This document shows, one piece after another, positions 1-64,000 of a stretch of 64,000 nt of DNA. Each line of letters opens with the position of its first letter. Within the stretch, counting starts at the first letter, position 1. The notes below the pieces were generated by a model. It saw nothing but the letters and a program-made list of their open reading frames with translations, searched no databases and was not told the DNA's origin. Source of the stretch: Jeongeupia sp. HS-3 (GTDB lineage Bacteria; Pseudomonadota; Gammaproteobacteria; Burkholderiales; Chitinibacteraceae); the NCBI RefSeq assembly GCF_015140455.1, contig NZ_AP024094.1:1116001-1180000 (forward strand). Direction: 5' to 3'. Both the position numbers and the translations under genes were made by a program.

Positions 1-440
1 GCATCGAGTTCCTCGTCGGCCATGGCGATGCGCCGGCGAAACCGATGGCAAAAATCGTCTCCGGTGGCGAGCTTTCCCGCATCAGTCTGGCGTTGCAGGT
101 AATCGCCGCCACGCAAGGCGGCATTTCAACCTTCGTGTTCGACGAGGTGGATGTCGGCATCGGCGGGCGGGTTGCCGAAATCGTCGGACGGCTGCTTGCC
201 GACCTTGGCGCCAATCGGCAGGTGTTGTGCATCACCCATTTGCCGCAGGTTGCCGCCTGCGGGCATCAGCACCTGCAGGTGAGCAAAGCCAATACCGCGG
301 CCGGCATCGTCAGCGCGGTGAAGCCGCTATCGAGTGACGAGCGTATCGAGGAAATCGCCCGTATGCTCGGTGGCGTCGAGATCACCGAAACCACGCGCCG
401 CCACGCTGCCGAACTGCTTGACCTGGTTCAGTCGGCATGA
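1..440 (+). CDS. recN: DNA repair protein RecN, C-terminal part (5' end outside window)
   Basis: This is the last 145 or so residues of RecN, an SMC-like ATPase that helps repair double-strand breaks. The reading frame is open from the first bases of the window, so the gene is cut by the window edge and the internal ATG at 45 is not the true start. The visible part holds the ABC signature (SGGELSR), a Walker B with FDEVDVGI, and the D-loop/switch region with THLPQVAACGHQH, in the order known for RecN ATPase heads. The stop codon overlaps the tadA start by four bases (ATGA), which suggests translational coupling. Confidence 0.95.
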   Translation, partial: IEFLVGHGDAPAKPMAKIVSGGELSRISLALQVIAATQGGISTFVFDEVDVGIGGRVAEIVGRLLADLGANRQVLCITHLPQVAACGHQHLQVSKANTAAGIVSAVKPLSSDERIEEIARMLGGVEITETTRRHAAELLDLVQSA

Positions 441-955
441 TCGAGCCGGATTTGCCGTCGGCGCCGGCGTGGACCGATGCCGAGATCGGCTTTATGCGCG
501 AGGCATTGCTTGAGGCCGATCGTGCGCGCGGCATGGGCGAGGTGCCGGTTGGGGCGGTCGTGGTGCTCGATGGCGAAATCATCGGCCGTGGCTGCAACCA
601 GCCGATCACGCGGCACGACCCCAGTGCGCACGCCGAAATGCTTGCCCTGCGCGATGCAGCATTGCGGCTCGGCAACTATCGGCTTCCCGGCGCCGTTCTT
701 TATGTGACGCTGGAGCCGTGCCTGATGTGCGCCGGTGCCATGCTGCACGCGCGGCTGGCGCGCATCGTCTACGCCACCACCGATCCGAAAACCGGCGCGG
801 CCGGCAGCGTGATCAATCCCTTCCCGGATCGCCGGCTCAATCATCAAACCGACGTCATCGGCGGGCTCTTGGCCGATGAGGCCGCCACACAGTTGCGTGC
901 TTTTTTTCGTGAACGGCGTGAAACCGAAAAAGCGCGGCGCTTGGTCGGGTTTTAA
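437..955 (+). CDS. tadA: tRNA-specific adenosine deaminase TadA
   Basis: TadA converts adenosine 34 to inosine in the anticodon of tRNA-Arg(ACG), an essential wobble modification. The 172-residue product has the cytidine/adenosine deaminase zinc motifs: HAE at residues 65-67 (zinc ligand and proton-shuttle glutamate) and PCLMC at 94-98 (two cysteine ligands). Length matches the family. The start overlaps the recN stop as ATGA. The nearest downstream gene, a chitinase, is about 155 bases away and has its own ribosome binding site, so tadA probably closes this operon. Confidence 0.95.
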   Translation: MIEPDLPSAPAWTDAEIGFMREALLEADRARGMGEVPVGAVVVLDGEIIGRGCNQPITRHDPSAHAEMLALRDAALRLGNYRLPGAVLYVTLEPCLMCAGAMLHARLARIVYATTDPKTGAAGSVINPFPDRRLNHQTDVIGGLLADEAATQLRAFFRERRETEKARRLVGF

Positions 956-1111
956 GCCCCGGTTTTGCTGCAATGCAGCGACTGCACCGCTGTAACATTT
1001 GCGCGTCAACCCGGCTTGCAAACGCCGTTGTTCCGAATACGGGCGCTACACTCACTCCACCATAAGCGGCCAAACGGCCGCATGACGTCATGCATGGATG
1101 GAGGAGTGAGG

Positions 1112-2884
1112 ATGAATAAGCTGTTATTGCCGCTGTTGTTGACCGCGGCATTTTCGCACGCCGATAGCGTGGTCTTCGAAGAAGGATTTGAGGGCGACCT
1201 GGCGACCAAATGGGTCGGTCAGCGTGGCGATGGCACCGTGCCGATGAACGTCACCCTGGTCGACGATCCGCTCAAGCCCGGCAACAAGGTCGCCCGCTTC
1301 GACAAACCGGTTTATGGCGGCGACATCTTCAGCAAGCAGTCCTTCCCCGAAGGCAAGTATGTCCTGTCGTTCGACTACCTTGGCACTTGCGGTGGCAATT
1401 GCGGCGGTGTGATCGGCGTCACCGCCGAGTTCCCGGGGCGCGACAACTGGCTCGCAGGTACGGCCAATTCGGGCTTCCCGGATCGGATCAAGGACACCGG
1501 CAAGTGGGAACACTACGAGCTCGACTTCAAGGGGCGCTTCGACTTCCATATCGCCATCGAGCAATGGACCAGCTCTAGTGGCGCCGGCAAGGACGTATTC
1601 TTCGACAACATCAAGCTGGTGCAGAAGGGCGATGCCGCGGCGGCTGCTGGCGCGGCCAAGGCCGCCGCAGCGGTTGCCGTCACCGGTGTACCCGCGCCCA
1701 AAGAGCCACAGATCGTCGGTTACTTCCCCGCTTGGGCCAAGCACAACAGCAATTACTGGGTGAAAGACGTCGAGACGTCGGGCGCGGCCAAGCGCATGAC
1801 CGTGATCAACTACGCCTTTGGCAACGTCAAGGACAACAAGTGCGTCGTTGGCGTCGAAGCCAAGGGCGTGGGTGCTGCGGCCGACGATTACTGGGATCCG
1901 GTGCCGAAAGCGCACACGCTTGACGGCCTGGACGACAAGGGCGACAAGGGGCTGTTCGGACACTGGAATCAACTCAAACAGCTGAAAAAGAAAAACCCCA
2001 ACCTCAGGGTAATGATCAGTCTGGGCGGCTGGAGTTGGTCGAAATACTTCTCCGATGCGGCACTGCCGGCGAATCGCGAATCCTTCGTCAAGTCCTGCGT
2101 CGACGCCTATATCAAGGGCAACGTGCCGGATAAGCAGGGTAAGCTGGTTCCCGGCCTGGCTGCAGGCGTGTTCGACGGTATCGACGTTGATTGGGAATAC
2201 CCGGCCAGCGAGGGCGAGAAGGGCAATATCGTCCGCAAGGAAGACACCAAGAACTACACCGCCTTGCTGGCCGAGTTCCGCAAGCAGCTTGACGCCGTCA
2301 AGCCGGGCTTGCTGCTGACGATTGCCGCACCGGCTGCCGGCGACAAGTCTAGCCAGATCGAACTCGACAAGATTCATCCCTCACTCGATTTCGTCAACGT
2401 AATGACCTACGACTACAGCAACGGCTGGGGCAATCAGAGCCAGCCGCACGCCAACCTGTTCGGCGGCAAGAAAGACCAGTTCGCGGGCGATTTCACCGTG
2501 AAGGAGTACCTGGAGAAAATGCCGTCGCAGAAGCTGGTGCTGGGCGTGCCGTTCTACGGCTACGGCTGGATGATCAAGAGCACCGATAACAACGGCATGT
2601 ACCAGCCCGCCAGCGGCCCGGCCAAGGGGCCGGTCGAGCAGGGCAGCAAGCCGTATGCGCAGATCAAGACTGCGCCGGGCAAGGTATTCCGCGATGACAA
2701 GACCCGCGCCGTCTGGAAGCTCAACGGCAATGAAGTGTGGGCCTACGACGATCCACAGGCTCTGCAGGAAAAGGTCGAGTTCGTGAAGAAGAACAAGCTT
2801 GCCGGGGTGATGTTCTGGGAGCTTTCCAATGACACGCAAGACGGCGAGTTGAGCAAGACACTGGCGGATGCATTGAAGAAGTAA
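1112..2884 (+). CDS. Secreted GH18 chitinase with N-terminal carbohydrate-binding-like domain
   Basis: This is predicted to be an extracellular chitinase that hydrolyses beta-1,4-N-acetylglucosamine chains. I chose the ATG at 1112 because it follows a GGAGGAGTGAGG ribosome binding site and opens a clear signal peptide (MNKLLLPLLLTAAFSHA); the open frame upstream to 965 has no such support. The mature protein has a jelly-roll-like, probably carbohydrate-binding domain (about residues 20-165), an alanine-rich linker (about 170-190) and a GH18 barrel from about 195 to 585. The catalytic DxxDxDxE motif is DGIDVDWE at 355-362, with E362 as proton donor. The assignment to GH18 is firm; the identity of the N-terminal domain is inferred only from its glycine- and aromatic-rich beta pattern. 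A strong terminator follows. Confidence 0.93.
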   Translation: MNKLLLPLLLTAAFSHADSVVFEEGFEGDLATKWVGQRGDGTVPMNVTLVDDPLKPGNKVARFDKPVYGGDIFSKQSFPEGKYVLSFDYLGTCGGNCGGVIGVTAEFPGRDNWLAGTANSGFPDRIKDTGKWEHYELDFKGRFDFHIAIEQWTSSSGAGKDVFFDNIKLVQKGDAAAAAGAAKAAAAVAVTGVPAPKEPQIVGYFPAWAKHNSNYWVKDVETSGAAKRMTVINYAFGNVKDNKCVVGVEAKGVGAAADDYWDPVPKAHTLDGLDDKGDKGLFGHWNQLKQLKKKNPNLRVMISLGGWSWSKYFSDAALPANRESFVKSCVDAYIKGNVPDKQGKLVPGLAAGVFDGIDVDWEYPASEGEKGNIVRKEDTKNYTALLAEFRKQLDAVKPGLLLTIAAPAAGDKSSQIELDKIHPSLDFVNVMTYDYSNGWGNQSQPHANLFGGKKDQFAGDFTVKEYLEKMPSQKLVLGVPFYGYGWMIKSTDNNGMYQPASGPAKGPVEQGSKPYAQIKTAPGKVFRDDKTRAVWKLNGNEVWAYDDPQALQEKVEFVKKNKLAGVMFWELSNDTQDGELSKTLADALKK

Positions 2885-2900
2885 CACCCGCCAACCGATG

Positions 2901-2930
2901 AAAAAGGGCGCCCGCGGGCGCCCTTTTTTA
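2901..2930 (+). terminator. Rho-independent terminator after chitinase gene
   Basis: A GGGCGCCC/GGGCGCCC hairpin is flanked by five A before and seven T after, 17 bases beyond the chitinase stop. Confidence 0.9.
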
Positions 2931-3078
2931 CGCACCAAGACTCTGTTTTCCTGCGGTCGCAACCCCTCATCGGCACCGTGTGTCACCAGTGCGAACAAGC
3001 GCTAATGAAAACGTCCGCATTAGAGAGCTTGGCGCAGTCTGTTAGAATCACTTTTTTGCCCCACCTTACGCACTCACC

Positions 3079-4458
3079 ATGCTCAGCCTCTACAACACCC
3101 TCGCACGCGAGAAGCAAGTCTTCACCCCCATCCATGCCGGCAAGGTCAACATGTACGTCTGCGGCATGACGGTGTACGACTACTGTCATCTCGGTCATGC
3201 GCGGGTGATGGTGGCGTTCGATATGGTGGCGCGCTGGTTGCGTGCTTCGGGTTACGACGTCAATTACGTGCGCAACATCACCGACATTGACGACAAGATC
3301 ATCAAGCGCGCGCTTGAAAACGGTGAGTCGATCAATGCGCTGACCGAGCGCTTTATCCAGGCCATGGATGAAGACGCCGCTGCACTGGGCGTGCAAAAGC
3401 CCGACCACGAACCCCGCGCGACCGAATTCGTCGGCGAGATGCACCAGCTGATCGAAAAACTCATTGCCAACGGCCTTGCCTATCCAGCGCCGAATGGCGA
3501 CGTGTACTACGCGGTGCGCAAGTTCGATGGCTACGGCAAGTTGTCCGGCAAGAGCCTGGAAGACCTGCGCGCCGGCGAGCGCGTCGATGTCGACATCAAC
3601 AAGCAGGATCCGCTCGACTTCGTGCTGTGGAAAGCGGCCAAGATCGATGAGCCGCAGGACGCCAAGTGGGCGTCGCCCTGGGGCGAGGGACGGCCGGGCT
3701 GGCACATCGAATGTTCGGCGATGAGCTGCCACCACCTTGGCTCGCATTTCGACATTCATGGCGGCGGCGCCGATCTGCAGTTCCCGCACCATGAGAACGA
3801 GATCGCCCAGTCTGAAGGTGCCAGTGGCCACGCCTACGTGAACTACTGGATGCATAACGGCTTTATTCGCATCGACAACGAAAAGATGTCGAAGAGCCTA
3901 GGCAACTTCTTCACCATCCGCGAAGTGCTGCAGAAATACGACGCCGAAGTGGTGCGCTTCTTCATGCTGCGCGCGCATTACCGCAGCCCGCTCAATTATT
4001 CGGACGCGCACCTGGATGATGCCAAGAGCGCACTGACCCGACTCTACACCACATTGAAAAGCGTGGCGCCGGCCGAGGTGACGATCGACTGGCAAGCCGG
4101 CCATGCGGCACGTTTCAAGGCCGCGATGGACGACGACTTCAATACCGCCGAAGCGATCGCGGTACTGTTCGAGCTGGCGCATGAAGCTAACCGAGCACAA
4201 TCATCGCAGCTTGCCGGCGAACTCAAAGCCCTGTCGAGCGTGCTTGGCCTGCTGGAGCGCGAGCCGCAAGCCTTCTTGCAAGGAGGTGATGGCAATGGTG
4301 AATGGACTGCCGAGAAGATCGAAGCAGCAATTGCGGCACGAAAAGCGGCGCGTGTTGCCAAGAACTGGGCCGAATCCGACCGTTTGCGTGACGAGCTGGC
4401 CGCGGCAGGCGTCGTGATCGAGGATGGCCCGCAGGGAACCAGTTGGCGCCGCCAGTAG
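3079..4458 (+). CDS. cysS: Cysteinyl-tRNA synthetase
   Basis: CysS charges tRNA-Cys with cysteine in the cytoplasm. The 459-residue length is typical. The class I signatures are present: the HIGH-type motif as HLGH (residues 37-40) and KMSKS at 269-273. C28 in the MYVCGMT motif and the WHIECSAMS and HHENE segments supply the zinc site that selects cysteine. The C-terminal DALR-type helical region is intact. The start at 3079 fits the family's usual N-terminus (a short residue run before YNT). It appears to be a single-gene unit, bounded by a terminator on each side. Confidence 0.97.
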
Positions 4459-4476
4459 CGTATTGCGAAGCCCACG

Positions 4477-4506
4477 AAAAACGGCCTCATCGAGGCCGTT
4501 TTCTTT
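4477..4506 (+). terminator. Rho-independent terminator after cysS
   Basis: The inverted repeat ACGGCCTC...GAGGCCGT is followed by TTTTCTTT, 20 bases after the cysS stop. Confidence 0.85.
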
Positions 4507-4565
4507 CCTGTATCCGCTCTCCTACAATGAGTTTGGATATTTTGTGACTAGCGACCCATCCGATC

Positions 4566-4931
4566 ATGCGCCATCCAGACGACCGCCAGACCGCAGAACT
4601 ACCCGGCCTCCCCACCACCAAGAAGCGGGGCCGCCCCTCCATCGGCGCCAAGGCGATGACCTCGGCCGAACGCAAACGGCGCAGCCGCTTCAACCAGCTG
4701 CAGCGCGCGCTGCAAAGCAAGGACGTGGCCAATACGCAGATTCCGGCCCAGCTGAACGCCGTGGTCGACGAATCAACCCGCCGTTATCTGGTGGCCGCTG
4801 CGCGTGAGCAGGGCACGACCGTAGGCAAGTTGGTCGACCAATTAGTGGCGGCGGAACGGCATCGCCAGGAAGAGGCCAAACGCCCGGCTTTCGAGCTGGT
4901 GCAGCCGAGCGCTCCCGCTACCCGGCGCTGA
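4566..4931 (+). CDS. Small basic protein of unknown function, possible DNA-binding
   Basis: I do not recognise a named family. The 121-residue product carries a strongly basic N-terminal stretch with KKRGRPS followed by SAERKRRSRFNQLQ, then a segment NAVVDESTRRYLVAAAREQGTTVGKLVDQLV that resembles a ribbon-helix-helix or short helical DNA-binding unit. The GRP...AERKRR layout recalls small plasmid- and LexA-regulated proteins such as YbfE, but this is only a resemblance. The start lacks a good ribosome binding site; a TACAAT box lies at 4523-4528. It stands alone between cysS and a convergent secreted protein gene. Confidence 0.6.
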   Translation: MRHPDDRQTAELPGLPTTKKRGRPSIGAKAMTSAERKRRSRFNQLQRALQSKDVANTQIPAQLNAVVDESTRRYLVAAAREQGTTVGKLVDQLVAAERHRQEEAKRPAFELVQPSAPATRR

Positions 4932-4955
4932 GCCGGCATCAGGCCGGGCCGACGG

Positions 4956-5348
4956 TCAGTCCTGCTTCTGGCCCTGTACGGACATTTCGACATACGAGAC
5001 AAAGAACTGGGCCGGCTCGACGCTGTCATCCCCCAGGGTCCAAGCATCTTCCATCGTATTGTTGTCGGTGGAGGCCTTGAGCCAAAGCTCGGCCAGGCGT
5101 TTCTCGCTCAACTTGTGCTGGCGGCCGTAAGCGATGGCGTCCTGCTTGGCTGTGCGGTAGCAAGGGATTGCCTTGACGGCGAATGCCTTGCTGGCCGGAT
5201 CGATGGTGGCGGGGATTGCCCGCAGGCAGGTCACGAATGCCTGCGTCACCGGGCCGTCCGAGGTTGGCACCGACGCGGCGAAACCCAGCGTGGTCACGTG
5301 GGCAGCGACGAGTGCCGTCGCGCTCTTGAGGATGTTTCGGTTTTTCAT
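4956..5348 (-). CDS. Small secreted protein of unknown function
   Basis: The 130-residue product begins with a signal peptide (basic MKNRNILK, then a hydrophobic stretch ending near GFAASV), so it is probably periplasmic. The mature part is about 107 residues, helical in appearance, with two cysteines (in FVTCLRA and AIPCYRT) that could form one disulfide. I recognise no family. The gene converges on the small basic protein gene at 4566-4931, leaving only 24 bases between the two stops and no clear terminator there. Confidence 0.6.
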   Translation of the reverse strand: MKNRNILKSATALVAAHVTTLGFAASVPTSDGPVTQAFVTCLRAIPATIDPASKAFAVKAIPCYRTAKQDAIAYGRQHKLSEKRLAELWLKASTDNNTMEDAWTLGDDSVEPAQFFVSYVEMSVQGQKQD

Positions 5349-5522
5349 GGCCGAAGCATAACGTCACGGGCAATCGCTTGTGAATGGATTAGCGCTCGGG
5401 TGTGTGATCTTGGCTGCCGAGCTGGGTCGCGCCGGCATCCACGGCGTAAGTTCCGCAGCGGCAAATAAGTCACCTGAATTCGGCTTCCTGCGCGAGGCCG
5501 AAGCCGGTTTACCCCTCACGTA

Positions 5523-5586
5523 GTGTTAGGCGGCGATGCAAGCGTAGCGCTGCACGAAGAGGAGCGCAGCGATCCGCCAACACATA
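5523..5586. repeat. Imperfect palindromic element (REP-like)
   Basis: The outer arms GTGTTAGGCGG and CCGCCAACAC are complementary apart from one bulged A, with a GC-rich, partly self-complementary core between them. The open frame runs through it, but it lies upstream of the chosen start of the following gene. The layout resembles repetitive extragenic palindromes of GC-rich proteobacteria. Only one copy was noticed in this window. Confidence 0.4.
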
Positions 5587-5642
5587 CTTTCCCTTCCAGT
5601 CAGAAATTTTTTATGCGAATCTCTCCCGCTCAAGGGGGAGTT

Positions 5643-6209
5643 ATGCGAATCATTCTGGTGGCTTGTTGCGTTGCTGGCGTTCTTTACGGGGTTTACAGTC
5701 TTTTACTGCTTGACGAGCAGAAGAGGGCAGTACAACTTGGCGCCGATCGCGCCTTGAAGCAGATAGAGCCAGCCAAGCAGCGACTTGATCCGACTTCGCC
5801 GATCACCGAAACCGAACCGGTTACCGCTTCACGTGATGTCGATTTCTACAAGTGCCTTGACTCATCGGGCCGCGTTCAGTATCAGCAAGAGCCATGCGCT
5901 GCTGGTACGCGCTCGGTTAAGCCCCGAGCTGTTTCGCTGATCACCGTCGAGAGCAATCACTCAGCCCCGGCCATTGGCACCCCACAGATTCAGCCAGTTG
6001 CCCAGGTGCAAGATAATTCCGCCGTCGTGTCATCGATCACGCATGACACATCCTCGCGGGAAAGCCGCGACAGCCCGGTTTGCGCCCAGCTTTTGCGGAA
6101 TAAAGAGTGGATTCTGAGCGCTCAGCGCCATAACTCTACCGAGTCATTGCGTAGAGCCTTCCAAGACAACAGAAAGGCTCTCAGCGACAACAAATGCCCG
6201 GCGGCCTGA
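5643..6209 (+). CDS. Membrane-anchored DUF4124-like protein
   Basis: The 188-residue product starts with a hydrophobic segment (MRIILVACCVAGVLYGVYSLLLL), either an uncleaved anchor or a signal sequence, and is otherwise predicted to be periplasmic. The segment FYKCLDSSGRVQYQQEPC (about residues 69-86) matches the pattern of DUF4124 (YKW.D..G...Y...P), a short beta domain of unknown role. I chose ATG 5643 because AAGGGGGAG lies just upstream; in-frame ATG 5613 is an alternative inside a repeated TTATGCGAATC sequence. The C-terminal 40 residues are helical with two more cysteines. Function is unknown. Confidence 0.65.
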   Translation: MRIILVACCVAGVLYGVYSLLLLDEQKRAVQLGADRALKQIEPAKQRLDPTSPITETEPVTASRDVDFYKCLDSSGRVQYQQEPCAAGTRSVKPRAVSLITVESNHSAPAIGTPQIQPVAQVQDNSAVVSSITHDTSSRESRDSPVCAQLLRNKEWILSAQRHNSTESLRRAFQDNRKALSDNKCPAA

Positions 6210-6273
6210 TTACGGGAAAATCTTTGGCATTTTGAATGTGCGTCGTGCGCTCATTGTTGTTTTCTCCCAACAT

Positions 6274-6302
6274 TAAAAAACCCCCGACAAGCGGGGGCTT
6301 TC
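6274..6302 (-). terminator. Hairpin terminator, better oriented for minus strand
   Basis: A CCCCCG/CGGGGG stem (6281-6286 and 6292-6297) is preceded by six A, which become the T-tract on the minus strand; on the plus strand only CTTTC follows. Both neighbouring genes are on the plus strand, so the orientation is odd. It may still end the 5643-6209 transcript. Confidence 0.6.
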
Positions 6303-6588
6303 ATGTTCGTGTCGGGCTCGGATTTTCCGCCGCATTCGCAGAATGATCCATAAAGCTTTACATAATATACATTATGCGAAATAACGTTAACTTTACGCTT
6401 GCGCCTTGATGCCGGTCAGATTTATTGTGCTGCCAAGGGATTACTCTGACGGTGAACCTATCGGCACCGTACCTGCCTTAATTGAGATCTTGGCGCTTAA
6501 GCCCCTCTGATCCACAGCAGGCAAGATTGCCCCCAATGTCGTTACCAAAAACGACGGCATTACTTCTTCAAAACCAAGGAGATCACCC
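6303..6588 (+). promoter_or_regulatory. adhE upstream region with AT-rich palindrome
   Basis: This gene-free stretch holds an AT-rich block with the perfect inverted repeat CATAATATACATTATG (6361-6376) and the palindromic AACGTTAAC nearby, a plausible promoter/operator area. A partial FNR/ANR-like site (TTGATGCCGGTCAG, from about 6406) has a good left half and a poor right half. The last 170 or so bases look like an untranslated leader ending in the AAGGAG ribosome binding site of adhE. No gene is seen here. Confidence 0.45.
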
Positions 6589-9216
<2,628 letters not shown>

Positions 9217-9230
9217 GTCCCGGCCAGAGA

Positions 9231-9262
9231 AAAAGCCCCGCCAGGTCCGGCGGGGCTTTTTT
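9231..9262 (+). terminator. Rho-independent terminator after adhE
   Basis: The AGCCCCGCC/GGCGGGGCT stem is followed by six T. It may also serve the convergent ATPase gene, since A-residues precede the stem. Confidence 0.9.
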
Positions 9263-9277
9263 ATGCTCTGGATTTCG

Positions 9278-10381
9278 CTAGACCGAGAGCGCCAGCGCCA
9301 GATGCGGATCGATGATCACGAAGCGACCTTCCCCACGCTGGCCCAAAACCCGATTGCGAACCAGCTTTTTCAGACTACTTTGGACTTGCGATGATGACAC
9401 CGCTGCGGCGCCAGTCTGCATTGCCAGGTAATCCCTGAACGCATTGCCATATAGCCGATCGACGCCCTTGGCGATTTCAACCAGCAACAGTCGATCAAGC
9501 CGGCTCATATCCTCCCACGACAGCGCCGAAACCCGGTGTCGCTGCAGCCTGAGTTGCTGCTGCTGCAAAGCCTCCACCGTGGTGCGCTGCGGATTGAGCA
9601 CCAGGTCCTCGATCAAGGCCCGCTGATAGTACGGAATACGCTGCAAGCGGTTAAACGCATCGAGCATCCCCCCTTCGTCGACCTGCCCCCAGGTAATCCC
9701 CTCATACGGACTACTGACCTTGGCGAATGCCCGCTCGTCTTCACGCTGACCCTGGGTGCGCAACTGATACTGGCTCACCAGATGGCGAACAAAACCAACG
9801 CCGATGTCGGGCAGCTGCAGCACGCTGCTTTGTTGCTGCAGCAGCAAGGGAATCGCATGGGCTTCGTTGCTGATGCTCGCAGTCATTACCAGCTTGGCCC
9901 GCCCGGCGATCCCGGCGAAGGCCTGCAGGATGTCGCGCAACATCGCGTCACCATTCGCCTGGCGCAATACGAGATCCACGTCGTCGATCAACAGTAGCGA
10001 ACGGCGCTTCTCCTCACGCAGCTGCGAGAGCTCTTTGGCCAGACGCTCGGCCAGCGTCTGCTTCGCCTTCGGGGCTTGGCCGGTCAGCGAGGCGAACTGA
10101 CGGGCGAGCCACTTCTCACCGGCGGCAAAGTCGGCCAAAAGCTCGACCAGTTGACGCAGTAGCGCCTTGGGCGAAATCGCGTCGCAGGCGAAATAGCGCA
10201 CCCGCCAGCCCTGCTGTTCCGCCAGCGGGATCAGGTCGTATTGCAAGAACTCGCTCTTCCCCATCTGCCCGGCCGCAGCCAGCGTCACCGACTGCGCCAG
10301 CCCGGCATGAAGCGTGTTCAGCAACGCATTGGCTAATTCGGTACGGGGGTAGTGCCAACCCTGAGACGATGACATCAACAT
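9278..10381 (-). CDS. Orphan AAA-type ATPase with C-terminal winged-helix-like region
   Basis: I do not recognise a named family. The product (365-367 residues, depending on which of two close ATGs at 10381 and 10375 is used) has a P-loop variant AAGQMGKS (about residues 36-43, alanine replacing the first glycine), a Walker B hydrophobic run ending LLIDDVD (about 126-137) and a sensor-like LVMTASIS. The C-terminal 80 residues (SRLDRLLLVEI to the end) look like a winged helix. This layout fits STAND/archaeal-type ATPase regulators. The gene is divergent from the PTS operon and has a 22-bp palindrome some ten bases before its start. It could regulate the PTS genes or itself, which is inference. 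Confidence 0.7.
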   Translation of the reverse strand: MLMSSSQGWHYPRTELANALLNTLHAGLAQSVTLAAAGQMGKSEFLQYDLIPLAEQQGWRVRYFACDAISPKALLRQLVELLADFAAGEKWLARQFASLTGQAPKAKQTLAERLAKELSQLREEKRRSLLLIDDVDLVLRQANGDAMLRDILQAFAGIAGRAKLVMTASISNEAHAIPLLLQQQSSVLQLPDIGVGFVRHLVSQYQLRTQGQREDERAFAKVSSPYEGITWGQVDEGGMLDAFNRLQRIPYYQRALIEDLVLNPQRTTVEALQQQQLRLQRHRVSALSWEDMSRLDRLLLVEIAKGVDRLYGNAFRDYLAMQTGAAAVSSSQVQSSLKKLVRNRVLGQRGEGRFVIIDPHLALALSV

Positions 10382-10390
10382 GATCCAGTC

Positions 10391-10412
10391 GTATGCATAT
10401 GCATATGCATAC
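10391..10412. promoter_or_regulatory. 22-bp perfect palindrome made of TATGCA repeats, possible operator
   Basis: The 22 bases are fully self-complementary; each half reads GTATGCATATG. A further TTATGCAT follows at 10421-10428. It lies 10 bases upstream of the ATPase start, so a bound protein would block that gene's transcription or translation initiation. Confidence 0.6.
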
Positions 10413-10621
10413 GCACATAATTATGCATCAATAGCCATACAAGCATCATCCGAGAATATTAACGCCATCAAAGTCGGTATTTATAAGGTGATATCGCTTG
10501 CGGCATTGCCGCAACATCCAGCCAGGATGAATACCCTAATATTGGTAATTGTTCGATTTCGGCGTTCTTGAGCGGGGCGCAGCATGCTGACAAGCATCAC
10601 CAACCCGCAAGGAAACCGTCC
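10413..10621. promoter_or_regulatory. Divergent control region between ATPase and PTS genes
   Basis: The region contains an AT-rich segment (TATTTATAAGG near 10479-10489), an inverted repeat TTGCGGC-ATT-GCCGCAA (10498-10514) and the palindrome CAGCATGCTG (10580-10589), followed by the AAGGAAA ribosome binding site of the IIA gene. These are possible promoter and operator elements; none can be tied to a known regulator from sequence alone. Confidence 0.4.
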
Positions 10622-11071
10622 ATGTTGCAAGACATTCTCCCGGTAGAGAGCATTCGCTTCGCCGATCGCTTCGATGACTGGCGCGACGCTGTCCGTGCCG
10701 CGTGCCAACCCCTGCTTGAGCGAGGCGCCATCGAACCGGCCTATATCGATGCCATCATCGAAAACGTCGAGAAAATCGGCCCCTACATCGTGATTGCCCC
10801 CGACGTCGCAATTCCGCACGCCCGGCCCGAGGCCGGCGCCAAGGCGATCGCTATGTCGCTACTCAAGGTCAGCGAACCGGTCGCGTTCAGCGACGACCCG
10901 GAACACCAGGCCCGGCTGTTGTTCGCCTTCTCGGCGACCGACTCGCATAGCCATCAGCGCGCACTCAAGCAGTTGGCGCACTGGATCATGGACGAGGCCA
11001 AGTTCGCCGAACTTCAGGCGGCGACATCGCCCGAAGTGATCGCAGCGTTGATCGCCAGCCTAGGCGACTAA
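10622..11071 (+). CDS. ulaC: PTS enzyme IIA, ascorbate/mannitol type (UlaC-like)
   Basis: This cytoplasmic phosphotransferase component passes phosphate from HPr to the IIB protein. The 149-residue product matches the EIIA type 2 fold, with the phosphorylated histidine expected at H66 in the motif APDVAIPHARPE. I chose ATG 10622, which follows AAGGAAA; an upstream TTG-initiated frame to 10568 lacks support. It is the first gene of a IIA-IIB-IIC set in which each component is a separate protein, as in the ula (L-ascorbate) system. The substrate cannot be settled here because no catabolic genes accompany it. Confidence 0.85.
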   Translation: MLQDILPVESIRFADRFDDWRDAVRAACQPLLERGAIEPAYIDAIIENVEKIGPYIVIAPDVAIPHARPEAGAKAIAMSLLKVSEPVAFSDDPEHQARLLFAFSATDSHSHQRALKQLAHWIMDEAKFAELQAATSPEVIAALIASLGD

Positions 11072-11104
11072 GCCCCCTCTTACCGCTTGAACAAGGACTC
11101 CATC

Positions 11105-11371
11105 ATGAAAATCCTCATCGTTTGTGGCAATGGTCTCGGCAGCAGCCTGATGCTGGAAATGGCCGTCAAGGAAGTGCTGCGGGATCTCGGCAGCGATGCC
11201 GAAGTGGCGCACACCGACCTTTTTTCCTCACGCGGCGAAACGGCAGATTTATTCCTCGGCTCGCGCGAGATCATCGACAACCTTGACGACGGCACCCGGA
11301 CGGTCGCGTCGCTGAAAAACATCATGGACAAGGCCGAGATCAAATCGGTGCTGGTACCGCATCTGTCCTAA
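11105..11371 (+). CDS. ulaB: PTS enzyme IIB, ascorbate type (UlaB-like)
   Basis: This small (88-residue) phosphocarrier takes phosphate from IIA and gives it to the sugar in the IIC channel. The active-site cysteine is C7 in the phosphatase-like loop CGNGLGSS, typical of the lactose/ascorbate IIB fold. The start at 11105 follows AAGGACT and gives the expected N-terminus with the loop right after the first strand; a TTG-initiated frame from 11087 is less likely. It lies 33 bases after the IIA gene. Confidence 0.85.
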   Translation: MKILIVCGNGLGSSLMLEMAVKEVLRDLGSDAEVAHTDLFSSRGETADLFLGSREIIDNLDDGTRTVASLKNIMDKAEIKSVLVPHLS

Positions 11372-11425
11372 GAATTTGCGGGCTGTCGCGAGCGACGCCG
11401 CAGCGTAAAGATTCGAAGCCCGTAT

Positions 11426-11443
11426 GCCGACCCAGCGGTCGGC
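11426..11443 (+). other. Intercistronic hairpin between PTS IIB and IIC genes
   Basis: GCCGAC-CCAGCG-GTCGGC forms a six-pair stem in the 95-base gap before the IIC gene. Such stems often protect or separate mRNA segments; no T-tract follows, so it is not a terminator. Confidence 0.4.
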
Positions 11444-11466
11444 CTCACCACCCGTAGAGGTGCACC

Positions 11467-12723
11467 ATGATTCAATTCCTGCTCGATATTCTCTCCGACC
11501 CCGCAGTACTGATCGGCATCTTCGCCCTGGCCGGTCTGCTGCTGCAGAAAGCCAAAGTTTCCGACGTCGTCGGCGGCACCATCAAGACCATCCTCGGTTT
11601 CGTCATCCTCGGTGCTGGTGCGCAGATTCTGGTCGGTTCGCTCGATAACTTCCGGCAGATTTTCGATCACGCCTTTGATCTGAAAGGTACGATCCCGAAC
11701 AACGAAGCCATCGTTGCCCTCGCAATGAAGCAGTTCGGCACCTACACCGCCTACGTGATGATCCTGGGCATGGGCGTCAACCTGCTGCTGGCACGGATCA
11801 CGCCGCTGAAGTACATCTTTCTCACCGGGCATCACACGCTGTTCATGGCCTGCCTGCTGGTTGCGGTGCTGTCGGCTGGCGGCATGGGCGGCATTGCGCT
11901 GGTCCTGAGCGGTGGCGCGCTGCTCGGCATGCTGATGGTCGTCATGCCGGCCTTGGCGCAGCCGTTCACCCGCAAGATCACCGGCAACAACAGCTTCGCA
12001 CTCGGCCACTTCGGCACCATCGGCTATCTGTCGGCCGCGCTCGTTGGCAAGGCCTTTGGCAAGGGCGGCCGCAGCACCGAAGACATCAAGGTGCCGGATT
12101 CGCTGCGCTTCCTGCGCGACACGTCGATTTCGATGGCGCTGACGATGGGCATCCTCTACATCATCGTCTCGCTGTTTGCCGGGCCGGCCTTCATCGAAAG
12201 CACGCTGTCTGACGGTGTGAACTTCCTCGTCTTCGCGATCAAACAGGCGCTGGTGTTCTCGGCAGGCGTCTACATCATCCTCGCCGGCGTGCGGCTGCTG
12301 ATCTCGGAAATCGTCCCCGCGTTCAAGGGCATTTCCGACAAGCTGATTCCGAATGCCAAACCGGCACTCGATTGCCCGGCGGTGTTCCCGTTCGCACCGA
12401 ATGCGGTGGTCATCGGCTTCATGTGCAGCTTTCTGGGCGGGCTGATGGCGATGTTCATCACACCGGCGCTCGGTCTGGCGGTGATCGTTCCTGGGCTGAT
12501 TCCGCACTTCTTTACCGGCTCGACCGCAGGCATCTACGGTAACGCCACCGGTGGCCTGCGCGGCGCGGTCGTTGGCTCTTTCGTCAATGGCCTGCTGATC
12601 AGCTTCCTGCCAGCCATTCTGCTCAACAGCCTCGGCGCGCTTGGTTTTGCCGGCACCACCTTTGGCGATACCGACTTCGGCATCGTCGGCATCGTGCTCT
12701 CGGTCTTCCTCGGCCGATTCTGA
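11467..12723 (+). CDS. ulaA: PTS enzyme IIC, ascorbate-type permease (UlaA-like)
   Basis: This integral membrane permease translocates and allows phosphorylation of the substrate. The 418-residue product is hydrophobic throughout, with roughly ten membrane segments, and resembles E. coli UlaA in several places: GTIKTI.GF near the start, LTGHH, SEI..AF.GIS..LIP.A in the middle, and SFAPNAVV-like FPFAPNAVVIGFM followed by PGLIPHFF. It is somewhat shorter than UlaA (465 residues), ending soon after the last segment. A GAGGTG ribosome binding site precedes the ATG. Membership of the SgaT/UlaA family is clear; ascorbate as substrate is inferred from the family. Confidence 0.87.
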   Translation: MIQFLLDILSDPAVLIGIFALAGLLLQKAKVSDVVGGTIKTILGFVILGAGAQILVGSLDNFRQIFDHAFDLKGTIPNNEAIVALAMKQFGTYTAYVMILGMGVNLLLARITPLKYIFLTGHHTLFMACLLVAVLSAGGMGGIALVLSGGALLGMLMVVMPALAQPFTRKITGNNSFALGHFGTIGYLSAALVGKAFGKGGRSTEDIKVPDSLRFLRDTSISMALTMGILYIIVSLFAGPAFIESTLSDGVNFLVFAIKQALVFSAGVYIILAGVRLLISEIVPAFKGISDKLIPNAKPALDCPAVFPFAPNAVVIGFMCSFLGGLMAMFITPALGLAVIVPGLIPHFFTGSTAGIYGNATGGLRGAVVGSFVNGLLISFLPAILLNSLGALGFAGTTFGDTDFGIVGIVLSVFLGRF

Positions 12724-12727
12724 ACAC

Positions 12728-12782
12728 CTGTCGCGGGTGCGACAGCGAACAAAAGGTAGCTCGCGGGCTCCCTTTTGTTCGC
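12728..12782 (+). terminator. Tandem hairpins after PTS operon
   Basis: Two adjoining stems follow the IIC stop: CTGTCGC/GCGACAG (12728-12745) and a perfect 12-bp stem GCGAACAAAAGG/CCTTTTGTTCGC (12745-12782). No T-run follows, so this may be a factor-dependent stop or an mRNA-stabilising 3' end. Confidence 0.5.
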
Positions 12783-12875
12783 TCATTCAAGCCCCTTCCC
12801 TGTAGACCAGCAAACTGCGACTGGCGGCGCCTATTTCTCAACCACAACACCGACTGTTAATTGCACGAACGAAAT

Positions 12876-12901
12876 AGAAAAAGCCCCGCATTCGCGGGGC
12901 T
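12876..12901 (-). terminator. Rho-independent terminator of the ABC-F gene
   Basis: The stem GCCCCGC/GCGGGGC is followed, on the minus strand, by TTTTTCTATTT. It sits 23 bases after the ABC-F stop. Confidence 0.85.
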
Positions 12902-12923
12902 GATTGCCGAATCGAAGGCTAGC

Positions 12924-14834
12924 CTAGTTCGCGGCGAAGGCTTCCAATGCCTCATTGGCGGTCAGCCACTCCATCTCCAGCTCGTCGATTTCGCCCTTGA
13001 TCACGGCTTCACGCCGCACAAGCGCCTGCAGCTCTTCCTTGCGATTCGCGTCGTACAAACCGGCATCCTGCAATGTCACTGCCAGCTCGGCCAGTTCGGC
13101 CTGCTTGGGCGACAATGCGTTATCGATTTTTTTCAGCCGCTGTTCCAAGGGCTTGCGCTGCTTTGCCAACGCCTGCCGTGCTTCCGCCTCGGCACGTTTT
13201 TGCGCCTTGCGATCCACGCCAGAGCTCGATGAGGCCAAGCCATCAGACTTCGATGAACCGTCACCCTGGCGTTTTTCCTGACTGTAGCGAGTGTAATCAT
13301 CCAGATCGCCATCGAACGGCCGCACCCTGCCCGCTTCGATCAGCCAGAAATCGTCTACCGTTGCCCGCAGCAAATGCCGATCGTGCGACACCAGAATGAT
13401 CGCACCTTCAAAATCGGTCAGCGCCCGAGTCAGGGCCTGGCGCATTTCGATATCAAGGTGGTTGGTCGGTTCATCGAGCAGCAGCAGGTTAGGCTTCTGC
13501 CAGATCAGCAGCGCCAGCGCCAGCCGCGCTTTTTCGCCACCGGAGAATGGCGCCACCGGGCTGGACGCCATCGGACCACGGAAGTCGAATCCGCCCAAGA
13601 AGTTGCGCAATTCCTGCTCGCGCGTGTTCGGCGCCAGCTTTTGCAGGTGCCACAGCGGCGATTCATCCAGCCGCAAGTGCTCGAGCTGATGCTGGGCGAA
13701 GTAACCGACCTTCAAACCCTTGCCTTCGTGTCGCTCGCCAGCGAGCAGCGCCAGATCGCCAACCAGCGTTTTGATCAGCGTCGATTTGCCGGCGCCGTTA
13801 ACGCCCAGAAGACCGATCCGGGCTTCTTTTTGCAGACTGAGGTTCAACTCGGACAGCGTCGACTTGCCCAGTGCATAGCCGGCCTCACCGTCTTCGATAC
13901 GCAACAAGGGATTCGGGCTCGAATCGGGCTCCCGGAACGAGAAGGTGAACGGTGAATCGACGTGCGCAGCGGCGATGACTTCCATCCGCTCCAACGCCTT
14001 GACGCGGCTTTGCGCCTGCTTCGCCTTGCTCGCCTTGGCCTTGAAGCGGGTAATGAACGACTCAAGGTGGGCAATTTCGCGCTGCTGCTTACCGAAGGCC
14101 TGCTGCTGCTGCGACAACTTTTCGGCGCGCTGCGCTTCAAAATCACCGTAGTTACCGGTATAGAGATCAAGCTTGCCTTGATCCACATGCAGGATGCTGC
14201 CGACAGTAGCATCGAGAAAATCGCGATCGTGAGAAATAACCAGCAGCATGCCCTGATAGCTGCGCAACCAGTTTTCCAGCCAGACCACGGTTTCGAGATC
14301 CAGGTGGTTGGTCGGCTCATCCAGCAGCAGCAAATCGGAACGGCACATCAGCGCCTGCGCCAGGTTCAGCCGCATCCGCCAGCCGCCGGAAAAATCGGCG
14401 ACCGAATGCTGCATTTCCTCGGTAGAAAACCCAAGACCGGCGAGCAGCTTGGCCGCGCGAGCGCGAGCGGTGTAGCCATCGATCGCCTCATAGCGCGACA
14501 GCAGCTCGGCATGGTGCACACCATCGTCGTGATCAAGCGCCAGCTCTTTTTCAAGCGCGCTCAGCTCGGCATCGCCATGCAGCACATAATCGAGTGCGGG
14601 CTCGGCCAGCGCGGGCGTCTCCTGCGCGACATGGCCAATGGCCAGGCGAGGAGGAAGCTCCAGATCGCCGCCATCAAGGTGCAGCTCACCGCGAATCAAG
14701 GCAAAGAAAGAGGACTTGCCGGCGCCATTGGGGCCAACAACACCCGCTTTTTGCCCCGGGTTAATCGTCAGGTCAGCCTGGTTAAGCAGGACTTTGAGGC
14801 CACGTCGCAACGTGGCGGATTTGAGTCGAATCAT
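12924..14834 (-). CDS. yheS: ABC-F family ATPase (YheS-like)
   Basis: ABC-F proteins act on the ribosome rather than in transport. The 636-residue product has two ABC domains without membrane segments: Walker A GPNGAGKSS at about 34-42 with signature FSGGWRMRL and DEPTNHLD, and a second Walker A GVNGAGKST with signature FSGGEKARL and DEPTNHLD. The linker between the domains (about 240-310) is rich in lysine, glutamine and arginine, as in the P-site tRNA interaction motif. A basic C-terminal helical extension (about 535-636) is present. The best match by domain order and length is E. coli YheS. The gene has its own terminator. Confidence 0.88.
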   Translation of the reverse strand: MIRLKSATLRRGLKVLLNQADLTINPGQKAGVVGPNGAGKSSFFALIRGELHLDGGDLELPPRLAIGHVAQETPALAEPALDYVLHGDAELSALEKELALDHDDGVHHAELLSRYEAIDGYTARARAAKLLAGLGFSTEEMQHSVADFSGGWRMRLNLAQALMCRSDLLLLDEPTNHLDLETVVWLENWLRSYQGMLLVISHDRDFLDATVGSILHVDQGKLDLYTGNYGDFEAQRAEKLSQQQQAFGKQQREIAHLESFITRFKAKASKAKQAQSRVKALERMEVIAAAHVDSPFTFSFREPDSSPNPLLRIEDGEAGYALGKSTLSELNLSLQKEARIGLLGVNGAGKSTLIKTLVGDLALLAGERHEGKGLKVGYFAQHQLEHLRLDESPLWHLQKLAPNTREQELRNFLGGFDFRGPMASSPVAPFSGGEKARLALALLIWQKPNLLLLDEPTNHLDIEMRQALTRALTDFEGAIILVSHDRHLLRATVDDFWLIEAGRVRPFDGDLDDYTRYSQEKRQGDGSSKSDGLASSSSGVDRKAQKRAEAEARQALAKQRKPLEQRLKKIDNALSPKQAELAELAVTLQDAGLYDANRKEELQALVRREAVIKGEIDELEMEWLTANEALEAFAAN

Positions 14835-14891
14835 GGCCGCAGTTTACCAGACCTCGGCGAGCCAAGATCGTAAGGACGACCGCTTTACAAC

Positions 14892-17141
14892 TCAGACCGC
14901 CAGCGCCTCACGCAACTGGGCGAAGGCGTCTTCGGTGACGCCATCGCCGAGCTTGAGGCGACTCAGCACGCCGGAGGCCAGATACGCCTCGATTTCGTGA
15001 CGCATCAGCGTCAAACCCTTGTCACCGCGACTGGTCAGGAGAAAACGGGTGCCTTGCGGGCTGATCCAGCTGACGCGTAAACGCCGTGGCAGCGCATCGC
15101 CCTCGCGCCATTCGACCCACTCGCCGCGCTCGGGCACCTGGGATTGTGGTTCAAGCGCTGCGCTTGAGGCCACGTTCGGTGCACTGGCATCGCCCCCAAA
15201 CGGCTCAGCCATCAGCACCGACGGTGCCTCCGCGCCAAGCTGTGACATCGCCTCCTGCACGGGCGCAACCACCCCCTCTTGCGCCACGACGGGCTCAACC
15301 GTCGGAATGCTTGCACCAACAACCGGCACAGCCAGCGCGGCGGGTGTGGCTTGCACCTGCAAGGCCAGCTTCAAACCTTGGCGAATGGCACCGGCGTGCA
15401 ACTGCACCAGCTCGGAGAAAAAAGACTTGCGTGTAGCGTCACCGACACCGATTTCGCGAATCCCCGCCTCCAGCTTGCTCAGCAGCGCAGGCAAGGTGTT
15501 CACAAGCTGCAGGCGGTCTTCCGGCCTGACTTTCGGCGCGACACTCCAGAGCAGCTGATCAATCACGGCAAGCCGCTCGACAAATAGCGACGCGGCCTCC
15601 CCTTCGACACCGTAGGCAGCCACCAAGGCCGCACGCCAATGCTCTTGCACAAAGGCGATCACGACCGGCGGGTGTTCGGTACTCAGCTTTTGCTCGATCA
15701 GCGCCTGCGCGGTTGCATTGGCCAGCTCGCTGATCTCGCCGGCAAGCAAGGCATCGGCCTGATCGCTGATTGCAGCGTCGATGACCGCACGCTCTGCGTC
15801 CAGCCACTGATCAAGGGCATCCAGCGCCGACTGGAATACCGCAGTATCGTCGGTAAAGGAGCGGGCGACGTCGGCGATGACTTCGACGAATTTGCAAAGC
15901 TGCGGATCATCGGCCGCAGGCTCCCCCTGCCACTCCAGCCCGGCGTCGGCCAAACGGTCGATAAGGCGCCGCGCGGGGTGCGCCTTGTCACTAAAGAAGC
16001 GGGTATCCAGCATCGCCGCCTTGAGCGCCGGCACTTGCAGTCGCGCCAGCAACCCTTTGGCCGCATTGGAAAGACGGTCATCCTCGAACAGCCGATCAAA
16101 GAGCAAGGCCACCAGTTCGACCGTCATGGTATCGAGCCGGTCGAGCTCTTGCGTCCAGCGGCTGCCGCGCAGCAGCGCCAGCAGGTTCTCCGGATGCAGC
16201 GACATATCCTGAACACTGCCCAACGCATCTTGCTGCAGGTGATCGAGGAAATTAAACCAATCCGGCCGCAGCGCCCGCTGGGGTTGCGGCGTGTCCGAAC
16301 TGAAAAGCTGGTTCAGATGCGTGACCAGCTCGGGCCGCAGCATCGATGCCAATGCGCTTTCGCCCCCGGCGCCTTGCCCACCTGTCATACCGTCCTGCGC
16401 AGCAAGGCCGGACACGCCAGCCTGATGTGCTTGACTCGGTGTACTGCGTGAACCAGCGCGACGCGCGATCGCCGGCAAGGGTACGTTCTGCTGAATCAGA
16501 TATTGATTCAGTTGCTGATACACCCCGGCGACCCGGCCCGACAACTCGACCTCGAAGGTACGCAACGCCACCAGACGCGCGGCCAAGCCGCTATCCAGTT
16601 GCTGGCAGGCAGTCAAAAATGCTTCGCAGATGACTTTCGGGCTAAGCGGGCTGAACGAATTGCCGTTGTCGTGGCTGTCGCGATGGTCCGGCAATAGCGA
16701 GGCCAGTCTTTGCTCAAGATGGGTCAGCGTCTCGCCGCTTTTTTGCTGCAAGGCATTCGAAATACTGCTCAGGGTGAGCGACGTTTCGTATTCTTCATTT
16801 GCCACCAGCGAGAGCGCGTCGGGCGTCAGATTAACCTGGTAAAAAGCGCTTTCGCCGCGTGCGCCCCGCGGCTGCAAACTGGCCTCGAAACTGGCCAGAA
16901 ATTGCTGCTTGAAGGCGGCGACAATGGCGTCTTTCTTGGTTCTCGCCTCGACCCTGGCGTCGAAATACTGATCACGCAGGCTACGTTCGGTCGTAGTTTC
17001 CGCCAACTGGAAGAAGGTCTCCTCCAGTCCCTGAAAGAAGTCATCCAGCGACTCGGTCAGCATACCCAGCGCAAGATCGCGACAAGCGATCAGCGTCCCC
17101 GTTTGCGGGCTACCTGGGGTTCGAGTGAGTACGGTTTGCAT
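14892..17141 (-). CDS. DUF1631 family protein
   Basis: The 749-residue cytoplasmic protein matches DUF1631, a family of unknown role found mainly in beta- and gammaproteobacteria and sometimes mislabelled thymidine phosphorylase. Visible traits are an N-terminal helical segment with ESLDDFFQGLEETFFQLAETT, a long helical body, a low-complexity alanine/proline/valine-rich stretch (about 610-680), and a C-terminal PilZ-like beta segment (WVEWREGDALPRRLRVSWISP). No catalytic motif is evident. It is divergent from the glutamate dehydrogenase gene, and the two probably use the shared 227-base region for promoters. Confidence 0.75.
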   Translation of the reverse strand: MQTVLTRTPGSPQTGTLIACRDLALGMLTESLDDFFQGLEETFFQLAETTTERSLRDQYFDARVEARTKKDAIVAAFKQQFLASFEASLQPRGARGESAFYQVNLTPDALSLVANEEYETSLTLSSISNALQQKSGETLTHLEQRLASLLPDHRDSHDNGNSFSPLSPKVICEAFLTACQQLDSGLAARLVALRTFEVELSGRVAGVYQQLNQYLIQQNVPLPAIARRAGSRSTPSQAHQAGVSGLAAQDGMTGGQGAGGESALASMLRPELVTHLNQLFSSDTPQPQRALRPDWFNFLDHLQQDALGSVQDMSLHPENLLALLRGSRWTQELDRLDTMTVELVALLFDRLFEDDRLSNAAKGLLARLQVPALKAAMLDTRFFSDKAHPARRLIDRLADAGLEWQGEPAADDPQLCKFVEVIADVARSFTDDTAVFQSALDALDQWLDAERAVIDAAISDQADALLAGEISELANATAQALIEQKLSTEHPPVVIAFVQEHWRAALVAAYGVEGEAASLFVERLAVIDQLLWSVAPKVRPEDRLQLVNTLPALLSKLEAGIREIGVGDATRKSFFSELVQLHAGAIRQGLKLALQVQATPAALAVPVVGASIPTVEPVVAQEGVVAPVQEAMSQLGAEAPSVLMAEPFGGDASAPNVASSAALEPQSQVPERGEWVEWREGDALPRRLRVSWISPQGTRFLLTSRGDKGLTLMRHEIEAYLASGVLSRLKLGDGVTEDAFAQLREALAV

Positions 17142-17368
17142 GAGGTAGCCGGGGAGTCACTTGATATATTAGTTTATGGTAATGTTTGGCGAATTCACCG
17201 GTCAACCCGACCACCGGCGGCCGGGCGGCAATGAGACACCGCGCCATGTTTTCACCCTATCCAGTCTTTACAACTAGGGAAAACAAGCCTGAGGAAAACC
17301 CTGTCTGGCAAGGGTATGGGGGCGGGTATAGAGTCAAGTCAGCTTCAACGATGCAGAGACAGGCCGAC
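17142..17368. promoter_or_regulatory. Divergent promoter region, DUF1631 gene and gdhB
   Basis: The DUF1631-proximal side is AT-rich (TTGATATATTAGTTTATGG, 17161-17179), a likely promoter for the minus strand. On the gdhB side, TATAGA at 17330 is a possible -10 box. Assignments rest on base composition and loose matches only. Confidence 0.35.
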
Positions 17369-20300
17369 ATGACTTTTTCCGTTCCCCGCCCGCAGCTGGA
17401 CGCACTCTCTCAAGCCCGCGAACCCCTCGGTGACAACGTCAAATCGCTATTCGCACGCTACTACGCGAATTTGCCCAGCGAGGACTTCGATGCCAGGGAC
17501 GCCGAAAACTGGGTCGGTGCCGCGTTGTCACACTGGCGCTTTGGTGCCCGTCGCGCGCCCGGTGAGTTGCTACTGCGCGCGGACAACCCCACGCTGATCG
17601 AGCATGGCTGGGAGTGCAAACACACAGTGATCGAGCTGGTTGCCGACGACATGCCCTTTCTGGTCGACACGGTCAGCATGGCGATCAATCGCCTCGGTTA
17701 TGGCGTGCATCTGGTGGTGCATCCGGTCTTGCATGTGCAGCGCGATGCGGCCGGCCAAGTGGTCGATTTGGGCGACGACGGTCCGCGCGAATCGTGGATG
17801 CATTTTGAAATCGATCGCATCACCCGTCCCGAGGCACTGGCCGAGCTGGATGAGGAAATCCGCCGGGTATTGAATGTACTTTCGGTGGCCGTGGCCGACT
17901 GGCCCAAAATGACCGAGCACATCGATGCGACGCTGGCGCAATTGCACAGCGCCCCGCCCCCGGTGGCCGCAACCGAATTATCCGAAACCGTCGCCTATCT
18001 TGAATGGCTGCGTGACGATCATTTCATTTTTCTGGGTTGCCGCGATTACCGGATCAATGAAGAACACGGCGACGGTAATATGTGGATCACGCCCGGCTCT
18101 GGCCTTGGCATGCTGCGCGATGACGGCGTGGGCGGCCCATCGCGCACCTGGGCTTCGTTGACACCGGAACTTCGCCAGATTGCCTATCGCCCCGATACCC
18201 TGCTGATCCTGACCAAGGCCGATACCCGTTCGGTGGTACACCGCCCGGTTTATCTGGACATGATCTGCCTCAAGCAGATCGATGCCGGCGGCAAGGTCGT
18301 TGGCGAACTGCGCATCCTCGGCCTGTACACCGCCAGCGCCTACAGCACGCCATCGCGGCAAATCCCGATTCTGCGCGACAAAATCGCCCGTGCGATCACG
18401 CTATCCGGTGCAGATGTCGAAGGGCATCGCGGCAAGGCGCTGCTGAATGTTCTGGATACCTATCCACGTGAAGAACTGATCGAAACCGATGTCGAAGCCC
18501 TGTCTCGCATCGCCAGCGGCATTGTCGGTCTGCAAGAGCGCAATCGCACCCGCGTCTTTTTCCGCGAAGACATTTATCACCGCTATATATCGGCCATGCT
18601 CTATGTGCCGCGCGACAACTACACCACCGAAGTACGCGTCAAAGTACAGCAACTACTGATCGATCGCCTTGGCGGCGACGGCGGCGAATTCAATGTCCTG
18701 CTGTCAGATAGCCCGCTGGCACGCATCCACTTCATCACCCACATCCCGCATGGTGCCCACCCGCAGTACGACGCCCGGGCCATTGAGGCCGAGATCGCCG
18801 AGATTGCCCTGCGCTGGCCGGATGAGCTGCGCCGGCAACTGCTCATGCATGGCGGTGAAGAGCAAGGCGCCGTTCGCTACCAACGTTATGCCAACGCCTT
18901 CTCGGCAGCCTATTGTGCCGACTACCCGCCCCGCGTGGCGGTGCATGATATCGACGCGCTTGAAACCGCGCTTGAAACCGGCGAGCTCGCCACGGCCATC
19001 GTTCCTGGCAGTCAGGCCGATACCCGTTTGTGGCGACTGAAGCTGTATCGCAATACGCCGATCGAGCTCTCCGATTGCTTGCCGCTACTGGAGAACCTGG
19101 GCGTGCGCGTGCAGGACGAGCGCCCCTACAAGCTGTCCTTCAGCGATAACGCGGCGGCATGGATCATCGATATCGGCATCCAGCTGCCGCAAAGCGGCAT
19201 GCTCGAAAACCCGCAAGCACGCAGCCGTTTGCTGGATGCGTTCGAGGCCGTCTTCGCGGGGCGCAGCGAAAACGACACGTTCAACCGGCTGGTGCTGCAG
19301 GCGGGCCTGGCCTGGCGTGATGTATTGGTGCTGCGCGCCTACGCCAGGTATCTGAAGCAAATCGGCCTGCACTTCAGCCAGGACACGCTAGCGGCCACGC
19401 TGCTGCGCTTCCCGCTTCAGGCCGGGCAACTGGTCGAGCTGTTCCACGCCCTGCTACAACCGTCCGCGAGCAATACGCACGAAGCGGAGGCACTGGGTAA
19501 AACGCTGGCCAAATTCGCCACCGACCAACCCAATGCCGACGACGAAAAGATGCTGTCGCAGTTTCGAGCCGCCATCGAAGCAACGGTGCGAACCAACTTC
19601 TGGCAGCAAAACGCCGCCGGCAACCCCAAACCCTACGTCTCGTTCAAGATCGCTTCGGCGCAGATACCGGACATGCCGCAGCCGGTGCCGCTATTCGAAA
19701 TCTTCGTCTACGCCAATGATATGGAAGGCGTACACCTGCGCGGCGGCAAAGTAGCCCGTGGCGGCCTGCGCTGGTCCGATCGGCGCGAAGACTTCCGCAC
19801 CGAGGTACTGGGGCTGGTCAAGGCGCAGATCGTCAAAAACACCGTTATCGTACCGGTAGGCTCCAAAGGGGGGTTTATCGTCAAGAACCCGCCGACCGAG
19901 CGCGAAGCCTTCCTCGCCAAGGGTGTTGAGTGCTACCAGACGCTGATTCGCGGCATGCTGGACATCACCGACAACCTCGTCAACGGCAAGCTCGTACCGC
20001 CGCCGAATGTAACCCGCCGGGATGAGGATGACCCCTATCTCGTCGTCGCCGCCGACAAGGGCACGGCAACCTTTTCCGACACCGCCAACGCCCTCTCGCA
20101 GGAATACGGCTTCTGGCTCGATGACGCTTTCGCCTCCGGCGGCTCGGTCGGTTACGACCACAAGAAGATGGGCATTACCGCCCGCGGCGCCTGGGTGTCG
20201 GTCGAGCGCCACTTCCGCGAGATGGGCATCAATGTCGCGACGGATCCGATCACGATCGCCGGCATCGGTGACATGTCGGGCGACGTGTTCGGCAATGGCC

Positions 20301-22114
20301 TGCTGCGCTCGACCGCAGTCAAGCTCGTCGCCGCATTCGATCACCGGCATATATTCATTGATCCGAACCCGGATCCCGCACTGTCGTACAAGGAACGCGA
20401 GCGGCTATTCACCCTGCCCCGCTCCAGCTGGGCAGATTACGATGCGAAACTGATCTCGCGGGGTGGCGGGCTGTGGCCGCGCAACGCCAAGACGATTCCG
20501 CTCTCTGCCGAGATGAAAGCGCTACTGCAGGTCGAGGACGACGAGCTCGAACCGAACCTGCTGATCCAGGCCATTCTCAAGGCGCCGGTCGATCTGCTTT
20601 ACAACGGTGGCATCGGCACCTATGTAAAGGCGAGCACGCAAACGCACGCCGAAGCCAATGATCGCGGCAGCGATGCGGTGCGCGTTGACGGGCGCGAGCT
20701 GCGCTGCAAAGTGGTCGGCGAAGGCGGCAATCTGGGCTTTACCCAGCTGGGGCGCATCGAATACGGCCTGTCTGGCGGGCGGATATTCACCGATGCGATC
20801 GACAACTCGGCCGGCGTCGATTGCTCCGATCATGAAGTCAATATCAAGATTTTCCTCAATCGCATCGTCGCCAGCGGCGACATGACGCTAAAACAGCGCA
20901 ACCAGCTCCTTGCCGAAATGACCGACGAGGTAGGCCATCTGGTACTGGAAGACAACCGGCTGCAAACACAGGCGATTTCGCTCGAACGGATGCAGGCCCC
21001 CTCCTTGCTGCCGGTACACCAGCGCTTCATGCAGGCCATGGAACATCAGGGCAAGCTGTCGCGCCGGCTGGAATACCTGCCGAGCGACAGTCTGCTGATC
21101 GAGCGACAACAAGCCAAGCTGGGTTTGACCCGACCGGAACTGGCGGTACTGCTGGCCTATGCCAAGATCGTTCTCAAACAGCAACTGCTCACCAGTCAAC
21201 TGCCAGACGATGCGCGCTGGAACACGCTGCTCACCGCGTACTTCCCGAGTGCGCTGGTGGCGCGCTACGGCGATCGCGTCGCCGAACATCCGCTGCGCCG
21301 CGAAATCGTCGCCACCTTGCTGACCAACCATGTAGTCAACCGCTACGGCATCAGCTGCGTCTTCCGCCTGGCCGAAGAGGTAGAACGCCCAGCCGATGCA
21401 GTGGTCGCGGCGCTGATCGATGCGCAGCAATTGCTGGGTATCGAAGCGCTGACCAAGGAAATCGAATCCGCTCAGGGCATGTCGATTACCGAGCAATACG
21501 AGCTGCTGTCGTCGGTGCGTCGGCAAACCGAGCGCGTCGCGCGCTGGCTGTTGCAGCACCCGCTCAACCCTGCGGAACTCGAACATCTCGGCACCTGCGC
21601 CGAACTGTGCCTGCCCAGACTGCCGGAATGGCTGGCCGAAAGCGGCGATGTCCAGGCGCGCCGGGAAATCTGGCTCAACGCAGGCGTGCCGGGCGCGCTG
21701 GCCAACAAGGTATTGGCGGTCGAACACGCGATGCCGTTTATCGAGCTGGCGCGCAGTGCCGGCGACACCGATACGCTGGCCGAGCGCATGAAGCTCTTTC
21801 TCGCCCTTGGGCAGACGCTGGAACTCGACTGGCTGGTTACCGCGATCGAAAAGCTGCCGCGCGACAATCGCTGGCAGACGCTGGCCCGCCTGGCTGCACG
21901 CGACGATTTGCAGCGCTTGCACGCCACGCTCACCGAACGGATCTGGCTGCGCCCGCAAGATGATGCCGATGCCAAGCTTGTCGCCTGGCAAGCCGACGTA
22001 TCCGGGCCTTTGGGGCAATGGCTGCGCATGCTCGGCGAGCTGCGCGAAAGCCAGCCGGATCTGGCGATGATCTCGGCGGCGCAGCGCGAGCTGCGTGGCA
22101 GACTGATCACCTGA
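17369..22114 (+). CDS. gdhB: NAD-specific glutamate dehydrogenase, large (about 180 kDa) class
   Basis: This catabolic enzyme oxidises glutamate to 2-oxoglutarate and ammonia with NAD+. From ATG 17369 the product has 1581 residues, matching the roughly 1600-residue bacterial GDH class; in-frame ATG 17351 is an alternative, while the farther TTG at 17186 would add low-complexity residues with no support. The N-terminal 700 residues are the large regulatory region with ACT-like repeats. The catalytic core starts near 770 (GGLRWSDRREDFRTEVLGL) and has the substrate lysine K833 in VGSKGGF, followed by the Rossmann region around VVGEGGNLG. The C-terminal helical region runs to the end. It is monocistronic with its own terminator. 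Confidence 0.95.
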   Translation: MTFSVPRPQLDALSQAREPLGDNVKSLFARYYANLPSEDFDARDAENWVGAALSHWRFGARRAPGELLLRADNPTLIEHGWECKHTVIELVADDMPFLVDTVSMAINRLGYGVHLVVHPVLHVQRDAAGQVVDLGDDGPRESWMHFEIDRITRPEALAELDEEIRRVLNVLSVAVADWPKMTEHIDATLAQLHSAPPPVAATELSETVAYLEWLRDDHFIFLGCRDYRINEEHGDGNMWITPGSGLGMLRDDGVGGPSRTWASLTPELRQIAYRPDTLLILTKADTRSVVHRPVYLDMICLKQIDAGGKVVGELRILGLYTASAYSTPSRQIPILRDKIARAITLSGADVEGHRGKALLNVLDTYPREELIETDVEALSRIASGIVGLQERNRTRVFFREDIYHRYISAMLYVPRDNYTTEVRVKVQQLLIDRLGGDGGEFNVLLSDSPLARIHFITHIPHGAHPQYDARAIEAEIAEIALRWPDELRRQLLMHGGEEQGAVRYQRYANAFSAAYCADYPPRVAVHDIDALETALETGELATAIVPGSQADTRLWRLKLYRNTPIELSDCLPLLENLGVRVQDERPYKLSFSDNAAAWIIDIGIQLPQSGMLENPQARSRLLDAFEAVFAGRSENDTFNRLVLQAGLAWRDVLVLRAYARYLKQIGLHFSQDTLAATLLRFPLQAGQLVELFHALLQPSASNTHEAEALGKTLAKFATDQPNADDEKMLSQFRAAIEATVRTNFWQQNAAGNPKPYVSFKIASAQIPDMPQPVPLFEIFVYANDMEGVHLRGGKVARGGLRWSDRREDFRTEVLGLVKAQIVKNTVIVPVGSKGGFIVKNPPTEREAFLAKGVECYQTLIRGMLDITDNLVNGKLVPPPNVTRRDEDDPYLVVAADKGTATFSDTANALSQEYGFWLDDAFASGGSVGYDHKKMGITARGAWVSVERHFREMGINVATDPITIAGIGDMSGDVFGNGLLRSTAVKLVAAFDHRHIFIDPNPDPALSYKERERLFTLPRSSWADYDAKLISRGGGLWPRNAKTIPLSAEMKALLQVEDDELEPNLLIQAILKAPVDLLYNGGIGTYVKASTQTHAEANDRGSDAVRVDGRELRCKVVGEGGNLGFTQLGRIEYGLSGGRIFTDAIDNSAGVDCSDHEVNIKIFLNRIVASGDMTLKQRNQLLAEMTDEVGHLVLEDNRLQTQAISLERMQAPSLLPVHQRFMQAMEHQGKLSRRLEYLPSDSLLIERQQAKLGLTRPELAVLLAYAKIVLKQQLLTSQLPDDARWNTLLTAYFPSALVARYGDRVAEHPLRREIVATLLTNHVVNRYGISCVFRLAEEVERPADAVVAALIDAQQLLGIEALTKEIESAQGMSITEQYELLSSVRRQTERVARWLLQHPLNPAELEHLGTCAELCLPRLPEWLAESGDVQARREIWLNAGVPGALANKVLAVEHAMPFIELARSAGDTDTLAERMKLFLALGQTLELDWLVTAIEKLPRDNRWQTLARLAARDDLQRLHATLTERIWLRPQDDADAKLVAWQADVSGPLGQWLRMLGELRESQPDLAMISAAQRELRGRLIT

Positions 22115-22129
22115 AGACCTTGATGGCGT

Positions 22130-22161
22130 AAAAAAGCGGCGTAGCGATACGCCGCTTTTTT
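22130..22161 (+). terminator. Rho-independent terminator after gdhB
   Basis: The stem AAGCGGCGTA/TACGCCGCTT is flanked by A-run and six T. Confidence 0.9.
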
Positions 22162-22267
22162 CTGGCCACGCCCTTGGCAAATTGGCCCCAACCGGACGTC
22201 AAGCATTACCCCGATCCGGCTTGGCAATCCGGTATAATGCGCGGTTTTCCGACCGACATAGACCGTG

Positions 22268-23371
22268 ATGGAAGCCGAACAGCTCAACCAGATCGACAAT
22301 CACCTCGCAGACTTGGCCAACCGCGCCGAGGAGCTGAAACGTTATCTTGACTACCCGGGTAAACGTGACCGGCTCGAGGAGGTTGTCCGCCTCTCCGAAG
22401 ACCCGGACATCTGGAACGACCAGAAGAAAGCCCAGGATATCGGCCGCGAACGCAAAGCACTCGAAGATGTCGTTGTCGTGCTCGACGATGTCGCCAATGG
22501 CGCCGCCGATGCCAAGGAGTTGTTCGACATGGCGCGCGGCGAAAGCGATTTCGACACCTGCGCCGCGATCAATGACGACGCACAGGCGCTCGAAACCAAA
22601 ATCGCCAAGCTCGAATTCCGCCGGATGTTCAGCAATCCGATGGATCCGAACGCCTGCTTTATCGACATCCAGTCGGGCGCGGGCGGCACCGAGGCTCAGG
22701 ACTGGGCCGGCATGCTGCTGCGGATGTATATCCGCTACGGCGAGCGCAAGGGCTTCAATGTCGAAGTGATGGAAGTGTCCGACGGCGAAGTCGCCGGCAT
22801 CACCAGCGCAACGATCAAGCTCACCGGCGAATACGCCTATGGCTTCTTGCGCACCGAAACCGGCGTGCATCGCCTGGTGCGGGTGTCGCCGTTCGATTCG
22901 AACGCTCGCCGCCACACCTCGTTCTGCTCGGTCTTCGTTTACCCGGAAGTCGATGACAGCTTTGAGATCGAGATCAATCCGGCCGACGTGCGTACCGATA
23001 CCTATCGCGCCTCGGGCGCTGGTGGTCAGCACATCAACAAGACCGACTCGGCCGTTCGCCTGACCCACGCGCCGACCGGCATTGTCGTGCAGTGCCAGAA
23101 CGATCGTTCGCAGCACCGCAACCGCGACGAAGCCTGGTCGATGCTGCGCGCCAAGCTGTACGAGCTTGAACTGCGCAAGCGCATGGAAGCGCAGCAATCG
23201 CTGGAAGCCGGCAAGGCCGATATCGGCTGGGGCCACCAGATTCGCTCCTACGTGTTCGACCAGAGCCGAATCAAGGATCTGCGCACCAGCTATGAAGTCG
23301 GCAACCTCAAGGGCGTGATGGATGGTGACCTCGATGGCTTTATCGAGGCCAGCCTGAAGCAAGGCGTCTAA
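22268..23371 (+). CDS. prfB: Peptide chain release factor 2, without programmed frameshift
   Basis: RF2 recognises UAA and UGA stop codons and triggers release of the peptide. The 367-residue product is full length, with the SPF tripeptide (in VRVSPFDSN) that reads the stop codon and GGQ at 252-254 that catalyses release. In many bacteria the gene is interrupted by an in-frame UGA near codon 26, bypassed by a +1 shift at CTTTGA. Here that spot reads TAT CTT GAC TAC, one T shorter, so the frame is continuous. The start could be GTG 22265 or ATG 22268; the ATG gives the usual N-terminus. A hairpin with a short T-run separates it from lysS, the usual neighbour. Confidence 0.96.
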
Positions 23372-23385
23372 GTTTGTGATTTGAC

Positions 23386-23411
23386 CGGAGCAGGCCACCC
23401 TGCTCCGTTTT
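23386..23411 (+). terminator. Hairpin with short T-run between prfB and lysS
   Basis: The stem CGGAGCAGG/CCTGCTCCG is followed by TTTTGC. Readthrough into lysS (start 20 bases later) is likely, since no separate lysS promoter fits in the remaining gap. Confidence 0.65.
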
Positions 23412-23430
23412 GCATCTGATGGAACCTAGA

Positions 23431-24933
23431 ATGAGCGAACAGCAAGCAGTCCCGCAGGACGAAAACCAGATCATGGCCGAGCGTCGCGCCAAGCTTGGCG
23501 CATTGCGCGAACAAGGCCCGGCCTTCCCGAACGATTTCAAACGCGAACATTTGTCCGGCGATCTGCACGCCAAGTACGGCGAAATCGAGAAAGAAGAGCT
23601 CGAAGCACAGAATATTTCGGTCAGCGTTGCCGGCCGCATGATGCTCAAGCGCGTCATGGGCAAGGCGAGCTTTGCCACGGTGCAAGACGTTGCAGGCCGC
23701 ATCCAGTTCTACGTCAGCCGCGACAGCGTCGGCGAAGACGTCTACGCCGCATTCAAGAAATGGGACCTGGGTGACATCATCGCCGCCCGCGGCACGCTGA
23801 TGAAAACCAAGACCGGCGAGCTATCGGTGCAAGTCACCGAACTGCGCCTCTTGACCAAGAGCCTGCGGCCGCTGCCAAGCGATTATTACGGCCTGGCCGA
23901 CCAGGAGCTGAAGTACCGCCAGCGCTATGTTGACCTGATCATCAACGAACAAAGCCGCACCACCTTCATCAACCGCTCGCGCATTGTGCAAAAAATCCGC
24001 GAATACATGGTGAACGAGTCCTACCTCGAAGTCGAAACGCCGATGATGCACCCGATTCCGGGCGGCGCCACGGCCAAGCCGTTCACGACGCATCACAATG
24101 CACTCGATATGCCGCTGTTCCTGCGCGTGGCGCCGGAGCTGTACCTGAAGCGTCTGGTCGTCGGCGGCATCGAACGTGTGTTCGAAGTGAACCGCAACTT
24201 CCGCAACGAAGGGATGAGCACGCGCCACAATCCCGAATTCACGATGATGGAGTTCTACGAGGCCTACGCCGACTACCAGCGCATGATGGACATAACCGAA
24301 GGCGTCATCCGTTACGCGGCCAAGGAAGTCATCGGCCATACCGTGATCGAGTACCAGGGCAAGCCGGTTGATCTATCCAAGCCGTTTGCGCGCTTCACCA
24401 TCGCCGGCGCCATCCAGCGCTACAACCCGCAATACACCGCCGAGCAACTGCACGACCGCGCCTTCCTCAAGGCCGAGCTGGCCCGTCTGGGCGCCAAGCC
24501 GGTACTGACCGACGGCATCGGCGGCCTGCAGCTGTCGCTGTTCGATGAAACCACCGAAGAAAAGCTCTGGGAGCCAACCTTCATCATCGATTACCCGGCC
24601 GAAGTATCGCCACTGGCACGCGCCAACGATAACGATGCAGGCATTACCGAACGCTTCGAGTTGTTCATGGTGGGCCGCGAGCACGCCAATGGTTACTCGG
24701 AGTTGAACGACCCGGAAGACCAGGCAGCGCGCTTCCAGGCACAAGTTGACCTGAAAGACCGGGGTGACGACGAAGCCATGCATTTCGACGCCGATTACAT
24801 CCGTGCGCTCGAGTATGGCCTGCCACCGACCGGCGGCTGCGGCATTGGCATTGACCGTCTGGTCATGCTGCTAACCAATGCGCCAAGCATTCGCGATGTG
24901 ATTTTGTTCCCGCAAATGCGCCGCGAAGATTGA
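23431..24933 (+). CDS. lysS: Lysyl-tRNA synthetase, class II
   Basis: LysS charges tRNA-Lys. The product from ATG 23431 has 500 residues, typical of the class II enzyme. An N-terminal OB-fold for anticodon binding (about 55-165) precedes the catalytic domain with motif 2 ([20 protein letters not shown]) and motif 3 ([14 protein letters not shown]). The upstream TTG at 23410 lies inside the preceding hairpin and is rejected. The pairing prfB-lysS is widely conserved. Confidence 0.97.
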
Positions 24934-24951
24934 CACGCATTTGATCGCTCC

Positions 24952-24989
24952 AAATAAATAAAGCCGGCATTGCCGGCTTTATTTATTTC
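24952..24989. terminator. Bidirectional terminator between lysS and chemotaxis receptor gene
   Basis: A long stem, AAATAAAGCCGGC/GCCGGCTTTATTT, with A-rich and T-rich flanks works for both converging genes. Confidence 0.85.
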
Positions 24990-25044
24990 TGTGCCGTACG
25001 CAAGCCCGGGCAAAAGCAGAACAACCGCCTTTGCCCGGCATACA

Positions 25045-26664
25045 TTAAATACGGTATTGCGATGTTTCCCGTTGCATATTACTGGCCAACTCGCCAAGTT
25101 GTTTGGCTGAGCTATTGGTTTGCTCGGCAATCGCGCTATTTTCTTCGGTCATCTGTGCAATCCGCTCAACCTGCTGAGCGATATTCGAGCTGGCCAATGA
25201 TTGTTCACGCAGCGCCGCCGAAATATCGTTGACCATATGCACGGTTTGCTCCGCCTTGCCGCCAATCTGATCGATCACCTCGCGCGCCGCATCTGCCTGC
25301 GCCACGCCGGATTTAACCAATTCAACCGCCTGATTCATCCCCGCGACCGAGCGTTGCGCGCGCTCGCCTACCGTTTCAATGATTTTTGAAATCTCCGCGG
25401 TCGAATTGGCGGTGCGCTCGGCCAGCTTGCGAACCTCATCGGCGACAACGGCAAAACCACGCCCCTGTTCACCGGCGCGGGCCGCCTCGATGGCCGCATT
25501 CAACGCCAGCAGATTGGTCTGATCCGCAACATCGCGAATCACGCCAATCACCGACGAGATCTGCTGAGTTTGCTGCTCGAGCTCGCTCAAACGCGCAGCC
25601 GCCTCGCCCACGCCATCGGCGATCTGATTAATCTCGTGCACGGTACGGCCGATCACTTCGCCCCCCTGCAGCGCCAGCTGGCCGGATTCACGCGCCAAAT
25701 TCTGCGCCTCACCGGCGCGATCGGAGACGTGGCTGATGCTGACGGTCATTTCTTCGACCGACGAGGCCATGCTCGCGGTGGCATCGCTCTGGTAGTTGGC
25801 GCTCTTGGCGACTTGCCCCGACGCATCCGACAACTCGCTCGCCGCGCCAGACACCTCACCGGCACCGCGCTGCAACTGCCCCAAACTACTCTGCACCTTG
25901 TCCATCAGCCGATTGAAGGCGGTAATCGCTTCACCCACTTCGCCCTTGCCATCGGTCTTGGCACGACGCTTGAAGTCGAGATCCTGCTCAACCCCACGAA
26001 TGGCGTCACGCATACCATTCAGTGGCGTCACGATGGCACGATAGCTGATCCAGCCGAATGCACCGGCGCCAAGCAAGCCGACCAGCAAACAGAGGGTGGA
26101 CTGGAGAACTGCGCTCTTGAATGTTTCACCGGCAGCCCTGTCCTGCTCGACCGACCATTCCTCGCTGTACTTGACATGCGCATCCAGCGCAGCGGCGACG
26201 CGTTGCGAGTCCGCGTAGCTTTTCGTCAGCAGCTCGTTCGCTTCGTCACGCTGCGCCAGCCGTGACAGCGCCAGTGCCTTGTCCTGAATCTGCATGAAGT
26301 TGCGGAAGCTTTCGCGATCCTCGGCCAGCAGGCTGGCGTCCTTCGAATCACCGGCGGTGAGGACATTTTTTTCGTAGTCACTGAACGACTGCGCAATTTT
26401 TTCCTTGTAACTGCCGATGCGTTTTTCAAGCTCGGCCTGATCTTGCGTGCTTGCCGAATTAAGGTGGCGAAAGGTGGTGACCCGCATCCGTTGAAAGGAA
26501 ATGTTCGCTTCGTTCAAATAACGCAAACTGGGAATGACGTTACCGTTGATCTCGTCAACATGGCTGTCGAGCCGATTCAGCTGATAGATCCCCAGACCGG
26601 AAAGCAAAGCCAGCGCTACAGCAAAGGCGGCAATCAGCGTAATTAATCGTGTTTTGACTGTCAT
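25045..26664 (-). CDS. Methyl-accepting chemotaxis protein, four-helix-bundle sensor
   Basis: This inner-membrane chemoreceptor passes ligand signals to CheW/CheA. The 539-residue product has a first membrane segment (about 8-28), a periplasmic helical sensor domain of the 4HB_MCP type (about 30-185), a second membrane segment (about 188-210), HAMP (about 210-265) and a cytoplasmic signalling domain with the hallmark hairpin [43 protein letters not shown]. No C-terminal NWETF-type pentapeptide is present (it ends SQYRI). The ligand is unknown. The gene is isolated from other chemotaxis genes in this window. Confidence 0.93.
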
Positions 26665-26787
26665 GGGGCACTCGCAAGGAACAAGCTACTTTGAAGGCTT
26701 GGTGTTTTATTGAGGCAAGCTATGTGTAATTGTTTTTGCCCGCGCGTATCTGCAATGCCGATGATATTAGGGATTCATGATGGATGC

Positions 26788-26818
26788 AAAAAAAATGCCC
26801 TCGGTATGTGAGGGCATT
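26788..26818 (-). terminator. Rho-independent terminator downstream of the sdaA remnant
   Basis: The stem AATGCCCTC/GAGGGCATT is followed on the minus strand by eight T. It sits 22 bases after the stop of the sdaA remnant, which explains a minus-strand terminator in an otherwise gene-free gap. Confidence 0.85.
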
Positions 26819-26840
26819 CAAACCAAGCACAAAACTTAAA

Positions 26841-27109
26841 TCAATACATCGACATACCTACAACCAATGCAAGCCCAACAGAAAAGGATTTTTCGCATTT
26901 GTTCTGTATATCCATGCCGGCGCGGCACATCACTTCGACGACCGAATCGAGACTCACTTTGTGATGTCCATCTTCAATGATCGGCAATTGTGCACAATTG
27001 ATCGATTTTTCCGGTGCAACGCCATTACGCTCGACGCACGGATTTGCACCAAACCATCGAGCAAATCACCGCACAGGCAATGCGCCATGACGATCTCGGC
27101 GGCAGAAAA
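26841..27109 (-). pseudogene. sdaA: Decayed 3' end of L-serine dehydratase gene (sdaA remnant)
   Basis: Two minus-strand frames together spell the C-terminal 85 or so residues of L-serine dehydratase, an iron-sulfur enzyme that makes pyruvate and ammonia from serine. The first frame gives AAEIVMAH...GLVQI, matching the family's AAEI.MEH..GLTCDP..GLVQ segment. A one-base loss near 27041 shifts to the second frame, which gives PCVERNGV (family PC.ERN), then HHKVSLDSVVEVM and GMDIQNK..., ending GLAL. Family consensus parts are quoted from memory. There is no start codon and at least 300 N-terminal residues are missing. Key final residues (usual KYKET..GGLA) are degraded to KCEKSFSVGLA. It lies right after a serine transporter gene, the usual partner, and before a terminator. 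Confidence 0.82.
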
Positions 27110-27162
27110 CGCCAAACATGTACTTCTCCGGCCAGGCGGGATATTTCCGAGACGGCGAATGT

Positions 27163-27199
27163 AAAAAACGCAGGCCAGCGCGTGTAGCGCTGGCCTGCG
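27163..27199 (-). terminator. Rho-independent terminator after serine transporter gene
   Basis: A perfect 13-bp stem CGCAGGCCAGCGC/GCGCTGGCCTGCG with a GTGTA loop is followed on the minus strand by six T. It lies 33 bases after the transporter stop and before the sdaA remnant, so the remnant is probably no longer transcribed from the transporter promoter. Confidence 0.9.
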
Positions 27200-27231
27200 T
27201 TCGGCGCGGTTTTTACCTAAACCGGCTTAAC

Positions 27232-28467
27232 CTAGAGGTAGCTACCAACAAAGTCGCCGGCAATCCCCACCAGGCCCATGACAAACACAAAGCTGGCGAA
27301 GGACGAGCGATAGATCAGCAGCCGCGGCACACGCTTCATCAGCATTACCGGCATCAGGTAAGCGTAGATCGCGATGATCGGCGCCGACAGCGCGCCAATG
27401 ATCTTCAGGATGGGCGGGTTGTAAACGGCGAGGAACCACAGCCCGATCATCATCAGCATGGTGACGACCAGATTGATGCGCTTCTTGTTCAGCTTTTCTT
27501 CATCGGCCGGCTTACTCCAGGTCATCAAGCGGGTGATGATGCCGACCAGGCCTTCACGCGTACCCACGAAGTGGCCGAAGTAGGAGCTGGCGATCGCGAG
27601 GAAGGCGATCAGCGGAATCAGGTACTTGAGCAGCGGCTGGTTCACCGCCAGCGACATCACCGTAAGGATGTCGACGTTCTTGGCTTGCGCTTCGGCGAGC
27701 ATCGCTGGCGTCGTGCTCAAGAGCATCGAGAACACGAAGAACATCACAAAGACCAGCAGGATCAACGATGTCCACTTAACGATGCCATCGGTCCGCCTGA
27801 CCGCCTCGGCCGCCGGATACTGCGCGCGGTACGACGCCCCGAGGGTCGAGCACACCGGCGAGAAATTCATCGCAAACACCAGCACCGGGAACAGCAGCAG
27901 CAGGTTCTTCATGACATCGGCGCCGGTAGTCGGCGCGGTCAGCACGGCGGTATTCCAGTGCGGAATCATGTACGCCGACAGCAGCGCCAGCAGGATGATC
28001 AGCGGGAAAGTGATGATCGAGGTCACGCGTACCATGATCTTCTCGCCGGCCAGAATCACGCTGGTCAGGCCGACCAGCAACAGAAAGGTCAGCACCGGCC
28101 GCGAGACTTCGCTGACGCCCATCTGATTGGTCAGGAAGGACGAAACAATATTGGTGATGCCGGTGGCGTAGCCGACGCAAATGGTAATGATCGACAGGAA
28201 ATACAGTACCGACACGGCAAAGCCGGCATTGCGGCCCATGTCATGCTCGACGGCGCCAACGATGTCGGTCGCCTTGCTGCACGATGCCACGACCCGAGTA
28301 ATGCCGCGATGCGCGACATAGGTGATCGGGAAGATGATCGCGGTCAGGATCAACGTCGGCCAGATGCCGCCGAGGCCGGCGCGGATAGGCAGAAAAAGAA
28401 TGCCTGCACCCACGGCGGTACCAAAGCACGTCAGCACCCACTCCCAGTCTTTGCGATCAAGTTTCAT
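27232..28467 (-). CDS. sdaC: Serine transporter of the HAAAP family (SdaC-like)
   Basis: The 411-residue membrane protein resembles E. coli SdaC, a proton-serine symporter. Shared marks are the N-terminal GTAVGAGILFLPI.AG.GG (SdaC: GTAIGAGVLFLPI), the AHRG.TR segment, PV.VF..N.SP (here VLVFAMNFSPVCS), MFFVFS, and the FGHFVGTREG motif. About eleven membrane segments can be counted. A strong AGGAGG ribosome binding site lies five bases before the ATG, within a leader that has three copies of GGTCGT or its complement. Serine as substrate is inferred; the adjacent sdaA remnant supports it. Confidence 0.87.
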   Translation of the reverse strand: MKLDRKDWEWVLTCFGTAVGAGILFLPIRAGLGGIWPTLILTAIIFPITYVAHRGITRVVASCSKATDIVGAVEHDMGRNAGFAVSVLYFLSIITICVGYATGITNIVSSFLTNQMGVSEVSRPVLTFLLLVGLTSVILAGEKIMVRVTSIITFPLIILLALLSAYMIPHWNTAVLTAPTTGADVMKNLLLLFPVLVFAMNFSPVCSTLGASYRAQYPAAEAVRRTDGIVKWTSLILLVFVMFFVFSMLLSTTPAMLAEAQAKNVDILTVMSLAVNQPLLKYLIPLIAFLAIASSYFGHFVGTREGLVGIITRLMTWSKPADEEKLNKKRINLVVTMLMMIGLWFLAVYNPPILKIIGALSAPIIAIYAYLMPVMLMKRVPRLLIYRSSFASFVFVMGLVGIAGDFVGSYL

Positions 28468-28534
28468 ACGACCCTCCTGAGGTCTTCATATTTAATTATC
28501 AGGTCGTCCCTTGTATGGACGGCGTGTGACGACC
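28465..28534 (-). promoter_or_regulatory. sdaC leader with alternative pairing segments at the start codon
   Basis: On the minus strand the leader has GGTCGTC (28534-28528), its complement GACGACC (28508-28502), and a second GGTCGT (28473-28468) that overlaps the end of the AGGAGG ribosome binding site and abuts the ATG. The middle segment can pair with either copy, giving two exclusive structures, one of which would hide the start site. It could instead be a set of protein-binding sites. Confidence 0.4.
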
Positions 28535-28692
28535 CTTTTAAGGCCAACAGGAGGATGGTGGTTGTGACTTATTTACGCAGTACGCGCTTTCCCTTATGCA
28601 TTTTGCGTTTCCTCAAAAGAATTAAACGATATAAGACAAGCCCCTTGCCCTTAACTGCACAGCTTAAGACAAGGCATTTGCCTTAATCGCCG
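28535..28692 (-). promoter_or_regulatory. Region between Atm1-type exporter and sdaC, probable sdaC promoter
   Basis: The segment is AT-rich around 28611-28640 and carries the perfect inverted repeat AAGGCATTTGCCTT (28671-28684), with further CCTTAA/TTAAGG-type copies nearby. The repeat could be an operator for sdaC or a weak 3' hairpin of the exporter gene. No gene is seen. Confidence 0.35.
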
Positions 28693-30456
28693 TCACTCTT
28701 CGTGCTGCTGCAGCGCCCACAACCGTGCGTAGTGCCCGTCGCGCGCAAGCAGTTCAAAGTGGGTGCCGCGCTCGACGATGCGACCATCGTCCATCACGCC
28801 AATCTCATCGGCATCGGCAATCGTCGACAAACGGTGCGCAATGATCAGCGTGGTGCGGTTGGCCGAAATCGCTTTCAGCTCGGCCTGAATGCCCTTCTCG
28901 GTCTTCGAATCGAGCGCGCTCGTAGCTTCGTCGAAAATCAGGATCGGCGGATTCTTGAGAATGGTGCGGGCAATCGCCACACGCTGCTTTTCGCCGCCGG
29001 AGAGCTTGAGCCCGCGCTCGCCCACCATGGTGTCGAAGCCGTCGGGCAGCTTCTCGATGAAATCGTAGATATGTGCCGCCCGCGCCGCCTCGATCACTTC
29101 TTCACGGCTGGCGCCGGTTTGGCCGTAGGCGATGTTGTAATAGATGGTGTCATTGAACAGCACCGTATCCTGCGGAACGATGCCGATGTGCGCGCGCAAA
29201 CTCTCTTGCGTCATGGCCCGCAAGTCGATGCCATTGATCGCCACTTGCCCCTGCCAGACGTCATAGAAACGGTATAGCAGTCGCGACAGCGTGGATTTCC
29301 CTGCACCGCTGGCACCAACCACCGCCAGCGTCTTGCCCGCCGGGATTTCGAAGCTCACACCGTGCAGGATCTGCCGGTTGCGGTCGTAGCCAAAATCAAC
29401 CTGCTCGAAACGGATCGTTGCGCTATCGGTTCGCAGCGTCGTCGCGCCGGGCGCATCCTTGATCTCGGCGTTCTGGCGCATCAGCGCGAACATTTTTTCC
29501 ATATCGGCGAGCGAGTGCTTGATCTCGCGATAAACGAAACCAAGGAAGTTCAACGGCGCGTAGAGCTGCAGCAGGAAGGCGTTCACCAGCACCAGATCGC
29601 CCAGCGTCATCTTGCCACTGGCGACATCACGCGCCGCCAGCCACACCAGCGCGGTGACGCCAGCGGCGATGATCACCGCCTGACCGGCGTTCAGCAGCGA
29701 CAGCGACACCTGATTCTTGACCGAGGCGGTTTCCCACTTTTCCAGGCTACGATCGTAGCGCGAGGCTTCCCAGCGCTCGTTGTTGAAATACTTGACGGTT
29801 TCATAGTTCAGCAGCGCATCGACCGCACGGGTATTGGCCTTGGAATCGAGATCGTTCATCTGCCGGCGAAACGCCATACGCCACTCGGTGATGCCAAGCG
29901 TGAACCCGATGTAGATGACGATGGTGCCGAAGGTGATCGCGGCGAAGTACCAGTCGTACTTTTTCAACAAGATGATCGCGACGAGGATGATTTCAATCAG
30001 CGTCGGCAGGATATTGAACAGCATGAAATTGAGCAGGAAGGCGATACCCTTGGTACCCCGATCAATATCACGGCTCATCCCCCCCGTTTGCCGCTCCAGA
30101 TGAAAGCGCAAACTCAGCGCACTCAGGTGCTCGAACACCTGCAGGGCCACCTTGCGGATCGACCCTTGCGTGACCTTGGCGAACACTGCATCGCGCAATT
30201 CACCAAACACTGACGAGCACATCCGCAGTGCGCCGTAGGCCAGCACCAGCGCAACCGGCATCACCATGAGGCCCTTGCTGCCATCGAGCGAGTCGACAAT
30301 CCCCTTCAGGACCAGCGGTACGGCGACGTTGGCAAACTTGGCGGTAATCAGCAGCCCCAGCGCCAGCAGAACGCGATTTTTGTAGCGCCAGAGATAGGGA
30401 AACAGCGTACGCAAGGTATGCCAATCGTTACGCGGTGCAGAATCGGGAATAGCCAT
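28693..30456 (-). CDS. Atm1-type ABC exporter (fused membrane and ATPase domains)
   Basis: The 587-residue half-transporter has six membrane segments (about 25-320) followed by an ABC domain with Walker A GASGAGKST, signature LSGGEKQRV and Walker B ILIFDEATSALD, plus the switch histidine in AHRLST. Segments such as FHLERQTGGMSRDIDRGTKGI and LLNYETVKYFNNE are characteristic of the Atm1/HMT1 group, which exports glutathione conjugates or heavy metal-thiol complexes. It would work as a homodimer in the inner membrane. The substrate is inferred from the family. Confidence 0.9.
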   Translation of the reverse strand: MAIPDSAPRNDWHTLRTLFPYLWRYKNRVLLALGLLITAKFANVAVPLVLKGIVDSLDGSKGLMVMPVALVLAYGALRMCSSVFGELRDAVFAKVTQGSIRKVALQVFEHLSALSLRFHLERQTGGMSRDIDRGTKGIAFLLNFMLFNILPTLIEIILVAIILLKKYDWYFAAITFGTIVIYIGFTLGITEWRMAFRRQMNDLDSKANTRAVDALLNYETVKYFNNERWEASRYDRSLEKWETASVKNQVSLSLLNAGQAVIIAAGVTALVWLAARDVASGKMTLGDLVLVNAFLLQLYAPLNFLGFVYREIKHSLADMEKMFALMRQNAEIKDAPGATTLRTDSATIRFEQVDFGYDRNRQILHGVSFEIPAGKTLAVVGASGAGKSTLSRLLYRFYDVWQGQVAINGIDLRAMTQESLRAHIGIVPQDTVLFNDTIYYNIAYGQTGASREEVIEAARAAHIYDFIEKLPDGFDTMVGERGLKLSGGEKQRVAIARTILKNPPILIFDEATSALDSKTEKGIQAELKAISANRTTLIIAHRLSTIADADEIGVMDDGRIVERGTHFELLARDGHYARLWALQQHEE

Positions 30457-30507
30457 GATCGTTTTTCGTTTTTGTTAAAAGCGGAATATTCGTGCTCGAT
30501 ACAAATG

Positions 30508-30545
30508 GCTGCGCCACGCCCTGCTGGTTGCAAGGCGTGGCGCAG
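30508..30545. repeat. 13-bp inverted repeat downstream of apaG
   Basis: GCTGCGCCACGCC and GGCGTGGCGCAGC flank a 12-base loop. No T-run follows on either strand. It lies between apaG (stop at 30562) and the exporter start, so it may be a 3' end structure. Confidence 0.5.
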
Positions 30546-30561
30546 CGTATTCGCGATCGTT

Positions 30562-30945
30562 TCAGTGCAGCGTGCGCGGAATTGACAGGACGAACTCGGG
30601 AATGTCGGCGTGAAACTCGACCCCCTCTTCGGTGCGCATCAGATAACTGCCCTGCATCGTGCCCACCGGGGTCTCCAGGGTTGTGCCGCTCATATACTCG
30701 AATGACTGCCCCGGCTGCAGCATCGGCTGCTCGCCGACCACTCCCAGTCCGCGCACCTCCTGCACCCGCCCTTGCATGTCCCGAATGATCCAGTGCCGGG
30801 ACACCAACTGCGCGGCCACATCGCCGTGGTTGGTAATCCTGATGTGATATGCAAAGACAAAGCGATCCTCTTCTTCGTCCGACTGCTCGGCGATGAAGCT
30901 GGCGCGCGGCAACACTTCGATATTGAACTTGGGACTATCGCTCAT
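30562..30945 (-). CDS. apaG: ApaG (Co2+/Mg2+ efflux-associated protein)
   Basis: ApaG is a small Fn3-like beta protein of uncertain biochemical role, linked by name to cobalt and magnesium efflux. The 127-residue product from ATG 30943-30945 matches the family along its length: the [12 protein letters not shown] segment, RHWIIRD..G...EVRG.GVVGEQP and PG..FEYMSGT.L.TP.GTM.GSY. The upstream in-frame extension to 31002 crosses the likely promoter zone and is rejected. It is divergent from rpe. Confidence 0.95.
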
Positions 30946-31045
30946 GCACGAACCCCGATTGATGGAGGACAATCTTAACAGGCTGACGCCCTCGCCGCGC
31001 ACTCAGCACCGGTACAATCCAAGCAATCCATGTCGGAGTCGACCC

Positions 31046-31729
31046 ATGAGCCAGTTCCGCATTGCCCCGAGCATCCTTTCTGCCGACTTTGCCCGTCTGG
31101 GCGAGGAAATCAGCAGCGTCATCGCCGCTGGTGCCGGCCTGATCCACTTTGACGTGATGGACAACCATTACGTCCCCAACCTGACCATCGGCCCGCTGGT
31201 TTGCGAGGCGATCAAGCCCTACGCCACCGTGCCGATCGATGTGCACCTGATGGTCAAGCCGGTCGACCGTATCGTTCCCGACTTCGCCAAGGCCGGCGCC
31301 AACATCATCACCTTTCACCCGGAAGCGTCGGACCACATCGACCGGACGCTCGGCCTGATTCGCGAACATGGTTGCCAGGCCGGGCTGGTGTTCAACCCGG
31401 CCACCTCGCTCGATCACCTCGACTACGTGCTCGACAAGGTCGACATGGTGCTGCTGATGTCGGTCAACCCCGGCTTCGGCGGCCAGTCGTTCATCCCGGC
31501 GATGCTCGACAAGGCCCGCGCCGCGCGCACCAAGCTTGATGCCTACAAGGACAGAACCGGTCGCCATATCAATCTGGAAATCGACGGTGGCGTCAAAATC
31601 GACAATATCGGCGCCATCGCCGCTGCCGGGGTCGATACCTTCGTCGCGGGCTCGGCGGTGTTTGGCCATCCGGACTACAAGAGCGTGATCGACGCGATGC
31701 ATGTCGAAATCGCCAAGGCACTCGCATGA
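31046..31729 (+). CDS. rpe: Ribulose-phosphate 3-epimerase
   Basis: Rpe interconverts ribulose 5-phosphate and xylulose 5-phosphate in the pentose phosphate pathway. The 227-residue TIM barrel has the metal-binding and catalytic marks: APSILSADF near the start, [22 protein letters not shown] and EIDGGV. ATG 31046 follows GGAGT and gives the usual N-terminus; the upstream open frame is ignored. A TACAAT box at 31013-31018 may be the promoter -10. The stop overlaps the gph start as ATGA. Confidence 0.97.
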
Positions 31730-32388
31730 CGATTCGCGCCTTTGCCTTTGATCTGGATGGCACCCTTGTCGATTCGATCGCCGACCTCGCTCGCGCCGCC
31801 AACGCCGCACGCGCCGATCTCGGCCTCTCGGCGCTGGCCGAAGCCGCGGTGGAAAGCTACGTCGGCGATGGCGCGCACAGCCTCGTCGCACGCACGCTGG
31901 CCGATGATCACGACGCCGACTGGACAAATACGCCCGAGCAGCAGGAGGCGATGCAACGCTTCGACCTGCATTACAAGGCGGGACTGACGATCGCGACGCG
32001 TTTTTACCCCAAGGTCCAGGAAACACTGCACGCGCTGCACGAACTGGGTCTGCCACTGGCGATCGTCACCAACAAGCCCGAGCGCTACACCTTGCCGCTG
32101 CTACGCGAGCTGGGCGTATCCGAACAGTTCGACGTCGTCGTCGGCGGTGACACCCTGGCCGAGCGCAAACCGTCGGCGCTGCCGCTGCAATATGTAAGCG
32201 AGCGCCTTGGCGTTGCGGCGGACGAAATACTGATGGTCGGCGACTCGAAGAACGACATCCTCGCCGCCCGCGCCGCCGGCTGCCCGGTGGTGGCGGTCGA
32301 GTATGGCTATGGCAGCGACGTGCATGCGCTTGGCGCCGACCGGGTGATCGGGGTGTTTTCCGAGCTGCTGGAATTCGTCGAGGAATAG
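31726..32388 (+). CDS. gph: Phosphoglycolate phosphatase
   Basis: Gph removes phosphate from 2-phosphoglycolate, a by-product of DNA repair and oxygenase reactions. The 220-residue HAD-family protein has motif [10 protein letters not shown] (nucleophile D9, acid D11), motif II in AIVTNK, and motifs III/IV in K165-region PSALPL...[15 protein letters not shown]. The four-base overlap with rpe indicates coupled translation; rpe-gph is a conserved pair in proteobacteria. A bidirectional terminator separates it from convergent folA. Confidence 0.94.
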
Positions 32389-32406
32389 CGCTCCGGATCG
32401 TCAATG

Positions 32407-32435
32407 CAAAACGGGCCGTCATGGCCCGTTTTTTC
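32407..32435. terminator. Bidirectional terminator between gph and folA
   Basis: The stem AACGGGCC/GGCCCGTT is followed by a T-run on the plus strand and, less strongly, TTTTGC on the minus strand. Confidence 0.85.
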
Positions 32436-32464
32436 ATTCAATGCTTGAAACCCGTGCCAACGAC

Positions 32465-32950
32465 TCAGCGACGGCGATAAGTCACAAAGGAATAAGCGAC
32501 GCCCTTGCTGCTCACCTGATCGTCCCGCCCAATGACTTCCCACACCGATGCGGGAATCTCCGGAAAGAAAGCATCGCCATCGGGCGACAGCGCAACCTCG
32601 GTGAGATAAAGCACATCGGCCAGCGCCAAGGCTTGCCGATAAATTTCGCCGCCCCCGATCACGAAGACCGTCTCATCGCGGGCGCATGCAGCCAGCGCGG
32701 CGTCGATACTGGTAAACACTTCAGCGCCATCGGCGCGCCAACTGGCATCGCGACTGATCACCAGATGCCGCCGCCCCGGCAGCAGCCCCGGCAGCGACTC
32801 AAAGGTCTTGCGCCCCATCAGCATCGGCGCCCCCATGGTCAAGGCCTTGAAGTGCTTCAAGTCCTCGGGCAGATGCCAGGGCAACTTGTTGTCGATGCCG
32901 ATGACGCGGTTTTGTCCGAGCGCGGAAATAATAGCCAACTGCATGGTCAT
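32465..32950 (-). CDS. folA: Dihydrofolate reductase
   Basis: FolA reduces dihydrofolate to tetrahydrofolate with NADPH; it regenerates the folate oxidised by ThyA, encoded nearby. The 161-residue product shows IISALGQNRVIGIDNKLPWHLPEDLKHFK (active-site loop and substrate aspartate/glutamate region), MGRKTFESLP and the cofactor loop FVIGGGEIY. Start 32950 makes an ATGA overlap with the upstream unknown gene; ATG 32944 is possible too. The order thyA-unknown-folA suggests one operon. Confidence 0.96.
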   Translation of the reverse strand: MTMQLAIISALGQNRVIGIDNKLPWHLPEDLKHFKALTMGAPMLMGRKTFESLPGLLPGRRHLVISRDASWRADGAEVFTSIDAALAACARDETVFVIGGGEIYRQALALADVLYLTEVALSPDGDAFFPEIPASVWEVIGRDDQVSSKGVAYSFVTYRRR

Positions 32951-33609
32951 ATCTTCAAAATATTCTGTTGGAACGATGCGGTGCGCCCATCGAGATAAGC
33001 CTCTACCCCGGCCAACTGCGTGCGCAGCGCAGACCTGGCAATGAATCGCTCGAGTGAGTCGTCCGGAACAGCAAAGCGGTAATGATGCCCGTCCCGACTC
33101 AAGTGCCCGCGACCGAGCAAATCGTGCAACTCCGCCCTGTACGCGATACAAAACCCTTTAGACAGCGAAACCGGGCGTTGACCGAACGCGGAGTACTTGC
33201 AGATCGTCATGTACACGAGAAATGTAGCGGCCTCGAACAAGACACCGGTACTCAGCTCGTTATCCCGATCGATCTTGTCGCCAGGCAACCACAACTCGCC
33301 CAACAGCCACTTCCCGCCATCCAGCCACATCGCGGCAATTTTTTTTGCTTCACTCGGAAAACACAGCTCCAGATTAGCTTTGCGGGCAAAGACCTTGCTT
33401 CTGCTGCGCAGGATGCCTTCCAGCTCCCGCTTCACCGAGGAAAAGGTCTCGCCGCCGCGCCGGGTCATTTCCGCTTGAATGCGGGCAAGGAGATCGAACA
33501 AGCCATGCTCGGCACAAATTCGCGACAACATCGCCAGCACCTTGTCCGGATGTTGCTCGACCGGCATATCAAGGAGTTCTTTGACGCGCGGCGGAAGCGT
33601 AAATGACAC
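32947..33609 (-). CDS. Protein of unknown function between thyA and folA
   Basis: I do not recognise this 220-residue protein. It appears soluble, with no signal peptide or membrane segment. An N-terminal helical half with several arginine/lysine clusters (VKRELEGILRSRSKVFARK) is followed by a region with WLDGGKWLLGELWLPGDK and aromatic-rich FLVYMTICKYSAFGQRP. It starts 11 bases after the thyA stop and its own stop overlaps folA as ATGA, so it is tightly embedded in a folate/thymidylate operon. A link to folate or nucleotide metabolism is only suggested by this position. Confidence 0.7.
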   Translation of the reverse strand: MSFTLPPRVKELLDMPVEQHPDKVLAMLSRICAEHGLFDLLARIQAEMTRRGGETFSSVKRELEGILRSRSKVFARKANLELCFPSEAKKIAAMWLDGGKWLLGELWLPGDKIDRDNELSTGVLFEAATFLVYMTICKYSAFGQRPVSLSKGFCIAYRAELHDLLGRGHLSRDGHHYRFAVPDDSLERFIARSALRTQLAGVEAYLDGRTASFQQNILKI

Positions 33610-33620
33610 GACCGCTGATC

Positions 33621-34415
33621 TTAAACCGCTACCGGCGCTTTGATCGCCGGGTGGGATTGGTAGTTCTCAAGCGTAAAGTCATCAAACTCGAACGCAAATA
33701 GATCTTGCCGCGCCGGATTGAGCTTCATCGTCGGCAAAGGCAAAGGCTCGCGCGCCAGTTGCGTTTTAACTTGCTCAAGGTGATTTGAATAGATATGGCA
33801 ATCGCCACCGGTCCAGACAAAATCACCCGGCTTGAGCCCGCAAGCCTGCGCCACCATCATCACCAACAGCGAGTACGAGGCGATGTTGAATGGCACGCCG
33901 AGGAAAAGATCGGCACTGCGCTGGTAGAGCTGACAAGACAGCTTGCCATCGGCGACATAGAACTGAAAAAAGGCATGGCATGGCGGTAGCGCCATGTTTT
34001 CGATTTCGCCGACGTTCCACGCCGAAACGATAATCCGGCGCGAATCCGGATTGGTTTTCAGCGTTTTGACGACCTCGGCAATCTGGTCGATGTGACGGCC
34101 GTCCGCAGTCGGCCAGCTTCGCCACTGGTAGCCGTAAATCGGCCCCAGCTCACCATCCTCACGCGCCCACTCGTTCCAGATCGATACGCCGCGCTCTTTC
34201 AACCAGTTGTTATTGGTTTCGCCACGCAGGAACCACAGCAGTTCGTAAACGATCGACTTCAGATGGGCTTTCTTGGTCGTCACCAGCGGGAAGCCCTGCG
34301 ACAAATCGAATCGCATCTGCCGGCCGAAGACCGATAAGGTGCCGGTGCCGGTTCGATCTTCCTTCTTCGCACCGTGATCGAGAACATCCTGAAGAAGGTC
34401 GAGGTATTGCCGCAT
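33621..34415 (-). CDS. thyA: Thymidylate synthase
   Basis: ThyA methylates dUMP to dTMP using methylene-tetrahydrofolate. From ATG 34413-34415 the product has 264 residues, exactly the length of the E. coli enzyme, with catalytic C146 in [10 protein letters not shown], the folate-binding [11 protein letters not shown] start, and the [13 protein letters not shown] and DCHIYSNH substrate motifs. The C-terminus ends KAPVAV. The open frame continues 135 codons upstream without support and is rejected. It heads the thyA-unknown-folA group. Confidence 0.97.
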
Positions 34416-34458
34416 CGTATCGCTCCGTACTGGCCGGCGTGGACATCCGGCAATCGCA

Positions 34459-36579
34459 TCAAACCTCGATTCTACCGCCCCGTTCCAACATCTGCGCTGC
34501 TTTGTCGGCCGGTGCCGGCGTGAATGCGTCGGCTTGCGGCAGTGAAACGGTAAACGTCGTGCCATGACCGAGCAGGCTGTCGCAACGCACGCCGCCACCC
34601 ATTTCCTCGGCCAGGCGCTTGACGATGGAAAGGCCAAGGCCGGTGGTATGTTCGCCACCGGTCGGCACAGCGGAAAGCCGGCCAAACTTGCGGAACAGTT
34701 TATCCATTTCGTGCGGCGCAATCCCGGGGCCACGATCACACACCGCGACTTCAACCATTCCGAGCAGTGATACGGCACCAACCTCGATCCGGCTTTGGTG
34801 TGGCGCGTACTTGGAGGCATTCGATATCAGATTATCGAACACCTGCCACAAGGCTTGCCGATCGGCGAGCACCATCAGGCCGCTGGCCTGCGCATGGCAG
34901 CGCTGCTGCTTTTCCTCCAGCCGCCCTTCCCAGCTGGTCAGCAGCTCGGCGAGCACCTCATCCAGCGCAAGCGGCTCCAGCGTCAATCGATACTGGCCCG
35001 ATTCAAGCGTATTGATATCGAGCAGATTGCCAAGAATGCACTGAATGCGGTGTGCCAGCTGCGTGATGCCGGACAAGCGATCGCGCACGCGCTCCTTGGG
35101 CCAGACATCGAATTTACTGCTAATCAGACTGGCCATGCCGCCGATGCTGGCGACCGGATTTTTCAGATCGTGCGCGGCGATGGTCAGCAGTTCGTTTTTT
35201 TCTTCGTTCAAACGCGAAAGCTCGACATTGACCGTTTCCAGCTCGGCGTTACGCTGCGCCAGCTCATCGGTGCGGGCACTCACCTGCTCTTCAAGATGAT
35301 GGCGATGATGCGCAATGGTCGTCGCCATGGTATCGAAACTGCGGGCCAACTCACCCAGCTCGTCGGTGCGATCGATATCCAGTGGATGCGTATGACGCCC
35401 CTGTGCCAATGACTGAATCGCAGACTTCAAGCGCCCAAGCGGGCGGGCGACATCGACCTTGAGCACCCAGGCCATCAAACCCAGTTCAATCAACAAGGCA
35501 ACCAGACCTAACAGCAAGACCATGCTTGCGGCCAGCGCGGCCTTTTCCTGCAGCAGTTTTTTCGGATAGACGATGACGAACAACCAATCGGCACCGCGAA
35601 TCTGCGCCATGCCCAGCCAGGACTGCCCATCGGTGCTTTCAACAAAAAGCTGCTTGGGTGATGCCTTGGAAATGGCCGAGTACAGATCACGCAAGCCGGC
35701 ATCGTCGGTATCATGCAGATTGTAATGACCACGACTGGCTTCGATCTGCTGCATCCGCTCCGGATGGGCGATCAGATCGCCTTGCCGCGTCACGATGAAA
35801 TTGGTTGTACCTGGAATACCAACGCTGTTGGTGCGCCCGATCAACTGGTCGAGCAGCACATCCTGCCCGGCGCCGCCCAGATAGCGGCCCAGATAGTCGA
35901 TCGGTGTAACGACCGAGACCATCCACTGCATCGCCTGTTTGTCGAAGTAGATACCGGTCCAGAATGTCTTGCGTTCGGGATTGCGTGCCGGCGTTGCGCC
36001 CAGCTCGGTTTCAAGGTCGAACTCGAAATCCGCCACCGAGCCATTGCGCGCGTAATTGAGATCCGGCAGGAACATCAAACTGGCATCGGAGATGTTCAGA
36101 TCGATGAACGTATCGTAATAACGATTTCGAAACGCCGGCCCGTACTGACTCAGCAGATCGTAACCAAGCATCACCTGACGCATGAATTCGGGTGTCAACT
36201 CGATCCGCGGCAAGAGTGCGACGGTGGCGCGGTATTCAAAATCGTCGCGTTCGACCCGGACACGCCACATACCATCCCGATCCTGCTTCAATAAGGCATG
36301 GAAATCGGCGGAGACATCCTTGCCCTGCATCTGCGCGTAGCGGCGAATGAATTCGTTGCGCAGCAGCTTGGTATTGGTTTCAGCCTGAAGAAAGGGCTCG
36401 CTCTCGAGCTGGCTGCGTGCCTTGATGTACTTTTCGAGATTGCCCAGCGCCTCTTCCTGCAGGCGCATATAGCTGTAGTAATAGCTGACAGCCGAAATAG
36501 CCAACGACACGATGGTGATCCGGAAAGCCATGTTCCGCAGTACGCGGCGAAATAAACTGCTTTGTGTGGTGCGCTCCAT
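34459..36579 (-). CDS. Membrane sensor histidine kinase with large periplasmic domain
   Basis: This 706-residue kinase has a first membrane segment (about 20-38), a long periplasmic region (about 40-350) of the double-Cache type, a second membrane segment (about 352-372), HAMP (about 375-430), a short coiled coil, a HisKA domain with phospho-accepting H470 in [10 protein letters not shown], and an ATPase domain with N-box [18 protein letters not shown] and the G2 box [11 protein letters not shown]. No response regulator gene is next to it, so it is an orphan in this window. The ligand is unknown. It lies 43 bases upstream of thyA, but no functional link is evident. Confidence 0.92.
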
Positions 36580-36633
36580 GCGCGGAGCATACCCAAGGAG
36601 AAAGATACGCGCAAAACTGAAATCAGGTCTGTA

Positions 36634-37203
36634 TCAGCTTGGGCGCTCTATTTCCAGCGCCACGTACCGCACGGCGATGATTTCGATCTCTTCAACACCA
36701 CCCGGCAAATGCAGCCTGACCGCATCACCCTCGCGAGCGCGGAGCAATGCCCGGGCAATCGGCGCCGTCCAGCTGACGTAGTGCCGTTTCAGATCGGTTT
36801 CATCGACACCAACAATCGAGACCGTTTCTTCATCGCCATTGGCACGCAAATAGTCGACGGTGGCACCAAAGAAAACCTGATCGGTTGCCTCGCGCGCCTC
36901 CGGATCAACCACTTCGGCATTTTCAAGCCGCTTGGTCAGGAAGCGAATCCGCCTATCGGTCTCGCGCAGCTTTTTTTTGCCGTAGATGTAATCGCCATTT
37001 TCCGAGCGGTCGCCATTGCTGGCGGCCCAGTTGATGATCTGGGTCAGCTCCGGCCTGGCTTTGGTGACCAGATCGTGCAGCTCGGTCTTGAGGCGCCGCC
37101 AGCCGCCGGGCGTCATATAGTTCTTGCTGCCGATCGGCACCTTGAGCTCGACGGGTAGATCGTCGTCGCCCTGATCATCTTCTTTGGTGAAAGCCTTGCT
37201 CAT
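36634..37203 (-). CDS. greB: Transcription elongation factor GreB
   Basis: GreB rescues backtracked RNA polymerase by stimulating cleavage of the transcript's 3' end. The 189-residue protein has the N-terminal coiled coil with the acidic tip at NGDRSENGDYIYGKKKLRETDRRIRFL, followed by the FKBP-like domain. The YIYGKK sequence separates GreB from GreA. A 28-residue N-terminal extension before the usual ITP.GW start (here MTPGGW) is present. It follows rluB on the same strand after 13 bases. Confidence 0.94.
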   Translation of the reverse strand: MSKAFTKEDDQGDDDLPVELKVPIGSKNYMTPGGWRRLKTELHDLVTKARPELTQIINWAASNGDRSENGDYIYGKKKLRETDRRIRFLTKRLENAEVVDPEAREATDQVFFGATVDYLRANGDEETVSIVGVDETDLKRHYVSWTAPIARALLRAREGDAVRLHLPGGVEEIEIIAVRYVALEIERPS

Positions 37204-37216
37204 CGCGGTCGCTCAG

Positions 37217-38350
37217 TTACTCTTTGGCTTCGCCATTGAGCTTCAGCCCGGCCCACTTCATCACGGCCAGCACTTCGGTTTCGGATAGCTCATAGAACTG
37301 GCCACGTTTGAGCCGCCCCGGCAAGGTCAGCGCGCCAAAACGCACCCGCATCAGTCGCGACACCGTCAGGCCATAGTGCTCGAACATCCGCCGCACTTCA
37401 CGATTCCGGCCTTCCTTCAGCACCACGCTGTACCAGCGGTTGGTGCCTTCGCCGCCCTGAGCGCGGATAGACGTGAATTTGGCCGGACCATCGTCAAGCT
37501 CGATGCCTTTGCGCAACTCGGTCATTTGCTCCTCGGTCAGCTCACCCAACACGCGCACGGCGTATTCGCGCTCCATTTCAAAGCGCGGATGGGTCATCTG
37601 GTTGGCCAGATCGCCCGAGGTGGTAAAGATCAGCAAGCCGCTGGTATTGAAGTCGAGCCGGCCGACGGCAATCCACTTACTCGACGTCAATCGCGGCAAG
37701 CGCTCGAAGACGGTGACGCGACCTTGTGGATCGTCACGGGTAACCAACTCGCCTTCTTGCTTGTGATAGAGCACCACCCGGGCAAGACGATCCGGCCAGC
37801 GCATGGTGACACGCTTGCCATCGAGACGAACCTCGTCACCCGGCTTCACCTTGGCGCCCAGCTCGGCGATTTTGCCGTTCACGCTGACGCGCGCGGCAGC
37901 AATCAGCTCTTCCATATCGCGGCGCGAACCGATGCCGCTAAAAGCCAGCGCTTTTTGCAGGCGCTCCTCACCCACTTGCTCGGTCGTCAGGCGCTTGGCA
38001 CGCAGCTGTTTTTGCACCGCAACTTCGTGTTGCGAGCCAGCGCGCTGACGCATGCGCTTGGCCTTGGTGACCACATCACGACGCTTTTGCTCAACCCCTG
38101 CTGCTACCGGAGTACGGCGCTCCGTACTTGCCCCCTCGGCTTGCGGCGCAGGACGACCCTGCCTGGGGGCGGGAGCGGCCTTTCCGGCGACGCCACTGCG
38201 AGGCGGTTTGCCCCCGGAAATGAATTCATCACCAGGGCGGCGTGGTGTAGCGCCTTTTTTATTACGGCTTGCAAGCCCGGCTCGCTGCTGGTCAGCCGCC
38301 TTCTGTTCGCGGATCGCCGGCTGAGGGCGACGGGCACGGGTGGTTTTCAT
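37217..38350 (-). CDS. rluB: 23S rRNA pseudouridine(2605) synthase RluB-like
   Basis: RluB isomerises a uridine in helix 93 of 23S rRNA. The 377-residue protein has an S4 RNA-binding domain (about 129-175) and the RsuA-type catalytic domain with nucleophile D233 in GRLDFNTSGLL, plus the family segments EYAVRVLG and KEGRNREVRRMFEHYG. The first 115 residues form a long basic, low-complexity extension (KTTRARRPQ..., many R, K, A, P) that probably binds RNA and is not part of the enzyme core. Distinguishing RluB from RluE/RluF rests on overall order and length. It is followed closely by greB. Confidence 0.9.
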   Translation of the reverse strand: MKTTRARRPQPAIREQKAADQQRAGLASRNKKGATPRRPGDEFISGGKPPRSGVAGKAAPAPRQGRPAPQAEGASTERRTPVAAGVEQKRRDVVTKAKRMRQRAGSQHEVAVQKQLRAKRLTTEQVGEERLQKALAFSGIGSRRDMEELIAAARVSVNGKIAELGAKVKPGDEVRLDGKRVTMRWPDRLARVVLYHKQEGELVTRDDPQGRVTVFERLPRLTSSKWIAVGRLDFNTSGLLIFTTSGDLANQMTHPRFEMEREYAVRVLGELTEEQMTELRKGIELDDGPAKFTSIRAQGGEGTNRWYSVVLKEGRNREVRRMFEHYGLTVSRLMRVRFGALTLPGRLKRGQFYELSETEVLAVMKWAGLKLNGEAKE

Positions 38351-38472
38351 GATGTTCGATAATCCGGGGGTAACAGATGATTATATCGCGTACGGCGGGT
38401 GCCGATCACACCGGCCGCCAAACAAACAAGGCCACCCGAAGGCGGCCCCATGAGTTCGACACCCGCAAGCCA

Positions 38473-38919
38473 TCAGCGTTCGGTAAAAAAGGCAATACTA
38501 CCCAGACTGGTCAGGCCAAGATTAAAGTGCTGATTCTTGAAGCGATCGGTATCGCGCAGCTCGGCCTTGCGCAGGATTTCATACAAAAGCTCTACTTCCT
38601 TGAACATCTTGAGCACACGGGTATCGGCATTGAGACGCGCTTCAATCGCCTCTTTTGCGGCATGCTCGCTGGTCACGACGATCTCGCCAGCTTCACCACC
38701 ACTCAATTGCACTGCAGGCGGGATATGAACATCCATGGCATCAAAATGGCCACCGATCTCGTCACCAAGGTGCTTGAGTTCGGCGGCGGCCTTTTGCCGG
38801 ACATCGGCAAGCCGAAACGTACCGCCGTTCGGGACGATACCCAGAAAGCGGGCGATACCTTCATCAAGCTCCCACTGATCGTTATCGGCTTGGCCACTCG
38901 GTGTTTTTACGGCGTCCAC
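38473..38919 (-). CDS. Conserved-looking protein of unknown function
   Basis: I do not recognise this 148-residue soluble protein. It has a mixed composition with no signal peptide or membrane segment; helices dominate (AAAELKHLGDEIGGHF, EAIEARLNADTRVLKMFKEVELLYEIL). It begins MDAVKTPSGQADND and ends SIAFFTER. It lies alone between mutS and rluB on the same strand, with gaps of about 100 bases on each side. Codon pattern matches its neighbours, so it is probably a true gene. Confidence 0.55.
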   Translation of the reverse strand: MDAVKTPSGQADNDQWELDEGIARFLGIVPNGGTFRLADVRQKAAAELKHLGDEIGGHFDAMDVHIPPAVQLSGGEAGEIVVTSEHAAKEAIEARLNADTRVLKMFKEVELLYEILRKAELRDTDRFKNQHFNLGLTSLGSIAFFTER

Positions 38920-39016
38920 GATATTGCTCCTCTATACGTTCGCTGCTGAATATGTTTCTAGCTTAGATTGGCGAACGGTTTTATTTGTCTGGTTGTGACT
39001 TGTTACCTTAACAAGC

Positions 39017-41560
39017 TCAATCAATCAGCGCTTTGAGCTCGAACAACAGCTGCAGCGCGGCTCGCGGGCTCAGCTCGTCCGGATCGATCCCCGCCATTTT
39101 CTCGACGAGCGGATGAGGCTCGGCGAGCAGAATCGGCTCAAGCGGCGCACTGAACAAGTCGCCCTGATGGGTTTGTCCCAAACTGGATGACTCCAGCTCC
39201 GTCAATTTGCGCTTTGCCTGCCGGATAACTTCGCGCGGCACGCCCGCAAGCTGGGCCACGGCCACCCCGTAGCTTTGCGATGCGGGCCCCTCCTGCACCG
39301 CATGCAAAAACACAATCCGATCCTTGTGTTCAACCGCATCCAGATGAACATTGGCGACAACCGGGTAATCTTGCGCCAGCCGCGTCAGCTCGAAATAGTG
39401 CGTCGCGAACAGCGTATAGGCGCGGTTCTTTTCGATCAGCTGCCGGGCAATTGACCAGGCCAGCGCCAGCCCGTCAAAGGTGGACGTACCGCGCCCCACT
39501 TCATCCATCAGCACCAGACTGTGCTCGCTGGCGTTGTTGAGGATGTTGGCGGTTTCGGTCATTTCGACCATGAAGGTCGATCGCCCGCCAGCCAAATCAT
39601 CCGAGGCGCCGATACGGGTGAAGATCCGATCCACCTTGCCGATCACCGCGCTCGTTGCCGGCACATAACTGCCGATATGCGCCAGCAGCACGATCAGCGC
39701 CACCTGGCGCATATAGGTCGATTTACCGCCCATGTTCGGGCCGGTGATCAACAACAGCTTGCGCGCCGCGCTGAAGGTGACGCCGTTCGGAATGAAATCA
39801 TCGATTTGCGCCTCAACCACCGGATGCCGGCCGGCGTCGATATCGATACGCACCTCATCGACAAATTCCGGTGCCACATAGCCGCGGTCGTGCGCATGGC
39901 ATGCCAGGCAAGCCAACACATCGACGGTGGCGATCGCCTGTGCCGCCAGCCGCAATGCCGCCAATTGTGGCTGCAGCGCATCCAGCAAGGCCTCGAACAG
40001 TTGTTTTTCCAGCGCCAGCGCCCGGTCTTGCGCCGACAAGGCTTTTTCCTCGAAAACTTTCAGCTCGGGGGTGATGTAACGCTCGGCGTTTTTCATCGTC
40101 TGGCGGCGCCGATATTCCGGCGGCACCTTGTCGACATTGGCATTGCTGATTTCGATAAAGAAGCCGGCAACGCGGTTGTACTCGACCCGCAAGGTCGGAA
40201 TGCCGGTGCGCTCGCGCTCAAGCAGTTCCATGCGCTGCAGGTACTCGCCGCAATTGGCCTGAATGCCGCGCAGCTCATCCAGATCGGCCGAATAGCCGTC
40301 GGCGATCACGCCACCTTCGCGCAACACCACCGACGGCTCGGCCAGCACTGCTGCTGCAAGCAGCTCATGAATCTCGGCATCGGGCAGCAAGGCTTGGGCG
40401 AGGCCGGCAAAAAACGACGTATCGGGCAAGCTATCGCGCAGAGCCGGCAGCAAGGCCAGGCCATCGCGCAGACTCGACAGGTCGCGCGGCCGGGCGCTGC
40501 GCAAGGCGATGCGGGCGGCGATGCGCTCGATATCGGCGATGCCGTTCAGCGTCTCGTGCAGATCATTGGCCGAGCCCGCGTCGAGCAAGGCGGCGATCGC
40601 CGACTGTCGCTCCAGAATCGCCGCATGCTGGCGCAAGGGGTGATGCAGCCAATGCCGCAGGCTGCGCGAGCCCATGCTGGTGGCGCAGGCGTCGAGCAGC
40701 GAGAACAAGGTTGGCGCGGCCTCACCACGAATGGTCTCGGTCAGCTCCAGGTTGCGGCGTGTCGCCGGATCAAGCTCGATGTACTGGCTGGCGTGCTCGA
40801 CGCGCAAACCGGCCAGCGTCGGCAGCACGCCGCCCTGGGTCGTGCGCACGTATTCAAGCAAAGCGCCCGCACCGCCCAGCGCCAGCATATTGTCGGCAAT
40901 GCCGAAACCGGCGAGGTCGTGCGTAGCGAAATGGCGGGTCAACGCGCGCGTTGCGCTGTCCTGATCAAACTGCCACGGCGGCATCTGCCGCACCGGCACG
41001 GTCAGCAGATCGAGCAAGGCCAACTGGGTGTCGGACGAAACGACGACCTCGGCCGGACGCAGCCGTTCCAGCTCGGTCGGCAAGCGTTCGATCTCGGTAT
41101 CCATCACGGCGAAATCGCCCGAGGCGAGCGACAGCCAGGCCAGCCCCAACCGCCCCTTCAGCGCCACGATCGCCAGCAGGCGGTTTTCCTGCTTGTCGTC
41201 GAGCAAGGCGGCATCGGTCAGCGTGCCCGGCGTGACCACGCGAACCACCTTGCGCTCAAGCGGCCCCTTGGTCGTCGCCGGATCGCCGAACTGTTCGCAA
41301 ATCGCCACCGACTCGCCCAGCTTCACCAAACGCGCGAGGTATTGCTCAGCGGCGTGATACGGCAGGCCGGCCATCTTGATCGGCTGACCGGCGCTTTGAC
41401 CGCGCGTCGTCAGGGTGAGGTCGAGCAGCTTTGATGCCTTCACCGCATCGTCATAAAACAGCTCGTAGAAGTCGCCCATCCGGTAAAAAACCAGCTTATC
41501 CGGGTGATCGGCCTTGAGCTTGAGGTACTGCGCCATCATCGGGGTATGAGTTACGCCCAT
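39017..41560 (-). CDS. mutS: DNA mismatch repair protein MutS
   Basis: MutS recognises mismatched bases and starts mismatch repair with MutL. From ATG 41558-41560 the product has 847 residues, near the E. coli length. The mismatch-reading [11 protein letters not shown] motif (phenylalanine and glutamate that contact the mismatch) lies near residues 24-34. The C-terminal ATPase has Walker [10 protein letters not shown] with K613, followed by the [11 protein letters not shown] signature and the ATHYFELT switch. I prefer this ATG to the TTG at 41584, which adds only eight residues. mutL is not in the window. Confidence 0.97.
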
Positions 41561-41814
41561 GTTTTCATTTGCTTTTTTGGTCAACGGTTAAGGCCTGTCA
41601 AAAACGGATATTGCTTCAGGCCGAAATTCTAGCCGCTGTTGCGCTGGCTTACACCCCGCATTGCGGCGCCCGGCATGAAAATATTGCCAACATCAAGGCC
41701 GTTCACCGATTCGCCCTCGTCACCACCGCGATTTGCCGCTTTCCGGGCAAAATGGCGAACGCGGGCGATCGCCCCCGAACCTGCTCCTCACATTCAAATT
41801 CGCACTTGGCCCTC

Positions 41815-42438
41815 ATGGACAGCAATAACCGTCGCCGGCTCAAACAACTCAAGAAGCAACTGCAAGCAGCAAGCCGACCTGCTCCTTCCCGCCCACAAGC
41901 GCCAGCAGAGCCCGACGATCACACGCTTTTTCTGCTTGCGGCACAGGGCAGCACGCCATTGCGCCAGGTCCTTCGCTACCCGCACCCAAGCATACCGCCC
42001 AGCCCTTGGCCGCAGCAGCAGCGGACGCAAGCCATTGTGCAGACCGACGCAATGAGCGACTTCTGGCCCTGGGATGAATTGGCCACCGGCGAAGAGCTGC
42101 TGTATCTGCGTCCCGGGCAAAAGCTTGATACCTTGAAAAAACTCCGCCGTGGGCACTGGCTGGTGCAGGCCGAACTGGATCTGCACGGCTATGGCAGCGA
42201 TACGGCTCGGCAAATGGTCGGCGAGTTTCTTCATGCCGCGCAGCAGGCCCACCGCCGCTGCGTACGCATCATTCACGGCAAGGGCTTGAGCTCCAGAAAC
42301 CAGGAGCCGGTGCTGAAGCACAAACTCAAAAACTGGCTGGTACAACGTGATGAAGTATTGGCCTTCAGCCAGGCACGCCCGGCCGATGGCGGCAGCGGCG
42401 CGGTGTTGGTACTGCTCAAAAATCGGCCTGCTCGCTGA
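41815..42438 (+). CDS. Smr domain protein
   Basis: The 207-residue product from ATG 41815 has a basic N-terminal segment (NNRRRLKQLKKQLQAA), a disordered proline-rich stretch, and a C-terminal Smr domain (about 120-205) with the hallmark LDLHGY near residue 127 and IIHGKGLSS..., matching small MutS-related endonuclease-like proteins (SmrA/YdaL type in proteobacteria). Such domains nick or cleave nucleic acids; this protein could act on RNA or recombination intermediates. It is divergent from mutS, an arrangement that is probably coincidental. The open frame further upstream to 41569 is not supported. Confidence 0.87.
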   Translation: MDSNNRRRLKQLKKQLQAASRPAPSRPQAPAEPDDHTLFLLAAQGSTPLRQVLRYPHPSIPPSPWPQQQRTQAIVQTDAMSDFWPWDELATGEELLYLRPGQKLDTLKKLRRGHWLVQAELDLHGYGSDTARQMVGEFLHAAQQAHRRCVRIIHGKGLSSRNQEPVLKHKLKNWLVQRDEVLAFSQARPADGGSGAVLVLLKNRPAR

Positions 42439-42549
42439 CGCTTCACGTTCGCTTAACTGGCAAAGCCTAGTGTTTTCGCTTATTTTCTCGGGCGCCCTTG
42501 ATCTACCGTGTTCTTGGCCGCTCCGACACCAACGTAACTGGAACCACGC

Positions 42550-44223
42550 ATGACCGATTTCGCCAATAAGCGCTGGCCCAAATGGCTGCTGTTCATTTCT
42601 TTCGCCGTGCTGTGGTTCAGTACCCTGGGTTATCGGAAACTGATTTCTCCCGACGAAGGACGCTACGCCGAAATTGGCCGGGAAATGCTCGCCAGCGGCG
42701 ACTGGCTTACACCACGCCTCAACGCCATCAAGTATTTTGAAAAGCCCATCCTGCAATACTGGGCGACGGCGGCGAACTTCAAGTTGTTCGGCGAAACCGA
42801 ATTCGCCGCCCGCCTCTGGCCCGGCTTGACCGGGTTTATCGCGATCATCGCGCTTTATTTCACCGCCAAACGACTGTTCCGCCGCCGCAATGACGCCGAA
42901 ACCCGTGCCGTGGGCGCGTCGGTGATGCTTGCCAGCAGCCTGTGGTGGATCGGCAACGGGCACTTTCTGTCGCTGGATATGGGGGTGTCGAGCTTTCTGG
43001 CGATCGCGCTGTTCGCCTTCGTCTGGGCGCAACAGGACGACGCCTCGCCGCGGGAAAACCGCAACGCCATGCTCGTTGCCTGGGGCGCCATTGCGCTAGC
43101 GGTGATGTCCAAAGGTTTGATCGGACTGGTGTTCCCCGGTGGCACACTGATCATCTATTCGTTGTGGACGCGGGACTGGAAACCCTGGACGCGGATGCAC
43201 TTCGTCAAAGGCATTGCACTGTTGCTGCTGATCACCGCGCCGTGGTTCGTCATGGTGTCGCGCACCAATCCAGAGTTTGCCCACTTCTTCTTCATTCACG
43301 AACACTTCCAGCGTTTCGCCACCGACGAAGCCCGCCGCGACGGCTCGTGGTGGTATTTCGTGCCGGTATTGCTCGCCGGCATGCTGCCGTGGACCGCGCT
43401 GTTGCCGCAGATTATCCGCGCCGGCTGGCTAAGTCGTCCGTCACAACGCTTCCAAGCGCAGCGTTTTCTACTGGCCTGGGCCGTTCTGATCTTTCTGTTT
43501 TTCTCGAAATCACAATCGAAACTGCCGTCCTACATTCTGCCGATGTTCCCGGCGCTGGCGCTGCTCGCCGGCTACACGCTGATCGAGCTGCGCCGACGCA
43601 GCTGGCTGTGGCTGAGCGGGACGATGCTGACGCTTGGCATTGCCATGATGGTGGCGGCGCCCTTCATCGCAGCCAAAGGCAGCGACAAAACCCCACAAAT
43701 CTACAATGCGGCGTTCTCGCAGTGGGCACTCATTGGCGGCATCGTCATCACGGTGACGGCACTGTTTGCGCTATGGAGCGCCATCCGCCACCGGTTTGAT
43801 CTGACGCTGATCGCACTGGCGGCCAGCGGCCTGATCGGCGCGCAGATTCCGATGCTGGGCCATAACGAATTCGCCGCAACCAATTCAAGCTATCACCTGA
43901 TCGACGTGATCAAACCGCAACTAAAAGCCGACAGCACGGTTTATATGTATCGCTACTATGACCAGACCGTGCCGTTTTATCTGAAGCGACCGGTACAGCT
44001 GGTCGACTACACCGACGAATTCAAGCTTGGCCAGACGCAAGAACCGGGGAAGCTGATGAATACCGAAGCCTTTCTGATCCACTGGCGTAACGATCCGGCG
44101 CCAGTGGTGATCACTAACCCCGACCACTTTCGCCTGCTGCAACGGCAAGGCCTGAGCATGCAGATCCTCGCCAGCGATCCACGCCGCATTGCCTTTACCC
44201 GCCCCGCATCTGCATCGAACTAA
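42550..44223 (+). CDS. arnT: Aminoarabinose or sugar transferase of the ArnT family (GT83)
   Basis: ArnT moves 4-amino-4-deoxy-L-arabinose from undecaprenyl phosphate to lipid A, reducing negative charge and giving resistance to cationic peptides and polymyxin. The 557-residue membrane protein has about twelve segments and the first-loop acidic motif SPDEGRYAEIGREML with KPILQYW, as in PMT-type glycosyltransferases. It starts an operon with arnB, arnC and the two arnA halves: only 11 bases separate it from arnB. The C-terminal soluble domain is short. Confidence 0.9.
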   Translation: MTDFANKRWPKWLLFISFAVLWFSTLGYRKLISPDEGRYAEIGREMLASGDWLTPRLNAIKYFEKPILQYWATAANFKLFGETEFAARLWPGLTGFIAIIALYFTAKRLFRRRNDAETRAVGASVMLASSLWWIGNGHFLSLDMGVSSFLAIALFAFVWAQQDDASPRENRNAMLVAWGAIALAVMSKGLIGLVFPGGTLIIYSLWTRDWKPWTRMHFVKGIALLLLITAPWFVMVSRTNPEFAHFFFIHEHFQRFATDEARRDGSWWYFVPVLLAGMLPWTALLPQIIRAGWLSRPSQRFQAQRFLLAWAVLIFLFFSKSQSKLPSYILPMFPALALLAGYTLIELRRRSWLWLSGTMLTLGIAMMVAAPFIAAKGSDKTPQIYNAAFSQWALIGGIVITVTALFALWSAIRHRFDLTLIALAASGLIGAQIPMLGHNEFAATNSSYHLIDVIKPQLKADSTVYMYRYYDQTVPFYLKRPVQLVDYTDEFKLGQTQEPGKLMNTEAFLIHWRNDPAPVVITNPDHFRLLQRQGLSMQILASDPRRIAFTRPASASN

Positions 44224-44234
44224 TCGAGATCACC

Positions 44235-45359
44235 ATGGATTTTCTGCCCTTCACCCGTCCGAGCATTGACGAAGAAACGATCGCCGACGTTGCCAGCGTC
44301 TTGCGTTCCGGCTGGATCACCAGCGGCCCCAAGGTGGCAGCACTCGAAGCGGCGCTATCGGACTACTTCGGTAGTCGGCCGGTGCGCGTCGTCACGTCGG
44401 CAACCGGGGCGATGGAAATCGCCTTGCGCCTGATCGGCTTGCAGCCGGGCGATGAAGTCATTACCACCGCAATGACCTGGGTCGCGACGAGCAATGTCAT
44501 CATCAACGCCGGCGGCAAGCCGGTGTTTGTAGACATTGATCCGGCAACGCGCAATATCGACCTCGAACTGATCGAAGCGGCGATCACCCCGCGCACCCGC
44601 GCCATCCTGCCGGTCGACCTCGCCGGCCTGCCGGTCGATCGAGACCGGCTCTACGCCATCGCCAGCAAGCACAAGCTGCGGGTGATCGAAGACGCCGCGC
44701 AGGCACAGGGCGCAACGTGGAATGGCCAGCGCATCGGCAGCTTCGGTGACTTGTGCTCGGTATCGTTCCACCCGAACAAGAACATGACCACCATCGAAGG
44801 TGGCGCGCTGATCATGAATACGATCGAGGAAGCGCGCCTGTTCGAGAAATGGCGCTTGCAGGGCGTCACCCGCCTGCCCGATGGCACCATGGACGTCGAC
44901 CTGCCCGGCGGCAAATACAACCTCACCGACGTAGCCGCAGCGGTCGGACTTGGTCAACTCAAGCACCTCGAGGCCTTCAACAAGCGCCGAGCCGAGCTGG
45001 CCGAACGCTATTTCGCCAAGATCGACCGTTCGCTCGGGCTGGCGCTGCCGATCGAATCAGCACAAAGCAACTGGCATATGTTCCAGATCCTGCTGCCGCT
45101 CGAACGGATGAGCATCAGTCGCGGCGAGTTCATCACCCGCATGAAGGACGCCGGTATCGGTGTTGGCGTGCATTACCCGGCCTTGCATCTGTTCAGCTAT
45201 TACCGTGGCCTGGGTTACGTGGAGGGCATGTATCCGCACGCCGAGCACGTCGGCGCCAGCACCATCAGCCTGCCGCTGTTCCCGGCGATGATCGAATCGG
45301 ATGTCGATCGCGTTTGCGATGCCCTCACCGCCGTACTGGCGCCGGTGTTGCACGGATGA
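44235..45359 (+). CDS. arnB: UDP-4-amino-4-deoxy-L-arabinose aminotransferase ArnB
   Basis: ArnB transfers an amino group from glutamate to UDP-4-keto-pentose, using pyridoxal phosphate. The 374-residue DegT/DnrJ-family protein has the cofactor lysine K182 in SFHPNKNMTTIEGG, the DAAQAQGA region just before it, and the N-terminal FLPFTRPSIDEET typical of ArnB. Its stop overlaps the arnC start as ATGA. Confidence 0.96.
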   Translation: MDFLPFTRPSIDEETIADVASVLRSGWITSGPKVAALEAALSDYFGSRPVRVVTSATGAMEIALRLIGLQPGDEVITTAMTWVATSNVIINAGGKPVFVDIDPATRNIDLELIEAAITPRTRAILPVDLAGLPVDRDRLYAIASKHKLRVIEDAAQAQGATWNGQRIGSFGDLCSVSFHPNKNMTTIEGGALIMNTIEEARLFEKWRLQGVTRLPDGTMDVDLPGGKYNLTDVAAAVGLGQLKHLEAFNKRRAELAERYFAKIDRSLGLALPIESAQSNWHMFQILLPLERMSISRGEFITRMKDAGIGVGVHYPALHLFSYYRGLGYVEGMYPHAEHVGASTISLPLFPAMIESDVDRVCDALTAVLAPVLHG

Positions 45360-46390
45360 AAACAACCATGACTTCATCACCGCTTAAACCTGCGCCGGCA
45401 TCATGGCAGACAACCATGAACATGCCTGAAACCGAATTGCCGCACATGACTCAACCGATCGTCTCCATCGTCATCCCCGTTTACAACGAGGAAGAAGGTC
45501 TCGCTGCGCTGTTCGAGCGCCTGTACCCGGCGCTCGATGCGCTGGGCAAGTCCTACGAAGTGCTGTTCATCAACGACGGCAGTCGTGACCGCTCGCCAGC
45601 CATGCTCGCCGACCAGTTCCACGCCCGCCCCGATGTGACCCGCGTGATCCTGTTCAACGGCAACTTCGGCCAGCATCGCGCCATTCTGGCCGGGTTCGAG
45701 CACGCGCGCGGTCAACAGATCGTCACGCTCGACGCCGATCTGCAGAACCCGCCCGAGGACATCAAGACCTTGCTCGACGAGATGGACAAGGGCCACGACT
45801 ACGTCGGCTCGATCCGCCGCCAGCGCAACGACTCGGTCTGGCGCCACGTCGCCAGCCGCGCGATGAACCGGCTGCGCGAAAAGCTCACCCGCATCAAGAT
45901 GACCGATCAAGGCTGCATGCTGCGCGCCTACAGCCGCCGCATTATCGATACGATCAATATGTGCAACGAGATGCACACCTTCATTCCCGCGCTGGCGTAT
46001 TCGTTCGCGCAGAATCCGACCGAAGTCGTCGTCGGCCATGAAGAGCGCTTTGCCGGTGAATCCAAGTATTCGATCTACAGCCTGATCCGGCTGAACTTCG
46101 ACCTGATGACCGGTTTTTCGATCGTGCCGCTGCAGATGTTCTCGATGCTCGGCATGGTCATTTCGACGCTGTCGGGCTTTCTTGTGCTCTACCTCGTCGG
46201 CCGCCGCTTCATCATCGGCCCCGAAGAAGGTGGTCTGTTCACGCTGTTCGCCGTCGCCTTTCTCTTGATCGGCATTGCACTGTTCGGCATCGGGCTGCTG
46301 GGTGAGTACATCGGGCGGATTTATCACGAGGTGCGCCAGCGGCCGCGCTATCTGATCGCCGGCATTCTTGAAAAGCAGGCTGGCGAATGA
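45356..46390 (+). CDS. arnC: Undecaprenyl-phosphate 4-deoxy-4-formamido-L-arabinose transferase ArnC
   Basis: ArnC moves the formylated amino-sugar onto undecaprenyl phosphate at the inner membrane. The 344-residue product has a GT2 domain (IVSIVIPVYNEEEGL, DADLQNPPED with the DxD-like site, QGCMLRAY) and two C-terminal membrane segments (about 255-320), followed by GEYIGRIY..VR.RPRY. The ATG at 45356 overlaps the arnB stop; later in-frame ATGs (45416, 45446) would remove a nonconserved N-terminal tail of about 20-30 residues, so the true start is uncertain. Stop overlaps the next gene by four bases. Confidence 0.93.
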   Translation: MKTTMTSSPLKPAPASWQTTMNMPETELPHMTQPIVSIVIPVYNEEEGLAALFERLYPALDALGKSYEVLFINDGSRDRSPAMLADQFHARPDVTRVILFNGNFGQHRAILAGFEHARGQQIVTLDADLQNPPEDIKTLLDEMDKGHDYVGSIRRQRNDSVWRHVASRAMNRLREKLTRIKMTDQGCMLRAYSRRIIDTINMCNEMHTFIPALAYSFAQNPTEVVVGHEERFAGESKYSIYSLIRLNFDLMTGFSIVPLQMFSMLGMVISTLSGFLVLYLVGRRFIIGPEEGGLFTLFAVAFLLIGIALFGIGLLGEYIGRIYHEVRQRPRYLIAGILEKQAGE

Positions 46391-47304
46391 CCCGCGCCGT
46401 CGTTTTTGCCTACCACAACGTCGGCGTTCGCAGCCTCAAGGTCTTGCTGGCCCAAGGCGTACAGATCGATCTGGTCGTGACGCACGAAGACAACCCGAAC
46501 GAGAACATCTGGTTCGACTCGGTGGCGCAGCTGTGCGGCGATTACGACATCCCCTGCATCACGCCAACCGACCCGAACACGCCCGAGACCGAAGCGCGCA
46601 TTGCCGCGCTCGCACCGGATTTCGTGTTCTCATTCTACTATCGCCACATGCTGAGGGCGCCGATTCTCGCCGCGCCGAGCCGAGGCGCATTCAATCTGCA
46701 CGGTTCGCTGCTGCCCAAATACCGTGGCCGCGTACCGGTGAACTGGGCGATCATTCACGGCGAACTCGAGACCGGCGTCACCTTGCACGTAATGAACATC
46801 AAGCCCGACAACGGCGCGATCGTCGACCAGTTCGCGATCCCCATCCTGCCCGACGACACCGCGCACGATGTGTTCGAGAAGGTCGCAGTGGCTGGCGAGC
46901 TGTGCCTGCACCGCGCGCTACCCCGACTCATCGATGGCACCGCGACGCTGACGCAGCAAGATCTCAGCCTTGGTGGCTATTTTGGCGGCCGCAAGGCGGA
47001 AGACGGCAGGATCGACTGGCGGCAATCGGCGCAACAGCTGCACAACCTGATCCGCGCGGTGACTCGCCCTTATCCGGGCGCCTTCGGCGACACGGCACAA
47101 GGCCTGCTAACGCTGTGGCGCAGCCGCTGTGTGGCAACGGCGCCGGATTGCCCCGACACGGCCGGCTGCGTACTCTGGGCCGCTTCGGACAAACTCTGGC
47201 TCAAGATGAGCGACGGCAGCCTGCTTAGGGTGCTTGAGGCCGATCTTGACCATGCACCACTGACGCCGGCACGGCTGACGCAAGCACTCGTGCTCGCCGC
47301 CTGA
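46387..47304 (+). CDS. arnA: UDP-aminoarabinose formyltransferase (ArnA N-terminal half as a separate protein)
   Basis: This enzyme formylates UDP-4-amino-4-deoxy-L-arabinose with 10-formyl-tetrahydrofolate. The 305-residue product matches the first half of E. coli ArnA, with the formyl transfer residues N103, H105 (in FNLHGSLLPKYRGR) and D141 (in IKPDNGAIV) at almost the same positions as in ArnA. In enterobacteria this domain is fused to the decarboxylase; here it is a free-standing gene with the decarboxylase encoded 45 bases downstream. The start overlaps the arnC stop as ATGA. Confidence 0.93.
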   Translation: MTRAVVFAYHNVGVRSLKVLLAQGVQIDLVVTHEDNPNENIWFDSVAQLCGDYDIPCITPTDPNTPETEARIAALAPDFVFSFYYRHMLRAPILAAPSRGAFNLHGSLLPKYRGRVPVNWAIIHGELETGVTLHVMNIKPDNGAIVDQFAIPILPDDTAHDVFEKVAVAGELCLHRALPRLIDGTATLTQQDLSLGGYFGGRKAEDGRIDWRQSAQQLHNLIRAVTRPYPGAFGDTAQGLLTLWRSRCVATAPDCPDTAGCVLWAASDKLWLKMSDGSLLRVLEADLDHAPLTPARLTQALVLAA

Positions 47305-47349
47305 ACATTACGAATTTGAACACCCCAGATTTACTAGGCAGACCAGACA

Positions 47350-48393
47350 ATGAAAAAAGTCCTCATCCTCGGTGTCAACGGCTTTATCGGCCACCACCTG
47401 ACCAAGCGCATCCTCGAAACGACCGACTGGGAAGTTTTCGGCATGGATATGTACGCCGGCAAGGTCGGCGAATTCCTTGGTCACCCGCGCTTTCATTTTT
47501 TTGAAGGCGACATCACCATCAATCAGGAATGGATCGAGTATCACGTCAAGAAATGCGACGTCGTGCTGCCACTGGTTGCAATCGCCACGCCGGCGACCTA
47601 TGTGCAGGAACCGCTGCGCGTGTTCGAACTCGACTTCGAAGCCAACCTGCCGATCATCAAGTGGTGCGTGAAGTACAAGAAGCGCGTGGTCTTCCCGTCG
47701 ACGTCTGAAGTCTATGGCATGTGCAAGGACGGCGAGTTCGACCCGGAAAACTCCGAACTGGTCTACGGCCCGATCAACAAGCCGCGCTGGATCTACGCCT
47801 GCTCCAAGCAGCTGATGGACCGCGTCATCGCCGCCTACGGCCAGCAGGAAGGCCTCGATTACACACTGTTCCGCCCGTTCAACTGGATCGGCGCCGGCCT
47901 TGACAGCATTCACACGACCAAAGAAGGCTCGAGTCGCGTCATCACCCAGTTCCTCGGCCACATCGTTCGCGGCGAGACCATCAAACTGGTCGACGGCGGC
48001 GAACAAAAGCGCGCATTCACCTATATCGATGACGGCATCGCCGCACTGATGAAGATCATCGACAACAAGGACGGCAAGGCATCGGGGCAGATCTACAACA
48101 TCGGCAATCCGGTGAACAACTTCTCGGTACGTGAACTGGCAACGATGATGATCGACCTGGCCAAGCAGTACCCGGAGTACGCGGAAGGCGTGGCCAAGGT
48201 GCAGGTCGTTGAAACCACTTCGGGCGAATACTACGGCAAGGGTTATCAGGACGTGCAGAACCGCGTGCCCAAGATCGACAACACCAAAAATGACCTGGAC
48301 TGGGCGCCGACGGTGAATATGGCCGATGCGCTGAAGGGTATTTTCGACGCGTACAAGGACCAGGTCGCCGAAGCCCGCAGCCTCGTCGACTAA
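47350..48393 (+). CDS. arnA: UDP-glucuronate decarboxylase (ArnA C-terminal half as a separate protein)
   Basis: This enzyme oxidises and decarboxylates UDP-glucuronate to UDP-4-keto-pentose with NAD+, the committed step to aminoarabinose. The 347-residue SDR protein has the nucleotide motif GVNGFIG (8-14), S119-E120 in PSTSEVYG, and the catalytic pair Y149/K153 in IYACSKQ. The conserved arginine used in decarboxylation fits R in QNRVPKI. UDP-glucuronate is supplied by ugd at 51363-52682. It ends the arn operon and is followed by a terminator. Confidence 0.95.
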
Positions 48394-48411
48394 GCAGACG
48401 CGGCATCGAAG

Positions 48412-48441
48412 AAAACCGGAAGCACGCCTTCCGGTTTTTTT
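48412..48441 (+). terminator. Rho-independent terminator after the arn operon
   Basis: The stem ACCGGAAG/CTTCCGGT is followed by a run of seven T. Confidence 0.9.
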
Positions 48442-48514
48442 ATTGCATCACTTGCGCCCATGCCGCCCTGCAGCAGGGGGTGACTCCCTATAATGCAAGA
48501 GCATTCCGCGCCCA

Positions 48515-50320
48515 ATGCCGAGAACCATGCCCGCCCCGACCAATCCGACCGATATTGCCCGAGAAACCCTCAAGCAGCTGATGCAGCGCAGGATTCCGCC
48601 GACGCCGGATCACTACGCCAAGATTTACGACGCCATCGCCGAAACCCCCGAGGATGAGCGCGTTCCGGTGCTGATGCGCGAAATGGATCAGGCTCTGCAC
48701 GCGCTTCCCCGCCAGGGGCAGGAATTTTTCCGCCTGATCAAGCAAATTCGCCAGTCGGCGCGGCTTGGCGAATGGAAAGACATTCCGCCATCCATCATTC
48801 GCGCCGTGGAACTGCAAGGCGGCCAGGCCAATTTGGCCATGCCCTGGGCCGATCTGGTGCGCGATCTCGTGCGCCTCTGGGATATGCGCAATCCGCTCTA
48901 CACACCGACACGCAAGCAGGAGTCGCTGGAGCGCGTGCTCATACACTTCAGCAACGAACCCGATGTGCTCAATGAAAAGCTCACAGCTTTGTTGCAGGCT
49001 TGGAATGACACCAACGGCGGAGCAAGCGAGCCCATTGCCGCGACCACGGCAACCGATGACGCCCCGATTGAAACGGAAAGCAGCGATCCGGCATGGCGCA
49101 ACTGGCAGGAGGCGGTTACGCAAGTGCTCGAACGAGGCGTGCTGCCCGCACTAGCCCACGACCCGGAGCTTGCCGAGGAAGTCCGGCAAATCAGCCGTGA
49201 GGCACACGCTCTAGGCAACGAACACGACCTGCAGAAGTGGCTACCGCGACTAAAAAAGCTCTGGTTGAAAATCGAGCTGCAAGGGCAACAGGAAAGGCGT
49301 CTGACCGACGGGCTGCTCAATCTGCTGCGGCTACTCACGGACAATATGGGTGAGCTGGTGGTCGATGATGGTTGGCTGCAAGGTCAAGTTGCCGTGGTTC
49401 AAGCCATCATGGCGCGCCCGCTCGACATGCGGCTGATCTACGACGCAGAAGCCGGGCTGAAGGAGGTCATCTACAAGCAGAGCCTGCTGAAACACAATCT
49501 GCACGATGCGCAAACCACGTTAAAAAGCATGGCGACGACGTTTCTTGATCGCCTGGGGTCACTGTCGGTCAGTACCGAGCAATATCAGGAAAAAATCCGC
49601 CAATACGCAGAGAAAGTGCAAACCGCTGACAATCCGGCCAGCCTTAAATTCGTGCTCGATGACATCATGCACGACACCCGCACCCTGCAACTGGATGTGC
49701 TGCGCTCGCGCGATGAGCTGATCGAGGCACGGCAAGAAGCCGATGTCGCTCAGCAGCGCGTCATGCAACTTGAGCGCGAATTGCGCGAAGTCAGCGAGAA
49801 GGTGCGCGAAGATCAGTTAACCGGCGCGCTCAACCGTCGCGGGCTGGAAGATGCGTACGAAGTCGAGCTATCTCGAATGGGCCGGAAAAATTCGCCCATG
49901 GCTTTGGCCCTGCTCGACATCGACAATTTCAAAAAGCTCAATGACCAGATGGGCCATGCCGCCGGCGACAATGCACTGGTGCATCTGGTTCAGGTGGTGC
50001 GGGAGTTGCTTCGCCCCACTGACGTGGTCGCCCGCTACGGCGGAGAAGAATTCGTACTGCTGTTGCCCGACACCGATCTCGACGATGCCATCCAGATTCT
50101 GCAACGACTGCAACGCGAACTTACGCGACGTATTTTCATGCACAACAATGACAAGCTACTGATCACCTTCAGCGCAGGCGTCACCATGGTTTCACCCGGC
50201 GAGCATCGGGCGCACGCGATCGAACGCGCCGATCACGGCATGTATCGCGCCAAGCTTCTGGGCAAGAACCGGGTCGAGGCCGAGGAATCCACCACGCCGG
50301 ATGAAAAGCCTGCTGCATAA
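48515..50320 (+). CDS. GGDEF domain diguanylate cyclase
   Basis: The enzyme is predicted to make cyclic di-GMP from two GTP. The 601-residue product has an N-terminal helical domain starting with the PTPDHYAKIYDAI pattern, long helical and coiled-coil stretches (about 340-440), and a C-terminal GGDEF domain (about 440-590). The active-site motif is GGEEF at 509-513, and an RPTD (500-503) lies five residues before it, matching the inhibitory I-site RxxD. No membrane segment is seen, so the protein is probably cytoplasmic. A TATAAT box at 48489-48494 lies close to the first ATG; the second ATG at 48527 may be the true start. Confidence 0.92.
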   Translation: MPRTMPAPTNPTDIARETLKQLMQRRIPPTPDHYAKIYDAIAETPEDERVPVLMREMDQALHALPRQGQEFFRLIKQIRQSARLGEWKDIPPSIIRAVELQGGQANLAMPWADLVRDLVRLWDMRNPLYTPTRKQESLERVLIHFSNEPDVLNEKLTALLQAWNDTNGGASEPIAATTATDDAPIETESSDPAWRNWQEAVTQVLERGVLPALAHDPELAEEVRQISREAHALGNEHDLQKWLPRLKKLWLKIELQGQQERRLTDGLLNLLRLLTDNMGELVVDDGWLQGQVAVVQAIMARPLDMRLIYDAEAGLKEVIYKQSLLKHNLHDAQTTLKSMATTFLDRLGSLSVSTEQYQEKIRQYAEKVQTADNPASLKFVLDDIMHDTRTLQLDVLRSRDELIEARQEADVAQQRVMQLERELREVSEKVREDQLTGALNRRGLEDAYEVELSRMGRKNSPMALALLDIDNFKKLNDQMGHAAGDNALVHLVQVVRELLRPTDVVARYGGEEFVLLLPDTDLDDAIQILQRLQRELTRRIFMHNNDKLLITFSAGVTMVSPGEHRAHAIERADHGMYRAKLLGKNRVEAEESTTPDEKPAA

Positions 50321-50348
50321 GGCGCTGATACTGGCTCGATAAGCCCCA

Positions 50349-50386
50349 ATAAAAAAAAACGACCGGATTCCGGTCGTTTTTTTTTA
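50349..50386. terminator. Bidirectional terminator between diguanylate cyclase and rfaE1
   Basis: The stem ACGACCGG/CCGGTCGT has nine A before and ten T after, serving both converging genes. Confidence 0.92.
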
Positions 50387-50403
50387 TTGGCCAAGTGCGT
50401 AAC

Positions 50404-51366
50404 TCAAGGCCTGGTGGCAAACACTTCGTCTTGCAGCACCGTCGCGGTACCCAGCTTGGCAACAACAATGCCCGCCGCGTGATTGGACCAGCTCATCGCT
50501 TGCGGCAACGGCAAGCCTGCCGCCAGCATCAAACCCAAGGTGGCGATCACGGTATCACCGGCACCGGAGACGTCGAACACTTCACGTGCGAGCGTTGCCT
50601 GATGAACCACGCCCTCGCGGCGAAACAGCGTCATACCCTCTTCGCTACGCGTGACCAGCAAGGCTTCGAGATCGAGTTGTTCGCGCAGCGCCTGGGCCCT
50701 TGCGACCAAATCGGCTTCATCACGCCAATCGCCAGCCACCTGACGAAATTCGCTGCGATTCGGCGTCAGCAAGGTTGCGCCACGATAGCGAGAATAATCA
50801 TCGCCCTTGGGGTCGACCAGCACCGGCTTGCCGGCCGCACGCGCCGCCGCGATCATGTCGTAGACATGACGCAAGCCGCCCTTGCCATAATCCGAGAGAA
50901 TGACGACATCGGTGTCGTCCAGCATGCGACGGAAATCATCAAGCTTGGCAGCAAGAATTTCGTGACTTGGCTTTTCCTCGAAGTCGATGCGCAACAACTG
51001 CTGCTGCCGCGCCAGCACCCGCAGCTTCACCGTAGTGGCGATTTGCGGGTCACGATACAACGAGGTGTTGACGCCATCGTCCTGCAACAGCTTTTCCAGG
51101 CTACGGCCCGCTTCGTCATCGCCAACGACGGCAAGCAGCGTCGCCTGCCCGCCGAGCGAGGCGATATTGCGCGCCACGTTGGCGGCACCGCCGGCGCGCT
51201 CGTCGGTTTTGCGGATCCGCGCCACCGGCACCGGGGCCTCCGGCGAAATGCGCTCGACATCACCGAACCAGTATCGGTCGAGCATCACGTCACCCACGAC
51301 CATGACACGGGCACCCGCAATTGCCGCCTTCAACGCGGCGATGGATTGGCCGGCCGGCACCATCAT
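50404..51366 (-). CDS. rfaE1: D-glycero-beta-D-manno-heptose-7-phosphate kinase (RfaE domain I)
   Basis: The kinase phosphorylates heptose 7-phosphate at position 1, a step toward ADP-heptose for the LPS core. The 320-residue ribokinase-family protein has [15 protein letters not shown] near the N-terminus, the GGAANVARN substrate motif and the anion-hole/catalytic segment [11 protein letters not shown]. The adenylyltransferase half found in enterobacterial HldE is absent, so a separate partner (RfaE2) is expected elsewhere. The start overlaps the ugd stop by four bases. It is the last gene of the pyrF-ugd-rfaE1 set on this strand. Confidence 0.93.
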
Positions 51367-52682
51367 TTGCGCCCGATCGCGTCGTATTCGAGCCCTTGCG
51401 CACGCACAGTGCTCGGCTCGTACAGATTGCGCCCGTCGATGATCAGCGGCGTTTTCAGGGCTTTCTTGATCTGCTCGAAATCGGGCGCGCGGAACTGCTT
51501 CCACTCGGTCACGATCAGTAGCGCGTCGGCACCATCCAACGCCGCCATCGGATTGGTCGCGTAATCGATACGATCACCCAGAACCCGGTGCGCCTCTTCA
51601 TTGGCAACCGGATCAAAACCGCAAACGGTCGCACCGCGAGCGGTCAGGCCGTCGATCAGCGTCAGGCTCGGCGCCTCACGCATATCGTCAGTCCCGGGCT
51701 TGAATGCCAAGCCCCACATCGCAAAGCGCAGGCCGCTCAGATCGTGACCGAAACGGGCCACGACCTTGTCGATCAGTCGCAGTTTTTGCGCATCGTTGGC
51801 TTCTTCAACCGCGCCGAGCACTCGCAAGTTGACGCCGTTTTCTTCGCCGGTTTTCTGCAGCGCCTTGACGTCTTTCGGGAAGCAAGAACCGCCATAGCCA
51901 CAACCGGCATACAGGAAGCCATAGCCGATACGCGGGTCGGAGCCGATGCCCCGGCGCACGAGCTCAATATCGGCGCCGAGCACCTCGGCCAGATTGGCGA
52001 GTTCGTTCATGAATGAAATCCGCGTGGCCAGCATCGCATTGGCCGCGTACTTGGTCAGCTCCGCCGAACGGATATCCATCACCAGCGTGCGGTCATGATT
52101 ACGCTGAAACGGATGGTAAAGCGCACGCATGGTATGAATGGCCTGATCATCCTCGGCGCCGATCACGATGCGGTCGGGGCGCATAAAATCCTCGACTGCC
52201 GCGCCTTCCTTCAGGAATTCGGGATTGGAAACGACGCTAAAACCCAGCGCCGATCGATCCCGCGTGGCCAGCTCATCGGCGATGGCGGCCTTGACCTTCT
52301 CAGCGGTGCCAACCGGCACGGTCGATTTATCGACGATCACTTTGTAATCGGTCATGCGCTGGCCGATATTGCGCGCCGCGGCAACGACATACTGCAAGTC
52401 GGCCGAGCCGTCTTCATCCGGCGGGGTGCCCACGGCGATAAACTGCACGGTGCCATGCGCGACCGAGCGATCGATATCGGTGGTGAAGTGCAGGCGGCCA
52501 GCGGCAACGTTGCGCGCGACAACCTCATCCAGGCCCGGCTCGTAGATCGGCAGAATGCCCTGATGCAATTTGTCGATCTTCGCCTTGTCCAGATCAAGAC
52601 AAAGCACGTCGTTACCCACTTCGGCGAGGCAGGCGCCGGTCACCAGGCCAACATAACCGGTTCCGATTACGGTGATTTTCAT
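51363..52682 (-). CDS. ugd: UDP-glucose 6-dehydrogenase
   Basis: Ugd oxidises UDP-glucose to UDP-glucuronate with two NAD+, feeding the arn pathway encoded 3 kb away and possibly capsule synthesis. The 439-residue protein has the N-terminal Rossmann motif ([10 protein letters not shown]), the central [16 protein letters not shown] helix, the catalytic C267 in GGSCFPKD, and the C-terminal UDP-binding domain. Both ends overlap neighbours by four bases (pyrF upstream, rfaE1 downstream). Confidence 0.96.
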
Positions 52683-53374
52683 AGCAGTTCCAACGATTGG
52701 TTGATTCGGTTCAGCGTTGCGAGCGGGTCTATGCTCTGGGTGATTGGCCGGCCGATCACCAGATAATTGCTACCCGCGAGAATGGCTGCATCCGGGGTCA
52801 TGATGCGATGCTGATCATCGGCACTGCTGTCGGCCGGGCGAATGCCGGGCGTAACCAGCTTGAAATCCGGGCCACAAACACCCCTGAGCATCGCCGCCTC
52901 CTGCGCCGAGCAAACCACACCATCCAGACCACAATCCTGCGTCAAGCGCGCCAGCCGCTCAACCTGGACCGCCGGCACGGGCAAGCCCAGCTCGGCGAGC
53001 TGGATCTCGTCCATGCTCGTCAGCACCGTTACGGCGATCAGGAGCGGACGCTGCGGCAAGCCATCCAGCGCTTCACGCGTGGTTTCCATCATTTTTCGCC
53101 CGCCCGAGGCGTGCACATTGACCATCCAGACGCCGAGCTTTGCCGCGGCTTTGCACGCCTGTGCAACCGTATGGGGGATATCGTGAAACTTGAGGTCGAG
53201 AAAAACATCAAAACCGCGCGCCACCAGCGCTTCGACCAATTGCGGCCCGGCCGTGGTAAAGAGTTCTTTGCCAACTTTCAATCGGCACTGCGCCGGGGAG
53301 ACACGCTCAGCGAATGCCAATGCAGCACTCGCATCGGCAAAATCAAGTGCGACGATGACTTTCGGGTCTTTCAT
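52679..53374 (-). CDS. pyrF: Orotidine 5'-phosphate decarboxylase
   Basis: PyrF makes UMP from OMP, the last step of pyrimidine synthesis. The 231-residue barrel has ALDFADA near the start, the catalytic [11 protein letters not shown] motif (lysine and aspartates) and the phosphate-binding VTPGIRP and GRPIT segments. ATG 53374 gives the usual start; a TTG three codons earlier is unlikely. It is tightly coupled to ugd. Confidence 0.96.
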
Positions 53375-53393
53375 ATGTATCAATCCAGAGAGA

Positions 53394-54566
53394 TCAGGCG
53401 TTGGCTTTTTTGCGGCCGCGAACGGGCGGATAGGTTTCCCACTCGTTGCAAGCCGGGCAATGCCAGAAATACTGCTTGGTCTTGAAGCCGCAATGGCCGC
53501 AGTAATACATCGACTGATCGCGCGTCACATCGTTCAGCAAGCGAACGATGATTTCGAGTTCAGGCTTCTGGTCATCCGGTGCGACCAGAAGATGGGCTTC
53601 AAGCACCTTGCGCAGACCTGGCATCGTCGGATGCTCACGCATCCGTTCGCGGACGAAATCGTAGGCGGCATCGACGCCCTGCAGGGACATCAGCCTTTCG
53701 TAGGCGAAATCCATCACATCCAGCTCGGGATACTGCTTCAGCGAGCGCAACAACAGCGTCGTCCCCTCGTCGCTGCGATCCAGTGCGTCGTAAGCCCCCA
53801 TCAACTGCCGCATTGCCAGCGCCAGCGCATGCGGCTCCTGTGACTCGATCTCCAGCCACTCGGTGATCGCGCCAAGATAATTCTTGTCGGCAAAAGCCAT
53901 TTCACCGAGAAGCAAGCGTGCGCGAGTGCATTGGCGGTGCGTTTCAAGCGCGCGCGCCAGATAGTCACGGGACTCTTCCTGCTTGGAGCGGGCCAGCGAT
54001 TGCTCGGCCAGTTCACAGTAGAACTGGGCGATTTCGTGCTGATAACTATGACTGTCATCGCGCAGCTGCTGCGCGGTCTCAATCGCCTTTTTCCAGGCCT
54101 TCTCCAGCTCGTACATGCCGAGCAACTCGGTGCGAGCCTGACGGGCGTAGTCGCTGTGCTGCAGCTCGTTCAACAAGGCTTCGGCCCGATCGAACAAGCC
54201 AGCCTTCATGAAATCCTGTGCCAGTTCAAACTGGGCGAGCTGGCGCTGGGCATCGGTCAGCTCACGCCGCTCGAGCAGCTTCTGGTGCATATTGATCGCC
54301 CGCTCCAGCTCGCCTCGGCGGCGGAACAGATGGCCCAGCGAAAACTGCAGCTCGATCGTTTCGGCATGATGCCTGGCGATATCGACATAGACCTCGACCG
54401 CGCGATTGGTCTCACCGTTAAGCAGGTGATTGAGGCCCTTGAAGTACGCCGCGGGCAATGAGCGCGTTTCGGAAAGGACGTGTTTGATATCAACGCGGGC
54501 AGCCAGCCAGCCAAGTCCGAAAAAAATCGGAAAGGCGATCAGCCACCAATACTGGGATTCGAGCAT
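53394..54566 (-). CDS. lapB: LPS assembly regulator LapB (YciM)
   Basis: LapB balances LPS with phospholipid synthesis by guiding FtsH to LpxC. The 390-residue product has an N-terminal membrane anchor (about 5-23), a series of TPR helices (about 35-330) and a C-terminal rubredoxin-like metal knuckle with C356, C359, C370 and C373. All these are features of the E. coli protein, and length is the same. It lies 26 bases after lapA, as in many proteobacteria. Confidence 0.95.
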
Positions 54567-54592
54567 GGGAGGAGCCTGTCAGACCGAAAGGG

Positions 54593-54895
54593 TCAGATTG
54601 CGTCGCGTGGAGGCTGCAGCGCGGCATCAGCCGTCACAACCTCAACCTGAGTACGTGCGCGAACTTCTTTGCGCAAGGCAACAAGCTCGCGGCGCAAGCG
54701 GATCACCTTGCCCAGCACGGCCAGAATGCCGAACACGGCCCCCAGCACAAAAGCGATCAGCAGCAGCAGCGCAAGTGGCGCCTGCCAAGCGTAATCGAAA
54801 AAGAAATTGAGCTTTACCGTTTCGGCGTTATGCATGGCAAAGCCGAACAGGATGACGAACAGCAGGAATTTAATCAGCCAGAACAGATAGCGCAT
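54593..54895 (-). CDS. lapA: LPS assembly protein LapA
   Basis: The 100-residue membrane protein (DUF1049) has two membrane segments (about 4-20 and 40-65) followed by a basic coiled-coil tail (KVIRLRRELVALRKEV). It partners LapB in control of LPS amounts. Family and gene order lapA-lapB make the call secure despite the small size. Confidence 0.93.
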   Translation of the reverse strand: MRYLFWLIKFLLFVILFGFAMHNAETVKLNFFFDYAWQAPLALLLLIAFVLGAVFGILAVLGKVIRLRRELVALRKEVRARTQVEVVTADAALQPPRDAI

Positions 54896-54969
54896 CCACA
54901 GATCCGAAACAATGGGTTGACTTCGTATTGTAGCCGATTACATCCGGGCAGGTTCAGCCGGGAGCAGGC

Positions 54970-55003
54970 AAAAAAATGACGACACCCAAAGGTGTCGTCA
55001 TTT
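54970..55003 (-). terminator. Rho-independent terminator after ihfB
   Basis: A 13-bp stem AAATGACGACACC/GGTGTCGTCATTT is followed by a T-run on the minus strand. It separates the rpsA-ihfB unit from lapA. Confidence 0.9.
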
Positions 55004-55021
55004 ATGCCGCAAGCAGCAGGA

Positions 55022-55306
55022 TTACATCAGCTCGTCAACGCGCTCACGCAATTCCTTGCCAGCCTTGAAGTGGGGTACAAACTTTTCCGGCACCTCAACT
55101 TTGCTGCCGGATTTCGGATTACGCCCCACTCGCGGCGGTCGGTAGTTGAGGTCAAAGCTGCCGAAGCCACGGATCTCGATGCGCTGACCTTGAGCAAGGC
55201 TCTTGGCCATGGCATCGAGAATGGTCTTGACGGCCAACTCAGCATCCTTCGCAACAAGCTGCGGATAGCGCTCGGCGAGCTTTGCGATGAGTTCGGACTT
55301 GGTCAT
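55022..55306 (-). CDS. ihfB: Integration host factor subunit beta
   Basis: IHF beta pairs with IhfA to bend DNA at specific sites. The 94-residue product has the whole HU/IHF fold, with the DNA-intercalating arm including GRNPKSG and the preceding [10 protein letters not shown] strand. It follows rpsA by 16 bases, the usual arrangement. Confidence 0.97.
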
Positions 55307-55322
55307 GCCGCCTCAGCCCGTC

Positions 55323-57023
55323 TTACTCTTGCGAGCCGGACAGCTTGGCCTTCAACAGCGCACCGAGGTTGGTTGTGCCGGCCGATGCATCGGCAGACAG
55401 CTGGCTCATTGCCGACTTTTCTTCGCCCATGTCTTTCGACTTGATCGACAGGTTGATCGAACGGTTCTTGCGATCAACGTTAATGATCATCGCCTCGACT
55501 TCATCACCTTCCTTCAGGACGGTGCGGATGTCTTCAACGCGATCACGCGACACTTCGGTAGCCCGCAGGTAGCCTTCGACTTCGTCGGTCAGGCCGATTA
55601 CAGCACCCTTGGCGTCAAGCGACTTGACGGTACCGCGAACGATGGCACCCTTGTCGCTGGTCGACACGTAGTTGTTGAACGGATCGCCTTCGAGTTGCTT
55701 GATACCCAGGCTGATGCGTTCCTTGTCGACATCGATCGACAGAACCACGGCTTCGACTTCGTCGCCCTTCTTGAAGTTGCGAACCGCTTCTTCGCCGGTA
55801 GCGTGCCACGACAGATCCGACAGGTGAACCAGACCATCGATACCGCCTGGTAGACCAACGAACACGCCGAAGTCGGTGATCGACTTGATCGCGCCCTGAA
55901 GCTTGTCGCCCTTCTTGAAGTTTTGCGCGAACTCGTCCCACGGGTTGGACATGCACTGCTTCATGCCCAGCGAGATGCGACGCTTTTCTTCGTCGATATC
56001 AAGGATCATGACTTCAACTTCGTCGCCCAGCGAAACAACCTTCGACGGGTGAACGTTCTTGTTGGTCCAATCCATTTCGGACACGTGTACCAGACCTTCG
56101 ATGCCTTGTTCGATTTCAACGAATGCACCGTAGTCGGTCAGGTTGGTGACCTTGCCGAACAGGCGGGTGCCCGACGGGTAGCGGCGCGACAGGCCAACCC
56201 ACGGATCATCGCCGAGTTGCTTGAGGCCGAGCGAGACACGGTTCTTTTCTTGATCGAACTTGAGGACCTTGGCTTCGATTTCGTCGCCAACCGCCAGCAC
56301 TTCCGACGGGTGCTTGACACGACGCCATGCCAGGTCGGTGATGTGCAGCAGGCCATCGATACCGCCGAGGTCGACGAATGCGCCGTAGTCGGTGATGTTC
56401 TTGACGATACCCTTGATGACAGCGCCTTCGCGCAGGGTTTCCATGAGCTTTTGACGCTCTTCGCCCAGCGACTCTTCCAGCACGGCGCGACGCGAAACAA
56501 CCACGTTGTTACGCTTGCGATCGAGCTTGATAACCTTGAACTCGATTTCCTTGCCTTCGTACGGGGTGGTGTCTTTCACCGGACGGATGTCGACAAGCGA
56601 ACCCGGCAGGAAAGCGCGCAGGCCGTTGACCATGACAGTCAGACCGCCCTTGACCTTGCCCGAGATGACGCCGGTCATGACGAGACCCTTCTCGAGGGTA
56701 TCTTCCAGCTCGATCCACGCAGCCAGGCGCTTGGCCTTTTCGCGGGAGAGCTTGGTTTCGCCGTAGCCGTTTTCCAGGCTGTCGATCGCCACAGCGACGA
56801 AATCGCCGATCTGGACGTCGAGCTCGCCGTTGTCATTCTTGAATTCTTCAACCGGAATCAGGGATTCCGACTTGAGGCCGGCATTGACGGTCACGAAGTT
56901 GTGGTCGATACCAACAACTTCGGCGGTGATGACTTCACCGGAGCGCATTTCCTGGTTTTGAAGGCTTTCTTCAAACAGGGCGGCAAAGCTCTCCATCGAG
57001 CCAAAAACAGTTTCAGTAGTCAT
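55323..57023 (-). CDS. rpsA: 30S ribosomal protein S1
   Basis: S1 binds mRNA and brings it to the 30S subunit. The 566-residue product has six S1 repeats: two N-terminal ribosome-binding ones (about 28-165) and four RNA-binding ones (about 180-530), each with G..V.....GAFV.....GL.H.S pattern, such as [27 protein letters not shown]. The start ATG (57021-57023) has only a weak ribosome binding site (GGAAAA), as known for rpsA, whose product regulates its own translation. The frame extends 27 codons upstream without support. Confidence 0.97.
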
Positions 57024-57104
57024 TGAGAAAATTTTCCAAACCTCTCTACTGGCGCAGAGAGCGGGGGGTTCGTTGAACTTCATCGGCACCGCCTTGCGCA
57101 GCAC
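57024..57104 (-). promoter_or_regulatory. rpsA leader with hairpin
   Basis: The inverted repeat CTCTCT/AGAGAG (57042-57047 and 57056-57061) lies about 20 bases before the start codon, and no strong Shine-Dalgarno is present. In gammaproteobacteria S1 binds a structured rpsA leader; a similar role here is inferred. Confidence 0.4.
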
Positions 57105-57202
57105 CGATACTTTGCATCAAAAAATACCTTTGCCCCGGCGGCGGCAACGCCGCAACCGGAACTGGGGTGATTTTATTGAATTCTCTTAGTCACTTCAAGC
57201 GC

Positions 57203-57859
57203 TTAGCGCGTTTTCCACCACATCAACACCTGCTCAACCGCCTCATCGATCCCCATATCGGTCGTATCGAGCAACAAAGCATCCGGCCACTGCTGCAGCG
57301 GAGCGACCTTGCGCTCCCGGTCGCGTGCGTCCCTGGATTCAAGATCGGCGGTGATTGCAGCCAGATCAGCCTGCTCGCCACGGCCGATCAATTGCTTGTA
57401 ACGGCGCTCGGCGCGCGCCGCTGCCGATGCGGTCAAAAAAACCTTGAGCCGTGCGTCGGGAAATACCACCGAGCCCATGTCGCGGCCATCGGCAACAAGC
57501 CCGGGCAACGCGGCAAAGGCATGCTGCCTGGCCAGCAAAGCCGTACGCACCGACGGCAGCGCGGCCACGATTGAAGCGCCGACGCCGACCGTTTCACCGC
57601 GAATCGCCTCGGCGACATTATTACCATCAAGCAAAACAGCCGCGCCATCGAAGACAACATCAAGCTCGCCAGCCAGTCGAGCCACCACCACCTCGTCACG
57701 CCAATTCAGCTGACGACGCTCGGCAGCCAGCGCGGTCAGGCGATAGAGCGCCCCCGAATCAAGATACCCAAATCCGAGTTCGGCGGCGACGCGCTGGGCT
57801 ACGGTACCTTTACCCGACGCGGAGGGGCCGTCGATGGTGATGACGGGGACGATACTCAT
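57203..57859 (-). CDS. cmk: Cytidylate kinase
   Basis: Cmk phosphorylates CMP and dCMP. The 218-residue protein has the P-loop GPSASGKGT at 11-19, the YLDSGALYR substrate motif and the DGRDMGSVVFPDA segment with the arginine used in CMP binding. It lies directly upstream of rpsA on the same strand, as in most proteobacteria. Confidence 0.96.
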   Translation of the reverse strand: MSIVPVITIDGPSASGKGTVAQRVAAELGFGYLDSGALYRLTALAAERRQLNWRDEVVVARLAGELDVVFDGAAVLLDGNNVAEAIRGETVGVGASIVAALPSVRTALLARQHAFAALPGLVADGRDMGSVVFPDARLKVFLTASAAARAERRYKQLIGRGEQADLAAITADLESRDARDRERKVAPLQQWPDALLLDTTDMGIDEAVEQVLMWWKTR

Positions 57860-57876
57860 GCGAAATTACTCCAATT

Positions 57877-57902
57877 AAAAACCGGCGGGATGGCCCGCCG
57901 GT
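57877..57902 (-). terminator. Rho-independent terminator after aldo-keto reductase gene
   Basis: The stem ACCGGCGGG/CCCGCCGGT is followed on the minus strand by TTTTTAATT. It isolates the reductase from cmk. Confidence 0.88.
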
Positions 57903-57906
57903 GTCG

Positions 57907-57926
57907 ATGCACTCATATGCACTCAT
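57907..57926. repeat. Tandem direct repeat of ATGCACTCAT
   Basis: Two perfect adjacent 10-base copies lie between the reductase stop and its terminator. It is probably a small local duplication with no evident function. Confidence 0.6.
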
Positions 57927-57946
57927 GGATACATTAATGGTACGGC

Positions 57947-58936
57947 CTAGCGCTTGAGGATGACTTCAATCCGTGCCAGCTCGTCGGCGCTGAATTCGAG
58001 GTTGGACACTGCGCCCACATTCTCGACGATTTGCTCGACCCGGCTGGCGCCGATGATCACCGAGGTCACCGTTTGCAGCGCCCACGCCAGCGCCATCTGC
58101 GCCAGGCTCTGGCCGCGCTCGACGGCGATCTCGTTCAAAGCCTTGACTTGCGCCAGCCTGGCATCGACGTTATCGGTGGTCAGGAAAGAATTATCAGCGG
58201 CGGCGGCACGCGAATCGGCCGGGATACCACCGAGGTAGCGGCTGGTCAGCAGCCCTTGTGCCAGCGGGCAGAAGGCAATCGAGCCGATCCCCTCTTCCTT
58301 GAGCACGTCGGTCAGCCCGCCTTCGATCCAGCGATCGAACATCGAGTACGACGGCTGGTGAATCAGGCAGGGTGTACCAAGCGCCTTGAGAATGCGCGAC
58401 GCCTCTCGGGTTTGCTCGGCCGAGTACGACGAAATCCCGACATAAAGCGCCTTGCCCTGACGCACGATGGCGTCGAGCGCCCCCATGGTTTCTTCGAGCG
58501 GCGTATCCGGGTCTGGGCGATGTGAATAGAACACGTCGACGTAATCGAGGCCCAGACGCTTCAGGCTTTGATCAACACTGGCGAGCAGGTATTTACGGCT
58601 ACCCAGATCGCCATAAGGGCCGTCCCACATCTCCCAGCCGGCCTTGGTCGAAACCAGGATTTCATCGCGATGCGTGCGCAGGCCATCGGCAAGCACGCGA
58701 CCGAAGGTTTCTTCCGCCGAGCCCGCTGGCGGGCCGTAGTTGTTGGCAAGATCGAAATGGGTAATACCCAGGTCAAAAGCCTTGTGGATCATTGCCTTGC
58801 TGTTGTCGTAGGGTTTGTTGGCGCCAAAATTGTGCCACATGCCGAGCGACACCGCCGGCAACAACAAACCGCTGCGACCGCTGCGGCGATAAGGCATACG
58901 GCCATCATAACGATTCGCATCTGGAACATAAGTCAT
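57947..58936 (-). CDS. Aldo-keto reductase, YghZ-like
   Basis: The 329-residue barrel belongs to the AKR superfamily, with the catalytic tetrad D62, Y67, K98 and H139 and an NADPH-binding C-terminal part (IIGASRVEQI). The start MTYVPDANRYDGRMPYRRSGRSGLLLP is typical of the AKR14 group (E. coli YghZ, L-glyceraldehyde 3-phosphate reductase). It detoxifies reactive aldehydes in related species; the natural substrate here is unknown. It sits where aroA often lies between tyrA and cmk and has its own terminator, so it looks like a later insertion. Confidence 0.9.
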   Translation of the reverse strand: MTYVPDANRYDGRMPYRRSGRSGLLLPAVSLGMWHNFGANKPYDNSKAMIHKAFDLGITHFDLANNYGPPAGSAEETFGRVLADGLRTHRDEILVSTKAGWEMWDGPYGDLGSRKYLLASVDQSLKRLGLDYVDVFYSHRPDPDTPLEETMGALDAIVRQGKALYVGISSYSAEQTREASRILKALGTPCLIHQPSYSMFDRWIEGGLTDVLKEEGIGSIAFCPLAQGLLTSRYLGGIPADSRAAAADNSFLTTDNVDARLAQVKALNEIAVERGQSLAQMALAWALQTVTSVIIGASRVEQIVENVGAVSNLEFSADELARIEVILKR

Positions 58937-58986
58937 GTGCTTCTCCTGTTACCGGCCTGCAGGGTCACTGCCCACCAGCTTGCAAT

Positions 58987-59865
58987 TCAGGGTTTACGGC
59001 CGCGACTACCCCAGTCGGTTCGGGCCTTGCTTGCGCGACCAATATAAGCCGTCAGCGCATCGGCATCGCCCGATTCGATCAAGGAAATCAATGTTTGCAG
59101 CGCGCCAAGATTGGCGCGCAAATCGTTCAGCACCGCCCCGCTGTTGGCGAGCGAAATATCGCGCCACATATCGGGGTGCGAGCCGGCAATGCGGGTGAAA
59201 TCACGGAAACCGGTTGCGGCAAAATCCAGGCATGTACCGACATCGGCCTTATCCAGCAAGGCGTTCATATAGGCGAACGACAGCAGGTGCGGCACATGGC
59301 TCACGGCGGCGAAAACACCGTCGTGCTCGGCCGCACTCATTTCGAACACGTCGGCACCACACGCCAGCCACAAGGCTCGGATACGCGCGACGGCATCGAC
59401 CGCCGTCTCCGGCAGCGGCGTCAGCACCACGCGCCGCCCTTCGAATAAACCGTACTGCGCGGCCGCAGCACCGGATAATTCCGACCCGGCGATCGGATGG
59501 CCCGGCACACATTGCGCCAAACGCTCGCCCAGGTGTTCGCGATACAGCGCGGCGACATCCTGCTTGGTCGAGCCGCCGTCTGTCACGATACAGTCGTCGG
59601 CCAGCACCGGCGCGATCTCAGCCATCAGCGCGCCCATCTGCCCCACCGGCGTTGCCAGCAGAACCAGATCGGCGCCCCTGGCCGCCTCGGCCGCGCTCTG
59701 ACTGGCGCTGTCGATCACATTCAGATCGAGCGCGCGCGCCAGATTAGCCTGATTGCGCCCGACGCCGACAACGTGCTCGACCAGCCGGGCACGCTTGAGC
59801 GCCAATGCGAACGAACCGCCAATCAGGCCGGTACCCAGCAGAACCAGTTTTCGAACAGGGGTCAT
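58987..59865 (-). CDS. tyrA: Prephenate dehydrogenase
   Basis: TyrA oxidatively decarboxylates prephenate to 4-hydroxyphenylpyruvate in tyrosine synthesis (some homologues prefer arogenate). The 292-residue protein has the Rossmann motif GTGLIGGS (11-18), the TDGGSTK segment, and the catalytic histidine H123 in VPGHPIAGSE. No fused chorismate mutase or ACT domain is present. The C-terminus ends in a basic SRGRKP tail. aroA does not follow. Confidence 0.93.
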   Translation of the reverse strand: MTPVRKLVLLGTGLIGGSFALALKRARLVEHVVGVGRNQANLARALDLNVIDSASQSAAEAARGADLVLLATPVGQMGALMAEIAPVLADDCIVTDGGSTKQDVAALYREHLGERLAQCVPGHPIAGSELSGAAAAQYGLFEGRRVVLTPLPETAVDAVARIRALWLACGADVFEMSAAEHDGVFAAVSHVPHLLSFAYMNALLDKADVGTCLDFAATGFRDFTRIAGSHPDMWRDISLANSGAVLNDLRANLGALQTLISLIESGDADALTAYIGRASKARTDWGSRGRKP

Positions 59866-59933
59866 GAGTATCTTGGTGCCTGCTCGCGCATCGCGCCGAA
59901 GCAGGGTAAACGGAAAGCCGCGAAATCAAGCGG

Positions 59934-59972
59934 CGACGCGCCAACGCCGGGATAGCCTAGCGTTGGCGCGTC
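59934..59972. repeat. 13-bp inverted repeat between META-domain gene and tyrA
   Basis: GACGCGCCAACGC and GCGTTGGCGCGTC flank a 13-base loop. On the plus strand ATTTTAGC follows, on the minus strand no T-run; a 3' end structure of the META-domain gene is the most likely role. Confidence 0.5.
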
Positions 59973-59992
59973 ATTTTAGCGAGAACGCCGCC

Positions 59993-60667
59993 TTAGCGGC
60001 GGGTTTCCAGCGTTTCGATCAGGATCAGGCGGCGATCCGGCGCATCGGCAGGTGGATTTTCAACGCGCTCTTCGCGCACCTTGACCACATAACCCACGCC
60101 CGCCTGCGGCTGGAAGCCTTCGATACCGGAGTACATCAGCTGCCAGTCACCCTGCCCCGGCTCGCGCACTTGCAGGCACTCCATTTTGCCAACCCCGGAA
60201 CACGTCTTGCGTTCCGCCGAGATCTCCAGCACGCGCTCGACCGGGGCCGCTTCGGCGCGAACCAGCGAGATCAGATTGCCGGCGTCATTGCTGAACACCA
60301 GCTTGCCATTGGCCAGCGAGAAGGATTTGGCATCACCGAGCACCTTGAGCATCGAGTTTTCATACGTTGCCGTTTCGTTCTGGATGCACGCCATCATCGT
60401 CGACGCCAAGGGGCCGATCTTCAGCGGGCTCGGGCCGTACTGGATTTGCCCCATAAACCGGTTGCAGCCGGAAAAGCCGCTGATACGGGCGCCGTCGATT
60501 TTCACCGACAACTTGGTATCGTCACCAAAGCGCTGCACGCCGCCGTCCTGAACCAGCCGCTCAACCCGGTAGTCGCCATCCAGCATCGACCGCGCCTGCG
60601 CGCCGCTCGTCACCGATAGCGCCAGTGCGCCAACCATCAAACAGTTGCGAAGCAGTGATTTATGCAT
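59993..60667 (-). CDS. Secreted META/HslJ-domain protein with DUF4377
   Basis: The 224-residue product has a signal peptide (MHKSLLRNCLMVGALALSVTSGAQA) and is probably periplasmic. Residues about 28-135 form a META domain as in HslJ, with the characteristic GCNRFMGQ and GPLASTMMAC segments. Residues about 140-220 match DUF4377 (ERKTCSG..KMECLQVRE...W...Y..IEGF...G..Y.V.V), a pair often found together. HslJ is linked to novobiocin resistance and heat shock, but the molecular role is unknown. It lies 24 bases after DAHP synthase on the same strand. Confidence 0.83.
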   Translation of the reverse strand: MHKSLLRNCLMVGALALSVTSGAQARSMLDGDYRVERLVQDGGVQRFGDDTKLSVKIDGARISGFSGCNRFMGQIQYGPSPLKIGPLASTMMACIQNETATYENSMLKVLGDAKSFSLANGKLVFSNDAGNLISLVRAEAAPVERVLEISAERKTCSGVGKMECLQVREPGQGDWQLMYSGIEGFQPQAGVGYVVKVREERVENPPADAPDRRLILIETLETRR

Positions 60668-60691
60668 GATTTTTCCTTTTCGGGTCGTTGA

Positions 60692-61708
60692 TCAAATCGT
60701 CCGGCCGATGGCATGGGCAATCGCACCCAGCGTTGCCATCAGCGTCTTGAGTTCATCCGGGGTCAATGCCTGATCGGCATCGCACCATGCATCGCACGGA
60801 TTCGGGTGCATTTCGATCAGCAGACCATCGGCGCCAGCCGCGACGGCCGCTTGCGCCAGCGCGGGCACCATCCACGCCTTGCCGCCGGCATGGCTCGGAT
60901 CGACAATCACCGGCAGGTGCGTTTCGCGCTTGAGCACCGGGATCGCCGTCACATCGAGCACATTGCGGTAGGCGGTTTCAAAGGTGCGGATACCGCGCTC
61001 GCAGAAAATGATGTTGTGGTTGCCGCCGGCTGCGATGTACTCGGCGGACATCAGCCATTCGTTCACGGTCGCCGACAGGCCGCGCTTGAGAATGATCGGC
61101 TTGTTGACCCGGCCGACTTCCTTGAGCAGATCGAAGTTCTGCATATTGCGCGCACCGATCTGGATGACGTCGACGTCATACTCCATGAAGGTATCGAGCA
61201 TGCGCACGTCCATCAGCTCGGTCACGATCGGCAGCTTGTGCCGCTCGGCCGCATGCTGGAAATACTCCAGACCCTCGATGCCCAAGCCCTGGAATGCATA
61301 GGGGCTGGTGCGCGGCTTGAACGCGCCACCGCGCATCATCCGGCAACCGGCGGCGGCAACCGCATCGGCGGCGATGTTCATTTGATCCTGCGTCTCGATC
61401 GAGCACGGGCCGGCGATCACCTGGATCTGCGGGCCGCCGATCGGAATGCCGCGAACCTTGATCACCGAGCCTTGCGGATGCGAATCACGCGAGACGATCT
61501 TGTACTGCTTGGTCACGCGGTTGACCCGCTCGACGCCGGGCATGATCTCGAAGTGGCCCGGATTGAGCTTATCCTCGTCGCCAATCGCGCCGATGATCAC
61601 CAAGTCCGAGCCACGGGAAACGTGCTCCTGCAAGCCGGCCTTGCGAATCTCTTCAACGACCGCGCTGACTTCAGCGTCGCTTGCTTGATGCTGCATCACA
61701 ATGATCAT
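60692..61708 (-). CDS. aroF: 3-deoxy-7-phosphoheptulonate synthase, type I-beta with regulatory domain
   Basis: DAHP synthase condenses phosphoenolpyruvate and erythrose 4-phosphate, the first step of the shikimate pathway. The 338-residue product from ATG 61706-61708 has an N-terminal ferredoxin-like regulatory domain (about 1-70; [21 protein letters not shown]) and a barrel with [30 protein letters not shown] and DPSHAGG. This architecture is the beta-subgroup type, usually feedback-inhibited by tyrosine or phenylalanine. The symbol follows common use for this group; alternatives are aroA (Bacillus) and aroG (Thermotoga). Confidence 0.92.
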
Positions 61709-61804
61709 GCTGCTTTCCCGTAACAAGTCTGGCCTGCGTTTACGCTAGCAGGCAAATAGGCTGAATATCGTCGCAATACTCGGCGCAGGCGACAACCGTC
61801 ATAT

Positions 61805-62980
61805 TTACCGGACGGCTATCTGGTCTCTTGCACCGGGCAAGCCAAACCAGCAGAGCACGCCGCCAAGGGCCGCGACCAGCGCGGCAAGGCTGAATACGCC
61901 AACGCCCGACAAATCCGCCCACAGAAAGCCGGCGATCACACCGCCAAGGCTGCCACCGATGCCGAACGACGCGGCGATGTACAAGGCCTGCCCCTTGGCC
62001 GAGTGTGCGCCGGCGAAATGGCGATGCAAATAGCCCATCGCCACCGCATGATGGCATGCAAAGGTGAATGCATGCCCCAGCTGCGCCACGACCAGCAAGG
62101 GCAGGCTGGCGGCACCGTAGGCGATGATCAGGAAGCGTCCAAGTGCAATCGCGAAATCGGCGACAAACAGCGCCTTTGGCGAAAAGCGCGCGTTCAGCTG
62201 CGGCATCGCCAAAAACAGCGCAACCTCGGCAAGCACGCCGATGGTCCACAACCAGCCGATGCTGCTCTGCCCCAGGCCGTGCTCGGCGAGGTGGATCGAG
62301 TAGAAACTGTAGTACGGCCCATGCGCGAGCGACATCAGGAAGCAGCCGGCCAGGAACACCTGCACTTCCCGTCGCCGGAGGATGTCGCCAAAGCCCGCCG
62401 AAGCCACGACGGCGGCCGTGCTCACTGGCGCCTCGGGCAAGCGCCAGCAATACACAGCCAGCGCGGCCATGGTGCCGACGACCGCCAGCGGAAATACGCC
62501 AACGCCGCTTGCCTCTATCCAGTAGCCGGCGCCCAGCGAAGCAACGATAAAACCGATCGAGCCCCATACCCGCAAACGCGCGTAGCGACCACTGTCACCG
62601 GAGAGTTTGGCGATCGCCAGCGACTCGACCAGCGGCAAGGCCGCGCTCCAGAAGAAACTGGCAAACAGCACCGCCAGAAACATCGGCCAGAAAGTGTCGA
62701 CGACCAGCAGCGACAGGAATCCGGCCAGGCCGGCCGCGCCCGCGAGCCTGAGGATGGCGCGGCGACGGCCGCTGCGATCGGCCAGCCAACCCCAGATTGC
62801 CGGCGCGTAGATGCGGTTGACCTGGGTTAGCGAGGTGAGAATACCGATCTGCCACGCTGGCAAAGCCAGCGCGGCAAGATAGAGCCCCCAGTACGGTGAA
62901 AACAAGCCATTGAAGGCGAAGTAACAGAAGTAGAAACCCCCGATGACGGCAACGCCACCAACCGGCGATTCAGCCTTCAC
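61805..62980 (-). CDS. Major facilitator superfamily transporter, HcaT-like
   Basis: The 391-residue membrane protein has about twelve segments and fits the MFS_1-like group of E. coli HcaT (3-phenylpropionate permease): YWGLYL near the N-terminus, WGWLADRSGRRR between segments 2 and 3, and RLRVWGSIGFI in segment 5. The substrate is unknown and no aromatic degradation genes lie nearby. Its start overlaps the pgsA 3' end by 11 bases, which suggests co-transcription. Confidence 0.83.
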   Translation of the reverse strand: MKAESPVGGVAVIGGFYFCYFAFNGLFSPYWGLYLAALALPAWQIGILTSLTQVNRIYAPAIWGWLADRSGRRRAILRLAGAAGLAGFLSLLVVDTFWPMFLAVLFASFFWSAALPLVESLAIAKLSGDSGRYARLRVWGSIGFIVASLGAGYWIEASGVGVFPLAVVGTMAALAVYCWRLPEAPVSTAAVVASAGFGDILRRREVQVFLAGCFLMSLAHGPYYSFYSIHLAEHGLGQSSIGWLWTIGVLAEVALFLAMPQLNARFSPKALFVADFAIALGRFLIIAYGAASLPLLVVAQLGHAFTFACHHAVAMGYLHRHFAGAHSAKGQALYIAASFGIGGSLGGVIAGFLWADLSGVGVFSLAALVAALGGVLCWFGLPGARDQIAVR

Positions 62981-63539
62981 GGAACTGTTGAGCCGCCACG
63001 CGCAGGTAGTAGAACATCGACACGATGGTCAGCACGCCGGCGATATATAGCGCCAATATGCCGATCAGCTCGGTCGAAACACCCGGCAGCAGCGGCCCGT
63101 ACCAGAGCAAGAACAGAACCGCCAGCATTTGCGCCGCAGTCTTGAGCTTGCCGATGTAGGCCACAGCCACGCTCTTGGTCTTGCCCAGTTGCGCCATCCA
63201 TTCGCGCAGCGCCGAAATGGTGATCTCGCGACCGATGATGATCACCGCCAGCCACGCCGGCGCGCGACCGATCTCGACCAGCAGGATCAGCGCTGCGGCG
63301 ACCATCAGCTTGTCGGCCACCGGATCAAGAAAAGCACCAAAACTGGATGTCTGATTCCAGCGCCGCGCCAGATAGCCGTCGAACCAGTCGGTCAGCGCGG
63401 CAAAGGCGAAAATACTGGCGCCAATCATGTTTTTCATCGGCAGGCTCACCAACACATCGGGCAGGTAAAACAGACCGACAAAGACCGGAATCAGCGCGAC
63501 GCGCAACCAGGTAAGCAGAATGGGCAGATTCAGGGGCAT
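62970..63539 (-). CDS. pgsA: CDP-diacylglycerol-glycerol-3-phosphate 3-phosphatidyltransferase
   Basis: PgsA makes phosphatidylglycerol phosphate from CDP-diacylglycerol. The 189-residue membrane protein has the full CDP-alcohol phosphotransferase motif with D51, D54, G55, A58, R59, G68, D72 and D76, and the NLPILLTWLR N-terminus of the family. About five membrane segments are visible. In many proteobacteria tRNA genes follow pgsA; here an MFS gene overlaps its end instead. Confidence 0.95.
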   Translation of the reverse strand: MPLNLPILLTWLRVALIPVFVGLFYLPDVLVSLPMKNMIGASIFAFAALTDWFDGYLARRWNQTSSFGAFLDPVADKLMVAAALILLVEIGRAPAWLAVIIIGREITISALREWMAQLGKTKSVAVAYIGKLKTAAQMLAVLFLLWYGPLLPGVSTELIGILALYIAGVLTIVSMFYYLRVAAQQFREG

Positions 63540-63747
63540 CGGCGCGAAATCGGTGAGGAGCTAGGAAAGTAAGCCATTTTAGCTGTTTGACCCGGTGACG
63601 CGAAGCCGCAATCACAATCAAATGCCAAGACCAGACCAACGAGGTTAATTCCAGGCGACAAATAACGCCCGTCCCTCATCTGCCGATTGACAATAAAACG
63701 ATCGCTTGAGAATTTAGCACTCCCAAACCTTCAGGCTCGCCTTACCC
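63540..63747. promoter_or_regulatory. Divergent region between pgsA and the DUF4442 gene
   Basis: A perfect TTGACA box (63687-63692) is followed 18 bases later by AATTTA, a plausible though weak plus-strand promoter. Nothing else, and no tRNA, was recognised. Confidence 0.35.
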
Positions 63748-64000
63748 ATGAACGCCCGTACGCTTCGCCTGCTGATCAACTGGTGGCCGCCGTTTTTGCT
63801 CACCGGCATCCACGCCACCCGCATCACCCCGGATTTCCACGAAGTCGATGTCGAACTGCGATTGCGCTGGTACAACCGCAATTATGTCGGCACCCATTTC
63901 GGCGGCAGCCTGTTCGCCATGACCGACGCCTGGTACATGTTGATGTTGATGCACACGCTTGGCGGCGATTATTACGTCTGGGATCAGAGCGCTAGCATCG
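63748..64000 (+). CDS. DUF4442 hot-dog-fold protein, N-terminal part (3' end outside window)
   Basis: The first 84 residues are visible before the window edge. The pattern FLLTGIHATRITPDF, VELRLRWYNRNYVGTHFGGSLFAMTDAWYMLMLM is typical of DUF4442, a hot-dog-fold family related to thioesterases and acyl-CoA-binding proteins. The role is unknown. It is divergent from pgsA. Confidence 0.85.
   Translation, partial: MNARTLRLLINWWPPFLLTGIHATRITPDFHEVDVELRLRWYNRNYVGTHFGGSLFAMTDAWYMLMLMHTLGGDYYVWDQSASI

Follow-up and report, generated by a model that had tools for sequence, protein, structure and literature searches.

The closest described counterpart of the DNA considered here is the single-chain iron-sulfur L-serine dehydratase SdaA, which is represented by the profile TIGR00720 and by the Legionella enzyme (PDB 4RQO). 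In the window, by which we mean the whole stretch of 64,000 nucleotides of Jeongeupia sp. HS-3 that was analyzed, the sequence 3' of the transporter gene sdaC aligns with the last part of this single-chain enzyme, in order and up to the native stop, but it would encode no enzyme, with most of the protein deleted and the frame broken. Two known kinds of gene loss invite comparison. In xenologous displacement, an old copy has decayed at its native site and a copy of another lineage is intact elsewhere, which is also the situation here; the difference is that the old operon has lost its enzyme gene alone and both transporters are kept, and that the order of events is a presumption from sequence comparison. 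In the reductive loss of a distal operon gene, the likeness lies in an intact sdaC, a gutted sdaA and a retained operon terminator, whereas the present locus is set apart by a hairpin between sdaC and sdaA that is also found in most of the relatives folded, and because the hairpin separates the genes in those relatives, sdaC may already have been separable before the loss. Among the titles and the beginnings of abstracts in the open-licence literature, we found no sdaA or sdaC pseudogene and no horizontal transfer of this sort, and for a terminator between sdaC and sdaB the only work found in that literature concerned the small RNA ArcZ. The case is sound at its core and ordinary in kind, being one of clear gene decay. 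It presents a well-bounded, half-lost operon in which the transporter is kept and the enzyme is gutted, and both sister species have the operon whole; its interest lies in this clean comparative context and in a candidate leader element.

The sdaA remnant and its decay

The source genome (G000) has 3,398,643 bases in two contigs (3,396,565 and 2,078), and the same-genus genomes G001 and G002 represent its sister species. Judged by its alignments, the stretch 3' of sdaC is a pseudogene of sdaA, the gene for iron-sulfur L-serine dehydratase, and was the second gene of a former sdaC-sdaA operon (Table 1). The original prediction had named SdaA on the strength of two minus-strand frames, and both frames are present as described, reading AAEIVMAH...GLVQI and then PCVERNGV...GLALVVGMSMY up to a TGA stop. 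The assignment to SdaA is borne out by two profiles and by the DNA of the sisters: the last 66 codons (27041-26844) match TIGR00720 (L-serine ammonia-lyase) with an E value of 2.2e-13, covering positions 390-449 of the 450 in the profile, they reach 28.4 bits against PF03313, for which the cut-off is 26.4, and the remnant DNA matches the sdaA end of both same-genus genomes with E values of 2.2e-41 and 4.4e-38. A search of the whole genome for the PF03313 family also picks up the remnant site.

Table 1. Positions of the features discussed, in window coordinates unless a genome or locus is named.
Feature	Position	Strand	Basis
sdaC, intact serine/threonine transporter gene (STP family), 411 aa	27232..28467	(-)	TIGR00814 match
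Intercistronic terminator-like hairpin, 16-pair stem and T-run	27166..27202	(-)	Hairpin scan
Former sdaA leader, degenerate stem-loop copy ending in GGAG	27126..27156	(-)	Alignment with relatives' leaders
Native start of sdaA (ATG plus codons 2-5), MFGVF; MLSVF in relatives	27105..27119	(-)	Alignment with sisters
Deletion junction (a gap of about 1,085 nt against a 456-aa sdaA)	27104..27105	(-)	Alignment with both sisters
Remaining sdaA 3' end, codon 367 to native stop, with 6-nt and 1-nt losses; stop 26843-26841	26841..27104	(-)	Profile matches, alignment
Native terminator of the former sdaC-sdaA operon	26793..26819	(-)	Aligned with both sister species' terminators
sdaC2-sdaA2 operon, SdaC2 directly upstream of SdaA2	G000 about 1.9993-2.0022 Mb (L055:4349-7180)		Profile and neighborhood
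Leader stem-loops in sdaC-sdaA spacers	L042-L044, L047-L051, L057, L122 (e.g. L043:5348-5368)		Hairpin scan, folds

The loss of a single base that had been proposed near 27041 is placed just before 27041 by alignment with the sister species, and upstream of it there is an additional loss of 6 nt, so that the window has 63 nt from the deletion junction to the PC motif where G001 has 70. At the other end, the stop codon and the TTTAAG that follows it are common to the window and both sisters, and the terminator-like site, which indeed begins 22 bases after the stop, lies at the same place in all three. The same prediction held that the enzyme had been lost by deletion, which is supported by the internal gap relative to the sisters, and that the first 300 or more residues were gone and the ending degraded. 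Of this last claim the deletion stands, and the loss of the 5' end does not, as the earlier reading had overlooked the native start region at 27119-27105 (ATG TTT GGC GTT TTC) and the GGAG ribosome-binding site before it (27129-27126). In the alignment with both sisters, codon 5 is followed at the junction by codon 367, from its third base on. As the start region, the stop and the terminator of the native gene all remain, the loss must be an internal one, from about codon 6 to codon 367, which may have come about in one event or several; a 5' truncation of sdaA was dropped as an explanation. The missing length, about 1,085 nt, shifts the frame, and the native frame then stops after 17 codons, 12 of which are in the shifted frame.

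The remnant is predicted to encode no functional SdaA enzyme. The three cluster cysteines of SdaA are carried, as we assume, by the GCQGE, LTCDP and PC motifs; the deletion took away the N-terminal domain and the GCQGE cysteine, LTCDP is changed, and the cysteine of the PC motif is out of frame with the native start of the remnant. The C-terminal cysteine of the relatives is a tyrosine in the remnant. In a three-taxon split of the last 66 sdaA codons, in which dS is saturated, the branch dN is 0.205 for the window and 0.021 and 0.015 for the sisters, and the branch dN/dS, which is to be read in the light of the short segment as well as the saturated dS, is 0.30 for the window compared with 0.018 and 0.022 for the sisters. 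About 30 nonsynonymous differences fall within these 66 codons, and the GC3 of the remnant is 0.50 vs 0.74 and 0.68 in the sisters. If the sequence has drifted freely since the loss, about 0.3 of the window's branch would have elapsed after it, a weak estimate given the saturated dS and the short segment.

The surviving transporter gene and orthologous loci in relatives

The sdaC gene matches TIGR00814 with an E value of 2.7e-112 and 375.7 bits, which does not reach the curated cut-off of that model (525.8), and its product is 92-94% identical to its same-genus orthologues. Pairwise dN/dS against these orthologues is 0.06-0.08, and in the three-taxon split the branch dN/dS of sdaC is 0.072 for the window, compared with 0.046 for G002 and 0.083 for G001. 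The proposal that the transporter was left under selection holds on these values, and purifying selection on sdaC persists and was not relaxed after the loss of sdaA.

When 61 genomes (60 relatives and the window's own) were searched for SdaC, 21 gave a match, and 14, including the window's genome, have the orthologous type (74-100% identity). The sdaC region was compared in the 13 other genomes with an orthologous sdaC, and 12 of them have an intact sdaA of 453-459 aa that lies 12-140 nt 3' of sdaC, which supports the ancestral sdaC-sdaA order that had been put forward. The exception is G023, which has an orthologous sdaC (G023:C1:2655171-2656403) and in whose genome no PF03313 gene was found, leaving a transporter without the iron-sulfur enzyme. 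In two more family genomes, G061 and G062, the sdaA match begins 116 nt past the sdaC match. In both sisters, sdaC, sdaA and the next gene adjoin, and the block beyond (window 22011-24933) sits elsewhere in G002.

The hairpin between sdaC and the former sdaA

A terminator had been placed at 27163-27199 and taken both to close sdaC and to be a new closure that followed the loss. The hairpin is real, though our scan puts it three bases off (Table 1), and it need not be new: the G002 spacer has a hairpin at the same place, with the common string GCGCTACACG, and there it precedes an intact sdaA, so a hairpin between the two genes is older than the loss, at least within the genus. Thirteen spacers were folded, that of the window and those of 12 relatives with an intact sdaA, and in the folds, read by eye, nine of these relatives have an intercistronic hairpin; the spacers of G007 and G036 fold otherwise, and that of G020 is just 12 nt long. 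A T-rich stretch follows the hairpin in some relatives (G012, G028, G032 and G033). The window hairpin is the strongest scored, at -33.0 kcal/mol, with 13 other spacers at -18.0 or weaker and none in G020, on a score that tolerates no mismatch and fails to pick up the long, imperfect Deefgea hairpins, for which the folds were used. The window hairpin may have been strengthened before or after the loss of sdaA, and so strong a hairpin 3' of sdaC would halt many transcripts short of the remnant. The case cautions that a terminator 3' of the gene that survives should not be read as a result of its neighbor's loss.

A second operon, sdaC2-sdaA2

In the rest of the genome, a search for another serine dehydratase found an intact SdaA2 of 451 aa that scores above the TIGR00720 cut-off and belongs to a second operon (Table 1). 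This operon adjoins a DeoR-type regulator, and on its other side is a gene that we judged by eye to be an iron alcohol dehydrogenase. The site spans 4,197 bp here vs 510 bp in G001, and 4,213 bp vs 533 bp in G002, with both flanks present and close together in the sisters; two short stretches within the G001 gap still align, which puts the extra DNA at about 3.7 kb.

We built a tree of 45 SdaA sequences, which are a selection among the matches and exclude the remnant, whose lineage was assigned from its position and alignment. In this tree, SdaA2 groups with the 11 other family enzymes linked to sdaC2, which come from three other genera (support 100/98), and it is nearest to nine enzymes of one genus (96/86). 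The enzymes linked to sdaC1 are in a separate clade of 16 (100/100), to which three enzymes without that linkage also belong. The SdaA2 branch is long (0.55), and no near donor of SdaA2 was found among the genomes searched. Across 43 family genomes, SdaC of the old type was present in 16 and that of the second type, which shares 37-40% identity with the query, in 12, and the window's genome is the only one in which both occur together. The other 11 genomes with sdaC2-sdaA2 all lack the old SdaC, and all 11 have a further SdaA match at another place, which is whole-length in nine, in pieces in G019 and split over two frames in G034. The split gene of G034 (G034:C1:901450-902801) is possibly a case of parallel decay or a read error.

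The C-terminal cysteine is present in none of the 12 family SdaA enzymes linked to sdaC2 (the SdaA2 clade, L065 and L095-L105), compared with 32 of the 33 other SdaA sequences in the tree. The title of a 2014 paper cited in PMC12647591 describes this residue of the Legionella SdaA as an intrinsic competitive inhibitor. By analogy, the enzyme swap may have replaced a self-inhibited SdaA with one that lacks this brake. A third PF03313 gene of the window's genome, at 2.528 Mb, may encode CyuA, a cysteine desulfidase that is a homologue of SdaA (PMC12647591).

Origin of the loss

We consider it very probable that sdaA became a pseudogene through the internal deletion while sdaC was kept, with the second operon presumably having made the enzyme dispensable. 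The deletion of about 1,085 nt fused codon 5 of sdaA to codon 367 out of frame, the sdaC1-linked sdaA also carries smaller losses and substitutions, and sdaC stayed under purifying selection. The sdaC2-sdaA2 operon was probably gained by insertion at another site and would have relieved the genome of its need for the old enzyme, and the old transporter SdaC may now supply serine to the newcomer, SdaA2. The main support for such a takeover is that the sole genome with both types of SdaC is the one in which the sdaC1-linked sdaA is broken. This is a single case, with the second operon in the same genome as the likely cause of the loss. The 11 other genomes with a second operon keep another SdaA, and the arrival of that operon alone is therefore no explanation of the loss; nor does loss of the enzyme need a replacement, as follows from G023 with its sdaC and no PF03313 gene. 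These same observations, together with the absence of an SdaA match in four of the 43 family genomes, speak for a loss that was independent of the second operon, by ordinary relaxed selection in an environment poor in nutrients, with the second operon either older or present by coincidence. We regard this as a possibility, though a lesser one; against it, the broken sdaC1-linked enzyme occurs in the one genome of the family that has SdaC of both types. It is rather unlikely that the genus had the second operon from the outset and the sisters' ancestor lost it, with the old sdaA decaying here from long redundancy: related sdaC2-sdaA2 operons do occur in three other family genera, and the long branch of SdaA2 goes with the lack of any recent donor, but the sisters are without the operon at the syntenic site and have their old operons intact, and a single gain is simpler on the present sampling. 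The direction and date of the change, probably a gain here rather than a loss in the sisters' ancestor, would rest on three species.

Two further readings were weighed. The remnant could have been kept for a function, as a short peptide (MFGVF...) or as an RNA or 3' end that stabilizes the sdaC transcript, and the persistence of its start, ribosome-binding site and terminator would fit such a role; we find it highly improbable, given that the frame from the start is so short and mostly shifted, that the body is drifting by dN, dN/dS and GC3 alike, and that the hairpin after sdaC would stop many transcripts before they reach it. The reading that the gene is intact and its lesions are errors of sequencing or assembly was rejected, its likelihood being negligible, for although the loss of a single base is a typical long-read error, the lesions are too numerous, the large gap, the 6-nt loss and the many nonsynonymous differences being no read errors, and the search of the genome gave no intact copy of the sdaC1-linked lineage elsewhere. 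The preferred explanation remains an internal deletion in an enzyme gene that the second operon probably made dispensable.

A leader stem-loop before sdaA

A stem-loop with the loop YGAYC lies just 5' of the sdaA ribosome-binding site in 10 of the 14 intact sdaC-sdaA spacers, a count made up of nine genomes found by the scan and G061, whose hairpin is identical to that of G062. The window has a degenerate copy (Table 1), of which a 3-pair core alone remains in the fold of its spacer. The leaders were aligned in 10 rows, of which nine form the stem, one of them standing for both G061 and G062, and the tenth, G035, does not; G007, G020 and G036, which are without the stem-loop, were left out. 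In this alignment 93.8% of cells are paired, and the covariation is 0.725 compared with a shuffle mean of 0.338 and was reached by none of 500 shuffles, a result favored by the choice of rows partly for forming the stem, of which the fixed position of the stem-loop is independent. In five of the eight stem pairs both partners vary, and 75 of the 500 shuffles do as well by this measure. A covariance model of the stem-loop also picks out, 10 nt upstream of the sdaA match of G013, a hairpin that was not part of its input, with an E value (0.11) that is meaningless alone.

Searched genome-wide, the model is too small, with matches at E values up to 1 in all 43 family genomes, and no regulon for the stem-loop emerged from this search of the family genomes. 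Twelve extra matches were judged by eye, and several lie inside open frames. Two that are as strong as the best sdaA leaders (28.9 bits), at a shared place in G020 and G011, are followed by a T-run on the strand of the model and were set aside as having the look of ordinary terminators. A like stem-loop before sdaC was present in one of 14 upstream regions (G021) and was taken as chance. In a simple hairpin scan (stem of at least 7), the window has four hairpins vs a shuffle mean of 0.8, and chance hairpins are therefore commoner than shuffles suggest.

The leader stem-loop is apparently undescribed: we found no description of it in the open-licence literature or in Rfam, which at gathering thresholds gave no family at the sdaC-sdaA spacers of 14 related loci. 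We give about even chances to the idea that the sdaA leader of the relatives is an undescribed cis-acting RNA, with an 8-bp covarying stem and the YGAYC loop, that would set the translation of SdaA against the output of the transporter, in which case the window would be an instance of its loss, the element having decayed with its gene. The stem-loop is thereby a candidate RNA element for the balance of serine uptake and breakdown. Elsewhere in the same 14 loci, the Rfam matches were one tRNA and two manganese riboswitches; the latter (yybP-ykoY) lie 3' of the sda locus, in one relative at L046:6311-6425 and in another at L049:6241-6356.
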